In this document: positions 1-62,035 of the stretch, one piece after another
Layout of the letters: every line of letters begins with the position of its first letter
How positions within the stretch are numbered: position 1 is the first letter of the stretch
NCBI GenBank assembly: GCA_018052735.1
Contig: JAGPMT010000012.1
Location: 1-62,035 of the forward strand
Direction: 5' to 3'
Origin: Phycisphaerae bacterium
GTDB lineage: Bacteria > Planctomycetota > Phycisphaerae > Sedimentisphaerales > Anaerohalosphaeraceae
DNA length: 62,035 bases
Made by a program: the position numbers and the translations under genes
The notes under the pieces: generated by a model
The model's input: the letters and a program-made list of their open reading frames with translations, nothing else
Told to the model about the DNA's origin: nothing
Databases searched by the model: none

Positions 1-1047
1 TTTGGGTATTCCGACTGGAACTGGAACCGTCCGGCCAATGCATGGTACTGTATGCACCTCTGGCAGCACTATGCCTATACATTAGACAGCGGCTTTCTCT
101 CGCAGAAAGCATATCCCGTGATGAAAAGCGCTTGTGAATTCTGGCTGGACCGTCTGACGGCTGATGCCGACGGAACGCTGGCGGCTCCGGATGAATGGTC
201 GCCTGAACATGGCCCATGGCAGACCGGCGTTGCTTATGCCCAGCAGCTTATTTGGGATTTATTTACCCACACTGTCAAGGCCGCTGAAATCCTCAAGACG
301 GATGCTGAATTCAGAGCCCTGCTGCAGGAAAAACTGTCCCGACTGGATACAGGTGTGCGGATCGGCAGCTGGGGACAGCTTCGGGAATGGAAATATGCCG
401 ATGACAATCCGCAGGATACGCATCGGCATATCTCCCATCTGATAGGATTGTACCCCGGCAGCCAGATTTCACCGCTGATGAATCCGGACGATGCTCAGGC
501 GGCAAGGGTGTCGCTCAATGCCCGCGGAGACGGCGGAACCGGCTGGAGCCGGGCATGGAAGATTTGCGCATGGGCCAGATTGCTGGACGGCAATCGGGCT
601 CATACACTGCTTAAAAATGCTCTCCGGCTGACATCGAATACGCGTCTTGATATGAGTGACGGCGGGGGGGTCTATGAAAACCTCCTCGATGCCCATCCGC
701 CGTTTCAGATTGACGGCAATTTCGGCGCTGCAGCCGGTATTGCCGAAATGCTCCTGCAAAGTCATCTGGGATTTATTGACCTGCTGCCGGCTCTGCCGGA
801 TGCCTGGCCGTCAGGACGGATAACCGGTCTGCGGGCCCAGAATGCCTTTGAAGCGGATATTGAATGGAAAGACGGTCGGCTGACTCGGGCTGTTATCAAG
901 TCCGATAGAGGCCATCCCTGCCGACTGCGAGGAAACTATTCAGTGACATTGCGGAATGGTACAGCGGTTAAGACCGTCTATAAAGACGGTTTCATCGCTT
1001 TCGATACCCATTCGGATGAACAATACATTCTGACACCCCTGCAATAG
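1..1047 (+). CDS. GH95 alpha-L-fucosidase-like glycoside hydrolase, C-terminal part (5' truncated by window)
   Basis: The frame is open from base 1, so the gene begins outside the window; about 348 C-terminal codons are present. Family GH95 enzymes are inverting hydrolases that release alpha-1,2-linked L-fucose, or L-galactose, from glycans. Seen here are the HRHISHLIGLYPG block and the DGNFGAAAGIAEML block (codons 238 onward), both hallmarks of the (alpha/alpha)6 barrel of GH95; the Asp of DGNFG corresponds to the general-base region. A small C-terminal beta domain follows (LRGNYSVTLRNGT), also usual for the family. The signal peptide and N-terminal beta-sandwich would lie upstream. Substrate (fucose or galactose) cannot be decided from this fragment. 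Confidence 0.9.
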   Translation, partial: FGYSDWNWNRPANAWYCMHLWQHYAYTLDSGFLSQKAYPVMKSACEFWLDRLTADADGTLAAPDEWSPEHGPWQTGVAYAQQLIWDLFTHTVKAAEILKTDAEFRALLQEKLSRLDTGVRIGSWGQLREWKYADDNPQDTHRHISHLIGLYPGSQISPLMNPDDAQAARVSLNARGDGGTGWSRAWKICAWARLLDGNRAHTLLKNALRLTSNTRLDMSDGGGVYENLLDAHPPFQIDGNFGAAAGIAEMLLQSHLGFIDLLPALPDAWPSGRITGLRAQNAFEADIEWKDGRLTRAVIKSDRGHPCRLRGNYSVTLRNGTAVKTVYKDGFIAFDTHSDEQYILTPLQ

Positions 1048-1054
1048 ACTGTTC

Positions 1055-1078
1055 CGGCAGCCGAAAGAAAAGCTGCCG
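1055..1078. terminator. Hairpin between convergent GH95 and xerD genes
   Basis: A perfect 7-bp inverted repeat (CGGCAGC at 1055-1061, GCTGCCG at 1072-1078, 10-nt loop) sits in the 37-bp gap between two convergent genes. There is no clear T-run on either side, so a bidirectional terminator is only suggested by position. Confidence 0.35.
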
Positions 1079-1084
1079 CCGACG

Positions 1085-2023
1085 TTAAGCCCTTGGGTGG
1101 TATTTTTTATGTATTGTCCGCAGGCGGTCCTGATCCACGTGTGTATAGATTTGCGTGGTTTTTATATCGGCATGTCCGAGCATTTCCTGCAAAGCACGCA
1201 AATCCACTCCGCCGGACAGCAGATGGGTTGCAAAGCAGTGCCGCAGGGTATGAACCGTCAGATTTTTGGGCATTCCGGCCCGGACAGCATATTTTTTCAC
1301 GATACGCCACAGCTCGATGCGGTCCAGCCCCCGGCCTGTCCGCGACAGAAACAGGCGATCGGGACTGTGCGGTTTTGCCAGCAGGGGACGCAATTGTTTC
1401 AGATAGTCTGAAATGGTTGCTGCTGCGGTCCGGCCGAATGGGACAATCCGCTCTTTGCGGCCTTTGCCGAAACAGCGGACATACCCGATTTCCAGATTGA
1501 CATCTTGGATTTTCAATGCGGCTACCTCTGAAGCTCTTGCGCCGGTCGCATATAAAAGCTGCAGAACGGCTTTGTCCCGCCAATAGTAGGGATCCTCTGG
1601 ACAAGGGGCATCCAGCAGCCGGAAGACCTGCTCTTTGCTGGCAATCCCCGGCAGCCGCTTCCATACTTTCGGTCCTTCAAGTGTGCCGCTGATGTCTTGG
1701 CTGATTCGGCCCGTCAGTACGCCGAACCGCAGCAGCATCTTGATTGCCACCAGATTACGGCTGATGCTGGTTTCGGCTTGTCCGTTTTGGGCAAGTTGGC
1801 GAAGGTGGCTGTACACTGTAACCGGCAGAATTTTATCCATATCAGCAATTTTCTGCCTTTGACAGTGTTCGGCAAAGCCCATCAAATCGCGTCCGTAGGC
1901 CAGAAGAGTATTGTCTGACAATCCTGCCTCGACACTTAAATAGTCCAGGAATGCCTCAATAACTCCTCCAAGCGGAAGATTCTTTAGTTTGTTCCGGAGT
2001 AATTGTAACTGGTTTATCAACAT
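1085..2023 (-). CDS. xerD: Tyrosine site-specific recombinase XerD
   Basis: 312 aa, normal length for XerC/XerD. Xer recombinases resolve chromosome dimers at dif during cell division. N-terminal SAM-like core-binding domain about residues 15-105, catalytic domain about 125-310. The complete catalytic set is visible: R163 (ATGARASEV), Lys in GKGRKER near 188-190, H258 and R261 (HTLRH), H284 (LGHADIKTT) and nucleophile Y293 (QIYTHV). The C-terminal tail after the Tyr (DQDRLRTIHKKYHPRA) resembles XerD more than XerC. Convergent with the GH95 gene and divergent from the lipoprotein-galE pair; no integron or phage context, so a housekeeping Xer protein is most likely. XerC versus XerD assignment is by similarity from memory. 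Confidence 0.9.
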   Translation of the reverse strand: MLINQLQLLRNKLKNLPLGGVIEAFLDYLSVEAGLSDNTLLAYGRDLMGFAEHCQRQKIADMDKILPVTVYSHLRQLAQNGQAETSISRNLVAIKMLLRFGVLTGRISQDISGTLEGPKVWKRLPGIASKEQVFRLLDAPCPEDPYYWRDKAVLQLLYATGARASEVAALKIQDVNLEIGYVRCFGKGRKERIVPFGRTAAATISDYLKQLRPLLAKPHSPDRLFLSRTGRGLDRIELWRIVKKYAVRAGMPKNLTVHTLRHCFATHLLSGGVDLRALQEMLGHADIKTTQIYTHVDQDRLRTIHKKYHPRA

Positions 2024-2037
2024 TTTGGTCTTTTAAT

Positions 2038-2066
2038 ATTATCGGCTATCTGAAGAATTTTGTGAA
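2038..2066 (-). promoter_or_regulatory. Probable sigma-70-type promoter of xerD
   Basis: On the minus strand, TTCACA (2061-2066) and GATAAT (2038-2043) are separated by 17 bp, about 15 bp upstream of the xerD ATG. Sequence pattern only. Confidence 0.45.
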
Positions 2067-2098
2067 ATGACAAGTCTGTTGAAAAAGTAAAAAACGGC

Positions 2099-2127
2099 TT
2101 GAGAAATTGCGATGCAGTCGATACAAT
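2099..2127 (+). promoter_or_regulatory. Probable promoter of the lipoprotein-galE pair
   Basis: TTGAGA (2099-2104), 17-bp spacer, TACAAT (2122-2127). Start of transcription would fall near 2134, leaving a leader of about 30 nt that contains AGGAT 8 nt before the ATG at 2166. Confidence 0.55.
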
Positions 2128-2165
2128 CGCCCACCATAGCGGATTTATATTTAGGATAATTATAT

Positions 2166-2741
2166 ATGCGGACATCTCTGGTTGCCAGTTTACTGTTGCT
2201 TGCTGCTGGTTTGATAGGCGGCTGTGCCGGAAGCGAAAAGGGGGCATCGTCTGCGCCGCTGTGCGTGTCGGACTGTTCTGCCGAGCTGGCAATGCAGGCC
2301 GCGCAAAAAGTGCTTACAAAGATGCATTTTGAGATAGAAAAATACGACTACGATGCCCGTTATATTCGCACCCGACCATTGACAGGGGGTCAATTTTTTG
2401 AAATCTGGCGGCAGGACAACGCCTCGGCCTCAGCCGCAGCGCAGGCCAATTTGCACTCCCTGCGCCGGATTGTTGAAATGGATTTTGACCAGAAAGGCCG
2501 GGAGGTTTGTATTGGCTGCCGGGTTCAGGTGCTGCGTTTATCTGTGCCGGAACAGCCGCTTCGGGGGATGGGGCTGATGGCAGAGGGGATTACCGAAAGC
2601 AGCCGTTCTGTACAGACATTGACAGTAGATCCGGCCTTGGAATCCCGCATTGAATGGCTGGATGCAGGTTCGGATGCTAAGCTTGAGCAGCGCATCGTGA
2701 AACGCATTGAAAGAGTGATTCGAAGGAATGCAGCACAATGA
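2166..2741 (+). CDS. Hypothetical lipoprotein
   Basis: 191 aa. Residues 1-20 form a lipoprotein signal peptide ending in a clear lipobox (LIGGC, acylated Cys20), so the protein is exported and probably anchored to a membrane. The mature part has no family I recognise; it contains a stretch about an accessory variable residue that converts genotype-like variation (MHFEIEKYDYDARYIRTRPL) and a C-terminal charged helix (KLEQRIVKRIERVIRR). Similar short lipoproteins occur in planctomycete genomes, but this is a memory-level statement. The stop overlaps the galE start by 4 bp (ATGA), so the two are translationally coupled, which hints at a role in the cell envelope. AGGAT 8 nt upstream supports the ATG. 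Confidence 0.75.
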   Translation: MRTSLVASLLLLAAGLIGGCAGSEKGASSAPLCVSDCSAELAMQAAQKVLTKMHFEIEKYDYDARYIRTRPLTGGQFFEIWRQDNASASAAAQANLHSLRRIVEMDFDQKGREVCIGCRVQVLRLSVPEQPLRGMGLMAEGITESSRSVQTLTVDPALESRIEWLDAGSDAKLEQRIVKRIERVIRRNAAQ

Positions 2742-3721
2742 GAATCTTGGTATGCGGCGGAGCCGGATATATCGGCAGCAACATGACAGCACTGCTGGCC
2801 CGCGAAGGGCATCATCCTGTAGTGTTTGATAACCTCAGCAAGGGGCATCGCAGCGCTGTTCAGAATGCCCAGTTTGTTTTGGGGGATTTCGGGGACTTTA
2901 ATGTTATTCTGGAGACGCTTCAGAAATACCGGATTGAAGCAGTGATGCATTTTGCGGCATTTATTGAGGTTGGCGAATCTGTCCAAATGCCGCTTCGCTA
3001 CTATGAAAACAACGTGAGCAAAACCCGCACGCTGCTTGATGCAATGGAAAAAGCAGGGGTGCAGAAGTTTGTATTCAGCAGTACGGCGGCCGTGTATGGA
3101 ATGCCTGCCGGGGTGCCTATTACCGAAAACATGCCCAAAGAGCCGATAAATCCCTATGGCGAGACGAAATGGGCTGTTGAGAGGATGTGCCATTTTCAGG
3201 CAGCGGCCGGCCGGCTCCGGTATGCAGCGCTGCGCTATTTTAACGCCTGCGGCGCTGGCTTTAACGCCGCTTTAGGCGAAGATCACCGCCCGGAATCCCA
3301 TCTGATTCCGCTGATTATTCAGGCGGCTATGGGCAAGCGTGACAGCATCAAAATCTACGGCACGGACTACCCGACCCCAGACGGCACCTGCGTCCGCGAT
3401 TACATCCATATTGAAGACCTCTGCAAAGCGCACCTGCTTGCTTTGAAAAGACTCGATGACCAGCCGGAATTGGCTTATAATTTGGGTAACGGCAGAGGCT
3501 ATTCGGTCCGACAGGTTATTGACACAGTGCGTAAGGTTTCAGGACGCGATTTTAAGGTTATCGAGGCAGACCGCAGGCCGGGAGATCCGCCGGTGCTGAC
3601 GGCCGATGCGTCGAAAGCCCGCAGGGAACTTGGCTGGACAACCGATTTTCCGGAACTGGAAATTATCGTCGAAAGTGCCTGGAAATTTCATACCCGCCAT
3701 CCCAACGGCTACGAATCCTGA
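2738..3721 (+). CDS. galE: UDP-glucose 4-epimerase
   Basis: 327 aa, full length. GalE interconverts UDP-glucose and UDP-galactose with bound NAD, feeding galactose catabolism (Leloir pathway) and envelope glycan synthesis. Extended SDR features are visible: Rossmann motif GGAGYIGSN (residues 6-14), the Asp ending beta-2 in VFDNLSKGH, the catalytic Ser/Thr in FSSTAAVYG, and the YGETK motif (YxxxK). The substrate-domain block (CVRDYIHIEDLCKAH) is typical of bacterial GalE. It overlaps the upstream lipoprotein gene by 4 bp, so it lies in the same transcript. A different NDP-sugar epimerase specificity cannot be excluded, but the pattern is that of GalE. Confidence 0.93.
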   Translation: MRILVCGGAGYIGSNMTALLAREGHHPVVFDNLSKGHRSAVQNAQFVLGDFGDFNVILETLQKYRIEAVMHFAAFIEVGESVQMPLRYYENNVSKTRTLLDAMEKAGVQKFVFSSTAAVYGMPAGVPITENMPKEPINPYGETKWAVERMCHFQAAAGRLRYAALRYFNACGAGFNAALGEDHRPESHLIPLIIQAAMGKRDSIKIYGTDYPTPDGTCVRDYIHIEDLCKAHLLALKRLDDQPELAYNLGNGRGYSVRQVIDTVRKVSGRDFKVIEADRRPGDPPVLTADASKARRELGWTTDFPELEIIVESAWKFHTRHPNGYES

Positions 3722-4118
3722 TAATCGAAACCGCAGATACGGGTACGAAGGTGGTATCCTTTATTGGGGGCAATATCAGGGGCATACAATTCTATATTTT
3801 ACCCTGAACTCACAATGGAGCCGGGCAGGAATTATCTGATGACTGCCCGATTATGGTAAACTGGTTCCGATTCTATCAAGCGGGAGGATAGGTCGCTGCG
3901 AGGGATATAATAGAGTTTGTAATCCCTTAAAAATCTTTTTACCGGGCATATCCGCCGAATGTACGCAGCAGATGTTGCTTCAACCCTCTGACGGGTTAGG
4001 TTATAAGCCGCCGGCATGATAAGAGATTTGCAGTCCCGTATTTACTCGTTTCGAATACTGTGGTATTATGCGGGCAAAAATAAAGGTATAATATGCATTG
4101 CAGAACCGAGGAACACTG
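3722..4118. other. Intergenic region galE-hexokinase, no gene seen
   Basis: About 400 bp. Short frames here lack family signatures and codon bias. A TATAAT lies at 4087-4092, 26 bp before the hexokinase ATG, but I see no good -35 at 16-18 bp. A small hairpin (AACCC/GGGTT) lies near 3980-3997. Otherwise nothing recognisable. Confidence 0.5.
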
Positions 4119-5426
4119 ATGGAAGCGATAATCAGACAGGCGATAGATTTTCTCTGTGCGTATGAAATGGATCATCATGATATAGATTTTGATGATCACA
4201 TAAAGCGGTTTTTGAGGGAAATGGAGGCCGGTTTGGCCGGATTGCCGAGCAGTTTAGAAATGATTCCCACTTATCTGCAGGCGGTCAACCAGATTCCTGT
4301 CGGCCGGCGTGTGATTGCGGCCGATGCAGGAGGAACCAATGTTCGGGTTGCGGCGGTCTATTTCGATGAAAACAAGAAGCCGGTCATTGAAAATCTGCGG
4401 ACATTTTCCATGCCTGCCGTAGAGTCGGAATTGAGCCGAATCGCGTTTTTTGATGCTATGGCCGGATATTTTGCCGGCGTTTTAGATGCCTCTGAGAAGA
4501 TAGGTTTCTGCTTTTCGTATCCAACCGAGATAACTGCTAACCGAGACGGCCGTTTGATTCGCTTTGCAAAGGAAATCAAGGCGCCGGAGGTTGTCGGTCA
4601 GATGGTGGGGGAAAATCTGAATCTGGCGATTGGGCGGCTGGGGCTGGGTGGGGCAAAACATATCGTTCTGCTCAACGACACCGTCGCTGCGCTGCTGTCG
4701 GGCGTGGGCTTCCAGAACCGACAGTATTCCAGCTACATCGGCTTTATTCTGGGTACAGGCACAAACTGTGCCTATATTGAAAGCAATGCCAATATTGCCA
4801 AGCAGGAAGGCCTCGATCCCCGGCAAAGTCAGATTATCAATACCGAATCCGGCGGCATGGCCAAAGCACACTGGGGACAAATCGACCGCCAGTTCGATGC
4901 ATCCACTACCAATCCCGGCGTACATTTCTTTGAAAAAATGATTTCGGGGGCCTATCTGGGACCGCTGTTTTTGACGGTGCTTCACCGGGCTTGCCGGGAT
5001 GGCCTGCTCTCCGGCGGCGCCGCCAAGGCGATCGGGCAGTTAAGCGACCTGTCAACCAAACAAATGAATGCGTTTATGCTTTACCCCTGCGGGAGCAATC
5101 CTCTTGCGGGGGCGCTGGCGGGCGGCACCAGCCAAGATGCCGTGCTGGCGTATGTGATTGCTGACCGTCTGGTGGAGCGAGCCGCCAAGCTGGCTGCCGT
5201 TAACCTCTCGGCGATGGCGGTGAAATGCGGACAGGGAACCAATCCGGCCTGTCCGATTTGTATCGTTGCAGAGGGAACGACATTCTACCAGATGAAAACG
5301 CTTAAATCCCGTGTTGAATTTTATCTGAAGCAGCATCTGGAAAACCAGCGCGGCATTTATACCGAAATCATCGGTGTTGAACATGCGGCCCTTATTGGAG
5401 CTGCTATTGCCGGTTTGACCAATTAG
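4119..5426 (+). CDS. Hexokinase family sugar kinase
   Basis: 435 aa, within the eukaryotic-type hexokinase family that also occurs in some bacteria; it phosphorylates a hexose (probably glucose or mannose) with ATP at the entry of glycolysis. Seen: phosphate-1 motif DAGGTNVRVAAV, the catalytic region LLNDTVAALL (Asp as general base), GFILGTGTNCAYIE (phosphate 2) and the adenosine region near the C-terminus (GVEHAALIGAAIAGL). Two starts are possible: TTG at 4098 and ATG at 4119; the ATG is preferred because GAGGA sits about 6-7 nt before it. Convergent with larE, with the 3' ends overlapping by 23 bp. Exact sugar specificity is not visible. Confidence 0.85.
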   Translation: MEAIIRQAIDFLCAYEMDHHDIDFDDHIKRFLREMEAGLAGLPSSLEMIPTYLQAVNQIPVGRRVIAADAGGTNVRVAAVYFDENKKPVIENLRTFSMPAVESELSRIAFFDAMAGYFAGVLDASEKIGFCFSYPTEITANRDGRLIRFAKEIKAPEVVGQMVGENLNLAIGRLGLGGAKHIVLLNDTVAALLSGVGFQNRQYSSYIGFILGTGTNCAYIESNANIAKQEGLDPRQSQIINTESGGMAKAHWGQIDRQFDASTTNPGVHFFEKMISGAYLGPLFLTVLHRACRDGLLSGGAAKAIGQLSDLSTKQMNAFMLYPCGSNPLAGALAGGTSQDAVLAYVIADRLVERAAKLAAVNLSAMAVKCGQGTNPACPICIVAEGTTFYQMKTLKSRVEFYLKQHLENQRGIYTEIIGVEHAALIGAAIAGLTN

Positions 5427-6264
5427 GCGGCTGCTGTTCGGTGTTTTTTTCTGCGTCGGTCAGCATTTCGTTCAGAGAGCCGCTGCGAAAACCTTCTAAA
5501 TCCAGTGCAATATAGCAGAATCCCAGTTTCTTTAATTCTTCTGTGATGTGTTTCCGAAGCTCCGGCCCGGCGGCTTTCTCTATTTCCTGAGGGGGAATTT
5601 CCAAGCGGGCGACTGTGCCGTGATGCCGAACCCGGAATTCTCGAAAACCCAGTGAACGCAGAAAGGCCTCGGCCTGTTCAACCTGTGCCAGCTTGGCCTC
5701 GGTAATCGGCTGGCCATAGGCAATGCGGGATGCCAGACAGGGCGAAGCGGGTTCTTCGGCGGTGGGAAGACCCAGCTGGCGGCTGAGCTGTCGGATGTCG
5801 CTTTTGGTCAGGGCTGCCTGCATAAGGGGACTTGCTATGCCCAGCATTTGTGCGGCTCGATTGCCCGGACGGTAGTCATCTTGATCGTCGTAATTGGATC
5901 CGCACAACAGGTGCCGGAAGCCCTCTGCGGCAGCGGCCTGTCCGAGCATGCGGAATTGGCAGCTCTTGCAGTGAAAACAGCGGTCGGCGCGGTTAGCGGT
6001 ATAGTTGGGATCGTCCAATTCGTGCAGTCTGACTTCGATCAGCCGTACGCCGATCAGTTCTGCCAGACGGCGTGCCTGCTGAAGCTGATATCCAGACAGG
6101 GAAGGGCTGATGCCGATGCAGGCAAGTACATTGTGCCGGCCTAATGTCTCGGCACAAGCCTTCAGCAGAAAGCTGCTGTCCACGCCGCCGGAGAAGGCGA
6201 CGGCTGCTTTTCCGTATTCTTTCAGGATTTCCTGAAGCGTCTGGTATTTTTTTTGTATATCCAT
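5404..6264 (-). CDS. larE: LarE-type ATP-dependent sacrificial sulfur transferase
   Basis: 286 aa. LarE belongs to the PP-loop ATP pyrophosphatases and gives sulfur from its own cysteine to make the nickel-pincer nucleotide cofactor of lactate racemase and related enzymes. Seen: PP-loop SGGVDSS (25-31), the CGSNYDDQDDYRPG block that recognises the substrate nucleotide, and ASPCLASR with Cys176, which matches the position of the sacrificial Cys in the Lactobacillus enzyme as I remember it. CxxC at residues 96-102 (CFHCKSC) gives extra cysteines. larB and larC are not in this window, so it is an orphan here. It may instead serve another sulfur transfer reaction. Convergent with hexokinase. Confidence 0.85.
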   Translation of the reverse strand: MDIQKKYQTLQEILKEYGKAAVAFSGGVDSSFLLKACAETLGRHNVLACIGISPSLSGYQLQQARRLAELIGVRLIEVRLHELDDPNYTANRADRCFHCKSCQFRMLGQAAAAEGFRHLLCGSNYDDQDDYRPGNRAAQMLGIASPLMQAALTKSDIRQLSRQLGLPTAEEPASPCLASRIAYGQPITEAKLAQVEQAEAFLRSLGFREFRVRHHGTVARLEIPPQEIEKAAGPELRKHITEELKKLGFCYIALDLEGFRSGSLNEMLTDAEKNTEQQPPNWSNRQ

Positions 6265-6369
6265 AAGTTCTGTCTTTTAAATGGTACTGCCCCCTTGTAC
6301 GCCGCAAGATTGATTCTGTTCAAGAGTTCCTGCATTGAAAGCCCGGATGCATCCCCTTTTGGGGCAGCG

Positions 6370-6936
6370 CTACAGATGAGTCAGCAGAATTTTAAGACCA
6401 ATGATAATCAGAATCAGTCCGCCGAGGATTTCAATCTTGTTTTCAAAAAAATGTCCGATTCGCTTGCCCAGTTCATAGCCGGTATAGGACATTCCGAAGG
6501 TAATCAGTCCGATAAGCAAGACGGCTTCTGCGATGTGGGTTGTAACCAGAGACAATGTAACACCTACCGCCAGAGCATCGATGCTTGTGGCGATGCTCAA
6601 TGCGAATAAAATGACGATGTTGGAGGGGTCTTGAGGGCGTTTTTCCACGGCCTCTATTTTGGCCGCTTCATAAATCATTTTACTGCCGATGGCCGTCAGC
6701 AGTCCGAAGGCCAGCCAGTGGTCCCAGCGGTTTACAAATCCGGTCAGCGTACTGCCGGCCGCATACCCCAGCAGCGGCATCAAGGCTTGAAACCCCCCGA
6801 AAAAAAAGGCCATTCGGACAGCATGACGGATCCGCAGCTCCTTGAAAACTGAACCGCTGACCACCGATACCGCAAAGGCGTCCATCGCTAGCCCAAAGCC
6901 GATTCCGCAAATTGTAATCCATTCCAGAACGGTCAC
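6370..6936 (-). CDS. mntP: Manganese efflux pump MntP
   Basis: 188 aa after start correction, equal to the usual MntP length. Small inner-membrane exporter of Mn(II) of the LysE superfamily (DUF204), with two internally repeated halves of three helices. The repeated DxxA metal-site motifs are visible: GLAMDAFAVSV in helix 1 and SIDALAVGVTLS in helix 4. The start is GTG at 6936: it overlaps the TGA of the upstream DUF1638 gene (GTGA) and has GAGGAG 8 nt before it; the longer frame back to 6972 would overlap the neighbour by 40 bp without reason. Translational coupling with the DUF1638 gene is therefore likely. No yybP-ykoY riboswitch was seen upstream. Confidence 0.9.
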   Translation of the reverse strand: MTVLEWITICGIGFGLAMDAFAVSVVSGSVFKELRIRHAVRMAFFFGGFQALMPLLGYAAGSTLTGFVNRWDHWLAFGLLTAIGSKMIYEAAKIEAVEKRPQDPSNIVILFALSIATSIDALAVGVTLSLVTTHIAEAVLLIGLITFGMSYTGYELGKRIGHFFENKIEILGGLILIIIGLKILLTHL

Positions 6937-7700
6937 TGCTTGCGCTCCTCTTGTGTCGGCCGTCTGCTGCACGAATCGCAGCGGGGCTGGCAGGTTATAA
7001 TATGCGGCTCGGTCAGGTCTTCACGAATGATGTATCCGGGGGGGACGACAAGAAAGTCGTTTGGGTCCCAATCGCCGTCCACCAGCCGCTGCATCAGAGA
7101 CGGGTCGCCCTTCAGTTCGTCGTACTCCCAATGGAGATACGCCGCACACTCTTTGGTGTAGCGTTGGGCTTCGGCTGTCCCCGGCAGGTTCCAGTCGATG
7201 AAGACCGCCCGCTTGTATTCCTTAAGCCAGCCCTGTTCCATTTCCATCAGGTAGCGGGCGTTCTCTTCGCCGTATTTTTCCGTGTATTCGGCCAGCACTG
7301 TCTCGAAACGCTCTTTCCCCGGCATCAGCGTGCTTTCGATCCAGCCGATGCTGTACCAGTAGATGCCCTTGTGGGTGTCAAAATAGTTCTGGTAGGTGTG
7401 TCGCGAGCCCAGCAGCAGAGTGATGCAGTCATGACCGCGGGCCGCAACGATGGGGATATCGCTGTGCAGGCCGGCTATGCCGTTGCTGCACAGGCAATAG
7501 CCCAGCCCAATCGCATCATACGGTTTTTCGGTGGCGTCGGCGGTTTTGTCCAATTCCTTCTGGACCTCGCGGCGCAGCACATCCGGCGTGTTGTGCAGGC
7601 CCTGCGGCATCAGCACAACATCGACGATATTAGGACTTCGGGACGCACACCAATAGGCCTCCCGCTGCATCACTTTGCAGATGACAAACTTCAGCCGCAT
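6933..7700 (-). CDS. DUF1638 domain protein
   Basis: 255 aa counting from the ATG at 7700 (MRLKFVICKVMQREAYW), which matches the usual N-terminus of DUF1638; the frame continues 48 codons upstream but that part is unlike the family. Conserved features: IGLGYCLCSNG, IVAARGHDCITLLLGSR, and a late Cys-rich tail (CQPRCDSCSRR). The Cys/His residues suggest metal or cofactor binding. The biochemical role of DUF1638 is not known to me; members often lie near corrinoid-dependent methyltransferase genes, none of which is present here. It forms an overlapping pair with mntP, divergent from the YkgJ-hisS transcript. Confidence 0.8.
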   Translation of the reverse strand: MRLKFVICKVMQREAYWCASRSPNIVDVVLMPQGLHNTPDVLRREVQKELDKTADATEKPYDAIGLGYCLCSNGIAGLHSDIPIVAARGHDCITLLLGSRHTYQNYFDTHKGIYWYSIGWIESTLMPGKERFETVLAEYTEKYGEENARYLMEMEQGWLKEYKRAVFIDWNLPGTAEAQRYTKECAAYLHWEYDELKGDPSLMQRLVDGDWDPNDFLVVPPGYIIREDLTEPHIITCQPRCDSCSRRPTQEERKQ

Positions 7701-7792
7701 GCGGCCATTGTATAAGACAGGCCAATGAATGCAAATTGAAAATCGGATGCAGGGCAGGTTTCGGCTGTTTTTCAAGGACGCGGGAGAATGTC

Positions 7793-7820
7793 TTGACGAA
7801 AGAAACGGATTCCCTATAAT
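7793..7820 (+). promoter_or_regulatory. Promoter of the ykgJ-like gene and hisS
   Basis: TTGACG (7793-7798), 16-bp spacer, TATAAT (7815-7820). The predicted start near 7827 leaves a leader of roughly 40 nt before the GTG at 7870. Close to the sigma-70 consensus. Confidence 0.7.
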
Positions 7821-7869
7821 GCCCAGATGATAAAAGACAAGCACGATAAAATCAGGGATTTATACAATT

Positions 7870-8334
7870 GTGAGCAAAAAAACTTTGGTTAGGCCGTCCG
7901 GCAGAACAAAAGCGTTACCCAAGGAGCAGCCGTGCAGGAAATGCACCGGCCGTTGCTGCCGTTATTTTGCGCTGCAGATTGATACGCCCCGAAGCTGGGA
8001 TGATTACGACAACATCCGCTGGTATCTGTCGCATCGGGATGTTGCCGTATTTGTAGAAAAAGGCAAATGGTATCTGAATGTTAAAAACACCTGCCGGTAT
8101 CTTTCCAAGTCCGATTTTCGCTGCCGCAACTACCGGCTCCGCCCGCATATCTGCCGCACCTACAGCACCGACAACTGCGATCTTGCCGGCGACCAGTACG
8201 ATTACCAGATGCATTTTTCCAATGACCGGCAGATGGAAGACTATATGCGGGTGAAATTTGGTGCCGGTGTTTTTGAGAAGCTGGAATCCAAACAAGCCGC
8301 CTGCAGAAAATCAAACCGAAAAGGACGCTTATGA
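7870..8334 (+). CDS. YkgJ-family cysteine cluster protein
   Basis: 154 aa from a GTG start (GTG AGC AAA). Members of this family carry about eight conserved cysteines thought to bind zinc or an iron-sulfur cluster. Here they appear as CRKCTGRCC (near residues 21-29), CRYL, CRNY, HICRTY and NCDL, the standard spacing. Function is unknown; some members are annotated as Fe-S oxidoreductases. The stop overlaps the hisS start by 4 bp (ATGA), so it is co-translated with histidyl-tRNA synthetase and lies first in the transcript from the strong promoter at 7793. Confidence 0.8.
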   Translation: MSKKTLVRPSGRTKALPKEQPCRKCTGRCCRYFALQIDTPRSWDDYDNIRWYLSHRDVAVFVEKGKWYLNVKNTCRYLSKSDFRCRNYRLRPHICRTYSTDNCDLAGDQYDYQMHFSNDRQMEDYMRVKFGAGVFEKLESKQAACRKSNRKGRL

Positions 8335-9614
8335 AAATACAGGCAGTCAAGGGCACACGGGATTTTTTTCCGCCGCAGATGGCAGTCCGCAACTTTATTA
8401 TCGACGGCTGGAAAGCGGCCTCCCGGCGCTGCGGTTTTGTCGAATACGACGGCCCGATTTTTGAATATCTCCAGATGTACCAAATCAAAAGCGGTCAGGA
8501 GATTGTCGAGCAGCTGTTCCATTTTGAGGATCGCGGCGGCCGCCGTCTGGCCATCCGTCCCGAGATTACGCCGACTTTGGCGCGGATGGTCAACCAGCAG
8601 ATCAATACGCTGCCGCGGCCGATCAAGTGGTTTTCTGTACCCCGTCTGTGCCGAGCCGAGCGTCCGCAGAAAGGCCGGCTTCGGGAGTTTTTCCAATGGA
8701 ATATCGATATCATCGGCGTCGAGGATGTGCTGGCCGACGCAGAGGTGATATTCTGCGCGTTGGACTATCTCCGCTCGACTGGATTAACCGCCGGCGACGT
8801 GACGGCCAAAATCTCCAGCCGCCGCCTTTTGGCGGCTTTGCTGACCAATATCGGCATTTCTGAGAAAGACCTTGATGTGCTCTATCCGATTCTTGATAAG
8901 AAGTCCAAGATTCCTTCCGAGGCCTTTGAAGAAATGCTCAAGCAGGCTGTGGATGCACCTGCTGTTATCCAGACGATTCAACGTCTGATGGAAGTGCATA
9001 CTATCGAATCGATTCCTTCTTTGGTCAGCTTGAATCAGGAGGCCCGGGCAGCGCTGGAAGAATTATCAAAGATCTTCGCTTATCTGAACCGGATGGGTGT
9101 CGGTGATTTCTGCCGTTTTGATTTGGGTATTGTGCGCGGGCTGGCGTATTACACCGGTATGGTTTTTGAAATCCATGATGCTGCCGGCCAGCTTCGAGCT
9201 ATCTGCGGGGGCGGCCGCTACGATAACCTTCTTCGTGATTTCGGCGGGCCGGAAATTACCGCAACCGGCATGGGAATGGGCGATTGTGTTCTGGAAGTGC
9301 TTCTTCGCCAAAAAGGTCTGTTAAAAGATGATACGGTCAGCATCCAGACGCTGGATTATTTTGTCGCTTGTGCAGATGCTGCCCTGTTTAACGAGGCCGT
9401 GGCTGTTGCCGCTGCTATCCGCAGCAAAGGATTTTCCTGCGATTACAGCTACAAGCCCGCTTCACTGGCTAAACAGCTCAAGCAGGCCGATGCCATGAAA
9501 GCCGCCAAATGCATTATTGTCGGTCAGGAATTGTCAAAAGAGGGCAGGCTGATTGTGCGGGATATGCTAACCGGAACGCAAGAGACCGTTTTGTGTGAAA
9601 GTTTTCTATCCTGA
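8331..9614 (+). CDS. hisS: Histidyl-tRNA synthetase
   Basis: 427 aa, full length class II synthetase that charges tRNA-His. Motif 1 region (VKGTRDFFP near the N-terminus), motif 2 with the class II Arg (WFSVPRLCRAERPQKGRLREF) and the two histidine-specific blocks (GLAYYTGMVFEI and GGGRYDNLL) are all visible. The C-terminal anticodon-binding domain spans about residues 335-427. ATGA overlap with the upstream YkgJ-like gene. A HisZ paralogue is unlikely because the catalytic blocks are complete; note that the hisG gene in this window is the long form, which does not need HisZ. Confidence 0.96.
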   Translation: MKIQAVKGTRDFFPPQMAVRNFIIDGWKAASRRCGFVEYDGPIFEYLQMYQIKSGQEIVEQLFHFEDRGGRRLAIRPEITPTLARMVNQQINTLPRPIKWFSVPRLCRAERPQKGRLREFFQWNIDIIGVEDVLADAEVIFCALDYLRSTGLTAGDVTAKISSRRLLAALLTNIGISEKDLDVLYPILDKKSKIPSEAFEEMLKQAVDAPAVIQTIQRLMEVHTIESIPSLVSLNQEARAALEELSKIFAYLNRMGVGDFCRFDLGIVRGLAYYTGMVFEIHDAAGQLRAICGGGRYDNLLRDFGGPEITATGMGMGDCVLEVLLRQKGLLKDDTVSIQTLDYFVACADAALFNEAVAVAAAIRSKGFSCDYSYKPASLAKQLKQADAMKAAKCIIVGQELSKEGRLIVRDMLTGTQETVLCESFLS

Positions 9615-9648
9615 AGCTATATCGGAATGACGTTTTTCGGGATTTAGC

Positions 9649-9677
9649 TTGACAGCAAGTCGAGTATCTGGGATTAT
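9649..9677 (+). promoter_or_regulatory. Probable promoter upstream of the rnk pair
   Basis: TTGACA (9649-9654), 17-bp spacer, GATTAT (9672-9677), about 95 bp before the first rnk-like start. The perfect -35 makes it credible; the -10 is weaker. Confidence 0.5.
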
Positions 9678-9770
9678 ATAAGCAATATTTATCGACACTA
9701 TAAGCTGTAATTGATGTAAATTCCGATTCAATGCCCCGGTTAGCGGCAGCAGCGGGAAAGGGTAGTTTTC

Positions 9771-10190
9771 ATGGCCAGGCAGCGTGCCATTTACATAACA
9801 AAGTCGGATTACGAACGACTGACGAACCTAATAAGTCAATATCAAAGCCGTCAGATGGAAGCCCCCAAACACCTCGAAGAATTGGAGGCCGAACTGAAGC
9901 GGGCGCATATTGTGTCGCCGATGAAAATTGCTCCGGACGTTATCACAATGAATTCCACGATTCGTCTCAAGGATATAGATACTGAGGAGGTCTTTGATTA
10001 TCGACTGGTTTATCCGCAGGATGCCGACCCAGAAAAGGGGTGGATTTCGGTGCTGGCCCCTATCGGAACGGCCCTGTTGGGATTCAGTGCGGGGGATGAT
10101 ATACAATGGGAAGTCCCGGCCGGGCAGCGGCATCTACATGTGCAGGAGGTGTTGTATCAGCCGGAGGCCGCAGGTGATTATACGCTTTAG
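9771..10190 (+). CDS. rnk: Rnk-like regulator (GreA/GreB C-terminal fold)
   Basis: 139 aa. Rnk proteins have a short N-terminal coiled coil and a GreA-type FKBP-like C-terminal domain and bind near the RNA polymerase secondary channel; in E. coli Rnk was named as a regulator of nucleoside diphosphate kinase. Seen: helical N-terminus (residues 10-45), then the diagnostic blocks VITMNSTIRL, YRLVYPQDADP, ISVLAPIGTALLG and VLYQPEAAGDY. AAAGGG about 9 nt before the ATG. A second, more divergent copy follows 12 bp downstream. Confidence 0.88.
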   Translation: MARQRAIYITKSDYERLTNLISQYQSRQMEAPKHLEELEAELKRAHIVSPMKIAPDVITMNSTIRLKDIDTEEVFDYRLVYPQDADPEKGWISVLAPIGTALLGFSAGDDIQWEVPAGQRHLHVQEVLYQPEAAGDYTL

Positions 10191-10202
10191 GATGGGATTC
10201 TT

Positions 10203-10667
10203 TTGAAACTGGTTCAAGGACTTTCAAGTTTTTTATCTATTCCGGCCCTGAAACGGCGACGTTTGATGAAAAATGTGCCGGAACAGAGGACCTTTTCCCA
10301 AATAGATTATTATCGCCTGCAGAATATTCTGGCTCATGAGCAAAATCCCGCCTATCGTCAGCATCTTAAGCGCATGGGCCGGCTGCGGGGTCTTCTGCTG
10401 CAGGGTTGCGTTTGTCCCTGCAAAAAAGTTGCGTCCGATTTGATAACGATGAATTCCGTATTGCGTCTTCAAACAAAGCGGGGGACTTCCTTTGATATTA
10501 CCTTAGTCTATCCTTCCAAAGCCTGCCCCAAAGATCGCAAGTATTCCGTTCTTTCAGGGATAGGGCTTTCTTTGATTGGCAAGCGGCAGGGGGACTATGC
10601 GGCAAAAGGGATGCAGGTCATCGAGATTTTATACCAGCCGGAAAGTGATGGCAAGTTTTATGTTTAA
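10203..10667 (+). CDS. Second, divergent Rnk-like protein
   Basis: 154 aa if the TTG at 10203 is used (AGGA about 9 nt upstream); an ATG at 10266 would give 133 aa, closer to the neighbour's length but without a visible ribosome-binding site. The same domain layout as the upstream gene: helical N-terminus, then LITMNSVLRLQ, ITLVYPSKACP, YSVLSGIGLSLIG and ILYQPESDGKF. It keeps the overall GreA/Rnk C-terminal fold but the central block SGIGLSLIG replaces APIGTALLG. It looks like a tandem duplication followed by divergence; whether both act at RNA polymerase is unknown. Confidence 0.78.
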   Translation: MKLVQGLSSFLSIPALKRRRLMKNVPEQRTFSQIDYYRLQNILAHEQNPAYRQHLKRMGRLRGLLLQGCVCPCKKVASDLITMNSVLRLQTKRGTSFDITLVYPSKACPKDRKYSVLSGIGLSLIGKRQGDYAAKGMQVIEILYQPESDGKFYV

Positions 10668-10722
10668 TCGGCTTCAATCCATCGGGATTTTGGAAACTTC
10701 CTGATCAACGGCTTCCAAGACT

Positions 10723-11268
10723 ATGGGTTCTGGTGCCGCCAATATCTATGAACAGGCATTTAAGTTCTGGCTTGAGGAAAACCACATCCCATTTGTCCAA
10801 ATTAACCAGACCAAACGATTGTCCGGCAGCACCATAGGGGTAAAAAACTTTGATTTTCTGCTGAATCCTGCCGCCAGCAGCCCTATTCTGGCCGAAGTGA
10901 AGGGGCGAACCTTTCACGGCAAGTCGCTGGCAGGCCTAAAAGGCCTTGACTGCTGGACTACATTGGAGGATGTGCAGGCATTGTCCCATTGGCAGCAGGT
11001 TTTTGTCTCTGAAACACAAAAGGCGCAGGCGGTATTTGTTTTTGTCTTTCAGCTCAAGCAGATTGACATTGAAACCGACGGCTGGCCGATATATGATTGC
11101 TTGGAACGTCGGTTTCTTCTGCTGGCAATATCTGTGCATGCATATCTGCGGCAAATGAAGCCCCGCAGCGGCCGGTGGAATACGGTTACTCTGCCGGCGG
11201 CGGATTTTCGCCGGCATGCCGTGCCGGCAGGTAAACTGCTGTTAACTCCCGATGATTTGGAAAGATAA
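10723..11268 (+). CDS. HYExAFE-type protein, PD-(D/E)XK nuclease-like
   Basis: 181 aa. The N-terminal motif IYEQAFKFWL fits the HYExAFE pattern that names a family I associate with planctomycetes. The middle contains an acidic residue in a hydrophobic strand (FDFLL, D44) followed by ILAEVKGR (E58, K60); this D...ExK arrangement is the active-site layout of PD-(D/E)XK nucleases, so a nuclease-type fold is a reasonable inference. No function is established to my knowledge. It lies 55 bp after the second rnk-like gene and 8 bp before bioB, so it probably shares their transcript. The start ATG has no strong ribosome-binding site. Confidence 0.72.
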   Translation: MGSGAANIYEQAFKFWLEENHIPFVQINQTKRLSGSTIGVKNFDFLLNPAASSPILAEVKGRTFHGKSLAGLKGLDCWTTLEDVQALSHWQQVFVSETQKAQAVFVFVFQLKQIDIETDGWPIYDCLERRFLLLAISVHAYLRQMKPRSGRWNTVTLPAADFRRHAVPAGKLLLTPDDLER

Positions 11269-11276
11269 AAAACAGA

Positions 11277-12254
11277 ATGAATAAAACAATACAACACTAT
11301 GCCGAATGCATTTTAGACGGACAGTTGTTGCAGCGTCCTGACATAGAGACCTTGTCGGAATTGTCTAAGGAGCATTTGGATGACCTGCTCTATTGGGCCA
11401 ACCAAATCCGCAAAGCCAATTTCGGCAATCAAGTCAGGATATGCTCTATCGTTCCGGGCAGGCTGGGCGGATGCAGTCAGGATTGCGCCTTCTGTGCCCA
11501 ATCGATTCATTATGATACCCCTGTGGACAAAACTCCCAAAACGCTCAGCGACGAGGAGATTATCGCTGCTGCAGCAGAGGCGAAACACAAAGGTGTTCCC
11601 AACTTTGGCATTGTCTATAGCGGCAGGAAGGTTAGTGATGCGGAATTGGACCGGCTGATAGAACTGACAAAACGCATCAAGTCGCAGTTGGGACTGGGTG
11701 TCTGCATGGGACTGGGCATTTTGGACGAGGCCTCTATGCAGCGGCTGGCGGCTGCGGGAGTCAGTCGGTTCAATCACAATCTCGAGACATCCCGCCGGCA
11801 TTTTAAAGATATTGTGACCACCCATTGTTATGAAGATCGCGTAAAGACCATTCAGGCTGCCTTGAAGGCAGGACTGGGTGTTTGTGCAGGGGGCATTTTC
11901 GGCATTGGCGAGACCGAGGACGATCGCATCGATATGGCTGTCGAACTTGGCCGGCTGGGAGTGGATATGGTGCCGATGAATTTTCTGCATCCGATACCCG
12001 GCACGCCGCTGGGCAATACCCCTGCGCTGCCGCCGCGTGAAATCCTGCGGATTATCGCCCTGTACCGCTTTATCCTGCCCAAGACGCACTTAAAAGTCGC
12101 CGGCGGACGGGTGCTGAATCTGCGCGATATGCAAAGCTGGATCTTTTATGCCGGCTGCACCAGCATTTTGACCGGCAACTATCTGACGACTGCCGGCCGG
12201 GCTGTGGAAGACGATTTGCGAATGCTCAAAGACCTCGGATTGGAAACGGCCTGA
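11277..12254 (+). CDS. bioB: Biotin synthase
   Basis: 325 aa, full length. BioB is a radical SAM enzyme that inserts sulfur into dethiobiotin in the last step of biotin synthesis. The radical SAM cysteine motif CxxxCxxC is present as CSQDCAFC near residues 65-72, followed by the biotin-synthase blocks YDTPV, HNLETS and the C-terminal AGGR and YAGCTSILTGNYLTT segments that hold the auxiliary [2Fe-2S] ligands. No other bio genes are in the window. GGAAAG precedes the ATG, 8 bp after the HYExAFE-type gene. Confidence 0.95.
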   Translation: MNKTIQHYAECILDGQLLQRPDIETLSELSKEHLDDLLYWANQIRKANFGNQVRICSIVPGRLGGCSQDCAFCAQSIHYDTPVDKTPKTLSDEEIIAAAAEAKHKGVPNFGIVYSGRKVSDAELDRLIELTKRIKSQLGLGVCMGLGILDEASMQRLAAAGVSRFNHNLETSRRHFKDIVTTHCYEDRVKTIQAALKAGLGVCAGGIFGIGETEDDRIDMAVELGRLGVDMVPMNFLHPIPGTPLGNTPALPPREILRIIALYRFILPKTHLKVAGGRVLNLRDMQSWIFYAGCTSILTGNYLTTAGRAVEDDLRMLKDLGLETA

Positions 12255-12288
12255 AGCCGGCGGCTCCCCGGCAGGCAGATGGAGTGAA

Positions 12289-12924
12289 ATGCGAATTATT
12301 GCAGGTTACAAAAAAGGAATGAAATTGTTTTCGCCTCGCGGGATGGATACCCGGCCGATAACCGACCGGGTTAAGGAATCCCTGTTCAATATTCTATGGA
12401 ATCGGGGACGCATTGAGAATTGTGTGGCAGCCGACCTGTTCTGCGGGACCGGTTCGATGGGCTTGGAAGCCCTCAGCCGCGGTGCAAAGTGGGTAACGTT
12501 TATCGACGGCAGCCGTGAGGTGGTGCAGATACTCAGGCAGAACATCCAGAAAACCGGCTTCGTTTCACAGTCCAAAGCTGTCTGCGCCAACATTCTCAAA
12601 GTGGGTGCTGCTCCTACTCCGGAGTTTGGATTGTATGATTTGGTTTTCTGCGACCCGCCGTATGAAATGAGCACACATTGCGGACCAGCCACCAAAATCG
12701 GCCGGCTGATGGAACTGATAGATAGGCAGGTCAATGCCGGCGGCTGGGTCATCCTGAGAACCCATTTGCGGGCACACGTAGAAGGCCGCTACGGCGGTCT
12801 TGAAAAAATCGACCAGCGTGAATGGGGCAGTATGAAAATCATCTTTTTCGAAAAAACCCCGCACGCCGGCGGCGGTCAACTCGTGCCGCTTTCTGGCCGG
12901 CAGGAGGATGCCTGCGATGTCTAA
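12289..12924 (+). CDS. rsmD: 16S rRNA (guanine-966 N2)-methyltransferase RsmD
   Basis: 211 aa. Modifies G966 of 16S rRNA within the assembled 30S particle using SAM. Seen: N-terminal MRIIAGYKKG and RPITDRVKESLFNIL (family signature), SAM-binding motif I DLFCGTGSMGLEALSRGA, and the catalytic DPPY tetrapeptide of N6/N2 amino methyltransferases. GGAG lies 5 nt before the ATG. The 3' end overlaps the cca start by 8 bp. The C-terminal tail after residue 190 is longer than in E. coli and rich in Gly. Confidence 0.9.
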   Translation: MRIIAGYKKGMKLFSPRGMDTRPITDRVKESLFNILWNRGRIENCVAADLFCGTGSMGLEALSRGAKWVTFIDGSREVVQILRQNIQKTGFVSQSKAVCANILKVGAAPTPEFGLYDLVFCDPPYEMSTHCGPATKIGRLMELIDRQVNAGGWVILRTHLRAHVEGRYGGLEKIDQREWGSMKIIFFEKTPHAGGGQLVPLSGRQEDACDV

Positions 12925-14131
12925 CCGGCAAGCAGCGTACAAAGTGGTGCGTCGGCTGCGTAAAGAGGGCTATCAGGCCTTGTTTGCCGGCGGCTGTGTG
13001 CGGGACCGCCTGCTGGGCAGACCTGCCAGTGATTATGATGTCGTTACCGATGCCGTTCCGGATGCGGTGATTAAATTATTCCGCCGGACGCTTAAAATCG
13101 GTGCCAAATTCGGAGTCGTTCTGGTGCTTATCGATGCTAAGCAGGTGGAGGTGGCTACCTTCCGCACTGAAGGCGGCTATCAGGACGGACGTCACCCCGA
13201 CTATGTCGCATTTGCATCGGCCAAAGAAGATGCTGCAAGACGTGATTTTACTGTCAACGGAATGTTTTATGACCCAATTGACAAAAAGGTGCTGGATTTT
13301 GTCAATGGTCAAAGCGACCTTCAAAAACGGATTTTGCGGACTATTGGTCAGCCGGATCATCGGTTCAGCGAGGATTATCTCCGGATGCTCCGGGCGGTGC
13401 GGCTGGCCGTCAAGCTGGACTTCAGCATTGAAACCGGCACATGGGAGGCGATTAAAAAACATGCCGGCAGCATACGAAGCATCAGTGCTGAACGGATTGC
13501 GATGGAAATCGAACAGATTCTTACGCATCCGCGGCGTGCTGTGGGGGCAAGACTGCTTGCTGAATCCGGATTGGTGTATCCAATATTCGACCAATTAACC
13601 CCGGAATCTGCCGAGTTTGGAGCGGCCGTTCTGGAGCATTTGCCCAAAGCTGTCGATTTCCCCTTAGCATTGGCATCATTTCTGGCCGGTTTGCCCGCAA
13701 AGACGGCCGCTGCTCAAGCGGCCGAACTGAAACTCAGCAGCGACAGAATCCGCCATATTCGATTTCTTTCTGAAAAGCAGGGGCTGCTTTCCGATGCTCA
13801 ACTGCCCTTATCGCAATTAAAGCTCCTGATGCACCAGCCATATTTCTGGGATTTGGCCGAGCTGGAAAAAGCGATTGCACTGGCAAAGGGTCTGTCGCTT
13901 GAGTCTCTTAAAGCCAACCGCCGGCGGGCTATGGAACTGGACCAGCGGGAAATACACCCTGCCCCGCTGCTTAATGGCCATGAATTAATGGCATTAGGCA
14001 TTGCCCCCGGACCAGCGGTGGGGCGGTTGGCCAGTGAAATGTATATTGCCCAGCTTGAAGGCCATATCAAAACTAAAGAGCAGGCCAGACAGTGGTGTCA
14101 ACAGCAGCTTGCAAAGTATTCGGCAGAGTAA
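12917..14131 (+). CDS. cca: CCA tRNA nucleotidyltransferase / poly(A) polymerase family
   Basis: 404 aa from the ATG at 12917, chosen because AGGAGG ends 9 nt before it; an ATG at 12908 touches the AGGAGG and is unlikely. Class II nucleotidyltransferase: GGCVRDRLLGRPASDYDV carries the GGxxRD loop and DxD metal ligands, then RRDFTVNGMFYDP (motif B) and the RNA-binding head (RFSEDYLRMLRAVRLAVKL). It adds or repairs the 3' CCA of tRNAs. The tRNAs in this window do not encode CCA, so such an enzyme is required. Poly(A) polymerase activity cannot be ruled out. Overlaps rsmD by 8 bp. Confidence 0.9.
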   Translation: MSNRQAAYKVVRRLRKEGYQALFAGGCVRDRLLGRPASDYDVVTDAVPDAVIKLFRRTLKIGAKFGVVLVLIDAKQVEVATFRTEGGYQDGRHPDYVAFASAKEDAARRDFTVNGMFYDPIDKKVLDFVNGQSDLQKRILRTIGQPDHRFSEDYLRMLRAVRLAVKLDFSIETGTWEAIKKHAGSIRSISAERIAMEIEQILTHPRRAVGARLLAESGLVYPIFDQLTPESAEFGAAVLEHLPKAVDFPLALASFLAGLPAKTAAAQAAELKLSSDRIRHIRFLSEKQGLLSDAQLPLSQLKLLMHQPYFWDLAELEKAIALAKGLSLESLKANRRRAMELDQREIHPAPLLNGHELMALGIAPGPAVGRLASEMYIAQLEGHIKTKEQARQWCQQQLAKYSAE

Positions 14132-14134
14132 AGA

Positions 14135-14440
14135 CTATGAATTGTCCGGTGCTTTTTGATCGGATTGCTTCCGCAGAATTTGAATCTGTTTGGTCATAGA
14201 GACCGTTTTCCAGATACCGAAAATAAAACAGAACAGTCCGGCGGCAAAGAAAAAAACACCTGTAATTACAAGATACAGGTTGTCCGGGTATAAATGCAGC
14301 AAGGTGCCGCCGACTGCCCCCAGCGCCAGTGCGGTTCGCACATAGGACAGAAATGTCCGCTCATTGGCCAGACGGGTGCGGTCAATAGCCAATTCATCCC
14401 GAAGGATAAGTTCCTGATTCGTAAAACGCTTATAGACCAT
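14135..14440 (-). CDS. DUF202 small membrane protein
   Basis: 101 aa from the ATG at 14440. The family motif is clear: ELAIDRTRLANERTFLSYVRTAL, followed by two hydrophobic segments (about residues 38-58 and 62-84) and a basic C-terminus. DUF202 (YidH-like) proteins are small inner-membrane proteins of unknown function. The open frame runs further upstream to 14605, but that part is not like the family; no strong ribosome-binding site marks either start. Convergent with cca, 3 bp apart. Confidence 0.78.
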   Translation of the reverse strand: MVYKRFTNQELILRDELAIDRTRLANERTFLSYVRTALALGAVGGTLLHLYPDNLYLVITGVFFFAAGLFCFIFGIWKTVSMTKQIQILRKQSDQKAPDNS

Positions 14441-14730
14441 CGTTTTTGCCAGTTCAAATGAACGAATCCAATATAGAAAACTGTCAACGCAGTGTAAAGC
14501 TTTTTTAAAAAAAGAGTGGCAATTTCCAAATCGGGGATGCAGTTGGGGGCGGGATCCTGTTTTGCAGGTATCAGTTCTGCATTTGCAGAGATTTGTATTG
14601 TTCACCGCGTCAATATGACGACATGTTCACTCTATTTTTTGGTACAAAATCTTTATCTGGAAAGGTTAGCATTAAATCTGCAAACAGGGCTAAACCAAAC
14701 AAAAGACACAAAATATGGAGCAAAAAAGAA
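14441..14730. other. Divergent intergenic region, no gene seen
   Basis: Between the DUF202 start and the rpsO promoter. AT-rich toward the right. No family-like frame and no RNA gene recognised. Confidence 0.5.
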
Positions 14731-14758
14731 TTGCAAACTTCCATTTGCCGGCTATAAT
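14731..14758 (+). promoter_or_regulatory. Promoter of rpsO-pnp
   Basis: TTGCAA (14731-14736), 16-bp spacer, TATAAT (14753-14758). The leader of about 74 nt contains a small hairpin (TGGGC 14795-14799 / GCCCA 14805-14809) before GAAAGGA. S15 usually represses its own mRNA by binding such a leader, so this hairpin is a candidate operator; that is inference. Confidence 0.65.
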
Positions 14759-14838
14759 GAACGGCTTGAAAAAAATGGAAAACCTATTAGAAGCTGGGCA
14801 TGTAGCCCATAAGTTGTTTGAAAGGAACGATTTAAAGT

Positions 14839-15105
14839 ATGCTGGCTAAAGAAAAGAAAGAAAAAGTTATCGCCGAATACAGAACAAAACCGGGCGATAC
14901 GGGTTCTCCGGAAGTTCAGATTGCGATTCTTACAACGCGAATTAACGAACTGACAGAACACCTCAAGACCCATATCAAAGACCACTCCTCGCGCAGGGGC
15001 CTGCTGAAAATGGTTGGGAACCGGTCTTCTCTTCTTAAATATATTAAAAACAAGGATATCAACCGGTACCGGCAAATCATTTCGCGGCTCGGCTTACGCA
15101 AATAG
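14839..15105 (+). CDS. rpsO: 30S ribosomal protein S15
   Basis: 88 aa, the standard length. S15 is a primary 16S rRNA-binding protein that starts assembly of the platform. The family signature is complete: [35 protein letters not shown] and the C-terminal [16 protein letters not shown]. It precedes pnp by 87 bp, the arrangement found in E. coli and most bacteria, where the intergenic region is a site of RNase III processing; here that gap holds only a 5-bp hairpin (GTTTG/CAAAC). Confidence 0.97.
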
Positions 15106-15192
15106 CGGCTGTTTGTTTTCAAGCAAACCTTGCCTTTCATATATTACTGGAGATAGGCAGAGGGTACGAGGAACTTTCAAAAGAAACGAAAA

Positions 15193-17301
15193 GTGGATAT
15201 GTTTACTATACATAAGTCAGAAAAGGAGATAGGGGGAAAACTTCTGTCTCTGGAAACAGGTCGGGTTGCGCGCCAAGCTCACGGCGCGGTGATTGCTCAA
15301 ATGGGCCAGACAATGGTTTTGGCAACAGCTGTTGCTGCCCAGCCCCCTTCAGAAGAGATTGATTATTTCCCCCTTAGTGTTGACTATCGAGAAAAATACA
15401 GTGCGGCGGGGAAATTTCCGGGAGGATTTATCAAGCGTGAAGGGCGTCCGTCGACCAAAGAAATTTTAACTGCCCGGATGATTGACCGGCCTATTCGCCC
15501 TCTTTTTCCGGATGGCTATTTCAACGAGGTGCAGATTCTTGTCAGCGTCATCAGCGCCGATCAGGACTATGACCCGGATGTGCTGGGGATGGTGGCGGCC
15601 AGTGCAGCGCTGTCTATCAGCAAGATTCCGTTTCAGGGGCCGCTGGGCGCCTGCCGGATCAGCCGGGTGGATGGAAAATTTGTGATTTTTCCAACCTACA
15701 AAGAGCGCGACAGAAGCGATTTGAATCTGGTACTGGGCGGGCATCGCCAAGCCATCAATATGATTGAGGTGGATGCCAAAGAAGCGCCGGAAGAGGCGGT
15801 GGGGCAGGCTGTGCAGGAGGCCCATGAGGCGGTATTGGCGGTTTGCGATTTGATTGACGACCTGACGGCCAAATGCGGGCAGGAAAAGGAGTTCTCCTTA
15901 TTTGAACTGGATGCAGCCCTGATGGCACAGTTGGAAAAGGAAACGGCAGAGCCGTTTTATCAGGCCTACCAGATTCAGCGCAAGCAGCAGCGCTGTGCCG
16001 CGATCGATCAGATTATTGAGCAGGCGGCCGCCAAGTATGTGGAGGCCGACCCGCCGGCCTGTACGCGTGTGCAGCTGACGCGGATGTTTGAAGAAATACA
16101 GCGCAAGGTGGTCCGCAAGCTGCTGCTGGAGGGCAAACGCCCCGATGGGCGCGGCTATGATGAAATTCGTCCTATCGACTGTCAAGTTGGTGTGCTGCCG
16201 CGTTCGCATGGGTCAGCGCTGTTTACACGCGGCGAGACGCAGGCACTGGTTTCCTGCACGCTGGGAACCGGCCGCGATGAGCAGATGGTCGACGGGCTTT
16301 TGGCCGAATACGGCCAGCGCTTTATGCTTCACTATAACTTCCCCCCGTTTTCCGTCGGCGAGGTCAAGCCCATTCGCGGCCCGGGGCGCCGGGAAATTGG
16401 GCATGGTGCATTGGCCGAGAAAGCCCTTGAGCAGGCAGCCCCTTCCGAAGAGGAGTTTCCCTATACCATCAAGCTGGTCTCGGACATTATGGAGTCCAAC
16501 GGCTCCAGTTCCATGGCTTCGGTATGCGGCGGTTCGCTGGCGCTGATGGATGCCGGCGTGCCGGTCAAAAGCGCCGTGGCGGGAATTTCCATCGGTTTGG
16601 TCAGCGACGGCAGCCGCTATGAGCTGCTGACGGATATTGTCGGCGACGAAGACCATTTCGGGGATATGGATTTCAAAGTGGCCGGCACACACAAAGGCAT
16701 CACGGCCATTCAGCTGGATATCAAGGCCAAGGGCTTGGCCCATTCCATCATGATGGAAGCTCTGGAGCGGGCGCGGAAAGCCCGTCTGAAAATACTGGAC
16801 ATCATGGCCCAAACGCTGGCACAGCCGCGTCCGCAGCTGAGCGAATATGCGCCCAAGATTGTAACAATAAAGGTTGATCCGGAATACATCGGCAAGGTGA
16901 TTGGCCCGTCGGGCAAGACCGTTCGCAGCATCCAAGACCAGACCGGTTCGCTGATTGAAATCGAAGAAGACGGAACCATCAGCATCAGCTGTGTCGGCGG
17001 CAACGGCCACCTGCTGGCCCGGGATATGATTGAAGCCATGACCACGCCTCCGCAGGTCGGCCGCATCTACCGGAATGCCCGCGTCGTGTCGGTCAAGGAG
17101 TTCGGTGCATTTGTGGAGATCTCCCCCGGCATCGAAGGGCTTTGCCATATCAGCGAGTTCAGCAAGGAATATGTCAAGAATATCGAAAGTGTCTGCAAAG
17201 TCGGCGACATTATTCCCGTGAAGCTGATTATGATTGATGAGCAGGGACGCTTTAAGCTAAGCCGGAAGGCGGCTCTGGAAGAACTGCAGAAAAAAGCGTA
17301 A
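15193..17301 (+). CDS. pnp: Polyribonucleotide nucleotidyltransferase (PNPase)
   Basis: 702 aa counting from the GTG at 15193; an ATG two codons later (15199) gives 700 aa and is equally plausible. PNPase degrades RNA 3' to 5' phosphorolytically, in the cytoplasm, often in the degradosome. Domains in order: first RNase PH domain (about 10-215), linker helices, second RNase PH domain (about 310-545) with the active-site blocks FTRGETQAL and SDIMESNGSSSMASVCGGSLA, KH domain (VDPEYIGKVIGPSGKTVRSI) and S1 domain (GAFVEISPGIEGLCHISE). All catalytic blocks are intact. Co-transcribed with rpsO. Confidence 0.97.
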   Translation: MDMFTIHKSEKEIGGKLLSLETGRVARQAHGAVIAQMGQTMVLATAVAAQPPSEEIDYFPLSVDYREKYSAAGKFPGGFIKREGRPSTKEILTARMIDRPIRPLFPDGYFNEVQILVSVISADQDYDPDVLGMVAASAALSISKIPFQGPLGACRISRVDGKFVIFPTYKERDRSDLNLVLGGHRQAINMIEVDAKEAPEEAVGQAVQEAHEAVLAVCDLIDDLTAKCGQEKEFSLFELDAALMAQLEKETAEPFYQAYQIQRKQQRCAAIDQIIEQAAAKYVEADPPACTRVQLTRMFEEIQRKVVRKLLLEGKRPDGRGYDEIRPIDCQVGVLPRSHGSALFTRGETQALVSCTLGTGRDEQMVDGLLAEYGQRFMLHYNFPPFSVGEVKPIRGPGRREIGHGALAEKALEQAAPSEEEFPYTIKLVSDIMESNGSSSMASVCGGSLALMDAGVPVKSAVAGISIGLVSDGSRYELLTDIVGDEDHFGDMDFKVAGTHKGITAIQLDIKAKGLAHSIMMEALERARKARLKILDIMAQTLAQPRPQLSEYAPKIVTIKVDPEYIGKVIGPSGKTVRSIQDQTGSLIEIEEDGTISISCVGGNGHLLARDMIEAMTTPPQVGRIYRNARVVSVKEFGAFVEISPGIEGLCHISEFSKEYVKNIESVCKVGDIIPVKLIMIDEQGRFKLSRKAALEELQKKA

Positions 17302-17381
17302 TCAGCAGCACCAAGCCGGCTGGTGAGGAGTTTTTCGGCTGACGCAAGAATTGTTCGGTGAGACAGTATTTATACAAAGGG

Positions 17382-17414
17382 TTTTGAAGCAGCCTTGGTT
17401 GGGATGCTTCAAAA
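17382..17414 (+). promoter_or_regulatory. Perfect 10-bp hairpin in the 5' leader of the cold-shock gene
   Basis: TTTTGAAGCA (17382-17391) pairs perfectly with TGCTTCAAAA (17405-17414), 13-nt loop. The hairpin ends 2 nt before GGAG (17417-17420), the ribosome-binding site of the cold-shock gene at 17428. Position suggests control of translation or mRNA stability by temperature; that is inference. Confidence 0.55.
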
Positions 17415-17427
17415 TTGGAGATGGAAG

Positions 17428-17667
17428 ATGGCAAGAGGGATTGTGAAATGGTTTGATCCCAAAAAGGGATTCGGGTTTGTGCTCAATGAGGAGGGGATGG
17501 ATGTGTTCGTCCACTACTCAAGCATCGAAAAGGAAGGCTTCCGGTGTCTGCGAACAGGACAGGAAGTTGAGTACGAGGAAGTCCGTGCCGCTCAAGGCCT
17601 GCGCGGCAAAGCTGTTAAAATTGTGTCCGTGCCGGCCTCAGAAGATGCATCCGCGCCATCACAGTAA
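17428..17667 (+). CDS. Cold-shock domain protein (CspA family)
   Basis: 79 aa. Single cold-shock OB-fold that binds single-stranded RNA/DNA and melts RNA structure. RNP1 is KGFGFV and RNP2 is VFVHY; the start MARGIVKWFDPKKGFGFV is typical. A short acidic Ser-rich tail follows the domain. The ATG at 17428 is chosen over the upstream in-frame ATG at 17395 because GGAG lies 7 nt before it and the family begins here. A strong hairpin sits directly upstream of the ribosome-binding site. Confidence 0.92.
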   Translation: MARGIVKWFDPKKGFGFVLNEEGMDVFVHYSSIEKEGFRCLRTGQEVEYEEVRAAQGLRGKAVKIVSVPASEDASAPSQ

Positions 17668-17726
17668 TTGAGGTCTACAAGGCAGTCTGCCCAGCAGCTG
17701 CCGGCGATGGGATTGAGTGTGTTGGA

Positions 17727-19082
17727 ATGAAAAAAGATGCTGCCATACTGATAGTTGAACCTGACACATCCCTGGCATCCAAGCTGGCGGCGGTATTAAA
17801 GAGCCATGGGGCCTCTGTGCGCATGGTCCGCTCCTTTCAGGAAGCCAGGGCAAGCATGGAGGAAGACTTGCCGGACCTTGTGCTGTGCGCGACGCATCTG
17901 GAAAAAGGCAATGACGGCATTGCCGTGCTGACGGAAGCCCGCGCTAAAAATCCGGCCATGCCGGTCATTCTGATCAGCTCCACCGCCGATATCGATGCCT
18001 GCAAAGAGGCGATCAAGCTGGGGGCCTATGATTATCTGGTCAAGCCGCTGGATACCGGCGAGCTAGTGCGTGTGGTCCAGCAGGCAATTCCGTCTGTGCC
18101 GGCCTTGCGGGGAATGGATGATTTTGTTTTTTCCGGCGTGGTCAGCCGCAGCCCGGCGATGCAGTCGGTCTATCGTGTTCTGCGCCGGGTTGCACCGACG
18201 ACAATGCCTGTCCTGATTGAAGGTGAATCCGGCACCGGCAAGGAATTGACGGCGCGGGCCATTCATCTCAATTCGCACAGGCGGGACAAAGGTTTTTTCC
18301 CGATTAACTGTGCCGGCTTGGCAGAAAGTCTGCTTGAAAGCGAACTGTTCGGGCATGTCAAGGGAGCGTTTACCGGTGCAGCCTCGGACCGCAAAGGGCT
18401 TTTTCAGCTGGCCGATAAGGGCACTCTGTTTCTGGATGAAATCGGCGATATGCCGCCGACGATGCAGGCCAAACTGCTGCGGGTGCTGGAAGACGGGCTG
18501 GTGATTCCGGTCGGCGGCTCGGCCCCCATCAAGGTGGATACCCGCTTTATCAGTGCAACAAACCACGATTTGGCCAAACTGGTCGAAGAGAAGAAGTTCC
18601 GGCAGGACCTGTATTTTCGCATCAAAGGCGTCAGCGTCACACTTCCTCCCCTGCGGCAGCGGCCGCAGGATATTCCTGAACTGTTCGGCTATTTTCTCAA
18701 AAAAACCTGCGAGGAGTTAGGACGTGATATTCATCGGATTACCGAGCCGGCAATGCGGGCGATGATGAGCTATGACTGGCCGGGCAATATCCGCCAGCTG
18801 GGCAATGTTGTGCGGGTGATGGTGGCCATGTGCGACAATGATACGCTGGATTTGCAGGACCTGCCGCCCGAGATTTCGCGTATTCGCCAGCTTCAGGCCC
18901 CGTCGCTTGCAGGGCCTGCCTATACACTGGATGACATGACAGGCAAAAGTCTGCAGGAAGTGGAACGCGAACATATACGCAGGACGCTGGAGCTGACGGG
19001 TCATAACCGCACGGAAGCAGCCAAAATCCTCCGCATCGGCGAGCGGACGCTGTACCGAAAGATAAAAGAATACAAACTTTAA
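17727..19082 (+). CDS. Sigma-54-dependent NtrC-family regulator with degenerate receiver
   Basis: 451 aa: receiver-like domain (about 5-120), AAA+ domain (about 140-370), Fis-type HTH (about 410-451). The AAA+ part is fully competent: Walker A GESGTGKE, GAFTGA loop that contacts sigma-54, Walker B TLFLDEIGDM, and an R-finger region; the HTH is NRTEAAKILRIGERTLYRKI. The receiver is abnormal: the phosphate-acceptor Asp (position 54 of NtrC) is Ala55 in LVLCATHL, and the second acidic residue of the DD pair is Pro12 (VEPD); the Lys of LVKPLD remains. It therefore cannot be switched by normal Asp phosphorylation. No histidine kinase is adjacent. Target genes are not visible. Confidence 0.9.
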   Translation: MKKDAAILIVEPDTSLASKLAAVLKSHGASVRMVRSFQEARASMEEDLPDLVLCATHLEKGNDGIAVLTEARAKNPAMPVILISSTADIDACKEAIKLGAYDYLVKPLDTGELVRVVQQAIPSVPALRGMDDFVFSGVVSRSPAMQSVYRVLRRVAPTTMPVLIEGESGTGKELTARAIHLNSHRRDKGFFPINCAGLAESLLESELFGHVKGAFTGAASDRKGLFQLADKGTLFLDEIGDMPPTMQAKLLRVLEDGLVIPVGGSAPIKVDTRFISATNHDLAKLVEEKKFRQDLYFRIKGVSVTLPPLRQRPQDIPELFGYFLKKTCEELGRDIHRITEPAMRAMMSYDWPGNIRQLGNVVRVMVAMCDNDTLDLQDLPPEISRIRQLQAPSLAGPAYTLDDMTGKSLQEVEREHIRRTLELTGHNRTEAAKILRIGERTLYRKIKEYKL

Positions 19083-19465
19083 CGTTGTTCTGTTTCGGTC
19101 TGCAGCGACCATAACGACGGCTTGTCTGTGCTGCAGAGAGTAAAACGGCCCTGCAAAACCCTTCCTGAAAGTTCCACGGTCAGCCTATCCGGTATTTGCG
19201 TGCAAATCCTGAAATGCCCCTTGTCGGATATTCGAACGTATCCTGTGCCGTGCTGCACGGGGCCTTCATAATTTAAAAACCGCAGGGGATGATCGCTGAT
19301 GCGCTGGGCTTGGACAGCTTCGTTTCCAATCTGTTCCGGCCGAACCGGCAGCCGCCACGTCCACAGCGCCGGACCCATTTCGAGCATCAAATCCCAGTGC
19401 GTATCCGCCGTTGTGGTATGCTCCTGAATGACATACTGTTGGATTGGGAACGGTGTTTCGGGCAT
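19079..19465 (-). CDS. Stand-alone LigD 3'-phosphoesterase-like domain protein
   Basis: 128 aa. Matches the N-terminal phosphoesterase module of bacterial LigD: YVIQEHTTTADTHWDLMLE corresponds to the QxH...HxDxRLE metal-binding core, followed by the W-x-LP and NYEGPV...GYV strands. In LigD this module trims 3' ends during non-homologous end joining; stand-alone copies are known in planctomycetes and other bacteria. No Ku or ATP ligase is in the window. Its 3' end overlaps the regulator gene by 4 bp, convergently. Whether it acts on DNA, RNA or neither is undetermined. Confidence 0.75.
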   Translation of the reverse strand: MPETPFPIQQYVIQEHTTTADTHWDLMLEMGPALWTWRLPVRPEQIGNEAVQAQRISDHPLRFLNYEGPVQHGTGYVRISDKGHFRICTQIPDRLTVELSGRVLQGRFTLCSTDKPSLWSLQTETEQR

Positions 19466-19609
19466 ATGATCCTCCCGCTGCCTGATTGGCGGCAGCCCGT
19501 TGCTGTCGGTGCGCTGCTGCGTCGGCGTTTTTTTAAGTTCCCGCAGGTATTGCCTCCTAATAGAGAAATCAAAAACGCTGCCGGCACATCGGGGGTGTTT
19601 TTCAGACAG

Positions 19610-20605
19610 TTATGATGCTGCTGCCTGAATGGCGGTAATGGCGACCGTTGCGACAATGTCGTGTGCACTGCAGCCCCGCGACAAGTCATTGACAGGCCGG
19701 GCCAGACCCTGCACGATGGGGCCGTATGCTTCTGCACCGGCCAGCCGCTGGGTTGATTTGTAGCAGATGTTGCCGGCGCCGAGGTCCGGGAAAATGAAAA
19801 TGTTGGCATTGCCTTGCAGGGGGCTGCCGGGGCATTTTTTGGCGGCTACCGACGGCACATAAGCCGCATCAAACTGCAGTTCGCCGTCCAGAATGACCCG
19901 ACTGCCGTAGATGCTGGCTACGGCCTCTTTGGCTTTTTCGGCAGCAATGGCCATTTTAATGGCATTCGGACCGGTTGCGGAACCTTTGGTCGAATAGCTC
20001 AGCATGGCCACGCGTGCTTCCATGCCGAATTGCAGGGCGGTGCCGGCTGTGGCAACGGCGATATCAACCAGCTGCTTTTCGGTGGGATCTTCCACGAGGC
20101 CGCAGTCTGCAAAAAGAAGGACTTTGTCCGGAAAGCACATAAAAAACATACTGGAAACCGTGCTGATGCCTACGGCGGGCTTGATGATCTGAAGGGCAGG
20201 CCGCAGCGTATCGCCGGTGGAATGAATAGCCCCCGCCACCAATCCGTCGGCATGGCCGAGCTTGATCATCATCGTGCCGAAATAAACCTCATCCTCAACG
20301 ACAGCACGGGCTTGTTCCGGCGTAACCCCTTTGTGCTTGCGAAATTCATAAAAGGCCTCGGCATACTGATCCAGCCGCGGGTCGGTTTTGGGATTGAGAA
20401 TCTGGATGCCGGATGGATTGACGCCCCGGCTGCGCAATTGCTTGTCCAGCTGGTCGGGCTGGCCAAGAATGACTAGATTGGCAAAATCGAGCTGTACGAT
20501 TTCGGCGGCCGCATCAATGGTCCGCTGGTCTGTTCCTTCCGGCAGAACAATTGTTTTTTTGTGCAGCGAAGCACGCTGAATCAGCTGTTCAAAAAAACCA
20601 GACAT
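19610..20605 (-). CDS. pta: Phosphate acetyltransferase
   Basis: 331 aa, the length of the short Pta form without the N-terminal DRTGG domain. Converts acetyl-CoA and phosphate to acetyl phosphate and CoA. Seen: VLPEGTDQRTIDAA at the N-terminus, DGLVAGAIHSTGDTLRPALQIIK (substrate site), ADCGLVEDPTEKQLVDIA, MLSYSTKGSA and the C-terminal NDLSRGCSAHDIV signature. The partner ackA is not adjacent, so the acetate branch is split in this genome. Lies 55 bp downstream of tRNA-Arg on the same strand. AGTGG precedes the ATG by about 8 nt. Confidence 0.95.
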   Translation of the reverse strand: MSGFFEQLIQRASLHKKTIVLPEGTDQRTIDAAAEIVQLDFANLVILGQPDQLDKQLRSRGVNPSGIQILNPKTDPRLDQYAEAFYEFRKHKGVTPEQARAVVEDEVYFGTMMIKLGHADGLVAGAIHSTGDTLRPALQIIKPAVGISTVSSMFFMCFPDKVLLFADCGLVEDPTEKQLVDIAVATAGTALQFGMEARVAMLSYSTKGSATGPNAIKMAIAAEKAKEAVASIYGSRVILDGELQFDAAYVPSVAAKKCPGSPLQGNANIFIFPDLGAGNICYKSTQRLAGAEAYGPIVQGLARPVNDLSRGCSAHDIVATVAITAIQAAAS

Positions 20606-20660
20606 AATATTGCCACTTTCAAAAGTAGGATATAATTTGGTTCTTTAAAAAAAAGAAAAC

Positions 20661-20734
20661 CGCACTCGACAGGACTCGAACCTGTAACCTTTGGTTCCGT
20701 AGACCAATGCTCTATCCAATTGAGCTACGAGTGC
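20661..20734 (-). tRNA. tRNA-Arg (anticodon ACG)
   Basis: 74 nt cloverleaf on the minus strand. Acceptor stem GCACTCG/CGAGTGC with discriminator G, D-arm GCTCAATTGGATAGAGC, anticodon stem TTGGT/ACCAA with loop CTACGGA (anticodon ACG), T-arm with GGTTCGAGTCC. CCA is not encoded. A T-rich run follows on the minus strand, probably ending the transcript. Confidence 0.95.
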
Positions 20735-21110
20735 AAGTCACGGCTGTACAAAAACTTGCGATATCTTCGCGTGCACTGCTGCCGTCGGCCGATGCATTGG
20801 AGGCATTATACGGCAAAGCGGGGCACTTTATCAAGTATTTTGCCGAATCCTCTTGTGCGGCAGCAGTTTTGCGGCTCTCACCGTGGCCGGAATTGCGGGT
20901 ACTTTACAAAAAACAAATTCAATTTGCAAAAAAAATCAGCCCTGATTTTTAATAATTTAGCCCAGTCTGTACCGGCAAGGACTGAATATGGTCCAGACAG
21001 GATTTTTCAGCTGAACGGTTAAAATTAGAGGACTTGGTCCTTAATTTTCTTGCAATGCCGGCGTATTGAGTGTAAGGTAAGCAGAAATTTGACGAATAGT
21101 AAAAGATACT
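20735..21110. other. Intergenic region between tRNA-Arg and tRNA-Ser, no gene seen
   Basis: About 375 bp between divergent tRNA genes. Short frames only. Contains the strong inverted repeat at 21021-21048. Confidence 0.5.
21021..21048. repeat. 12-bp inverted repeat upstream of tRNA-Ser
   Basis: AAAATTA-g-AGGAC, 3-nt loop, GTCCT-TAATTTT: twelve pairs with one bulged G, ending in TTTTC. It has terminator form, but no plus-strand gene precedes it. Confidence 0.5.
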
Positions 21111-21201
21111 GGAGAGGTGGCCGAGAGGCTGAAGGCAACGGTTTGCTAAACCGTCGTACGGGCAAAAGCCCGTACCGCGGGTTCGAATCCCGCCCTCTCC
21201 G
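21111..21201 (+). tRNA. tRNA-Ser (anticodon GCT)
   Basis: 91 nt with the long variable arm of class II tRNAs (CGTACGGGCAAAAGCCCGTA). Acceptor GGAGAGG/CCTCTCC with discriminator G, anticodon loop TTGCTAA (GCT, reads AGC/AGU), T-arm GGGTTCGAATCCC. No encoded CCA. Confidence 0.95.
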
Positions 21202-21597
21202 ATTTTCATCTAAATACCCTTTTTTCGCTCAAAACAGGATTCTTCCATTCTAAGCTGGGATTTCTCTTTGCCTTTTTCGTCTATAGCTAATGTGTTTTTT
21301 TCTGCTTGCCGCAGGGGGCAGGTTTTGCGCTGTGGGATCTTGTCGGAAACTGCCGGCTGCAACACCGGATCGCGCGGCAGAGTTTGGCTCTGATTGCAGC
21401 CCTGCGATTGAGCTGCTTATTTTTTGAATTTACCCCCAAAACGGCTATTGTCTTAACCAGCGAATCCGCCTTAATCACGCGACCTGTTTTCGGGGAGTGT
21501 TATATCTTCTTTAACTTCTAATACTGTTGCTCTGTCATACACCGTATCCGTCTGAGGCAGAACACTATGGCCATCCCATCTTTTCCTGTTAATAAAC
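21202..21597. other. Region between tRNA-Ser and the lipoprotein cassette, no gene seen
   Basis: Short frames on both strands without recognisable families. I looked for a repeat of the tRNA-Ser 3' end that would mark an attachment site and found none. Confidence 0.45.
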
Positions 21598-21626
21598 TTG
21601 ACAAAATATGTTAGCATTTGTAAATA
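21598..21626 (+). promoter_or_regulatory. Promoter of the three-lipoprotein cassette
   Basis: TTGACA (21598-21603), 17-bp spacer, TAAATA (21621-21626), 72 bp before the first ATG. Very AT-rich surroundings. Confidence 0.55.
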
Positions 21627-21698
21627 ATGACTGTACGTGTACAATTTTCTATGAAAGTATGAAATACATAACATTTCTAAAACTAGGGAGACTAAATT

Positions 21699-22103
21699 AT
21701 GAAATTGCTGCATTTCTATTTACTGTCTGTTTTGGTTTTTAGTATTGTGTATTCAGGATGTTCTGCCGACTATCACGCCCAAAGAGTTCAAGAAGGCATG
21801 AATGGTGACCGTGTAACTGTGGGAACGGTCCAGCGACAAATTAAAGTTGGAATGAGTAGTGCTGAAGTCATCGAAGCACTTGGTTCACCGAATGTCATCA
21901 CAACTGATGAAAATCGCAGGGAGGTGTGGGTTTATGATAAATTTGCAACTGATGTTGCCTCATCAGGAGGTTATTGGACAATTCTATTTGCCGGTCAATC
22001 GTCAGGGGCTGCATCTGCAAGCCAAAGGACTCTTACTGTTGTAATCAAATTTGACGAAGAAAAGAAAGTACGCGATTTCGCTTATCACACCTCTCGGTTT
22101 TAA
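21699..22103 (+). CDS. BamE/SmpA-like lipoprotein, cassette gene 1
   Basis: 134 aa. Lipoprotein signal peptide with lipobox VYSGC (Cys22 region). The mature part carries the SmpA/OmlA pattern: VQRQIKVGMSSAEVIEALGSPN then EVWVYDK, an alpha-beta fold shared with BamE, where the GMS..EV..LGxP turn is diagnostic. BamE itself helps assemble outer-membrane proteins, but this protein also has extra C-terminal strands (TLTVVIKFDEEKKVRDFAYH) seen in a different, widespread set of lipoproteins. Well placed GGGAG before the ATG. First of three consecutive AT-rich lipoprotein genes. Confidence 0.78.
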   Translation: MKLLHFYLLSVLVFSIVYSGCSADYHAQRVQEGMNGDRVTVGTVQRQIKVGMSSAEVIEALGSPNVITTDENRREVWVYDKFATDVASSGGYWTILFAGQSSGAASASQRTLTVVIKFDEEKKVRDFAYHTSRF

Positions 22104-22115
22104 GGAGACTATAAT

Positions 22116-22649
22116 ATGAGAAGATTAGCGATAGTGAACTTATGTGTGAGCATAATAATCATTATGGCTGGGTGTGGAGGCATACCCAAAGATGCATTAG
22201 GAATGAACCAGTCTACCCTTGAAGACCGGCAAATGCAAACACGCGTTTTCAATACGGATGATGAAGGAAAAATCTTGTCTTCGTGTGTAGCCGTCTTACA
22301 GGATTTGGGATTTAGTCTCGAAGAAAGTGAAACTCCACTAGGATTAATAGTTGCTTCCAAAGATCGGGATGCAAAAAATGCAGGTCAAGTAACAGCTGCC
22401 ATGGCAATGACTGTATTGTTTGGGACCCCATGTCGCTATGATGAGTCTCAAAAAATCAAAGCATCTGTTGTTACCTCGCCAAAATATAAAGAAGAAAAAA
22501 AGATTGCAGTCAGAGTTACATTCCAGAGAGTTGTATGGGATAATTATGGAAAAATAACCAAACTCGAACGTTTAAATGAACCAGCGATGTATCAAGGTTT
22601 CTTTGACAAACTATCTAAATCTTTATTTTTGGAGGCTCAAGGTATATGA
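22116..22649 (+). CDS. Lipoprotein, cassette gene 2
   Basis: 177 aa. Signal peptide with lipobox IMAGC. The mature part contains RQMQTRVFNTDDEGKILSSC and VLQDLGFSLEESETPLGLIV, which recur in shortened form in the next gene, so the two are paralogues. I recall the same order (BamE-like, then two such lipoproteins) in several Gram-negative genomes, but no function. AAGGAG precedes the ATG. The stop overlaps the next start (ATGA). Low G+C compared with flanking genes. Confidence 0.75.
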   Translation: MRRLAIVNLCVSIIIIMAGCGGIPKDALGMNQSTLEDRQMQTRVFNTDDEGKILSSCVAVLQDLGFSLEESETPLGLIVASKDRDAKNAGQVTAAMAMTVLFGTPCRYDESQKIKASVVTSPKYKEEKKIAVRVTFQRVVWDNYGKITKLERLNEPAMYQGFFDKLSKSLFLEAQGI

Positions 22650-23062
22650 AAGCATCGTATTTAACAATATTGCTTTGTATCATCCTAAACCTTTGGGGGG
22701 GGTGTTCAAGCCCGACCTCAGCGTTATTGGAAAGTGAAAGTCAGGTAAAATTAAGAAGTATTCAATCAAGGCGGTTTGAAACAAATGACAAAGACATGGC
22801 ATTGCGCACCGCTATGGCTACTTTACAGGACTTGGGATTCGTCATTGATTCAGCAGATGCTGTACTCGGAACTGTTAGCGCTACAAAACTAAACCAATAT
22901 GCAGTACGAATGACTATAACAGTCCGACCTTATGGTGAAGGGCAAATTATCGTGAGGGCAAATGCACAGTATAACCTAAAAGCAATCGAAGACCCGCAGC
23001 CATATCAGCAGTTTTTTGATGCCTACGCTAAAGCAATGTTTTTGACCGCTCAAAATATATAA
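22646..23062 (+). CDS. Lipoprotein, cassette gene 3
   Basis: 138 aa. Lipobox LWGGC. Shares RSIQSRRFETNDKDMALR and LQDLGFVIDSADAVLGTVSA with the preceding gene, and the same C-terminal end (PQPYQQFFDAYAKAMFLTAQ versus the FFDKLSKSLFLEAQ of gene 2), but lacks its middle insertion. GGAGG lies 11 nt upstream within the preceding gene. Ends 18 bp before a strong terminator, which closes the cassette. Confidence 0.75.
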   Translation: MKASYLTILLCIILNLWGGCSSPTSALLESESQVKLRSIQSRRFETNDKDMALRTAMATLQDLGFVIDSADAVLGTVSATKLNQYAVRMTITVRPYGEGQIIVRANAQYNLKAIEDPQPYQQFFDAYAKAMFLTAQNI

Positions 23063-23080
23063 GCGTTAAAAACCTTCTTT

Positions 23081-23117
23081 AAAAACCTTGTCTGATAATA
23101 CGGCCAAGGTTTTTTTG
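23081..23117 (+). terminator. Intrinsic terminator after the lipoprotein cassette
   Basis: AAAAACCTTG (23081-23090) pairs with CAAGGTTTTT (23104-23113), 13-nt loop, and the T-run continues to 23116. Textbook rho-independent terminator. Confidence 0.85.
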
Positions 23118-23385
23118 TACTATGTACAGGCTAGGCTATTAATCTGCTCCATTTTTCTGTACCAGTTGTGATGGGAGTATAACCGAACCGTTCTTTCTGT
23201 ATTGAGGCTGCCGGAAGATGGGGAGGCTGTTGGTCAGTAATTAACAATATCTTGATAGCCAGTTAATATATTGTTAACAATTTACTGATGAGGAAAATTC
23301 TTCATTTTCAGTGCAATTTTCCAATGCGGCTGAAATAGCTTTTAATAGAAACCGGCCAGCCGCCAGTCAGCCGGCTTAAAAGAAC
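23118..23385. other. Intergenic region, weak minus-strand hairpin
   Basis: No gene seen. Near the sugar-porter stop a minus-strand hairpin (GCCGGC 23370-23375 with GCTGGC complementing 23355-23360) is followed by GGTTTCTATT, a possible weak terminator. Confidence 0.35.
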
Positions 23386-24735
23386 TTAATGGATGCCCAG
23401 CTCTTTTTGGATATCTTCCAGCGGTATGCCTTTGGTTTCGGGCATAAAGAAGATAACCCAGAACAGCTGCAACACCATCATTCCGGCGTAAAAGGCAAAT
23501 GTATGTCCGCCGGAGGCCTCTGCAAAGAGCGGGAATGTCCACGAGACTGCCGCCGCCATAAACCAGTGTGTAAAGCTGCCCAATGCCTGTCCGCGGGCAC
23601 GAAGACGATTGGGGAAAATTTCACTGATGAAAACCCAGATAACCGCTCCCTGCCCGAATGCGTGAGAGGCAATGAACACCAAAAGACTGATCAGCACGAT
23701 GCGGCTGCCGACGGGGGTGAATTCTGTTTCATAGGCATAAAACGCCCACGCTGTTGTCCCCAGACTGAGAATATATCCGATGGAGCCGGCCAGCATCAGT
23801 TTTTTCCGTCCGAATTGGTCGATAATCAGCATGGCCAGTATGGTAAAAATCAGATTCATGCTTCCCACCGCAACGGCCTGCAGAAAGGCGGCGTTTTGGC
23901 CGGCGCCGGCCATTTTGAAAATATGGGGGGCATAATACATCAGCGCATTGATGCCTGAAAGCTGGTTGAACAGGGCAATCATCACCGCCAGCATAATTGG
24001 TTTGGCGTATGCTCGGCTGAAGAACGGTTCGGCTAACCTGTACTGCTCCTGATTCAGCGAGGCTTGAATGGCGGCAATTTCTTCATCAATCGTGCCGGTA
24101 TCAGTCCCCAGCATTTCCAAGACCTCTGCGGCTTCGGAAGTTTTTCCTTTGGCAACAAGCCAGCGGGGACTGCGGGGATTGCCGAACAGAAGCAGGAAAA
24201 AGGCAGCGGCCGGGAATGCCTCCACCAACAGCATCCACCGCCAAGCGGCCTGCACATCCAGTGCGGCTATGATGTAGTTGGAAAAGAAGGCCAGCAGAAT
24301 GCCCAATACGATGTTGAACTGCTGGACGGCAACCAGCCGGCCTCGCATGCGGGCGGGGGCAATTTCAGCGATGTACATCGGCGATACAACCGAAGCGCCC
24401 CCGACAGCCAGCCCGCCTATAAAGCGGAATATCAGAAACGCATACCAATTCCACGCCAGCGCGCTGCCGACAGCCGAAATAAAATACAGTACTCCGATGA
24501 GTATCAGCGTTGTCCGCCGGCCGTACTTGTCCGCCGGCTGGCCGGCAAACAGAGCCCCGATGATGGTACCTATCAGGGCGCTGGCGACTGTGAACCCCAG
24601 CGACTGACTGGAAAGGGAAAATACGTTTTGAAGGGCCTCTGTCGTGCCGGAAATGACGGCTGTATCGAACCCAAACAGCAATCCTCCCAAAGCCGCTACA
24701 ATAGTGCTTCGAAGCAAAATCCTGCTTATTTTCAT
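23386..24735 (-). CDS. Sugar porter family MFS transporter
   Basis: 449 aa, twelve hydrophobic segments. Sugar/H+ symporter of the inner membrane (XylE/GlcP/GalP group). Sugar-porter signatures are visible: GGLLFGFDTAVISG in helix 1, ADKYGRRTTL after helix 2, the RFIGGLAVGGASVVSPMYIAEIAPA block with its R-x-G-G motif, NQLSGINALMYYAP in helix 7 and the C-terminal PETKGIPLEDI. The precise sugar is not predictable. AGGAAG lies 5 nt before the ATG. Monocistronic, divergent from the unknown gene at 24976; with the hexokinase it suggests uptake and phosphorylation of free hexose. Confidence 0.93.
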   Translation of the reverse strand: MKISRILLRSTIVAALGGLLFGFDTAVISGTTEALQNVFSLSSQSLGFTVASALIGTIIGALFAGQPADKYGRRTTLILIGVLYFISAVGSALAWNWYAFLIFRFIGGLAVGGASVVSPMYIAEIAPARMRGRLVAVQQFNIVLGILLAFFSNYIIAALDVQAAWRWMLLVEAFPAAAFFLLLFGNPRSPRWLVAKGKTSEAAEVLEMLGTDTGTIDEEIAAIQASLNQEQYRLAEPFFSRAYAKPIMLAVMIALFNQLSGINALMYYAPHIFKMAGAGQNAAFLQAVAVGSMNLIFTILAMLIIDQFGRKKLMLAGSIGYILSLGTTAWAFYAYETEFTPVGSRIVLISLLVFIASHAFGQGAVIWVFISEIFPNRLRARGQALGSFTHWFMAAAVSWTFPLFAEASGGHTFAFYAGMMVLQLFWVIFFMPETKGIPLEDIQKELGIH

Positions 24736-24921
24736 CTTTTCTTCCTATCTTTTATGAGAACGGCTGTTTCCAACCCTCCGGTGCAGCTGCGATGATTATT
24801 CTGCTGGGCCTCCGCCTTGTCAAGGACAAGAAGGGATTGCGGATAAATATTTTCCTGCCGGCCTGCCAGCTCTGGAAACAGAAGCGGCCCAAGCAATACG
24901 GCTCTATTCGGGTGGTGTAGG

Positions 24922-24956
24922 CCGCCGGCCGCCGGCGGATTGCTTTCGGCCGGCGG
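24922..24956. repeat. 10-bp perfect G+C-rich inverted repeat over a promoter
   Basis: CCGCCGGCCG (24922-24931) and CGGCCGGCGG (24947-24956) are perfect complements with a 15-nt loop that contains the -35 box of the next gene; TTTCTTT follows. It may be an operator for the divergent pair or a terminator-like element. Confidence 0.5.
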
Positions 24957-24968
24957 TTTCTTTATAAT
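24940..24968 (+). promoter_or_regulatory. Promoter giving a probable leaderless message
   Basis: TTGCTT (24940-24945), 17-bp spacer, TATAAT (24963-24968). Only 7 bp separate the -10 box from the ATG at 24976, so transcription would begin at or within a base of the start codon. Confidence 0.6.
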
Positions 24969-24975
24969 ACAGAAT

Positions 24976-25506
24976 ATGGATGCCTCTATGATGCTTCTGA
25001 AGGCCTATTATGAGCTTCTGTACGAGCGGCTGAAACCGCAGCAGGACGCCTGCTGCCGGCGCATGCGTATCCGGCTGACAGAGCAAGTCCAGACGCATTT
25101 TGCAGACCAGATAGGGCAGGAACAATATGCGGCCTATCTGGAAGCCGGCATGGCTTTTTTTGATGAGCGTCTGGAGGCCTACAATCCCATCGGCATGCAG
25201 TACCTTTTTGACCGTCAGCAGCGGCGGACTGCCCTTGAGCTCCAACAGCAGTTAGACTGGTATGACAGCCGCCGCGAGTTTCACAACTTGCTGACCCTTG
25301 TCCGGCAGAAAGCCCAATCCCCGATGACAGACCAGCATATGCAGGCAGCGGCCGCACAGATCATCCAGCAGGCCGGGGCCTTCCCCGACCAGAGCATTCT
25401 GGAGGGCTATCGAGACTGTCCGGCTCTGGAAAAACTGCCGGATTATATTTTGGCAATGGCAATTGAAGACCTGTTGGGAAGAAGTCCGCAAGGTTTCAAT
25501 GCATAA
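24976..25506 (+). CDS. Hypothetical protein
   Basis: 176 aa from the ATG at 24976. No signal peptide or membrane segment; rich in Gln and Tyr, largely helical, with patches such as LLKAYYELLYERLKPQQ, MQYLFDRQQRRTALELQQQL and a C-terminal DYILAMAIEDLLGR. I do not recognise a family. The start follows a consensus promoter by 7 bp and has no ribosome-binding site, in agreement with a leaderless transcript. The metallophosphoesterase gene follows after 28 bp, so the two may be co-transcribed. Confidence 0.65.
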   Translation: MDASMMLLKAYYELLYERLKPQQDACCRRMRIRLTEQVQTHFADQIGQEQYAAYLEAGMAFFDERLEAYNPIGMQYLFDRQQRRTALELQQQLDWYDSRREFHNLLTLVRQKAQSPMTDQHMQAAAAQIIQQAGAFPDQSILEGYRDCPALEKLPDYILAMAIEDLLGRSPQGFNA

Positions 25507-25534
25507 AATACCCAAGCAATTACGGAGTATGCGG

Positions 25535-26372
25535 ATGGTCCGAAAACTTTTCATCCGGCTGGCGGGCATTGCAATGCTGACGGCCCTTAGTCTGCTGGCA
25601 TCCTGTCTGGCAAACGGGGAAAACAATCTGGCTGAACCTTTTGCATTTGTGCAGCTATGCGATCCGCAGCTGGGCTTTTCTGACTATGCACAAGATCAGC
25701 AGTCCCTCAGACAAGCGGTTGAGCAGATAAACCGCCTTGATGCAGATTTTGCCGTAATCTGCGGCGATATGGTTGACAATGCCGTTTCCCGCTCCATTGC
25801 GGATTTTTAAAAACATCATTGGCGGACTTCAAAAGCCGTACTATTGTGTGCCCGGCAACCACGACATAGGCAGCAAGCCGACAGCCGAATCACTTCAGGC
25901 CTACCGCAAGGCATTCGGCAGAGACTATTTTGCTGTTGAGCATAAGGGGGCGGCATTTCTTTTTGTCAATACCCAGCTTTGGAAAGAATCTCTGGAAGGC
26001 GAATCGGAAAAACACCATCGGTGGCTCCAAGAAAGGTTGACGAAGGCATTTGATAAAAAATTGCAGATTTTTGTGGTGGGCCATTATCCACTGTTCATCA
26101 AGTCCCCCCATGAGCCGGACGAATATATGAATCTGCCCCGCGATAAGCGCATGGAACTGCTGGATCTTTTTGAACGCTGCAATGTTGCTGCCTATCTCGG
26201 GGGGCATATGCACAAACTGACAATGAATCGGTATAAGCAAATGCAGCTGGTCAACGCCGAAGCCCTTAGCAAAAATTTCGACGGCCGTCCGCTGAGTTTC
26301 CGCATATGGTATGTCCAGCCCCCGCTTCCGCCCCGCAGCGAATTTATTGCTTTAGATAAAAATAATCCATAA
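25535..26372 (+). pseudogene. Calcineurin-like metallophosphoesterase lipoprotein with a +1 frameshift
   Basis: One protein in two frames. Frame A (from the ATG at 25535, GGAG 7 nt upstream) gives a lipoprotein signal peptide with lipobox LLASC and then FVQLCDPQLGF (metal ligand Asp) and AVICGDMVDN (GDxxD motif); it stops at TAA after DF. Frame B continues exactly there: KNIIGGLQKPYYCVPGNHD (GNHD motif), VVGHYPLF and YLGGHMH (GHxH motif). All metallophosphoesterase motifs are kept, in order, across the junction. The shift lies at GAT-TTT-TAA within TTTTTAAAAAC (25804-25814); removing one T restores a single frame. It could be a recent indel, a homopolymer read error, transcriptional slippage, or programmed +1 slip on UUU before a UAA stop. 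The product would hydrolyse phosphoesters outside the cytoplasm. Confidence 0.8.
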
Positions 26373-26417
26373 TATCCTGTCCTGTGATGGCGATTTTTCC
26401 GATTTAGAATTGCATAC

Positions 26418-26446
26418 TTGACATCAGCAGGCCGGTTTTTTAGACT
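26418..26446 (+). promoter_or_regulatory. Promoter of thrS-infC
   Basis: TTGACA (26418-26423), 17-bp spacer, TAGACT (26441-26446), leaving a leader of about 80 nt before the thrS ATG. No T-box was recognised in the leader. Confidence 0.55.
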
Positions 26447-26533
26447 ATACCTGTTGTTTTTCAGGGCGAACGGCGCCGGATAGGTGCTGAATTTCGCAAA
26501 AAATTACAAAATTTCGAGGAACTGGACAATTTA

Positions 26534-28456
26534 ATGGCAAAAGTCAAACTTCCGGATGGAAGCACCTTGGATGTCGCAGACGGTACCCCTGTATCGGAGG
26601 CTGTTGCCCGTATTGGCAGCGGTTTGGCGCGGGCGGCGGTTGCGGCAAAGCTGAATAATCATCTCGTTGACCTGTCTTGCCCCATTGCTGGGGACTCTGA
26701 TTTGGTCGTCATCACCCAGAAAGACAAAGAAGGCCTTGACATTATGCGGCACAGCTGTGCCCATATTATGGCCGAAGCGATCTGCTCGCTGTGGCCGGCT
26801 GCCAAGCTGGTTTACGGCCCCAATGTGGCCGACGGCTTTTACTATGATATTGATCTTGATACTCCTATCCGGCCGGAAGATTTTGAGCGCATCGAGCAAA
26901 AAATGGCCGACATTATCAAGTCGGATGCACGGTTTGTGCGGATTGAAATGAGCCGGGAGGAAGCCATCCGAAAGATGGCAGGGGACCAATACAAGCTTGA
27001 TAATATCCAGAATGCAAAGGGGGATACAATCAGTTTTTACCGGCAGGGCGACGGATTTGAAGACCTTTGCCGCGGCCCGCATATCCCGCGGACGGGCGTC
27101 TTAGACCCCAAAGCATTCAAAATCATGTCGGTGGCCGGAGCCTACTGGCACGGCGACGCCTCGCAAAAAATGCTGCAGAGGGTCTATGGCACCTGCTGGC
27201 GGAACAAGAAGGAACTGGACGATTACCTTCATCAGCTCGAAGAGGCCAAAAAACGCGACCATCGGCTGATCGGCCGGCAGATGGACCTGTTCAGTTTCCA
27301 AGATGAAGGACCCGGCTTTGCCTTTCTGCATCCCAAGGGCATGCGCATCTGGAATGAGATTGTCGATTACTGGAGAGCCGTGCACCGCCGGTACGGCTAT
27401 GAGGAAGTTAAGACCCCCATCATGCTCAACGAGTCGCTGTGGCATCGGAGCGGCCATTGGGACAACTACAAAGAAAATATGTATTTCACCACAGTGGACA
27501 ACATCACCTATGCTGTCAAGCCGATGAACTGTCCGGGGGGCCTGCTGATTTACAAGACCAGCAAGCATTCCTATCGTGAACTGCCGATGCGGGTAGCCGA
27601 GCTGGGGCTGGTGCATCGGTATGAAGCCAGCGGGCAGATGCACGGTCTGGTGCGGGTCCGGCAGTTTACCCAAGACGATGCCCATATCTTCTGCACGCCC
27701 GAGCAGATTGAAAGCGAGATTGTGGGGGTTATCAACCTGATTCAGGAAATCTATGCGGCGTTCGGGTTTGCCGATTATCATGTGGAGCTTTCCACAAAGC
27801 CCGAAAAGCATATCGGTTCTGATGAGATCTGGGAAACGGCAACCAACGCCCTGAAAGCCGCTCTGGACCATAAGAAGATGCAGTACAAGATTAATGAAGG
27901 CGACGGGGCATTTTATGGGCCGAAAATTGATTTCCATATCAACGACTGCCTGAAGCGTTCGTGGCAGCTGGGGACTATTCAGCTTGATTTTTCAATGCCG
28001 CAGCGTTTTGAGCTGGTCTATACGGCTGCGGACAATACCGAACAGACCCCAGTGATGATTCATCGGGCGATATTGGGTTCATTGGAGCGGTTTTTGGGCA
28101 TCCTGATTGAGCATTATGCGGGGCATTTCCCCCTGTGGCTGGCGCCCGAACAGGTGCGGGTGCTGCCCATCAGCGAAAAAACAAATGACTACGCCGCGGC
28201 GGTGCTGGCGCAGCTTAAACAGGCCGGCCTGCGGGCTTGGGCGGATATCTCCGATGACAAAATCGGGGCCAAGATTGCCAAGGCCCACACCGATAAGGTC
28301 CCGTATATGCTGGTTGTCGGCCCTAAAGAAGCGCAGGCAGGTCTGGTGAATGTCCGCAGTTGGCCCAGCCAGCAGACCCAGACCGTCTCAATAGCCCAGT
28401 TTATTTCAACAGCCCAGCAGAAAATAGCCGATAAATCTCTGGAGTTGGCATTGTAA
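26534..28456 (+). CDS. thrS: Threonyl-tRNA synthetase
   Basis: 640 aa, full length class II synthetase. Domains: N-terminal TGS domain (about 1-62), editing domain (about 63-225) with the HxxxH zinc-like motif HSCAHIMAEA, catalytic core (about 245-535) with the zinc-ligand block AVKPMNCPGG and motif 2 RVAELGLVHRYEASGQMHGLVRVR, and anticodon-binding domain (about 540-640). Editing His residues are kept, so Ser-tRNA-Thr proofreading should be active. GAGGA precedes the ATG. Followed by infC 66 bp later, the common thrS-infC order. Confidence 0.97.
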   Translation: MAKVKLPDGSTLDVADGTPVSEAVARIGSGLARAAVAAKLNNHLVDLSCPIAGDSDLVVITQKDKEGLDIMRHSCAHIMAEAICSLWPAAKLVYGPNVADGFYYDIDLDTPIRPEDFERIEQKMADIIKSDARFVRIEMSREEAIRKMAGDQYKLDNIQNAKGDTISFYRQGDGFEDLCRGPHIPRTGVLDPKAFKIMSVAGAYWHGDASQKMLQRVYGTCWRNKKELDDYLHQLEEAKKRDHRLIGRQMDLFSFQDEGPGFAFLHPKGMRIWNEIVDYWRAVHRRYGYEEVKTPIMLNESLWHRSGHWDNYKENMYFTTVDNITYAVKPMNCPGGLLIYKTSKHSYRELPMRVAELGLVHRYEASGQMHGLVRVRQFTQDDAHIFCTPEQIESEIVGVINLIQEIYAAFGFADYHVELSTKPEKHIGSDEIWETATNALKAALDHKKMQYKINEGDGAFYGPKIDFHINDCLKRSWQLGTIQLDFSMPQRFELVYTAADNTEQTPVMIHRAILGSLERFLGILIEHYAGHFPLWLAPEQVRVLPISEKTNDYAAAVLAQLKQAGLRAWADISDDKIGAKIAKAHTDKVPYMLVVGPKEAQAGLVNVRSWPSQQTQTVSIAQFISTAQQKIADKSLELAL

Positions 28457-28522
28457 AAGGTCTGTCTGGAAACGGTTCCGGCAGCTTATTAAAGAGTCTT
28501 GTTTTTAGAAAGGTACAGAGCC

Positions 28523-29038
28523 ATTAATAAAGACAGTTTACGGATAAATGACCGGATCCGAACCAGTCCGGTCCGCCTGATTGATGAAAATAACGTTCAG
28601 GTCGGTATTGTCAGCATCAAAGAGGCATTGGAAAGGGCACAGGAAGCTGGACTGGATCTTGTGGAGGTGGCCCCCAACTCAACACCGCCAGTATGCCGAA
28701 TTATGGATTTCGGCAAATACATCTATGAACAGAAGCGCAAAATCAAGCTGAGCCAGAAAAAGCAGCACACAGTGGTCCTGAAGGAAATCCGCCTGCGTCC
28801 CAAGATTGACGACCACGACAGAGATATCAAAATCGGCCATGCCGCTAAATTTCTCGAAAAAGGAAACAAAGTCCAGTTTACCATCCTCTTCCGCGGCCGG
28901 GAAATGATGCATGTTGAACAGGGCTATGAACTGATGGATCAGATTGTCCAGATGCTTCAGGAGCACGGCAAACTGGAGCGCAAGGCCCAAATGCTCGGAC
29001 GACGGATGACGATGGTTATGGCGCCGGCCAAGGGGTAA
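28523..29038 (+). CDS. infC: Translation initiation factor IF-3, probable AUU start
   Basis: 171 aa from the ATT at 28523. IF-3 binds the 30S subunit, prevents premature 50S joining and checks the start codon. Both domains are visible: N-terminal LRINDRIRTSPVRLIDENN and the C-terminal LKEIRLRPKIDDHDRDIKIGHAAKFLEKG. No ATG exists near the N-terminus. AGAAAGG ends 9 nt before ATT, and the resulting INKDSLRINDRIR lines up with other IF-3 N-termini; a TTG at 28499 lacks a ribosome-binding site. AUU starts are the basis of IF-3 autoregulation in other bacteria. rpmI and rplT, the usual neighbours, do not follow. Confidence 0.93.
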   Translation: MNKDSLRINDRIRTSPVRLIDENNVQVGIVSIKEALERAQEAGLDLVEVAPNSTPPVCRIMDFGKYIYEQKRKIKLSQKKQHTVVLKEIRLRPKIDDHDRDIKIGHAAKFLEKGNKVQFTILFRGREMMHVEQGYELMDQIVQMLQEHGKLERKAQMLGRRMTMVMAPAKG

Positions 29039-29113
29039 TCGGAGGGTCTGGATGGAGCGGCTTTTCTAAAACGCCCTCTTCCTTTATCCAGCAGCGAATA
29101 AAGCGGTTTTTGA

Positions 29114-29141
29114 TTGACAGCTTGCCGGCGGTTCCTATAAT
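29114..29141 (+). promoter_or_regulatory. Consensus promoter of the HEAT-repeat gene
   Basis: TTGACA (29114-29119), 16-bp spacer, TATAAT (29136-29141): both boxes are perfect. The leader to the ATG at 29253 is about 105 nt. Confidence 0.75.
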
Positions 29142-29252
29142 AAATCAAACACCGTTTTTTCAACGGGATGTAAGATGCATAACTTCTTTTTAGAAAGAGA
29201 TTGAGAGTCTGTCGGACAAAGCCGGAGCAGACAGAGTAATGGGAGATAATCG

Positions 29253-31025
29253 ATGGGAAAAATGAAGATGCATGTACGGCTGGCAGGGTGGAGTCTGCTG
29301 CTTTGTTCAACATTGTTATTTGCAGCAAGCGTAGAAGAGGACTGGAACGATTTTCTGCACTATACGGCCATCGGGCGGTTTGAGCTGGCCAAGGGCTATG
29401 CCGAACAGCTCATCCAGAATCAGGCCGACCCCAATGTCCTGCTGACCCTGGCTGAGGAGAATCCCGAAGGCTATCGTCTGCTGCTGAAAATGCATGCCGA
29501 CAGCGATGAACTGCGGCAGGTCAGCGGCCAAATTTTGGCACTGATTGAGCAAGGCCGCTATATCCGCCGCACCGATCCGAAAATCATTGTTCAGGAAATT
29601 GCCCGTCTGAGCACAACCATCCGCGGACGGATTGCCGCCGAAGAACGGCTTAAAAATGCTGGCGAATATGCCATTCCTTATATGCTGGCGGCTCTGGCGG
29701 ATGAATCCCGCCGCAGCGAGTTTGCTTATATTACCGAGGCGCTGCCGAAGATCGGCCGTCCGGCGATTCGGCCTTTGACAGCAGCACTTCAGACAGACAA
29801 TATCGCCCTCAAAATTGAAATCATCCGGGCGCTGGGCAAAATCGGCTATTTTGAACCTCTGCCGTATCTGAAGCTGGTGGTCGAAAAGGACTCCTCCGAT
29901 CTGCTCAAGGCGCAAGCTGTCAAGGCTATTGAGCAAATTGATGCGGGGGCTCTTAAGATTCCTGCAGCCGAACTGTTCTTTAAGCTCGGGGAAAATTACT
30001 ATAATGGAACCGATTCCCTCATGCCGGCGGCGGAGTTTGACTTTGCCAATATCTGGTTTTGGGATGCCGCCAAACAGTCGCTGATTCGCTATGAGGTCAA
30101 TAAGGCCTATTTTGATGAACTGATGGCGATGCGCTGCTGTGAATGGACGCTCAAGGCCGATCCGAGCGTCGGGAAAGCCATCGGCTTATGGATTGCTTCC
30201 TTTTTCCGTGCAGAATCCGTCGGTGTTCCGATGCCCGAATACTTTGATGCCGGTCATGCGGATGCAATGACCTATGCCACAACCGCAGGCCCGGAATATC
30301 TGCATCAGGCACTGGAGCGGGCCATTGGCGATAACGATGCCTATGTCGCTTTGGGCGTAGTTGAGGCGCTGGCTGTAAACGCCGGCGAAAAGTCTCTTCT
30401 GTATCAGGTGGGGACAGAGCAGCCTTTGGCCAAGGCCCTCAGTTTCGGCGACCGCAAGGTTCGCTACAGTGCAGCCATTGCTTTTGCCGAAGCCAATCCG
30501 GTAACCGAGTTTGTCGGCAGCAGCGCCATTGTAGAAAATCTGGCCGCCGCTGTAGTACAGGAAGGAGCTGACCAAATCGGCGCAGAAGCGGCCGGAGAGT
30601 ATGCCTTGCGCTCGGTGAAAGCAATGTATAAGCTGGCCTTGGTCCGGAACAAAATAGTGGACTTATCCAAGGCACTTCCTGCTTTAATACAGGTTACGCA
30701 GAATGCGGACCCCCAAATGCGGGTTCTGGCAGCCGGGGTTTTGGCGCATCTGACAAGCCCTCAGGCCCAGCGGGCTATTGCGGCAATGGCGCTGTCGGAG
30801 CAGAATGACAAGGAAATTCGCATCTCAGCGTTTGAATCTCTGGCGTTGTCGGCCAAGCTGAATGCCAACCTGCTGTTGACCGAACAAATCGATGCCCTGT
30901 ATGCCATTGTCAGCTCAACCCAAGCTGATCCTGATTTGCGTGCAGCTGCAGCCGGCGCATACGGCGCATTGAACCTTCCCAGTGAACAAGTCAAGCGGCT
31001 GATTCTCGACCAAGCCAAGTCTTGA
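29253..31025 (+). CDS. Secreted HEAT-repeat protein
   Basis: 590 aa. N-terminal signal peptide (hydrophobic LAGWSLLLCSTLLFAAS, cleavage about residue 25), so it is exported to the periplasm. The mature part is almost entirely helical with HEAT/PBS-lyase-like repeats, for example IPYMLAALADESRR, AIRPLTAALQTDNIALKIEII and MRVLAAGVLAHLTSPQAQRAI. Such solenoids bind proteins; no enzymatic motif is seen. It has its own consensus promoter and GGGAG 7 nt before the ATG. It lies directly before the ATP synthase operon, separated by 87 bp with a hairpin (CCGGAAA/TTTCCGG), so a functional link to ATP synthase is possible but unproven. Confidence 0.8.
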   Translation: MGKMKMHVRLAGWSLLLCSTLLFAASVEEDWNDFLHYTAIGRFELAKGYAEQLIQNQADPNVLLTLAEENPEGYRLLLKMHADSDELRQVSGQILALIEQGRYIRRTDPKIIVQEIARLSTTIRGRIAAEERLKNAGEYAIPYMLAALADESRRSEFAYITEALPKIGRPAIRPLTAALQTDNIALKIEIIRALGKIGYFEPLPYLKLVVEKDSSDLLKAQAVKAIEQIDAGALKIPAAELFFKLGENYYNGTDSLMPAAEFDFANIWFWDAAKQSLIRYEVNKAYFDELMAMRCCEWTLKADPSVGKAIGLWIASFFRAESVGVPMPEYFDAGHADAMTYATTAGPEYLHQALERAIGDNDAYVALGVVEALAVNAGEKSLLYQVGTEQPLAKALSFGDRKVRYSAAIAFAEANPVTEFVGSSAIVENLAAAVVQEGADQIGAEAAGEYALRSVKAMYKLALVRNKIVDLSKALPALIQVTQNADPQMRVLAAGVLAHLTSPQAQRAIAAMALSEQNDKEIRISAFESLALSAKLNANLLLTEQIDALYAIVSSTQADPDLRAAAAGAYGALNLPSEQVKRLILDQAKS

Positions 31026-31051
31026 ATGCACTGGATGGTTTTCTCAGTCTG

Positions 31052-31076
31052 AACCGGAAAAACGAAGGTTTCCGGC
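31052..31076 (+). terminator. Hairpin between HEAT gene and atp operon
   Basis: CCGGAAA and TTTCCGG form a 7-bp stem with an 8-10-nt loop; a T-rich stretch begins about 13 nt later (TTGTTTTTTGC). Possible weak terminator of the HEAT gene. Confidence 0.4.
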
Positions 31077-31112
31077 GATAGAGCTTGTTTTTTGCTTTCA
31101 GAAAGGTGAAAA

Positions 31113-31379
31113 ATGGCTGGGAACCGGAAAAAAAGATTTGAAAATCCCGATTTTTACCGCGGGGCTATGCGCTGGATGGGGGTGGGTATTGAATTCTGTC
31201 TGGTCATCGGCATCTTCTGTCTGGTTGGCTATTATCTGGATACACTGGAAGGAACAAGTCCGGGCTGGCTGATTCTGGGATTTTTTGTCGGTTTTGGGGT
31301 GATGCTCTATCTAATGTTAAAGCGAGCCAAAAAAGACGAGGATGAACGGTCTAAAGAACAGTCCGATCAGTCGGAATGA
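31113..31379 (+). CDS. AtpZ/AtpI-family membrane protein
   Basis: 88 aa with two membrane segments (about residues 22-43 and 49-70) and an acidic, charged C-terminus. It matches small AtpZ/AtpI-type proteins that precede ATP synthase operons (GVGIEFCLVIGIFCLVGYYLDT and SPGWLILGFFVGFGVMLYLMLKR). In other bacteria such proteins assist c-ring assembly or Mg2+ supply. GAAAGG lies 7 nt upstream of the ATG. First gene of the operon. Confidence 0.85.
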   Translation: MAGNRKKRFENPDFYRGAMRWMGVGIEFCLVIGIFCLVGYYLDTLEGTSPGWLILGFFVGFGVMLYLMLKRAKKDEDERSKEQSDQSE

Positions 31380-31854
31380 CCCGCTGCGCCGTGCCAAACG
31401 TTCCATTGATCCTGCGCCCCAGTTTCCGTTTGGACGGCTTGTTTTCTTTACGGGGCTGCTTGCGGTTGGAGGAATGTTCATTTATCGGTTAAGTGAAACG
31501 GGCGGGCAAATGTCACAAACTGCCTGCCTCAGTGCCGCAGCCGTTTCATTGCTGTCTGCCCTTGTCGGCATTATTCCTGTTGTCAAAACATGGCGGCGGG
31601 AGCTTCTTTGGGTTCTGCTGGGATTTTTTTTATCCGGCATAATTCGTTTATTGATTGGCACACTGGGGGTCGTTATAATAATACTTTTTACAAAGATACA
31701 AAGGATACAATTTATCGGGTATTTGGCTTTGTTTTATACAGCGTTTCTGGCGGCCGATACATGGCTGGCCTTATGGATTTTGCAGAATACGCGGATACAA
31801 AAGCAGGAAACGGCGGTACATGGAACTATTTGGGATATTATTGGCAAATCTTAA
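31342..31854 (+). CDS. ATP synthase operon membrane protein, AtpI-like
   Basis: 170 aa with four membrane segments (about 29-48, 62-81, 90-115, 121-145). Its place directly before atpB and the four-helix layout are those of subunit I (AtpI), though the sequence is poorly conserved. The frame overlaps the preceding gene by 38 bp; the assumed ATG touches GAGG so closely that a later start is possible. It also overlaps atpB by 35 bp. Both overlaps suggest tight translational coupling. Confidence 0.7.
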   Translation: MNGLKNSPISRNDPLRRAKRSIDPAPQFPFGRLVFFTGLLAVGGMFIYRLSETGGQMSQTACLSAAAVSLLSALVGIIPVVKTWRRELLWVLLGFFLSGIIRLLIGTLGVVIIILFTKIQRIQFIGYLALFYTAFLAADTWLALWILQNTRIQKQETAVHGTIWDIIGKS

Positions 31855-32620
31855 TCCGCTTAAAGAAGTGGTCAGTAAGCCGATTTATGAATTTACGGTC
31901 GGCCGCTGGACCGTTGCATTTACCAATCATATGTTTATGATAGCCCTGGCCTCCGCTGCCCTGATGATAGGGCTACCGCTGGCGGTCCGGCAAAAGGGTC
32001 TGGTGCCGCGGGGCTTTAAGAATGTCATTGAAACGATCTGTGTGTTCCTGCGGGAAGACATGGCACGTCCCATGCTCAAAGAGCATACCGACCGCTATAT
32101 CAGCGTTCTATGGACGATGTTTTTCTTTATTTTGACAATGAACCTGCTGGGACTGACGCCGCTGGACCGGTTTGTCTGGCTGTTTACCAAAAAACAAAAC
32201 TGGGGGGGAGCGGCAACGGCCAATATTTATGTGACCGGGGCATTGGCAACCTTTGCCTTTCTCCTGTTTCATGCCGCAGGCATCCGGCAGAAGGGATTTA
32301 TCAAGTATCTGGCAACCTTGTCGCCTAAAGTGCCGTGGCTGATGATGCCGTTTATGTTTGTGATGGAGCTGCTCAGTTCGTTTGTGCGGCTTTTTTCGCT
32401 GGCAATTCGGTTGTTTGCCAACATTCTGGCCGGCCATATTCTGCTGGCTGTGCTGCTGGGTTTTATTATAATGTTCAAGAACTTTATGGTGGCTTCGGCC
32501 TCTATTCTGGCAACCACCCTGATGAGTCTGCTGGAGCTGTTTGTAGCATTCCTTCAGGCCTATATATTTGTGTTTTTAACGACGGTCTTTATTATGTTTG
32601 CTGTCAGTGAAGAGCATTAA
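31820..32620 (+). CDS. atpB: ATP synthase F0 subunit a
   Basis: 266 aa. Stator part of the proton channel in the inner membrane. The essential Arg is visible in FSLAIRLFANILAGH, and the C-terminal helix LLELFVAFLQAYIFVFLTTVFI with its Gln is typical. Five to six hydrophobic segments are predicted. The insertion between helices 2 and 3 (LFTKKQNWGGAATANIYV) is longer than in E. coli. Overlaps the AtpI-like gene by 35 bp. Confidence 0.95.
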   Translation: MELFGILLANLNPLKEVVSKPIYEFTVGRWTVAFTNHMFMIALASAALMIGLPLAVRQKGLVPRGFKNVIETICVFLREDMARPMLKEHTDRYISVLWTMFFFILTMNLLGLTPLDRFVWLFTKKQNWGGAATANIYVTGALATFAFLLFHAAGIRQKGFIKYLATLSPKVPWLMMPFMFVMELLSSFVRLFSLAIRLFANILAGHILLAVLLGFIIMFKNFMVASASILATTLMSLLELFVAFLQAYIFVFLTTVFIMFAVSEEH

Positions 32621-32684
32621 AGCCGGCGTTAGAATGTATAAAAAGACAAGAAAAACCAGTTTTTGTATGTGGAGGTATTAACCC

Positions 32685-32960
32685 ATGTTGGATTTGGCAA
32701 CAATGGCACCGATGCTGCTGGCCGAAATTGTTCTGGATGACAAGGCATTCGGCCTGCTGGGCGGTCTTTTGGGAACCGGATTGATTGTATTGGGGGCTGC
32801 TCGGGGCATCGGGCAGCTGGCCGGCAGTGCCGTAGAGGCAATTGCACGGCAGCCGGAAGCCGGCAACCGAATCTTTACGACGATGATTATTGCAGCGGCA
32901 CTGATTGAAGGCGTCACGCTGTTTGCGCTGATTATCTGTCTTCTGGCAGTATTGGGATAA
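32685..32960 (+). CDS. atpE: ATP synthase F0 subunit c
   Basis: 91 aa, two helices with the loop AIARQPEA. The ion-binding carboxylate is Glu75 (AALIEGVTLFAL). Gln44 is present in helix 1, but the residues after Glu (EG rather than ES/ET) do not match the sodium-binding pattern known from Ilyobacter-type rings, so H+ is the more likely coupling ion. A longer N-terminus (about 20 residues) than in E. coli. GGAGG 9 nt before the ATG gives strong translation, as expected for the most abundant subunit. Confidence 0.95.
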   Translation: MLDLATMAPMLLAEIVLDDKAFGLLGGLLGTGLIVLGAARGIGQLAGSAVEAIARQPEAGNRIFTTMIIAAALIEGVTLFALIICLLAVLG

Positions 32961-32983
32961 TATCTTGCACAAAGGGAACCGTT

Positions 32984-33580
32984 ATGCAGGTTCGCAGAAT
33001 TGTTGCGGTTTTGGTATTGCTTGTCTGCATCTGCGGACGGCTGGCTGCCTCTGAAGGCACCGCCGAAAGCGAAGCCGCCCCCAGTGTGTTCGAAGGGTAT
33101 TTCGGCGAATCCATCTGGACGCTGGTCTGGTTTGGCGTGCTGCTGGGGGTGCTGTGGAAATTTGCCTGGAAGCCGCTTCTGGCGGGGCTGACGGGCCGGC
33201 AGGAATATATCGAAAGGCAAATCAGCGACGCAGAAAAAACACGGGCTGAAGCCAAGAAAGTGCTGGAAGAATACGGCGCCAAATTGGCCGATGCAGAACG
33301 GCAGGGGCGGGATATTATTGCCGCCCGCATCCGGGATGCGGAAAAGCAGGCGCAGGAAGTGCAATTGAAAATTCAGCAGGAGATTGAACAGCGCAAAGCC
33401 CGCGCTGAGGCCGATTTAGACCGTGAACGCATCGAGGCCGAAGAAAAACTGTGGGTGCAGGCCGGCGAGATTATCCGGCGGCTGGGACAGGATGTCTTCG
33501 GCAAAGCCCTTGACGATGAGGATAACCAGCGGCTGATACGGCAGGCCATTGACCGGCTCAAAGAAGTCAGCCGCCGCTAA
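32984..33580 (+). CDS. atpF: ATP synthase F0 subunit b
   Basis: 198 aa. Peripheral stalk. It starts with a hydrophobic segment resembling a signal peptide (VRRIVAVLVLLVCICGRLAAS), then a second membrane helix (SIWTLVWFGVLLGVLWKFAWKPL) and the long charged helix (QISDAEKTRAEAKKVLEEYGAKL). The extra N-terminal hydrophobic stretch is unusual compared with E. coli b and may be a cleaved signal sequence. Single copy; no b' gene. Confidence 0.92.
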   Translation: MQVRRIVAVLVLLVCICGRLAASEGTAESEAAPSVFEGYFGESIWTLVWFGVLLGVLWKFAWKPLLAGLTGRQEYIERQISDAEKTRAEAKKVLEEYGAKLADAERQGRDIIAARIRDAEKQAQEVQLKIQQEIEQRKARAEADLDRERIEAEEKLWVQAGEIIRRLGQDVFGKALDDEDNQRLIRQAIDRLKEVSRR

Positions 33581-33592
33581 GCGAGGCGCTCT

Positions 33593-34186
33593 ATGGCGCG
33601 AAGCGCACGACATATTATTCATGAAATATACAGCGACGTGATGTTCGAGCTGGCCGAAGATGCAGGCCTGCTCGAAGAGGTGATGGATGACCTCGAAGCG
33701 GTCAGCAAGGTTCTGCAGGACGAACCCGATTTTTTGACGCTGCTGACGCTGGGACAGATCAAGGAAGACGAAAAGGCCGCTATGATTCGGCGGGTTTTCA
33801 AGGGACGCATCCATGACCTGACGCTCGATTTTTTGTGTGTGCTGGCCCGGCGCAACCGCATGGGTTTTCTGCACGGCATCGGCGACCGGTATCAAACACT
33901 GCTCGATGAGCGGAAAAATATTCACCGCATCGAAGTAACGCTGGCCAAGGAGCCGACCGAGGAGCAGCTCGAATCGCTCAAACGCCAGATTCGCGATGCG
34001 ATTCAGGCCGAAATCAAGCTGGCTGTTACGGTCGATCCGGAAATTATTGGCGGTATTATTATTCGCAAGGGCGACTTGGTAATCGATAATTCGGTTCGCA
34101 CAATTCTGAATCGAACGGTCGACGCCATTATGAGCCGCTCCAAGGCAAAAACCACTATCAAAAGCAATAACGAGTCATCCATATGA
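33593..34186 (+). CDS. atpH: ATP synthase F1 subunit delta
   Basis: 197 aa. OSCP/delta, joins the peripheral stalk to the F1 head. N-terminal six-helix domain (residues 1-105) and the C-terminal signature [29 protein letters not shown]. Start 12 bp after atpF; stop overlaps the atpA start by 4 bp (ATGA). Confidence 0.93.
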
Positions 34187-35706
34187 AGTTTGACATGAAT
34201 GAAATCAGTACGCTGATTAAGGAAGAAGTTCGGCGCTACCGCACCGAAGTTGATGTGGCACAGGTCGGTTCGGTGCTGGAAGTGGGCGACGGCATCGCCC
34301 GCATTTACGGCCTGGACAACGCCATGGCTGGAGAGATGCTCCAGTTCGACGGCGGGGTGGTCGGCGAGGCATTCAATCTGGAAGAAGATTCCGTCGGGGC
34401 CATTATCTACGGCGACTACACCAAAGTCAAAGAAGGCGCATCGGTCCGCGCCACCGGCAAAGTGCTTTCTGTACCGGTCGGCGAGGCGCTGCTGGGGCGT
34501 GTGGTTAACGCTCTTTGTGAGCCCATTGACGGCAAAGGCCGCATTGCGGCCGAGTCCCGGCGGCTGGTCGAATTTCCTGCCCCCGGCATTGCAGACCGTC
34601 AGCCTGTCAAGGAGCCGCTGGCTACCGGCATCAAGAGTGTGGATGCTATGATTCCCATCGGCCGCGGCCAGCGCGAGCTAATTATCGGCGACCGCAAAAC
34701 CGGCAAGACGGCCATTGCGTTAGACACCATCATCAACCAGAAAGGCAAAGGCGTCGTCTGCATTTATGTGGCCATTGGCCAGAAGGAATCGACGGTGGCC
34801 GAAGTGGTCGCCACCCTCGCCCGCCACGGCGCTATGGAGCATACCATTGTGGTGTCGGCCTCGGCTTCGGAAAGTGCGGCGATGCAGTATATCGCCCCCT
34901 ATGCCGGCACGGCCATCGGGGAATATTTTATGTATGAAAAGCACGGTCATGCCCTGTGCGTTTATGATGACTTGAGCAAGCATGCTATCGCTTATCGCGA
35001 GCTGAGTCTGCTGCTTCGCCGTCCCCCGGGACGCGAGGCCTATCCGGGCGATATTTTTTACCTGCACAGCCGGCTGCTGGAGCGGGCCTGCAAGCTGTCC
35101 GATGCAAAAGGCGCCGGTTCTCTGACAGCGCTGCCCATCATTGAGACGCTCGAAGGACAGGTCTCTGCCTATATACCCACCAATATTATTTCCATCACCG
35201 ATGGGCAGATTTACCTGCAGCGCTCGCTGTTTTTAGCCGGTGTTCGTCCGGCCATTGATGTGGGCATCAGCGTGTCGCGTGTCGGCGGGGCGGCCCAGCC
35301 CAAGGCGATGAAAAAAGTGGCTCCCAAGCTGCGGCTGGATCTGGCGGCCTTCCGCGAGCTGCAGGACTTTGCCCGTTTGGGTACGGAACTGGACGAAGCG
35401 GCACAGAAACAGCTGGAACGCGGCTACCGAATGGTGGAAGTGCTCAAGCAGAAGCAGTTTGCCCCGATGAGCGTGGCTCAGGAGGTGCTCAGTATTCTGG
35501 CCGGTTCCAGCGGAGCGCTGGATGATATCCCCGTGACGCGGGTCAACCATTTTATGGATGAATTGCTTAGCTGGATGCAGATTGAAGCTCCGGAGTATCT
35601 GGAGTCCATTATGCAGAAGGGCGATATTGATGATGCCCTGATGACCGGTCTGACCGAGGCCATCGAGGCCTACAAAACGATTTATCGGTTCTCATTTGGA
35701 GCATAA
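34183..35706 (+). CDS. atpA: ATP synthase F1 subunit alpha
   Basis: 507 aa, full length. Non-catalytic nucleotide-binding subunit of the hexamer. Walker [15 protein letters not shown], the [11 protein letters not shown] strand, the alpha signature [22 protein letters not shown] containing the arginine finger, and the C-terminal helical domain are all present. Followed by a 118-bp gap before atpG, the largest gap within the operon. Confidence 0.98.
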
Positions 35707-35740
35707 AGAACAGGCATCGAGGTGCAGTTGGACAGCGGCT

Positions 35741-35772
35741 TGTCGGCGGGATTTTCAGTTTTTTCGCCGGCA
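35741..35772 (+). repeat. Hairpin in the atpA-atpG gap
   Basis: TGTCGGCG (35741-35748) pairs with CGCCGGCA (35765-35772) over 8 bp with one G-U, 16-nt loop. No T-run follows. It may protect or cleave the mRNA between atpA and atpG. Confidence 0.4.
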
Positions 35773-35824
35773 CAGTGGAAAAACGATGCGAGCCCTGAAT
35801 AGCTGGAAATTGAACTTGTTATAG

Positions 35825-36727
35825 ATGGCAAATACCCGAAAAATACTGCAGCGCCGCAATGCGGCCGCCAATATCAGCAAGGTGACCGGTACGATGGAAA
35901 CCATCAGTGCCGTACGCTACCGCCAGTATTATCACCAGTGGTCGGAGGGTCTGGCTTTTTATGATTCGCTGGCCCAGCTGGCCTATCTGATGGTTACCTC
36001 GCAGAGCAAAATCCAGCATCCGCTGCTGGAAGAGCCGAAAATCAAATCCAAAACGAATGCATTGATTGTCATCGGCTCAGACCGGGGCCTGTGCGGGGCC
36101 TACAACAACGAAATCTATCGTCAGATTGATACCCATATCCGCATGGCCAAACGGTTCGGACGCCAGCTGAACATTTATGCCAAGGGCAAGAAGGTGCTGG
36201 CGTATCTGGAGCATCTGAAAATAACTCCCGCAGGAATCTATGACGAATTTTCCGAAGTCCCGACAGCCGAGCAGGCAAACAAAATCGGTGATTTTTTCAT
36301 TGAAGCCTTTTTGAAAGGAAAAATCGATCGGCTCGGCATTGTCTATAACCGGTTCTTTTCGCCGGCCAGCCAGAAAGCCCAGACACTGACAATTCTGCCG
36401 GTGGTCGATTTGATTGATGACCTGACAACGCGGGCTACGGTTATCTGGCCGTGGGAACTCAATTTTGAGGATTTTGAATTAAGTCCCTCTCCGGAGGATA
36501 TTTTTGAGACGCTTTCAAAAATGATCATCCGCACTTCTATTGCCGGATGTTTTTTGGAAGCAGCCGTCAGCGAGCATTTGTCCCGGGTGGTTTGCATGCG
36601 CAATGCCTCGGACAATGCCGACGAGATGATTCGGGAATTAACCAAAGATTATAACCGGGCACGGCAGGGACAGATTACGGTGGAACTGCTTGATATTGTC
36701 AGCGGTGTAGAAGCCGCAAAAAGATAA
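35825..36727 (+). CDS. atpG: ATP synthase F1 subunit gamma
   Basis: 300 aa. Central rotor shaft. N-terminal coiled-coil helix (KILQRRNAAANISKVTGTMETISAVR), the Rossmann-like core with the SDRGLCGAYNNEIYR signature, and the C-terminal helix ending in ELTKDYNRARQGQITVELLDIVSGVEA. The ribosome-binding site is weak. Length is normal. Confidence 0.95.
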   Translation: MANTRKILQRRNAAANISKVTGTMETISAVRYRQYYHQWSEGLAFYDSLAQLAYLMVTSQSKIQHPLLEEPKIKSKTNALIVIGSDRGLCGAYNNEIYRQIDTHIRMAKRFGRQLNIYAKGKKVLAYLEHLKITPAGIYDEFSEVPTAEQANKIGDFFIEAFLKGKIDRLGIVYNRFFSPASQKAQTLTILPVVDLIDDLTTRATVIWPWELNFEDFELSPSPEDIFETLSKMIIRTSIAGCFLEAAVSEHLSRVVCMRNASDNADEMIRELTKDYNRARQGQITVELLDIVSGVEAAKR

Positions 36728-36739
36728 ATTTTTTAATGA

Positions 36740-38164
<1,425 letters not shown>

Positions 38165-38167
38165 CAT

Positions 38168-38617
38168 ATGGTCGGATTGTCGCAAGGAAAATTTCGCGTT
38201 GTTCTGCTGACGCCAAAGGCAAAATTGCTGGATGTCCGAGCCGGTTCTGTTGTTGTTCCGGCCCACGACGGACAGCTGGGCATCCTCCGCAATCATTGTC
38301 CGTTGCTGGCGGCGCTGGGATTTGGCATTATGCAGGTTCATGAAATGGCGGATCGTCCTGATGCCTACTTTATCATTGAGGGGGGCTTTGTCCGTGTCAG
38401 CGAAAACCATGTGACAGTGCTGGCCTATGATGTGACGACATTCGAAGGAAAAGACAAAAAAGAAGTTGAACGGATGGTTTCTCATGCGCAAAGCGTCATC
38501 GCCGGGCAGGAATACATCCGCTCCCAGCAGCAGGCCATTGACCAGCGAAAAGCGCGGTTTATTGTTCAGATGGCGCAGATGGCTTCTGTCCAGTCTGCTG
38601 GGGCAGAGAGCCAATAG
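38168..38617 (+). CDS. atpC: ATP synthase F1 subunit epsilon
   Basis: 149 aa. N-terminal beta-sandwich (FRVVLLTPKAKLLDVRAGSVVVPAHDGQLGILRNHCPLLAAL) followed by an extended C-terminal helical part of about 60 residues that may act as an inhibitory arm. Starts 3 bp after atpD. Last gene of the operon; a hairpin (CCGGGC 38641-38646 / GCCCGG 38662-38667) follows but lacks a T-run. Confidence 0.93.
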   Translation: MVGLSQGKFRVVLLTPKAKLLDVRAGSVVVPAHDGQLGILRNHCPLLAALGFGIMQVHEMADRPDAYFIIEGGFVRVSENHVTVLAYDVTTFEGKDKKEVERMVSHAQSVIAGQEYIRSQQQAIDQRKARFIVQMAQMASVQSAGAESQ

Positions 38618-38716
38618 GAAGCAGTGTTTTTTGCCTTTATCCGGGCGGACTGGACAGTCAAGCCCGGCTGCGGTTGCGAAAGTGTCATATTTTTACTGGG
38701 TCCAGAAAGAAAGCAT

Positions 38717-38745
38717 TTGGCAGCAGTTTTTTTATGGGCTACAAT
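38717..38745 (+). promoter_or_regulatory. Promoter of the gene at 38777
   Basis: TTGGCA (38717-38722), 17-bp spacer, TACAAT (38740-38745). The leader is about 25 nt and contains AAGG 5 nt before the ATG. Confidence 0.65.
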
Positions 38746-38776
38746 AACACGGTAATCTTTTGTGGATAAGGCAAAG

Positions 38777-39070
38777 ATGGCAGAGGAAGGCAAAAAAACC
38801 GAGAATGCAGCTGTAAATCCGGATGTGGCTGCGTTTATCCGGTCCCTTGATGAGCCGCATCGAATGTTGATTATCCTCAAAGCGCAGCTCTACGGCGGCC
38901 GCTGGGAGCCGATGCTGGATGACCTGCAGAACCGGTTGAAAGGAAAACCCTATATCTTTAAGTTGTCCAACCGCATCAAAGAAGACATTGAGCGAATTAA
39001 TCGGCTGCAGGCCTTCGAAGCCCAGCAGGGGATTGATTTGGCCGATTATGTAAAACTGGAATCATTGTAG
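38777..39070 (+). CDS. Hypothetical protein
   Basis: 97 aa from the ATG at 38777 (AAGG 5 nt upstream); a GTG at 38762 is an alternative. No signal or membrane segment. Contains DEPHRMLIILKAQLYGGRWEPMLDDLQ and a charged helical C-terminus (KEDIERINRLQAFEAQQG). No family recognised. It has its own promoter and is followed after 25 bp by the PQQ-repeat protein. Confidence 0.7.
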   Translation: MAEEGKKTENAAVNPDVAAFIRSLDEPHRMLIILKAQLYGGRWEPMLDDLQNRLKGKPYIFKLSNRIKEDIERINRLQAFEAQQGIDLADYVKLESL

Positions 39071-39095
39071 CAGCGGAGAATAAGGATTGATGAAT

Positions 39096-40214
39096 ATGAA
39101 AAAATACAGCTTGATGGCAGCCGTATGGGTCATTGGGATGTCGGTCCATGCGGCCGGTTTTAAGAACCCCCCCCAATATGTCCTTCCGGATACCGCTCCT
39201 CTGGTGCCCTATGAGCTGGCAGCGCAGGTTGGCTGGGAGGTCAATTGGCAGATGAATCTGCCTGTCAAAACCAATGAGCAGATAGCCCGTTTGGGCGTTG
39301 CCGGCGAGAATCTGTTTGTCATGACGGATTCGAATGTGATGTTCTGCATCGACCGTGCACAAGGCCGGCTGCGGTTCACTACCCCCCTAAGCGCTCGCAA
39401 TCTGCCTGTGCAGCCGCCGCTGTATTACGATGAAAAATTCTGGTTTATTGTCGGTACGGAACTGCTGGTATTTGATCCGGCAGTGGGCGATTTCATAAGC
39501 CGCAAAAAGATAGAGCGCATCAATGGGGCCGGAGCCAACAGTCTGGCTCTCAATGATACGCATCTTTTCATTGCCGGTTCGGATAACCGCATTCACGCTG
39601 TCAACCGTGACGGCTACTGGCAGGAGTTCATGGCTTCGGCGGATAACAATGCCCCTATTGTGTCTGTGCTGGCCGCCGGCAGCAGCGCAGTTTTTGCCAC
39701 CCAGACCGGCAATATTGTGGGAATGAGAGCCGATGGGCCTCAAAAACTGTGGCAGTTTGACGCAACAGGTCCGATTGATGTCCCTCTGGTGCGGGACGGG
39801 GCCTATATTTATGCCGGCAGCCGCGACTGCAAGCTGTATAAAATTGATATGGCTACCGGCCGTCTGGCATGGACAGCGCCCTATCCTTCGGGTGCCCCCA
39901 TCCAGAAACCCTTCACTGTTGGACGAAAGATTGTCTATCTCTACAATGCATTAAACGGCTTGGCCGGCGTCAGCAAAGAAACCGGCAAGGCCGTCTGGAC
40001 CGCACCGGCAGGCGTTGACGTGGTTTGTGAAACTCCGGACAAAGGTTTTATTTTTGCCCAGCCCGGTGTGCTCAAAGTCGTGGATAATAATACAGGCCGG
40101 GATTTGTATTCGGTCAATTTCGCGCAGGTCCAGCGATGGGCCGTGAATATGACCGATGCGGTTATATATGCAGGCGATGTTCAAGGACGGCTGATGAGCA
40201 TCACCGTCCGGTAA
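39096..40214 (+). CDS. Exported PQQ-like beta-propeller protein
   Basis: 372 aa from the ATG at 39096 (AAGGA 9 nt upstream; an ATG at 39090 is possible). Signal peptide MKKYSLMAAVWVIGMSVHAA, then a series of PQQ/WD40-like propeller blades, for example GENLFVMTDSNVMFCIDRAQGRL, AYIYAGSRDCKLYKIDMATGRLAW and LNGLAGVSKETGKAVWTAP. The blade pattern resembles BamB and PQQ-repeat proteins, but PQQ-binding or catalytic residues are not evident. Probably a periplasmic binding or scaffold protein. Confidence 0.82.
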   Translation: MKKYSLMAAVWVIGMSVHAAGFKNPPQYVLPDTAPLVPYELAAQVGWEVNWQMNLPVKTNEQIARLGVAGENLFVMTDSNVMFCIDRAQGRLRFTTPLSARNLPVQPPLYYDEKFWFIVGTELLVFDPAVGDFISRKKIERINGAGANSLALNDTHLFIAGSDNRIHAVNRDGYWQEFMASADNNAPIVSVLAAGSSAVFATQTGNIVGMRADGPQKLWQFDATGPIDVPLVRDGAYIYAGSRDCKLYKIDMATGRLAWTAPYPSGAPIQKPFTVGRKIVYLYNALNGLAGVSKETGKAVWTAPAGVDVVCETPDKGFIFAQPGVLKVVDNNTGRDLYSVNFAQVQRWAVNMTDAVIYAGDVQGRLMSITVR

Positions 40215-40253
40215 GCAGTACAAGCGAATTGATTGGAAAGGGATTGCGAAACA

Positions 40254-41864
40254 ATGGATGTGCGGATTCGGCGGGCGTTAATCAGTGTCTCGGATAAAAC
40301 CGGTGTTGTGGAATTTGCCAAGGGGCTTCAGGCCATGGGCGTCGACATTATCAGCACCGGCGGAACAGCCAAGACGCTTCAGCAGGCAGGGCTCAATGTG
40401 GTCAGTGTGGAATCGGTTACGGGATTTCCCGAAATGATGGACGGGCGAGTCAAAACGCTGCATCCGAAGATTCACGGGGGGCTACTGGCGGTTCGCGACA
40501 ATGCGGCTCATGCAGCGGCAATGAAGACCCATCACATTGAGCCGATAGACTTAGTCTGTGTCAATTTGTATCCCTTCGAGAAGACTGTTGCTAAAGCCGG
40601 CTGCACACTGGAAGAAGCGATCGAAAATATTGACATCGGCGGCCCCAGCATGGTGCGCTCGGCTGCAAAAAATCATCGGTTTGTAACCATTGTAACCAGT
40701 CCGGCCCAATACGATGCTGTTTTGGACCAAATGAAGCAGAACAACGGTGCAACCCGCATCGAGCTGCGGCAGGAACTGGCCAGAGCGGCCTTTGCCCTGA
40801 CGGCTTCGTATGATGCCGCCATCGCTAAATACCTCGATGCCAATGCAGGCGAGCTGTTTCCGGACCGCCTGTCGCTGGCATGGGTCAAACAGCAGGAGCT
40901 GCGCTACGGAGAGAATCCCCATCAGCGGGGGGCCTTTTACCGCCGGACGGACAGCACCGAGGTCAGCGTCGGTAGAGCCGAGCTTCTCGACGGCGGAACG
41001 CCGATAAGCTTTAATAACCTGATGGATGCCAATGCGGCATTTGAGCTGTGTAAAGAATTTGATGAGCCGGCTGCTGTGGTCGTCAAGCATATGAATCCCT
41101 GCGGCTGTGCAGTTGATGAGGATATCTGCAAAGCCTACGAAAAGGCCTATCTGGGCGATGTCGTCAGTGCCTTTGGGGGGATTGTGGCGGTAAACCGCCC
41201 TGTGGACAGGGAACTGGCCGCCGTTATTATGGAATCTTACGCCCGCTTCGGCAAGGCGCGGGGCGCCGCCGGTTTTTTTGCCGAAGTGATCATTGCCCCG
41301 TCCTATGAGCCCGATGCCGTCCAGACCATTCGTACTCTCAAAGAGTGGGGCCAGCGGGTGCGCCTGATGCAGACCGGATCCATCGACCGTTCCAAAACGG
41401 ACGCCCGCGAATACGATATCCGCTGTATAGTCGGCGGTTTGCTACTGCAGCAGAGGGATTTGGCCGGCTGGGAACCGGATGCCCTGACTTTTCCGACACG
41501 GCTGAAGCCCACAAAAGAGCAGATGGAAGACCTGCGGATTGCTTGGCTGACAGCCAAACATGTCAAGAGCAATACGATTACGCTGGTCAAGGACAAAATG
41601 CTGGTCGGAGTGGGTGCCGGCCAGATGAATCGTGTTGAATCCGGTCTGATTGCCTTCAAGCACGCCGGCTGCCTCTCCAAAGGTGCCGCAATGGGATCGG
41701 ATGCATTTTTCCCCTTCCCGGACAATGTGGAAAACGCCGCCAAAGCGGGAGTGGCCTGCATTATTCAGCCGGGCGGCTCGAAAAAGGACGATGAGGTCAT
41801 TGCTGCTGCCGATAGGCTGGGAATCGCAATGGTCTTTGCCCAAAAGCGGCATTTCAAACATTAA
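40254..41864 (+). CDS. purH: Bifunctional AICAR formyltransferase / IMP cyclohydrolase
   Basis: 536 aa from the ATG at 40254, chosen because GGAAAGGGA precedes it by about 9 nt. PurH catalyses the last two steps of purine synthesis. N-terminal cyclohydrolase (MGS-like) domain with RALISVSDKTGVVEFAKGL and GRVKTLHPKIHGGLLA; C-terminal transformylase with the KxKHxNPCG block here as VVVKHMNPCGCAV and LRYGENPHQ. The end (GGSKKDDEVIAAAD) is typical. Slightly longer than E. coli PurH. Confidence 0.97.
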   Translation: MDVRIRRALISVSDKTGVVEFAKGLQAMGVDIISTGGTAKTLQQAGLNVVSVESVTGFPEMMDGRVKTLHPKIHGGLLAVRDNAAHAAAMKTHHIEPIDLVCVNLYPFEKTVAKAGCTLEEAIENIDIGGPSMVRSAAKNHRFVTIVTSPAQYDAVLDQMKQNNGATRIELRQELARAAFALTASYDAAIAKYLDANAGELFPDRLSLAWVKQQELRYGENPHQRGAFYRRTDSTEVSVGRAELLDGGTPISFNNLMDANAAFELCKEFDEPAAVVVKHMNPCGCAVDEDICKAYEKAYLGDVVSAFGGIVAVNRPVDRELAAVIMESYARFGKARGAAGFFAEVIIAPSYEPDAVQTIRTLKEWGQRVRLMQTGSIDRSKTDAREYDIRCIVGGLLLQQRDLAGWEPDALTFPTRLKPTKEQMEDLRIAWLTAKHVKSNTITLVKDKMLVGVGAGQMNRVESGLIAFKHAGCLSKGAAMGSDAFFPFPDNVENAAKAGVACIIQPGGSKKDDEVIAAADRLGIAMVFAQKRHFKH

Positions 41865-41886
41865 CACTATTACGGAGGGCAGTGTA

Positions 41887-42861
41887 ATGATACTCGTTAC
41901 CGGCGGGGCAGGTTTCATCGGTTCGGCCATTGTCGCCGAACTGAACGCACGCGGCGTGGATGATATTTTCATTGTTGATATCTTAGGCAAAGACCAGCGG
42001 TGGAAAAACCTCCGGCATCTCCGCTATGCCGATTATATGGAAGCGGATGATTTTTCCCAAATGGTTTCCGATTCCGAGCTGGAAATGGATATCGATGCAG
42101 TCATTCATATGGGGGCCTGTTCCGATACCACCGAAACAGACTGTTCCTATCTGGTAAAGAACAATTATGAATTTTCAAAGCTTCTGGCCGGCTGGGCGCT
42201 GGACCTTGAAGCCCGCTTCATCTATGCTTCCAGTGCGGCCACTTACGGCGACGGCTCTCAGGGCTTTTGCGATGATGAAGATCTTCTGGAAACACTGCGA
42301 CCCCTGAATATGTACGGCTACAGCAAACAAATGTTTGACCTGTGGTGCCGCAGACAGGGCTTGCTGGACAAGTTCGTCGGGCTTAAATACTTCAATGTCT
42401 TTGGCCCCAATGAATATCACAAGGCCGAGATGCGCAGTTTTGTCATTAAAGCCTTCGAGCAGATAAACCAAACCGGAAGCGTCAAACTCTTTAAATCCCA
42501 CCGTCCCGATTTCCCCGACGGCGGGCAGCTTCGGGATTTCATTTATATCAAGGACGCTGTCGATATGACGCTGTTTTTCCTGGAACATCCCGATACAGCC
42601 GGCATTTTCAATATTGGCACAGGCAAAGCCCGAAACTGGAACGATTTGGCAACTGCTGTTTTTAATGCCATGGGCAGACCTGTGTCCATTGAATATATTC
42701 CAATGCCGGAAATGCTTCGGGATAAGTACCAATATTTCACTCAGGCCGACATCTCCAAGCTCCGCAACGCCGGTTATGATAATGATACAACACCCTTGGA
42801 GGAGGCAGTGAGCGATTACGTCAAGAATTATCTGATGAAAGGCGAGTATCTGGGGGCTTAA
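41887..42861 (+). CDS. hldD: ADP-L-glycero-D-manno-heptose 6-epimerase
   Basis: 324 aa from the ATG at 41887 (GGAGG 8 nt upstream); the open frame extends upstream into purH but without family similarity. HldD makes the heptose precursor of LPS inner core using bound NADP. Rossmann motif TGGAGFIGSAIVAEL, YASSAATYGDG and the catalytic YGYSKQMFDLW (YxxxK) are clear, as is the FNVFGPNEYHKAEMRS block specific for this epimerase. Presence of hldD implies an outer membrane with heptose-containing LPS. Confidence 0.95.
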   Translation: MILVTGGAGFIGSAIVAELNARGVDDIFIVDILGKDQRWKNLRHLRYADYMEADDFSQMVSDSELEMDIDAVIHMGACSDTTETDCSYLVKNNYEFSKLLAGWALDLEARFIYASSAATYGDGSQGFCDDEDLLETLRPLNMYGYSKQMFDLWCRRQGLLDKFVGLKYFNVFGPNEYHKAEMRSFVIKAFEQINQTGSVKLFKSHRPDFPDGGQLRDFIYIKDAVDMTLFFLEHPDTAGIFNIGTGKARNWNDLATAVFNAMGRPVSIEYIPMPEMLRDKYQYFTQADISKLRNAGYDNDTTPLEEAVSDYVKNYLMKGEYLGA

Positions 42862-43059
42862 TTGCTGGTATCTGCCGGCTGTTATTCACACTTTTTTTTC
42901 TGCGGCTGAACAGGCCAATTATTTAATCCTGTTATTTATTCTTTGAGTTGGTTTTTGGTTTTGATTGTTTAGAAATCTTTAAATTCAGGTGTAGTATATC
43001 GCCTTCTTGCCGTTTTGATTGCCGGCATGAGAAATCTTGCGGATTGTCGATTATAAACC
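42862..43059. other. Intergenic region after hldD, no gene seen
   Basis: T-rich stretch; a weak hairpin (GCTGG/CCGGC) followed at a distance by eight T residues may terminate hldD transcripts. Confidence 0.4.
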
Positions 43060-43089
43060 TTGACAGGCTGGCGGTTTCTCAGGTAATAT
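43060..43089 (+). promoter_or_regulatory. Promoter of the nusA leader RNA
   Basis: TTGACA (43060-43065), 18-bp spacer, TAATAT (43084-43089). It would begin a transcript near 43096, about 310 nt before the nusA start. Confidence 0.6.
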
Positions 43090-43095
43090 GCTTTT

Positions 43096-43389
43096 TTGCG
43101 GCAGGAACGCAATGATGAAAGGATAGCAACAATGTTGCAGATAGGAAAAGTAAGTCGTGCGTACGCATAGGGTTACAGTGTACAAGACGGTTTCTCGTAC
43201 GCTGTGCGGCCGGCTGCTTTTGAATCATAGACGCTCTTCAGGGACTTTGCAGAATTGTTTTTTCTGGGAGGGTGCAATGGCCGAAGGGTAGAACCAATGT
43301 GTTCAACCCGGCTCGGTTGAAATGTACCGGGCCTGTGCAAGTTCTGCATTTGTCGAAGTGGCAACCTGAAGGTTTCCACTTTTTTTTTG
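43096..43389 (+). ncRNA. Structured leader RNA / candidate riboregulator upstream of nusA
   Basis: No convincing coding frame. Stems visible by eye: (a) GCGTACG 43159-43165 with CGTACGC 43196-43202; (b) closing stem GCAGAATTG 43249-43257 with CAAGTTCTGC 43338-43347, one bulged G; inside it, (c) GGGT-a-GAAC 43286-43294 with GTTC-a-ACCC 43301-43309, and directly abutting, (d) GGCTCGGT 43310-43317 with ACCGGGCC 43326-43333. A closing helix with two coaxial hairpins followed by an intrinsic terminator is the layout of a riboswitch or autoregulatory attenuator. No known class (lysine, glycine, SAM, TPP, cobalamin, tRNA-like) fits by motif. It could also be an independent small RNA. Confidence 0.6.
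43356..43389 (+). terminator. Intrinsic terminator/attenuator just before nusA
   Basis: AAGTGG-c-AACC (43356-43366) pairs with GGTT-t-CCACTT (43371-43381) with one C/T mismatch and tetraloop TGAA; nine T residues follow. It ends about 20 nt before the nusA start codon, so nusA expression requires read-through. Confidence 0.8.
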
Positions 43390-43409
43390 GCATGAAGGAA
43401 AAGGACAAG

Positions 43410-44633
43410 ATGAATCAGGAATTGATTAGAATTGTAGAAAACATTGCTAAAGACAAGAATATTGATAAAGAGTCTCTTTTCCAAGACTTGGAATCGGCAA
43501 TGGTTTCCGCTGCCCGCAAGCATTTCGGCATACAGCCGAATTCCGGCGTTGAAATTACGGTCCATATTGACCGTACGTCGGGAACTATCCGTGCATTCAA
43601 GGACGGCGTGGAAATTGATATTCGGCAGCTTGGGCGGATTCCTGCACAGACAGCCAAGCAGGTAATGATTCAAAAAATCAAAGCCGATGAGCGCGACAGT
43701 ATTTTTGCCCAATATGCTCAGCGTAAGGGCGAAATTGTCAATGGAACAGTCGCCCGCTTTGAAGGAGGGGCGTTGATTGTCAATATAGAAAGCCGGGTTG
43801 AGGCGATAATGCCCAAATCCGAGCAGATTACAGGAGAATCCCATCACCCGGGCGAACGTGTTCGTGCCTTGATTCTGGATGTACGCGAGTCGTCTAGTCA
43901 GGTTAAGATTATTCTGTCTCGAACACATCCGGATTTTATCCGCCGGTTGTTTGATTTGGAAGTACCCGAGGTGGCCGAAGGTATTATTGAAATTAAATCA
44001 CTGGCCCGAGAAGCCGGCTATCGGACCAAAATCGCAGTGGATACAACCGATGATAAAGTCGATCCGGTGGGCGCTTGTGTCGGGGTGCGGGGCAGCCGGA
44101 TACGCAATATTGTTGATGAACTCGGCGGGGAGAAAATAGACATTGTTCGCTGGAGCGATTCTTCGCAGGTATTAATTGCAAATGCTCTGATGCCTGCCAA
44201 GGTCAGTGAAATTGCTATCTGTTTTGAATTGGGCCGAGCAACTGTTGTCGTCGCAGAAGACCAGCTCAGTCTGGCTATCGGCAAGCACGGCCAGAATGTT
44301 CGTCTGGCAGCGCGGCTAACCGGCTGGGACATCGACATTCTGACGCCCAGTGAGTACAATAGAGAAGTTGATCGCATTGCTGCCTGCATGAAGGACATTG
44401 CCGGTTTAGATGAAAACTTTGTCGATAAATTGCTGGCACTGGGTATCATCTCAGTACTGGATCTGGAAGAAGTCGGCACCGGTCCGCTGGTTGAGGAACT
44501 GCAGGTGGAACCGGCGCTGGCCGAACGCATTATTGCTGCTGCGGAAGAAGCCGCCAAAAAAGCAGCCGCGGAGAATACCTTAACACAGGCCGAAGGGCTT
44601 TTGAGGCAGGAAAAAAATAAGTCAAAAAAATAA
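43410..44633 (+). CDS. nusA: Transcription termination/antitermination factor NusA
   Basis: 407 aa from the ATG at 43410 (AAGGAA 9 nt upstream); the frame extends further up through the terminator hairpin, which is not coding. Domains: N-terminal RNA polymerase-binding domain (1-125, MNQELIRIVENIAKDKNID), S1 (about 130-200, RKGEIVNGTVARFEGGALIVN), KH1 and KH2 (about 205-340, GVRGSRIRNIVDELGGEKID and IGKHGQNVRLAARLTGWDI), then a short helical C-terminus (FVDKLLALGIISVLDLEEV). One acidic repeat rather than the two of E. coli. rimP, the usual first gene of this operon, is absent. Confidence 0.96.
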   Translation: MNQELIRIVENIAKDKNIDKESLFQDLESAMVSAARKHFGIQPNSGVEITVHIDRTSGTIRAFKDGVEIDIRQLGRIPAQTAKQVMIQKIKADERDSIFAQYAQRKGEIVNGTVARFEGGALIVNIESRVEAIMPKSEQITGESHHPGERVRALILDVRESSSQVKIILSRTHPDFIRRLFDLEVPEVAEGIIEIKSLAREAGYRTKIAVDTTDDKVDPVGACVGVRGSRIRNIVDELGGEKIDIVRWSDSSQVLIANALMPAKVSEIAICFELGRATVVVAEDQLSLAIGKHGQNVRLAARLTGWDIDILTPSEYNREVDRIAACMKDIAGLDENFVDKLLALGIISVLDLEEVGTGPLVEELQVEPALAERIIAAAEEAAKKAAAENTLTQAEGLLRQEKNKSKK

Positions 44634-44683
44634 AATCAGGATAAGCAGGCGGCGCTGATTGGGATTCTTTACAGGAGACGGTT

Positions 44684-47347
44684 TTGGCGAAAGCAAGCAC
44701 ACGCGTACATTTATTGGCCAAGGAATTGAATGTCCCCAGCAAGGCCATTATTGAAAAGTGTCAGGCAGAGGGGTTGGATCAGATTACCAACCATATGTCG
44801 GTCATTTCTGTAGGATTAGCCGCAACCATTCGCGAATGGTTCAGTGAGGGAGTCCACGCTACCACAGTCGAGCAGGCCAAACCCGTTGACCTCGAGAAGG
44901 TGCGAATCAAGCGTAAAAAAGTTGTGCCCCCTCAGGAAGAAGCAGCTCCGCCGGTTGAAGCTCCGCAGGAAATACCCTCTTCTGTGCCGGAGGAAGTTCC
45001 TGTCCCCCAGCCTGCGATGCCGGTTTATCAGGAGCCCGAGCCGATGCCGGCCGGGTTGGCAGAACCAGCCAGCCCGCTGCCGGAGACGCCGCTTCCTCAG
45101 CCTGTTGTCGAAGAACCTGCCGCAGCGGTTGCTGCTGCTGTGGAGCCCCAAACTCCGCCCCCGGCGCCGCAGAAACCGGACATTATTTTGCCGGCCGGCC
45201 CCATGCTTGAGAAACCCACTCCCGCTGTGCTGACTGGTCCGACGGTTATTCGTGTCGAAAAGGTTGAAGATAGATATCCCAAACGGCACAAAGGGCCGCG
45301 GCCTCCCCGCGAAAAGCCTGCTGCCGAATCCCTGCTGATTCCTGCGGATCTGCCGGTCAAGGGGCCGAAGGCCGGAAAAGCCAAAACATACGGCCGGAAG
45401 AAAGACAAAAGCGATATTGATTTAGAACCCGGTTTCGGCCGCGGCGACCTTAAGCGTCTGCGCGCCCGTGATCTAGAAGAACGCCAGGCCCGTTTGGCAG
45501 CTGCGCGGGGCGAGACCGTGCGGGCGAAACCGTCGCGCCGCATTGAGTCCAAGACAGCCGAGGAAGCGGCAGTCCATATTGAACGGCCTGCAAAAGCTGT
45601 TGTAACCGAGCCGATTCTGGTTAAAGATTTGTCGAATGCTTTAGCAGTCAAGGTCAGCGATATCATCGCCAAGCTGCTGCTGCAGGGTGTTATGGTTACA
45701 GCCAATCAGGCCATCTCCGCCGAAGCCGCAGAGTTGGTGGCGCTGGAGTATGGAACCGAACTGGTTATTGAACGCAAAAAGAATGTTCTGGAAGAAATAG
45801 AAGAGAAGTTCAACAGCCGCCCGCGGCTGAATCTCCAGAAGCGTCCGCCCATTGTAACGATGCTGGGGCATGTCGACCACGGCAAAACCAGTCTGCTAGA
45901 CAGAATCCGCAAAACCAGCGTTGCCGCAGGTGAAGCCGGCGGAATTACCCAGCATATCGGGGCCTATCAAGTGGAGCTGAACGGCAAGAAGGTCACTTTT
46001 CTGGATACGCCCGGCCATGAGGCATTTACATCACTGAGGGCACGCGGGGCCAATATGACAGATATTGTTGTCTTGGTGGTAGCCGCCGATGACGGCGTCA
46101 TGCCGCAGACTGTTGAAGCCATTCACCATGCCAAAGCGGCCGGCGTGTCTATCATTGTGGCCTTGAATAAAATTGATATTCCCGGTGTGGATGTGAACCG
46201 GGTTTACGGGCAGTTGGCCAGCCATGATCTGACGCCGACCGTCTGGGGCGGCACAACCGAGCTTGTGCAAACCAGTGCTGTTACCGGGGCGGGCATCGAG
46301 GAACTGATTGAACTGCTGGATTATCAGGCAGAACTGAATGATTACCGGGCTGATCCGGATGTGCCGGCGCAGGGCTGGATTGTAGAAGCTAAAATGTCCC
46401 AGACCAAGGGACCTGTGGCGACGGTCTTGGTCAAGGAAGGGACACTGCAGAAGGGCTCCATTGTGCTGGCCGGAGGGGCCTGCGGACGCATCCGGACGAT
46501 GACGGATAGCCGCGGACGGAGCGTTAAAACGGCACCGCCTTCGACGCCGGTTGAAATTACCGGATTGGACAGCGTTCCTGCTGCCGGCGATAAATTCTTC
46601 TGTCTGGAAGACCTGAATCAGGCCAAAGCGGCCGCCGAACAGATTCAGCATATCACCCGCGAAGAAGGTCTGGCCAAACGCTCGCTCATTACGCTGGATA
46701 ATCTCTTTGCCCATATTGAAGCCGGACGCGTTAAGGAGTTGAATCTGATTGTCAAAGCCGATGTACAGGGCTCCGTCGATGTGCTGATTAAATACCTGAC
46801 AGAATTAAGCACCGACGAGGTCAAAGTGAAGGTCATTCATGCGGCAGTGGGCGGCATCAATGAAGGCGATGTCGTGCTGGCAGAGGCCTCCTCGGCTATT
46901 ATCATCGGATTTAATGTTGTTCCCGATGAGCGCGTCCGCCAGATTGCCGAGAGCAAGAAAGTGGATATTCGTCTGTATAATATCATTTATCGCATTACCG
47001 AAGACCTCAAGGCCGCAATGGCCGGACTGCTGGAACCGGAATACAAAGAACAGTTCCTCGGACGGCTGGTGGTGCGTGATATCTTCAAGGTCTCCAGCAT
47101 CGGGACCATTGCCGGATGTTATGTGTCCAGCGGAATGGTTTCCAAAAATGCCAAACTCAAACTGATTCGCGGCGGCATTGTTGTGAAAGACAACTGCTCT
47201 ATCGAGTCTCTGAAGCACTTTAAAAACGATGTCCGGGAAGTCAAGGCGGGTCTGGAATGCGGCATCAAGGTGGCAGGATACGATGATATTAAAATCGGCG
47301 ATGAATTTGAAGCCTATGAAATTATAGAAGTCGCCCGGACGCTGTAG
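44684..47347 (+). CDS. infB: Translation initiation factor IF-2
   Basis: 887 aa from TTG at 44684; AGGAGA lies 6 nt upstream and the N-terminus [17 protein letters not shown] is that of the IF2N domain. A long Pro/Glu/Ala-rich linker (about 75-320) is followed by a second IF2N domain ([20 protein letters not shown]), the GTPase G-domain with G1 [20 protein letters not shown] and NKID, and the C-terminal domains that bind fMet-tRNA. It recruits initiator tRNA and promotes subunit joining. Follows nusA by 50 bp. Confidence 0.97.
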
Positions 47348-47373
47348 TCCGTTGGAACATCGGAGAACAAGTT

Positions 47374-47787
47374 ATGCCCTCCAGAAGACAGCAGAAAATT
47401 GCACGGGTGATACGGGATTCGGTCAGCCGGACTATATTCTGCCGGCTCAGCGACCCCCGCATCACCGGATTGATCAGCGTAACGGAGGTGGATGTTTCGC
47501 CGGATATGAAAAATGCGACCGTGTACCTGAGCATCATGGCCGCAGACGAGAGGGCCTCCAGCATTTCGTACGAAGCGATTTGCCATGCGATTGGTCCGAT
47601 TCAAATGCAGCTGGGACACGACTTGATAGGGCGGTACTGTCCGCGTCTGCGGTTTGCACGGGACGAGAAAATGAAAAAGACCCTGCAGACGCTTCAGCTG
47701 ATTGAACAAGCTGAACAGGAATATACGGCTCATCCGCTTCAGAAAGATTTGCCGGATACGCAGGATATCCACGACGAAGAATGGTGA
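47374..47787 (+). CDS. rbfA: Ribosome-binding factor A
   Basis: 137 aa. Single KH-like domain that helps mature the 5' end of 16S rRNA in the 30S subunit, important in the cold. Seen: MPSRRQQKIARVIRDSVSRTI, SVTEVDVSPDMKNATVYLSI and LRFARDEKMKKTLQTLQLI. GGAG precedes the ATG by about 9 nt. Follows infB by 26 bp in the canonical order nusA-infB-rbfA. Confidence 0.93.
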   Translation: MPSRRQQKIARVIRDSVSRTIFCRLSDPRITGLISVTEVDVSPDMKNATVYLSIMAADERASSISYEAICHAIGPIQMQLGHDLIGRYCPRLRFARDEKMKKTLQTLQLIEQAEQEYTAHPLQKDLPDTQDIHDEEW

Positions 47788-47799
47788 GAGGTGCACGGT

Positions 47800-48504
47800 A
47801 TGAAAGACAGCAAACTTTACAGCCCTAAACTAACAAAGCTTCTGCGTTCGCTCAAGCGTCAGGCAGGCAGCTGTTCGGTGCCCCGTTACGCCGATCCGAT
47901 AGAGGCGGTTGTTTACGGTTTGATTTGCGAGCAATTCAGCGAAACCGCTGCCGAACGCATCTATAAGCGGATGAAAAGCCATTTTGTGGATCTCAATGAC
48001 CTGCGGGTGTCCCGCGTTGAAGAGATACTGGATGTTTTCCGGGATGCCTCGCCGGCGGCGGAACATTGCGCACGGGCAATTACACAGGTTCTGAATGCGA
48101 TTTTTGACAAATACGATCGCATTGCGCTGGATATGCTGGGTCCGGACGGAAAACGTCAGGCCCATAAGGAACTGTCTGAAATAAAAGGCATAACGCCTTT
48201 CGCCGTCAGCTATTGTTTTTTGACTGCATTGGAGGGGCATGCCGTGCCCTTGAATGCGGCTATGGTAGAGTACCTTCGCAAAAATGAATATGTCCACCCC
48301 GAAGCGTCGGAGTCCGAAATCGCCGGTTTCCTTGAACGGCAGATTCCGGCCAACGATGCGTATACTTTTTATATGCTGCTGCGCTGTCTCATCGAGCAGG
48401 GGGCCTTGGAAAAGCCCAAGAGCAGCGAGAAAGCCGCTGCTTCAGCCAAAACGGCGAAGAAAAAGACTGCGGCAGTGTCCAAGAAAACAGCAAAAAAGAA
48501 ATAG
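47800..48504 (+). CDS. HhH-GPD-fold protein lacking glycosylase catalytic residues
   Basis: 234 aa from the ATG at 47800 (GAGAGG 8 nt upstream). The fold follows endonuclease III-type DNA glycosylases: an N-terminal helical domain (ADPIEAVVYGLICEQFSETAA), the HhH-like segment ELSEIKGITPFAVSYCFL and the VPLNAAMVEYLR helix. Both catalytic positions are changed: the Lys of GVGRKTA is replaced in GITPFAV (near 133), and the Asp of VDTHV is Asn152. No C-terminal Fe-S cysteines. A Lys/Ala-rich tail (AKTAKKKTAAVSKKTAKKK, 215-234) suggests nucleic-acid binding. Location between rbfA and hisG implies a non-catalytic role in DNA or RNA binding. This reading is structural inference. Confidence 0.75.
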   Translation: MKDSKLYSPKLTKLLRSLKRQAGSCSVPRYADPIEAVVYGLICEQFSETAAERIYKRMKSHFVDLNDLRVSRVEEILDVFRDASPAAEHCARAITQVLNAIFDKYDRIALDMLGPDGKRQAHKELSEIKGITPFAVSYCFLTALEGHAVPLNAAMVEYLRKNEYVHPEASESEIAGFLERQIPANDAYTFYMLLRCLIEQGALEKPKSSEKAAASAKTAKKKTAAVSKKTAKKK

Positions 48505-48523
48505 TGTGTCAGGAAACAACAGG

Positions 48524-49402
48524 ATGAATGCAGAACAGGTGCTTAAATTAGGCATTCCAAAGGGAAGCCTGCAGAATGCAACATTTGAACTGTTTGAACG
48601 GGCTGGATTCAATATTACCGGCGCCGATCGCAGCTATTTTCCACGGATTGACGACCCGCAGATTCAGCTGATACTGCTGCGGGCGCAGGAGATGAGCCGG
48701 TATGTTGAAGACGGTGTGCTGGATGCGGGATTTACCGGCTACGATTGGATTCGGGAAAATGAATCCGATGTTTACGAAGTCTGTGAACTGCAGTACAGCA
48801 AGGCAACCTCCAATCCCGCACGCTGGGTGCTGGCGGTGCCCAATGAGTCACCGGTCGAAAAGGCCGAAGACCTTGAAGGCGGCATCATTGCTACAGAGCT
48901 GGTCAACGCTACCCGCCGGTTTTTTGAGCAGAAAAAGGTCAACGTCAAAGTCGAGTTCAGCTGGGGAGCCACCGAGGTCAAGGCGAGGCTGGTCAGCGGC
49001 ATTGTGGAACTGACGGAAACCGGCTCATCCCTGAAGGCTAACAACCTGAAGATTATTGATACTATCATGATATCCACCACCCGTTTTATTGCCAATAAAC
49101 AGGCATGGGCAGATGGTTTCAAAAGGGAAAAAATCGAAAGCATTGCCATTTTGCTCAATGCTGCTATTGATGCCAGAACCCGTGTGGGGCTGAAGATGAA
49201 TGTGAAAAAAAAGGACATGCCGGCTATCGTAAAGCTTCTGCCGGCTGAAAAAAGCCCCACGATTTCGCCCTTGGCTGATTCGGAGTATGCAGCGCTGGAG
49301 ATTATTGTGGAAGAAAAAGTGGAGCGTGAGCTGATTCCTCAGTTAAAAAGGGCCGGGGCTTCGGGCATCTTTACCTATCCGCTCAATAAAGTGATTCATT
49401 AA
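48524..49402 (+). CDS. hisG: ATP phosphoribosyltransferase, long form
   Basis: 292 aa from the ATG at 48524 (AGGAAAC upstream). First enzyme of histidine synthesis, condensing ATP and PRPP. The two-lobed catalytic part (residues 1-215; KLGIPKGSLQNATFELFERAG, DAGFTGYDWI, ELTETGSSLKANNLKII) is followed by the ACT-like regulatory domain (about 220-292; LKMNVKKKDMPAIVKLLP) that binds histidine, so this is the HisZ-independent long form with feedback inhibition. No other his biosynthesis genes nearby. Confidence 0.95.
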   Translation: MNAEQVLKLGIPKGSLQNATFELFERAGFNITGADRSYFPRIDDPQIQLILLRAQEMSRYVEDGVLDAGFTGYDWIRENESDVYEVCELQYSKATSNPARWVLAVPNESPVEKAEDLEGGIIATELVNATRRFFEQKKVNVKVEFSWGATEVKARLVSGIVELTETGSSLKANNLKIIDTIMISTTRFIANKQAWADGFKREKIESIAILLNAAIDARTRVGLKMNVKKKDMPAIVKLLPAEKSPTISPLADSEYAALEIIVEEKVERELIPQLKRAGASGIFTYPLNKVIH

Positions 49403-49434
49403 CTGCACAGATAAGTTTTTGCAAAGGATGATGT

Positions 49435-50184
49435 ATGTCAGGACATTCACATTGGGCCGGCATCAAGCATAAGAAAGCCGTTGTTGATGCCAAACGCGGC
49501 AAACTCTGGAGCAAGATTGCCAGAATGATTATTGTAGCGGCCAAAGCAGGAGGCGGCGATCCTGCTGCCAATCTGTCCCTCCGTTATGCGATAGAAAAGG
49601 CCAAGGCGGCCAATATGCCCAAAGATACTATCGAAAAGGCCATTAAAAAGGGCACCGGCGAACTGGGCGGCGTCGAGTACGTGGAAGTACTCTACGAGGG
49701 ATATGCCCCCGGGGGAGTAGCAATTATGGTTGAAGGCCTTACCGACAACCGTAACCGCACAGCGCCGGAAATCAAGAAAATCTTTGAACGGCGGGGCGGT
49801 TCGCTGGGGGTCAGCGGCTGTGTCCGGAGGATGTTTAAGAAGAAAGGCCTTATTACCGTCAAGACCGATGCCGTCGGGGAAGACGAGCTGATGGAGCTGG
49901 CACTGTCGGCAGGGGCAGATGATATGCAGAATACCGGTCAGGTCTATGAGATTACCTGTGCCCCGGATGTGTTTGATGCCCTCAAAAGTGCCCTTGAACA
50001 GAAGCAGATTCCTCTGCAGAGTGCCGAGCTGTCAATGATTCCCGATACGACCGTTCCCATCACCGATGTAGAAACGGCCCAGAAGATTCTTAATATGATG
50101 GAGGAATTCGAAGACCACGACGATGTGCAGGAGGTGTATGCCAACTTCGATATTCCGGACGAGATTCTTGCCAAAATCCAGTAG
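49435..50184 (+). CDS. yebC: YebC/TACO1 family protein
   Basis: 249 aa. MSGHSHWAGIKHKKAVVDAKRGKLWSKIAR is the universal N-terminus of the family. The members were long annotated as transcriptional regulators; recent work links them to translation through difficult peptide stretches. Three-domain alpha/beta protein with the typical YEGYAPGGVAIMVEGLTDNRNRT block. Sits 32 bp after hisG. Confidence 0.95.
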   Translation: MSGHSHWAGIKHKKAVVDAKRGKLWSKIARMIIVAAKAGGGDPAANLSLRYAIEKAKAANMPKDTIEKAIKKGTGELGGVEYVEVLYEGYAPGGVAIMVEGLTDNRNRTAPEIKKIFERRGGSLGVSGCVRRMFKKKGLITVKTDAVGEDELMELALSAGADDMQNTGQVYEITCAPDVFDALKSALEQKQIPLQSAELSMIPDTTVPITDVETAQKILNMMEEFEDHDDVQEVYANFDIPDEILAKIQ

Positions 50185-50269
50185 GATAACTGCTGTTTTA
50201 TAAAGGGGGATAGTCTCTCGGCTCCGGCTGTCCCGGCAAACAGGGATTTATTTGAAAGGGAAAGAAAAA

Positions 50270-52816
50270 ATGCGCAGAGTATCTTTTTTGTCTGGTTTGA
50301 AGCTTCTTTTTTCTTTTCTGTTTTTTGCAGCATCAGCTGGAGCTTTTGCAGGGGGAACGCAGGCCGATTACCAGCGGGCGGCCGAGCTGCGCAGCCGATT
50401 AGCCGGCAAGGTTTACCGGGACCAGATAGAACCGAACTGGTTTGCCGACGGCTCTATGTTCTGGTACCGCCGGCAGACCGGCCCCAATACGCATGAATTT
50501 GTTACGGTTGAGCTGAACAATCCCCAGCGTCAGCCGGCCTTCGACCATCAGCGGCTGGCGGCGGCATTGACAGAACAAGGAGTCAAGGATGCAGCAGCCG
50601 ACCGGCTGGCTCTGGAAAGACTGGAGTTTAATCTGACAGACAATACCCTGCGATTCCAGACCGACGGCAAAATCTGGCAGTGCCGTCTGGATACGTACGC
50701 GCTTCAAATTGTATCAGAAGCCCCCGAGGATTCTTTGACTCCCATGCGTCCGGGGCAGGCGTCGGCAGCCAGCACCCGCACGGGCAGTCAAACCTATATT
50801 ATCTTTTTGAACCAGACCGAAGGGGAAGTTTCCCTGTTCTGGCTGGACAGCGAGGGCCAGCGGCAGCCCTATGGTACTCTTGCTGCCGGCCAGCAGCGCC
50901 GGCAGAATACCTATGAAGGCCATGTATGGCTGATTGTGGGCTCCGACGGCAATCCAATCGCTGTTTATCAGGCCCAAGGCCGACCGGGACGGGCTGTTAT
51001 CGGAATGGAACCTGCTTTCCGCCGCGGGCGCCGAACCGATGGCACTGCCCAGCGGCCCCAGCGCATCCGGCCGCCGCGGGCTGTCAGCCCTGATGGAAAT
51101 CTGGAAGCGTTTATTAAGGATTACAATGTCTGGCTGCGCCGTCTTGACAGCGATCAGGAAGTCCAGCTCAGCCGCGATGGAACTGCTGACAACTTCTATA
51201 TGGATCGCTTCTATTGGTCTGCTGATTCAGCAAAATTTGTGGCCGTCCGCCGAAAACCGGCTCAGGAACACAAGGTCTATTTTGTTGAATCATCGCCAAG
51301 AGATCAGCTTCAGCCCAAACTCCATTCCATCGACTATCTCAAACCGGGCGATCAGGTAGATGTGGACAAGCCCTGTCTGTTTGATGCCCAAAACGAAAAG
51401 CAGATTCCTGTCAGCGATGACCTGTTTGCCAATCCATGGAGTGTTTCCGATATACGCTGGATGCCGGATTCAAGCCGCTTTACGTTCCTCTATAATCAGC
51501 GGGGCCATCAGGTGCTGCGGATTGTGGCGGTGGATGCAGCATCCGGTACGGCTGAGCCGCTTATTGATGAGAATAGCGATACATTTATCTGCTATTCGAG
51601 CAAGTATTTTTGCCGCTTTCTGGATGAATCGAATGAAATTATCTGGATGTCCGAGCGGGACGGCTGGAATCATCTCTATCTGTATGATGCCAATTCCGGA
51701 CAAGTCAAAAACCAGATTACCAAAGGTCCTTGGGTCGTCAGAGATGTCATAGAGGTCGATACCCAAAAACGGCAAATCTGGCTGCGTGCCGGCGGCATTT
51801 ATCCGCAGCAAGATCCTTACTACATCCATTATGTTCGCGTTAACTTCGACGGGTCCGGCTTGACTATCCTCACCGATGGCGATGGAACGCATTCAGTCAA
51901 GTTTTCCCCCGACAAGCGTTATTTGATTGATACCTGGTCGCGCGTCAACCAGCCGCCGGTGCATGAGCTGCGCCGCAGCGAGGACGGTAAACTCCTGTGC
52001 GAACTCGATCGAGCCGACATATCGGACCTGCTCAAGGCCGGCTGGCAGATGCCCGAACCGTTTGTTGCCAAAGGCCGCGATGGACAAACCGACATTTACG
52101 GCATCATTATCCGCCCAACGGTTTTCGATCCGAGACTGTCGTATCCGGTGATTGAGAATATTTACGCCGGGCCGCAGGATTCATTTGTCCCCAAGGCTTT
52201 CTCGCCTTTTTTACGGATGATGGAAATGGCCGAACTGGGCTTTATTCTTGTCCAGATTGACGGGATGGGGACTTCCAACCGCTCAAAGGCCTTTCATGAT
52301 GTCTGCTGGAAAAATCTCTCGGATGCCGGATTTCCCGACCGCATCCTTTGGATCAAGGCCGCTGCGCAAAAATACCCGTATATGAATATCAGCCGGGTGG
52401 GTATCTATGGCGGCTCTGCAGGCGGCCAGAATGCCGCCGCCGCCGTGATGAAGCATGGCGATTTTTATAAGGCAGCGGTAGCCGACTGCGGCTGTCATGA
52501 TAACCGGATGGACAAAATCTGGTGGAATGAGCAATGGATGGGCTGGCCGGTAGGTCCCGAATATGAAGCCAATTCCAATGTTACATTGGCCAAAAATATG
52601 CAGGGCAAACTCATGCTGATTGTCGGGGAAATGGACCAGAATGTCGATCCGGCTTCGACAATGCAGGTTGTCAATGCCCTTATTAAAGCCGACAAGGATT
52701 TCGAACTACTGGTGGTCCCGGGGGCAGGGCATGGAGCAGGGGAAGGACGCTATCCAAGCCGGCGTCGAGCCGACTTCTTTGTCCGCCACCTGCTGGGTGT
52801 TGAACCGCGCAGCTGA
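50270..52816 (+). CDS. Exported S9-family (DPP IV-like) peptidase
   Basis: 848 aa from the ATG at 50270 (AAAGGGA 8 nt upstream; an in-frame TTG at 50252 is less likely). Signal peptide about residues 1-26 (LLFSFLFFAASAGAFA), so periplasmic or envelope located. N-terminal beta-propeller (about 30-560) with the DPP IV signature ISMSERDGWNHLYLYD-like segment (WMSERDGWNHLYLYD), then an alpha/beta-hydrolase domain with the catalytic triad Ser716 (YGGSAGGQN), Asp789 (GEMDQNVDP) and His821 (GAGHGAG). Cleaves N-terminal dipeptides or short peptides; exact specificity is not visible. No operon partner is evident. Confidence 0.92.
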   Translation: MRRVSFLSGLKLLFSFLFFAASAGAFAGGTQADYQRAAELRSRLAGKVYRDQIEPNWFADGSMFWYRRQTGPNTHEFVTVELNNPQRQPAFDHQRLAAALTEQGVKDAAADRLALERLEFNLTDNTLRFQTDGKIWQCRLDTYALQIVSEAPEDSLTPMRPGQASAASTRTGSQTYIIFLNQTEGEVSLFWLDSEGQRQPYGTLAAGQQRRQNTYEGHVWLIVGSDGNPIAVYQAQGRPGRAVIGMEPAFRRGRRTDGTAQRPQRIRPPRAVSPDGNLEAFIKDYNVWLRRLDSDQEVQLSRDGTADNFYMDRFYWSADSAKFVAVRRKPAQEHKVYFVESSPRDQLQPKLHSIDYLKPGDQVDVDKPCLFDAQNEKQIPVSDDLFANPWSVSDIRWMPDSSRFTFLYNQRGHQVLRIVAVDAASGTAEPLIDENSDTFICYSSKYFCRFLDESNEIIWMSERDGWNHLYLYDANSGQVKNQITKGPWVVRDVIEVDTQKRQIWLRAGGIYPQQDPYYIHYVRVNFDGSGLTILTDGDGTHSVKFSPDKRYLIDTWSRVNQPPVHELRRSEDGKLLCELDRADISDLLKAGWQMPEPFVAKGRDGQTDIYGIIIRPTVFDPRLSYPVIENIYAGPQDSFVPKAFSPFLRMMEMAELGFILVQIDGMGTSNRSKAFHDVCWKNLSDAGFPDRILWIKAAAQKYPYMNISRVGIYGGSAGGQNAAAAVMKHGDFYKAAVADCGCHDNRMDKIWWNEQWMGWPVGPEYEANSNVTLAKNMQGKLMLIVGEMDQNVDPASTMQVVNALIKADKDFELLVVPGAGHGAGEGRYPSRRRADFFVRHLLGVEPRS

Positions 52817-52838
52817 AATGCCTTGTTTAGTTTTTGGC

Positions 52839-52867
52839 TTGCCGCTGCCGGCGGGCTTGGATACAAT
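52839..52867 (+). promoter_or_regulatory. Promoter giving a probable leaderless acyP message
   Basis: TTGCCG (52839-52844), 17-bp spacer, TACAAT (52862-52867). The ATG at 52875 begins 7 bp after the -10 box, the same geometry as at 24976. Confidence 0.55.
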
Positions 52868-52874
52868 AAGCCCT

Positions 52875-53150
52875 ATGGAACCGATAGCCGTACAGGTCAT
52901 TTTCAGGGGGCGGGTGCAGGGTGTGGGCTTCCGCTATACAGCACGCCGCATCGCATCCCAGCACAACCTAACCGGTTTTGTGCGGAACTGTCCCGACGGT
53001 TCGGTCGAAGCGCTGCTGCAGGGGCAGGCTTCTGCGGTGGATGCCTGCATCGAGGATATCCAAGACAGCTTCAGCGGTTATATTCGTGATATCCAAAAGA
53101 CACCCCAGCCGGTCAATCCCCGCTGGGATGATTTCCGAATAACTTATTGA
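52875..53150 (+). CDS. acyP: Acylphosphatase
   Basis: 91 aa from the ATG at 52875; the open frame runs back into the peptidase gene but the family begins here. Small cytoplasmic enzyme that hydrolyses acyl phosphates such as acetyl phosphate and carbamoyl phosphate. The phosphate-binding loop and catalytic Arg20 (GRVQGVGFRYTARR) and the catalytic Asn38 (GFVRNCPDGSVEALLQG) are present. No ribosome-binding site is visible before the ATG, in agreement with a leaderless message. With pta in the same genome it may limit acetyl phosphate. Confidence 0.92.
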   Translation: MEPIAVQVIFRGRVQGVGFRYTARRIASQHNLTGFVRNCPDGSVEALLQGQASAVDACIEDIQDSFSGYIRDIQKTPQPVNPRWDDFRITY

Positions 53151-53175
53151 ATTTCATTTTGGGATCCCGTCTAAT
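53147..53175 (+). promoter_or_regulatory. Possible promoter of the acyP-nrnA intergenic RNA
   Basis: TTGAAT (53147-53152, overlapping the acyP stop), 17-bp spacer, TCTAAT (53170-53175). Moderately good match; start near 53182. Confidence 0.4.
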
Positions 53176-53181
53176 ACAGCA

Positions 53182-53370
53182 TTCTGGAAAAATAGACCAG
53201 CAAGAGCCGCTGATCGATGAGGATGCGTTAAAAAGGAGCAGCACGGCCTGATGCAGGCGGCAGGCCCCTCGAGGGTGTTTGGCCGGAGAGTAATATGCTG
53301 TTAAAGCTGCGCGGATTTCGAGCCGATAGACAGATTTCGGAAACGCAATGCAATAAAATCCGCGCCAGAG
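53182..53370 (+). ncRNA. Candidate structured non-coding RNA between acyP and nrnA
   Basis: No coding frame fits. Paired elements: AGCAGCA 53237-53243 with TGCTGTT 53296-53302 (one G-U), enclosing GGCCTG 53245-53250 with CAGGCC 53261-53266 and the palindrome CCCTCGAGGG 53266-53275; then a perfect 10-bp stem GCGCGGATTT 53309-53318 with AAATCCGCGC 53356-53365, which contains an inner CCGA 53323-53326 with TCGG 53337-53340. Motifs of tmRNA, RNase P RNA and SRP RNA are absent. No intrinsic terminator is visible, so it may also be a 5' leader of nrnA. Strand is inferred from the promoter. Confidence 0.45.
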
Positions 53371-53411
53371 GAAAAACAGACTTGATTGGATTATTCCTGC
53401 CGGCGGCGGCT

Positions 53412-53440
53412 TTCTAATCTGCCTGCTGCAGATTTATAAT
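53412..53440 (+). promoter_or_regulatory. nrnA promoter with an operator-like inverted repeat
   Basis: TTCTAA (53412-53417), 17-bp spacer, TATAAT (53435-53440). The spacer is occupied by the 7-bp inverted repeat AATCTGC 53416-53422 / GCAGATT 53428-53434 (5-nt centre), a possible repressor site. Confidence 0.5.
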
Positions 53441-53471
53441 AAGATAGGGAACAAGCAGAGGATGGACATCG

Positions 53472-54473
53472 ATGGCAGCATCTGAAGAGTTCAAAAGAGC
53501 CGTTGAACTGATTGAAAACGCCCGCAGTGTTTTGCTGACCACGCATATCCGGCCGGATGGCGACGCCTGCGGCTGCATCCGGGCGCTGATAAACATTCTT
53601 CGTCAGCAAAAGAAAACTGCAAAACCGCTCTTTCTTTCGCCGCTGCCTTCTTGGTATGCCGCTTTATTTAATCCGCGGCCTGCTGTTCTGGGCAATGATC
53701 TGCAGCCGCGGCAGCTGGACGATTTTTGTGCCGATGCCGACCTTGTGATGATTGTCGATACCGACAGCCGGGTCCAGCTTCCCGGCTTGGCTGACTGGCT
53801 TGCCCGCTGCGGCAAAAAAGTCCTTGTGATTGACCATCATATTACCGGCGACCGGCTGGGTACAGTAACCATAACCGACACCGCCGCCGCAGCCGCCGGC
53901 GAAATTGTTTTTGACCTGATTAAGTTTGCCGGCTGGCCGCTTGAGGGTGCTGTAGCCGAATCGATTTTTATTGCTCTTGCTTCGGATACCGGCTGGTTCA
54001 AGTACGGCAATACCGACAGCCGCATCTTCCGTACCGCCGCGGAGCTGATAGAAGCCGGCGCTGAACCCAACAGGATATATCAGCTTCTTTATCAGTCTTT
54101 TTCTCCGGCCCGGCTGCATCTGATGATTCGTATGCTCGAGCATTTGCAGCTCCACGCCGACGGCCGCATTGCCACGCAGTATATTCTCCGCAGCGATTTT
54201 GACCAAACCGGCGCCTCCGGCCCCGACACCGAAAACCTTATCGACGAATGCCAGCGTATCCAGTCCGTCGAAGCCGCCGCCCTCCTTGTCGAATTGGCCG
54301 ACGGCGGCTTTCGCTGCTCCCTTCGCAGCAAGGGGAAGGTTGATGTCCGAAAAATCGCCCAAAAGTACGGCGGCGGCGGTCATACCTTAGCCGCCGGCGT
54401 TAACCTCAAAGGGCCTCTCGACGGTGCCCTAAACCTTATCGTCAGCGAAATCAAATCCCAGCTGACAGCATAG
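53472..54473 (+). CDS. nrnA: DHH-family phosphoesterase (NrnA-like nanoRNase / pAp phosphatase)
   Basis: 333 aa. DHH motifs in order: THIRPDGDACGC (metal ligands), IVDTDSR, VIDHH (the name-giving DHH), ALASDTGWFKYGNT, then the DHHA1 substrate domain with GGGGHTLAAG near the C-terminus. NrnA enzymes degrade short oligoribonucleotides and 3'-phosphoadenosine 5'-phosphate with Mn2+. No orn gene is in the window, consistent with NrnA taking that role. The gene has its own promoter. The nanoRNase versus pAp activity cannot be separated by sequence. Confidence 0.9.
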   Translation: MAASEEFKRAVELIENARSVLLTTHIRPDGDACGCIRALINILRQQKKTAKPLFLSPLPSWYAALFNPRPAVLGNDLQPRQLDDFCADADLVMIVDTDSRVQLPGLADWLARCGKKVLVIDHHITGDRLGTVTITDTAAAAAGEIVFDLIKFAGWPLEGAVAESIFIALASDTGWFKYGNTDSRIFRTAAELIEAGAEPNRIYQLLYQSFSPARLHLMIRMLEHLQLHADGRIATQYILRSDFDQTGASGPDTENLIDECQRIQSVEAAALLVELADGGFRCSLRSKGKVDVRKIAQKYGGGGHTLAAGVNLKGPLDGALNLIVSEIKSQLTA

Positions 54474-54783
54474 GCACTGTGTATTTTGTATCAATTTCAC
54501 CGTTATTTAAAATCAGAATCCAATATGTCTTGAAGTTGCCGTTTCCTATTGACGACTTGCTGCACGGTTTAAATCTTGATAACCTTGCCAAGCTGGGAAT
54601 CTTCGGGCCGCATATCGGATTGCGGGAAGGAATAGTGGATAAGACAATTTTACGCTTAAAAGCTCTGCGACGGTCTGTATTTTCTTAATGATTAAAAAAA
54701 TCTTGGCCTGAGGACTTTGGCGGGGCACAAATTTAAGCATTTCCTAAAATCGCAAGTTGCGATTTCATTTGAACTTACAGCAC
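54474..54783. other. Intergenic region, no gene seen
   Basis: A 69-codon frame (54479-54688) has no ribosome-binding site or family match and is probably chance. Confidence 0.5.
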
Positions 54784-54857
54784 TGGGCGATACAGGATTC
54801 GAACCTGTGACCTCACGGGTGTGATCCGTGCGCTCTAACCAGCTGAGCTAATCGCCC
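54784..54857 (-). tRNA. tRNA-Val (anticodon CAC)
   Basis: 74 nt on the minus strand. Acceptor GGGCGAT/ATCGCCC with discriminator A, D-arm GCTCAGCTGGTTAGAGC, anticodon stem CACGG/CCGTG with loop ATCACAC (CAC, reads GUG), T-arm CAGGTTCGAATCCTG. CCA is not encoded. Confidence 0.95.
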
Positions 54858-55213
54858 CGAAAAAACTGATTTAAGCATAGCCGCACTGGGCTGTCAAGCA
54901 GTTTCCCTTTCCCCTGCAGGCATATTGTCAAAACGGCTGTTTATACACCGTATAAAAGACAAAAAAAATATCATGAAAGACCGATAAAGTATTTATTTTT
55001 TGAGTAATTTATGGATTTTTTTAGGATTCTGAAATAAAATCAGTAAAATTTCGGATAAAAAGGCAGTAATTTGCTATAATACGCTTAATGGCTTCGGGGT
55101 GACAGCAAGCATATCAAAAAAATGACCGTTTTCAGGGCCGAAAACGGGGGACAATTCAGCGACGGATCCATTATACGAACACAATATGTGAATCGGCTTC
55201 GGAGAATGTAGCT
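54858..55213. other. AT-rich intergenic region with an extended -10 promoter
   Basis: No gene. Very AT-rich around 54960-55060. TGCTATAAT at 55072-55080 is an extended -10 box, about 134 bp before the next start; no good -35. Confidence 0.45.
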
Positions 55214-55492
55214 ATGCACGGTGATGAAATGGATCAGGCACACTTCCACGAAAAACTCTGCGAATTGCTGAATGATATCGATGGTGTAACGGCACCGGAG
55301 CAGGACAAAGTAATCCGGCTGGCCAAAAAGACCAAAGAAGGGCACGAATTGCTGCAGAAAAAACTGATCAATCTGCAGCAGTCGCTGGATTCACTACGGC
55401 TAGGCATCAAATATCTGATTTTTGATTTGGAGGCCACCCGCCGGGAGAATAATGAGCTTCGCAAGCGTCTGGAGCAAGAACCGCCGCATTAA
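55214..55492 (+). CDS. Small coiled-coil protein
   Basis: 92 aa. No signal or membrane segment. Predicted all-helical; heptad-like leucines run through LLQKKLINLQQSLDSLRLGIKYLIFDLEATRRENNELRKRL, so a coiled-coil dimer is likely. No family recognised. GGAG lies 10 nt before the ATG at 55214; a second in-frame ATG at 55229 is possible. Between tRNA-Val and nnrE. Confidence 0.7.
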   Translation: MHGDEMDQAHFHEKLCELLNDIDGVTAPEQDKVIRLAKKTKEGHELLQKKLINLQQSLDSLRLGIKYLIFDLEATRRENNELRKRLEQEPPH

Positions 55493-55638
55493 AAGAATCT
55501 GCGACAGACGGTTGCAAACAACACAGCAGTTATGCCGCCGGCTGTGGAGGGGTGTTTGACTGCTTTGAATGTGCGCCGTGCGGTCTATCAAGCCTATCAA
55601 CTCTGTACTTTCAATTTCTGCAGAATCGTGTATATTTA

Positions 55639-55667
55639 TTGACAGCGGTTCCTTTGGAAGGTGCGAT
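55639..55667 (+). promoter_or_regulatory. Probable promoter of nnrE
   Basis: TTGACA (55639-55644), 17-bp spacer, TGCGAT (55662-55667), 41 bp before the nnrE start. Perfect -35, weak -10. Confidence 0.45.
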
Positions 55668-55708
55668 GTTGCCGCCTTATTGCCTCGATTGGTCAAAAAG
55701 GAAAAGCG

Positions 55709-56422
55709 ATGAAGGAATGGACCAGAGACAACACGAGTGAATTTGCTGTAATGACACGTCAGCAAGTGCGGGAGTTTGATGCTTGGGCTATTGGCCAGAT
55801 GGGCATTCCCGGCATTGTATTGATGGAAAATGCCGCACGCGAGGCTGCCGAGGTGATTTTACGCTTATGGCCCAAAGAGAGGGTTTGTATTTTTTGCGGC
55901 GGGGGCAATAACGGCGGCGACGGCTTTGCCATAGCCCGGCATCTGTATAATCACGGCATATCTGTGCAGCTGGCGGTGTGTGCCGATCCGGCCAGAATTA
56001 AAGGAGATGCCCGCATCAACTATGATATCTGCCGTGCCCTGAAACTGCCGATGGAGGTACTGGACATCTTGTCTGCCGATATGCAGCAGGGGGTGCAAAA
56101 AGCGGCCGAATCCTACGGTCTGCTGGTAGATGCTCTGCTGGGAACGGGGATGCAGGGCGAACTGGCAGATAGCATGATACGGCTGATTAGCGTCTTAAAT
56201 GCCTGCGGTCGGCCGATTGCGGCGGTCGATATCCCCTCCGGCCTCGATTGCGATACAGGCCTGCCGCTGCCTGTGTGCATCGAAGCAGCGGCGACAATTA
56301 CGTTTGCGGCTATCAAAAAGGGCTTTACTGTTTGTCCTCAGTCCCGTCAGGCAACCGGACGGGTATTTGTGGCCGATATCGGGATTGTACCGGCATCCAT
56401 CAGAGCGACGGATTCTTATTGA
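55709..56422 (+). CDS. nnrE: NAD(P)H-hydrate epimerase, single domain
   Basis: 237 aa from the ATG at 55709 (AAGGA 6 nt upstream; the frame extends to 55661 without family similarity). Repairs NAD(P)H damaged by hydration by converting R- to S-NADHX. The YjeF N-terminal domain is complete: MENAAREAAEVI, GGGNNGGDGFAIARHL, VDALLGTGMQGEL, DIPSGLDCDTG and TFAAIKKGF. The ADP-dependent dehydratase domain usually fused in bacteria is missing, so it must be encoded elsewhere. Its 3' end overlaps the next, convergent gene by 23 bp. Confidence 0.92.
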   Translation: MKEWTRDNTSEFAVMTRQQVREFDAWAIGQMGIPGIVLMENAAREAAEVILRLWPKERVCIFCGGGNNGGDGFAIARHLYNHGISVQLAVCADPARIKGDARINYDICRALKLPMEVLDILSADMQQGVQKAAESYGLLVDALLGTGMQGELADSMIRLISVLNACGRPIAAVDIPSGLDCDTGLPLPVCIEAAATITFAAIKKGFTVCPQSRQATGRVFVADIGIVPASIRATDSY

Positions 56423-57845
56423 GCAGCGTGTCGTAGCCGATAAGGTACATAAACCGCTTCTGATTGAAGACCGGAATACCCAGATTGTTGGCTTTTTTCA
56501 GCAGCCCATCATAGGCCTGAACCTTCTGCATCGACAGCTCATACCGCTGCTGGGCAAGGGGGTCTATATCCAAGTCATCCTGTGTCGGACGCGGCAGTGC
56601 GGCCGGCGCAGAACCGATGATCAGAAAATCCGTATCAACGGTTATATCTTCCACGACGCGTCCTCCCCAGCGCTCAATCAGTTCGCGAATTCGCTGGGCA
56701 CCGTCGGCATCAATGCGTCCGTCGTTGTTGAAATCAAACTCCCCGGCTACCACAAACTGGTTGGTGCCTTTGCGGTCCCAAATCAGGTTGACGACAAGGT
56801 CTTCCTTGACGACAGGATTCTTCTTGTCCGATTTGATGATCCGCGCTGCGCTGATCTGTTCGGAAACCTGAAAGACCTCTATCTCGGCCTTGTTCTGGCC
56901 TTCTTCCGAGACAGGTTTATTGCGGTCATAGATTGCAAATGTAAGCCCGCGATAGACATGGTCGTTAATGCCTGCATCCAAGTACACGATGCCGTTCTGC
57001 AGGTCCACGCGAATAATCTGGGCATCGGGCTGAAAGGCCTGCACTTCACGGTCAGGTTTGGGCTTAATGGCTTCCAGCTTGGACATGGCATTTTTCAACA
57101 GCATATCCGTCTGCCCCAGCTTCTTTTCGGTTTCCTGCAGGTCCAGTTGCTTCTGCCGCAGCTTGGCCTGTTCTTCTTCCAGTTTGTTCTGGAAAGTCTG
57201 CACCTGTTCTATTACAGAATCCTGCATGCTCTTCTGGAGCGAATCAAAACGGTTGCGTATGACATTCATCTCTGTCTGGAACTGGTCCAGTTCGGCAATG
57301 AATTTCTGCCGGTCCAGCTCGGATTTGGCGGCCGCATCGGCCAAGTCGCTCTGGAGGGTATCGTTGATGCTTTGCAGATTGGCCATCTGCTGCCGCGCCC
57401 CGTCGAGCTTCTGTTTGAGATCTTCAATCGTCTTCAGCAGCGCTACGCCGTTGAGACCGACGGCAGGATTGAGATCCTGACCGAGAACGTTTTTGTTCAA
57501 GGCATCGATTTTCATCGAGATTTCGTTGAATTTCACTGTGGCCGGAATATCAGCCGACGGCTGCTGACCGAGAATAAACGCATACAGGTCATCCACTACT
57601 TTCTGCATCGTTCCCAGATAGGTCTTGCCTTGTTCGGGTTTGCCGACGATTCGGACCAAAGCCGCTTTTTCAGAGGGATTGGCGATTTGATTAAGATCCT
57701 CTTTGGCCTGTTCCCACTGGGTGCGGTATTCTTCGGATTTGATGTAGTAAACAACGGCAAAAACTGCCGCGATGATAAACAATGCGACAAAGGTAATCAG
57801 CGCATACATCATTGTATTGCCTGAAGAAGACTGGCGAACAGCCAT
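56400..57845 (-). CDS. Membrane-anchored coiled-coil protein with BRCT-like C-terminal domain
   Basis: 481 aa. One N-terminal membrane helix (about 13-34) with the bulk outside the cytoplasm if orientation is N-in; a long coiled coil (about 140-265: LKQKLDGARQQMANLQSIND and QNKLEEEQAKLRQKQLDLQE); a beta-rich middle domain (about 275-360: VDLQNGIVYLDAGINDHVYRG); then a BRCT-like domain (about 362-472) with IRELIERWGGRVVEDITVDTD, FLIIG and LGIPVFNQKRFMYLIG. An EF-hand-like loop DFNNDGRIDADG (371-382) is inserted after its first strand. AAGGAG lies 8 nt before the ATG. I know similar proteins only as planctomycete hypotheticals. The domain assignments are pattern-based. Confidence 0.78.
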   Translation of the reverse strand: MAVRQSSSGNTMMYALITFVALFIIAAVFAVVYYIKSEEYRTQWEQAKEDLNQIANPSEKAALVRIVGKPEQGKTYLGTMQKVVDDLYAFILGQQPSADIPATVKFNEISMKIDALNKNVLGQDLNPAVGLNGVALLKTIEDLKQKLDGARQQMANLQSINDTLQSDLADAAAKSELDRQKFIAELDQFQTEMNVIRNRFDSLQKSMQDSVIEQVQTFQNKLEEEQAKLRQKQLDLQETEKKLGQTDMLLKNAMSKLEAIKPKPDREVQAFQPDAQIIRVDLQNGIVYLDAGINDHVYRGLTFAIYDRNKPVSEEGQNKAEIEVFQVSEQISAARIIKSDKKNPVVKEDLVVNLIWDRKGTNQFVVAGEFDFNNDGRIDADGAQRIRELIERWGGRVVEDITVDTDFLIIGSAPAALPRPTQDDLDIDPLAQQRYELSMQKVQAYDGLLKKANNLGIPVFNQKRFMYLIGYDTLLNKNPSL

Positions 57846-57962
57846 ATTCCCGACTCCTTAAAAAGGGACTAATGATACATATTATTCCGCATTCATCTGT
57901 CAGCCGAAGACTGCCGGCGTTTTTGTAGTATCCGTTGTCGGACAGGATTCGTCAAGAAAAAC

Positions 57963-57992
57963 TTGTGTAAATTCAGGCCGTACAGCTATAAT
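57963..57992 (+). promoter_or_regulatory. Promoter of DUF2905 gene and rluB
   Basis: TTGTGT (57963-57968), 18-bp spacer, TATAAT (57987-57992); start near 57999, 25 nt before the ATG at 58023. Confidence 0.55.
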
Positions 57993-58022
57993 AGTGTCAA
58001 TGGTATTGGGATGGAGTGTTCT

Positions 58023-58259
58023 ATGCAGCAGGTTGGACCGGAACAATTCGGCAAGTGGCTGGCGGTGATGGGGCTGGGATTGACGGCAGCGGGTCTTTTT
58101 ATGCTGATGCTGGCCAAAATCGGCTTGTTCCGGCTTCCGGGTGACCTTCGTTTCGAGGGGGAAAACTGGAAGATCTTTTTCCCGCTGACAAGCTGTTTGG
58201 TGATATCTGTGATTGTTACAGTGGTATTTTGGCTGGTGCAGTATTTCGTCCGTAAATAG
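58023..58259 (+). CDS. DUF2905 small membrane protein
   Basis: 78 aa from the ATG at 58023 (GGAG 6 nt upstream; an ATG at 58011 overlaps that GGAG). Two membrane helices (about 9-31 and 50-74) with the family motif LGLFRLPGDLRFEGENWKIFFPLTS between them. Function unknown. Followed by rluB after 7 bp, so they are co-transcribed. Confidence 0.82.
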   Translation: MQQVGPEQFGKWLAVMGLGLTAAGLFMLMLAKIGLFRLPGDLRFEGENWKIFFPLTSCLVISVIVTVVFWLVQYFVRK

Positions 58260-58266
58260 GCGGTAT

Positions 58267-59052
58267 ATGACTAAAAAGATGCAAAAAATCAGAAAAGAAG
58301 ATGCTTCCGCCACGATAGGTCTTGTACGGCTGCAAAGAATACTTGCCTCTGCGGGTATTGACTCCCGACGCAAATGCGAAGAACTCATTCGCGAAGGGGC
58401 GGTTACCGTCAACGGCCGGATTATTCAGGAATTGCCGGCTTTTGCAGATCCGCAGCACGACGACATACGGGTAAACGGTCAGCGGATTCGAAAGCCCCAG
58501 AAAGTCTATTTCCTCCTCAACAAGCCCAAAGGCGTGATTTGCACGAATATGGATCCCCAGCACCGCAAGCGTGCCATTGATCTTATCGATTGTTCAGAAC
58601 GTATTTTCTGCGTCGGCCGGCTGGATGCCGATACCACCGGCGCTATTATTCTGACCAACGATGCGGAACTCACCAACAAGCTGACGCACCCCCGCTATGA
58701 ACTGCCGAAAACCTATCAGGTTGTTGTGCGCGGACGAATGGAAGGAGAAGATGTAGAAAAGCTCAAAAAAGGCGTCTGGCTTTCAGACGGCAAAACCGGT
58801 GCTGCTTCCGTAAAAATATTACGTAAAACCAATCTGGAGACAATGCTGCAAATCACTATCCGCCAAGGCCTCAACAGGCAGATTCGGCGAACGCTGGCGG
58901 CCTTGGGCTATAAAGTTAAATCCCTCAAACGCACCCAGATTGGCGATATTGTTTTGAAGGACATTCCTGTGGGCGGATACAAGCGGCTGACTGCTGCACA
59001 AATTGCCTATTTGAAGCGTGCGACAGAGTCTGCCATTGACAGACAAGCTTAA
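58267..59052 (+). CDS. rluB: 23S rRNA pseudouridine synthase (RluB/RsuA family)
   Basis: 261 aa from the ATG at 58267. S4 RNA-binding domain (about 19-75: VRLQRILASAGIDSRRKCEELI) then the RsuA-type catalytic domain with the Asp in GRLDADTTGAIILTND and the end motif RQGLNRQIRRTLAALGYKVKSLKR. RluB modifies helix 80 region U2605 of 23S rRNA in E. coli; RsuA or RluE/F specificity cannot be excluded. The short N-terminal extension (KKMQKIRKEDASA) is basic. Its position just before the 23S gene may be coincidence. Confidence 0.88.
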   Translation: MTKKMQKIRKEDASATIGLVRLQRILASAGIDSRRKCEELIREGAVTVNGRIIQELPAFADPQHDDIRVNGQRIRKPQKVYFLLNKPKGVICTNMDPQHRKRAIDLIDCSERIFCVGRLDADTTGAIILTNDAELTNKLTHPRYELPKTYQVVVRGRMEGEDVEKLKKGVWLSDGKTGAASVKILRKTNLETMLQITIRQGLNRQIRRTLAALGYKVKSLKRTQIGDIVLKDIPVGGYKRLTAAQIAYLKRATESAIDRQA

Positions 59053-59211
59053 AAGGCTGGCCGCAGGATAACCGATTTCTGTTGGAAAGAATATCTGTGA
59101 TTTTGGCCTGCTGAATACGGAATTATCGGTCGGAAAATGACAAAAATGTTGAAACCAGCCGGCGGCGGCATTCTGGAACAAAAAATTTTTTATTTTTTTT
59201 AAAAATTACTG

Positions 59212-59239
59212 TTGACGAAACGGCAAAAGTAAATAAACT
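59212..59239 (+). promoter_or_regulatory. rRNA operon promoter P1 with UP-like A/T tract
   Basis: TTGACG (59212-59217), 16-bp spacer, TAAACT (59234-59239), preceded by a 28-bp tract of only A and T (about 59180-59207) that resembles an UP element. Confidence 0.55.
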
Positions 59240-59345
59240 GTAATTTCTTGATGCGGGTCAAACAGATAAAGTTTTCCGGCTGAGCCGAAAAAAAAGACGT
59301 TTCAGACGTTTTGAAGAAAAAATTACAAAAATTAAAATTTTGTAC

Positions 59346-59374
59346 TTGACCGCTCAAAAGTGCGAGAGTAACAT
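59346..59374 (+). promoter_or_regulatory. rRNA operon promoter P2
   Basis: TTGACC (59346-59351), 17-bp spacer, TAACAT (59369-59374). CGAGA/TCTCG flanks the -10 box, and the spacer carries half of a 10-bp inverted repeat (GCTCAAAAGT 59352-59361 with ACTTTTGAGC 59407-59416). Confidence 0.65.
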
Positions 59375-59432
59375 CTCGAGTCTTGAAATTCAGCAATGTC
59401 GCTGATTACTTTTGAGCAGCGGCATTTTTTAT

Positions 59433-59444
59433 TGCTCTTTTGAG
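59433..59444 (+). promoter_or_regulatory. boxA-like antitermination element in rRNA leader
   Basis: TGCTCTTTTGAG resembles the rrn boxA consensus TGCTCTTTAACA in its first eight bases. It lies about 52 nt into the P2 transcript, the usual place. Confidence 0.5.
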
Positions 59445-59521
59445 AAGTAAAGAATGAGTTGAGTCTTATAGAGCCGGCCGGGCCGGGGCAGCAGTGCACC
59501 GGAAGGTGGGCTTTGCAGGTC

Positions 59522-59595
<74 letters not shown>

Positions 59596-59597
59596 TT

Positions 59598-59710
59598 GAA
59601 TTGCATATCGGTGATTGACGATTGATGCGTGGGCCAGCAGCCGACGGCACAGCAGGCAGACGTCTCTGGATGGAATGAGTCAATCGTCAGATATCGGTTG
59701 GCAGCAATTC
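59598..59710 (+). repeat. Long spacer hairpin between tRNA-Ile and tRNA-Ala
   Basis: GAATTGC 59598-59604 with GCAATTC 59704-59710, and TGACGATTGA 59616-59625 with TCAATCGTCA 59680-59689: two perfect nested stems that span the whole spacer. Likely processing signal, for instance for RNase III. Confidence 0.6.
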
Positions 59711-59783
59711 GGGGACGTAGCTCAGTTGGGAGAGCGGCGGCTTTGCAAGCCGTAGGTCGAGAGTTCGAATCTCTTCGTCTCCA
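59711..59783 (+). tRNA. tRNA-Ala (anticodon TGC)
   Basis: 73 nt. Acceptor GGGGACG/CGTCTCC (one G-U), discriminator A; D-arm GCTCAGTTGGGAGAGC; anticodon loop TTTGCAA (TGC); T-arm GAGAGTTCGAATCTCT. Encoded directly after the spacer hairpin. Confidence 0.96.
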
Positions 59784-59807
59784 GTGGACTCAATATCAAA
59801 AACGAGT

Positions 59808-59867
59808 TTGTCAGCTGTCAGTACCAAGCAATGGACTGGCGGCTGCTGACAATAAGCTCTTTGACAA
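59808..59867 (+). promoter_or_regulatory. Hairpin plus boxA element before 23S rRNA
   Basis: TTGTCAGC 59808-59815 pairs with GCTGACAA 59845-59852; 3 nt later GCTCTTTGACAA (59856-59867) closely matches boxA. A second boxA in front of 23S is also found in E. coli rrn operons. Confidence 0.6.
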
Positions 59868-59994
59868 GTGCATAGCGGATATTTCTGTAGAATAAGCAAT
59901 TGGGTTGTGTATTCTGTACACATCCAGCTGCAATTTCAACAGACAGAATTAGCAATAATTCTGGAATGAGCGTTTGTACACCAAACCTAAGAAC

Positions 59995-60014
59995 AATGAG
60001 CATGAAAGCTCATT
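59995..60014 (+). repeat. Perfect hairpin just upstream of 23S
   Basis: AATGAGC 59995-60001 with GCTCATT 60008-60014, loop ATGAAA. Probably part of the precursor processing region. Confidence 0.4.
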
Positions 60015-60044
60015 AGGCGAAGCCAGTCAATCTGTGATTGATAT

Positions 60045-62035
<1,991 letters not shown>

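Follow-up and report, generated by a model that had tools for sequence, protein, structure and literature searches.

A BRCT domain with a putative calcium-type loop at the end of a predicted membrane-anchored coiled-coil protein of Planctomycetota

BRCT is a textbook module of the DNA damage response, normally engaged in DNA repair inside the cell, and to our knowledge the BRCT domains of known function are all cytoplasmic or nuclear. In the window analyzed here (the whole stretch of 62,035 nucleotides, from a Phycisphaerae bacterium), the initial annotation described a transmembrane coiled-coil protein that ends in a BRCT-like domain with an EF-hand-like insertion, and suggested that this domain is outside the cytoplasm. 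Is the domain a BRCT, what is the insertion, and on which side of the membrane would they lie? The gene is an open reading frame on the reverse strand (57845–56400), which in a frame check on the window encodes 481 residues plus a stop and starts with ATG (coding 56403–57845, stop 56400–56402). It is flanked by a YjeF_N-type gene and a pseudouridine synthase gene. The YjeF_N-type gene (55661–56422; Pfam E-value of the product 1.2e-47) is convergent with it, the 3′ ends overlapping by 23 bases, and on the 5′ side a small frame (57963–58259, forward strand) is followed by the pseudouridine synthase gene (58213–59052, forward strand). A 541-residue open frame (56199–57824, forward strand) runs antisense to the gene and has a similar antisense counterpart in the homologous locus L109; it is probably a shadow ORF of the conserved gene. 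Near the end of the window (59522–62035, forward strand), tRNA-Ile and tRNA-Ala genes lie immediately 5′ of a 23S rRNA gene, which begins at 60045 and runs past the window end; no 16S rRNA was found in 54500–62035, despite the usual spacer tRNAs beside the 23S rRNA. Searching 72,556 plasmid records by tblastn produced no matches.

The protein can be divided into the following parts, all encoded on the reverse strand: (i) a transmembrane segment (residues 11–35; 57741–57815), an unbroken hydrophobic stretch whose hydrophobicity is conserved across the family and which lies within a predicted helix (residues 11–54); (ii) a helical region (residues 57–120; 57486–57677) with helices at residues 57–67, 76–92, and 102–120; (iii) a long helix of 123 residues (residues 136–258; 57072–57440), probably a coiled coil, which has several weak Pfam coiled-coil matches; (iv) a β-barrel resembling those of FlgT and MreC (residues 270–356; 56778–57038); and (v) the BRCT domain (residues 363–472; 56430–56759), which carries the loop DFNNDGRIDADG (residues 371–382; 56700–56735). 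The helices were taken from an AlphaFold2 model of the whole protein, which, like that of the C-terminal part (residues 262–481), was built on 49 homologues. The C-terminal model had a mean pLDDT of 85.2 and a pTM of 0.74; the whole-protein model had a mean pLDDT of 77.6 and a pTM of 0.40 and does not fix the relative placing of the parts. Three homologues, L043, L047, and L053, are longer (617, 605, and 553 residues) than the usual 460–485 residues, and in L043 and L047 the extra stretch follows the N-terminal part and precedes the long helix.

The structure prediction and Foldseek comparison bore out the initial annotation on the C-terminal domain: the predicted fold is that of a BRCT domain. 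In both models, residues 363–469 follow the β1-α1-β2-β3-α2-β4-α3 order of the BRCT fold, in the whole-protein model with strands at residues 363–367, 396–398, 407–410, and 459–461 and helices at residues 382–393, 431–455, and 462–469. VIA-align 2 placed the BRCT domain of the DNA ligase DnlJ (9a6z_B) nearest to the C-terminal part (Z 9.5, 76 aligned residues, RMSD 2.0), followed by RFC chains (Z 8.0–8.8; human RFC1 BRCT 2ebu, Z 8.0) and Rad4 BRCT3-4 (Z 8.3). Foldseek likewise returned 2ebu (E 3.8e-4) and 9a6z_B (E 4.1e-4), and when PDB sequences were searched with a profile of the C-terminal half, the BRCTs of RFC1 and ligases came out on top (E 0.0018–0.0025). The window protein itself scores close to the curated PF00533 cut-off of 21.3 bits (19.9 bits by hmmscan and 22.6 bits in a genome scan). 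Relatives settle the matter: of 49 order-level members, 46 have a Pfam BRCT match with E ≤ 1 (best 2e-5), and of 86 members farther away, 63 have one with E ≤ 0.1 (best 1.6e-18). The genome scan found BRCT in two places only, LigA and the 481-residue protein, and hhalign related the LigA BRCT to the window protein with a probability of 95.2%. On the predicted fold, the LigA match, and the Pfam matches of relatives, the C-terminal domain of this transmembrane coiled-coil protein is a BRCT domain.

Comparison with the BRCT domains of LigA/DnlJ and RFC1 revealed a shared fold and element order, a Gly-Gly turn after helix 1 (G394 in 51 and G395 in 52 of 53 order-level proteins), and a "TDF..lG" strand 3; the family's end, "lgvpvfn..rF..liG", matches the ending of LigA. 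The Trp in helix 3 that is common in eukaryotic BRCTs is replaced by F465 in 53/53 order-level proteins, and the genome's LigA BRCT carries Phe at this site as well. Unlike the LigA and RFC1 BRCTs, the family domain (i) sits C-terminal to a transmembrane segment, a coiled coil, and a barrel; (ii) has an insert between strand 1 and helix 1 and about 20–30 extra residues before helix 2; and (iii) has no conserved Ser/Thr before the strand 1 Gly. The S/T-G pair after strand 1 and a helix 2 Lys are what we take to be the phosphate-binding residues of RFC1/BRCA1-type BRCTs. In these columns, mapped by eye in the 53 order-level proteins, Ser/Thr occurs at position 367 in merely 5, Gly at 368 in all 53, and Lys/Arg at 451 in 34, so binding of a DNA 5′-phosphate is not supported. 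Since the pocket of DNA- and phosphopeptide-binding BRCTs is not conserved, the domain fits a plain protein–protein interaction role.

The barrel (residues 275–352 in the model) is most similar to an LPHT ring chain (8z5n; Z 9.8, 77 aligned residues, RMSD 2.4; Foldseek E 1.4e-4) and to FlgT (3w1e; Z 9.6), a periplasmic flagellar ring protein. MreC, which itself has a transmembrane segment, a coiled coil, and a barrel, resembles the window protein in fold only (6zm0; Z 8.0). Because unrelated F1-ATPase barrels reach Z 8.0–8.7 against the same barrel, its kinship is uncertain. F1-ATPase and pyruvate kinase barrels also make up many of the Foldseek rows after the top four; pyruvate kinase, fourth of the four chains at E ≤ 0.001 (E 9.9e-4, probability 0.57), was taken as spurious. 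Pfam FlgT_C (PF16538) matches a minority of members weakly (11 of 49 order-level members at E ≤ 1, best 1.1e-4; 12 of 86 others at E ≤ 0.1, best 5.5e-6) and is absent from the Pfam matches of the window protein. The family also differs from FlgT and MreC in having one barrel followed by a BRCT domain, and flagellar context was not seen around the family genes. A single transmembrane segment followed by a coiled coil is shared with FtsB/DivIC-type bitopic proteins, and Pfam DivIC matches 5/86 members at E ≤ 0.1. The head of the family is much larger, and EzrA, whose topology is opposite to that of the FtsB/DivIC type, matches 4/86, so the likeness is one of coiled coils only. Matches to FapA, coiled-coil, and SMC-like Pfam families fell below the curated cut-offs and were taken as coiled-coil composition.

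The family is nearly phylum-wide in Planctomycetota, as judged from sequence profiles. Homologues of the 481-residue protein were found in 56 of 59 relatives, including all 34 with a completeness of 90% or more and a contamination of 5% or less. A C-terminal profile matched 250 of 294 Planctomycetota genomes (132/155 at the same quality), many of these matches spanning just part of the profile. Scanning genome contigs with the window protein, which reaches close relatives only, gave 4 loci, all in Planctomycetota/Planctomycetales/Phycisphaerae. The gene is single-copy in the window's order, and many genomes outside the class carry two adjacent same-strand copies (tandem paralogues in L090, L091, L092, L093, L094, L097, L098, and others). 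By eye and by weak profile matches, one copy in L091 and L092 seems to have a further BRCT-like stretch at its end. From the sets analyzed, L031–L034 (same-identity duplicates of L004, L002, L006, and L005), L058 (broken frame), and L059 (partial) were dropped. The partial L113 stands outside the group counts and trees; L147, nearly identical to L088, was counted in the groups and kept out of the trees and alignment A3. Alignment A1 omits L051 (masked letters), L011, L050, and L053, and alignment A2 omits L043, L047, L051, and L053.

In 48/53 proteins of the order, 14/14 class relatives outside the order, and 63/73 other proteins, the N-terminal tail together with the amine carries a higher net charge than the 15-residue stretch that follows the transmembrane segment. 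Lys+Arg counts alone favor neither side, being about equal or higher on the C-terminal flank (tail plus amine versus C flank, 2.25 versus 2.94 in the order, 2.36 versus 2.36 in the class, and 2.84 versus 2.86 in the rest; the tails average 1.3–1.8 Lys/Arg before the amine is counted). Several distant members (L112, L125, L127, L141, and others) have an "..ERG" tail directly before the hydrophobic segment, which we regard as reminiscent of pilin-like N-termini, though it lacks the usual Glu. Cys is scarce, at 0.12–0.19% after the transmembrane segment and 0.16–0.25% in the barrel and BRCT; in neighboring proteins it makes up 3.45% (NnrE), 1.79% (RluB), 0.89% (PolA), and 0.94% (CoaE), while a small set of Rho pieces is as poor (0.14%) and coiled coils are Cys-poor anyway. 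The Dx[DN]xDG motifs to which we assign the loop (see below) are strongly biased to periplasmic, surface, or secreted proteins according to the available part of Rigden et al. 2011 (PMC3123361), which names EF-hands, one transglutaminase, and some calcium blades as exceptions. Taken with the barrel, the net charge, scarce Cys, and loop type make an N-in, C-out topology likely. The converse, in which an N-out, C-in protein keeps its coiled coil, barrel, and BRCT in the cytoplasm and the BRCT tethers DNA or a repair or replication protein to the membrane, would agree with the site of action of known BRCT domains and with the presence of polA, coaE, or rho, divergently oriented on the upstream side, in 23 of the 40 loci sampled outside the class. 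Its charge pattern is compatible too: Lys/Arg near the membrane segment allow it, and four of the 73 non-class members have no Lys/Arg in the tail, three of them with Arg or His right after the membrane segment. We consider it unlikely, since 17 of the same 73 members carry three or more Lys/Arg in a short tail, which would be hard to translocate, and since the scarce Cys, the calcium-type loop, and the unconserved phosphate-binding columns speak against it.

The initial annotation had placed a calcium-loop-like segment between the first strand and helix of the BRCT domain, and the model locates it there, at residues 371–382, between the strand at 363–367 and the helix at 382–393. Among the 53 order-level proteins (the 49 aligned ones are 26–81% identical to the window protein), the DFNNDGRIDADG columns hold D in 51 at position 1, D in 26 and N in 21 at position 3, D in 43 and N in 7 at position 5, G in 49 at position 6, D in 45 and E in 5 at position 9, D in 38 at position 11, and G in 49 at position 12. 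The aspartates, on whose conservation the suggestion had hinged, are thus retained at positions 1, 5, 9, and 11. The 14 class relatives outside the order have D at position 1 and G at position 6 in 14/14, T or S at position 9 in 13/14, and E (8) or D (6) at position 12. The core D.[DN].[DN]G occurs in 43/53 order, 10/14 class, and 8/73 other proteins; the looser D-x-[DN]-x-[DN] occurs in 10/73 others, 10/10 of them in families f34, f75, and f84. Most of the remaining non-class proteins have a short plain loop (median length of the region 25 versus 32 residues). The motif matched 49 times at residues 355–400 and 6 times elsewhere in 25,671 residues, a count by position in which insertions may misplace true loops, so no weight is placed on it.

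The EF-hand part of the earlier description did not hold, though its likeness to a calcium loop with conserved Asp did. The element before the loop is a strand, where an EF-hand has a helix, and position 12, a usual ligand, is Gly in the order, so we assign the loop to the Dx[DN]xDG calcium type and not to the EF-hands; the strict 12-residue EF-loop pattern fits 11/14 class, 2/53 order, and 0/73 other proteins. In sequence terms, the loop agrees with the wider Dx[DN]xDG group of calcium loops: it shares with the loops in the available part of PMC3123361 the D1-x-[DN]3-x-D5-G6 core and an acidic or hydroxyl residue at position 9, and differs from the known ones described there in lying between BRCT strand 1 and helix 1 and in that its metal binding is putative. 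The word BRCT is absent from the main text of PMC3123361. An acidic surface loop with no bound metal, conserved for structure, would explain the Gly at position 12, the homologue L051 (1961–3319), which has the rest of the BRCT domain without seven acidic-loop residues and so provides a natural loopless control, and the degenerate loops of L040 and L075. Against this rather improbable reading, the loop preserves the 1-3-5-6-9 calcium-loop spacing, and all 14 class relatives carry E or D at position 12, though the strict pattern fits 11 of them.

In a tree of 100 proteins, those of the order (every fourth of the 53 rows, 14 in all), the class, and families f34, f75, and f84 form one clade of 37 rows (support 99/94); when the loop columns were removed, the same grouping was recovered, though with lower SH-aLRT support (98/75). 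Mapped on the tree, the loop label takes three changes, which can be read as one gain and two losses; because the trees were midpoint-rooted, we infer a gain rather than a loss. That the proteins with the loop group in this single clade makes one origin probable, in the ancestor of the window's class and families f34, f75, and f84.

We also compared gene neighborhoods in 40 loci outside the class, picked by hand among the phylum matches that ranked high, in most cases a single one from each family, and so not a random sample. In 27 of these loci, the family gene is followed by the co-directional twin-arginine gene tatC, whose tblastn match is at most 1.1 kb from it. A YchF-type GTPase gene and then cinA often come next. 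The identity of tatC was established by Pfam in 3/3 checked cases (E 7e-57 or better) and in the others by tblastn to those or close ones; in L132 it is visible only via the longer stretch L163. The order family gene, tatC, YchF-type GTPase, cinA, divergent from polA/coaE/rho, was observed in many loci of distinct families (L112–L151). TatC is listed in PMC2881027, where the FecR domain of Kuenenia TatC is placed outside the cytoplasm; the word BRCT does not occur in the available portion of that article. A role as an accessory to Tat export, in which the protein acts outside the cytoplasm from its membrane anchor as a chaperone or quality-control factor alongside TatC, would account for the recurrent position directly upstream of tatC, but we hold it improbable because tatC is not beside the gene in 9 class, 9 order, and the f34/f75/f84 loci with long flanks, because the YchF, CinA, and polA neighbors make a functionally mixed locus, and because no Tat-specific motif was found in the family protein.

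We therefore favor, at about even odds (a probability of roughly 0.5), a bitopic envelope scaffold with a barrel–BRCT head that is nearly phylum-wide in Planctomycetota. It builds on the computed domain order, the BRCT fold, the conservation of the loop and its probable single origin, and the recurrent tatC neighbor. In such a scaffold, the N-terminal segment would anchor the protein in the cytoplasmic membrane with its N-terminus inside, and the 123-residue helix would form a parallel, rigid coiled coil of approximately 18 nm (at 0.148 nm per residue), able to span the periplasm. The FlgT/MreC-like barrel and the BRCT domain would form a head that serves as a protein–protein interaction module and not in DNA repair. 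The Dx[DN]xDG loop, probably gained by the ancestor of one clade and separating BRCT strand 1 from helix 1, would most likely bind one calcium ion and stiffen or gate that face of the head. Counted against the scaffold are the neutral Lys+Arg counts, the four members with no Lys/Arg in the tail, the equally Cys-poor Rho pieces, the divergent polA/coaE/rho genes (which could hint at DNA), the absence of an adjacent tatC in class and order loci, the Gly at loop position 12, the cytoplasmic or nuclear location of BRCT domains of known function, the barrel Z-scores near 8 that F1-ATPase barrels reach too, and the pTM of 0.40 of the whole-protein model. The fuller version, in which a BRCT domain was recruited to the periplasm as the head of a structural scaffold protein and came in one clade under the control of a calcium loop gained once, is offered as a tentative and somewhat doubtful proposal.

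Taken singly, BRCT domains, Dx[DN]xDG loops, barrels of the FlgT/MreC kind, and bitopic coiled coils are all known elements. In a small literature search, their nearly phylum-wide combination was not described, and no title described an extracytoplasmic BRCT domain or a calcium loop in a BRCT domain. As far as we know, much of the usual machinery for division and wall elongation is missing from Planctomycetota cells, and their own division and envelope machinery is poorly understood. If true, the scaffold reading would show the BRCT fold recruited to the cell envelope in most sampled genomes of one phylum, and the calcium-type loop within the domain suggests work in the envelope rather than on DNA. 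The gene, single-copy in the window's order, would lend itself to tests of this reading.
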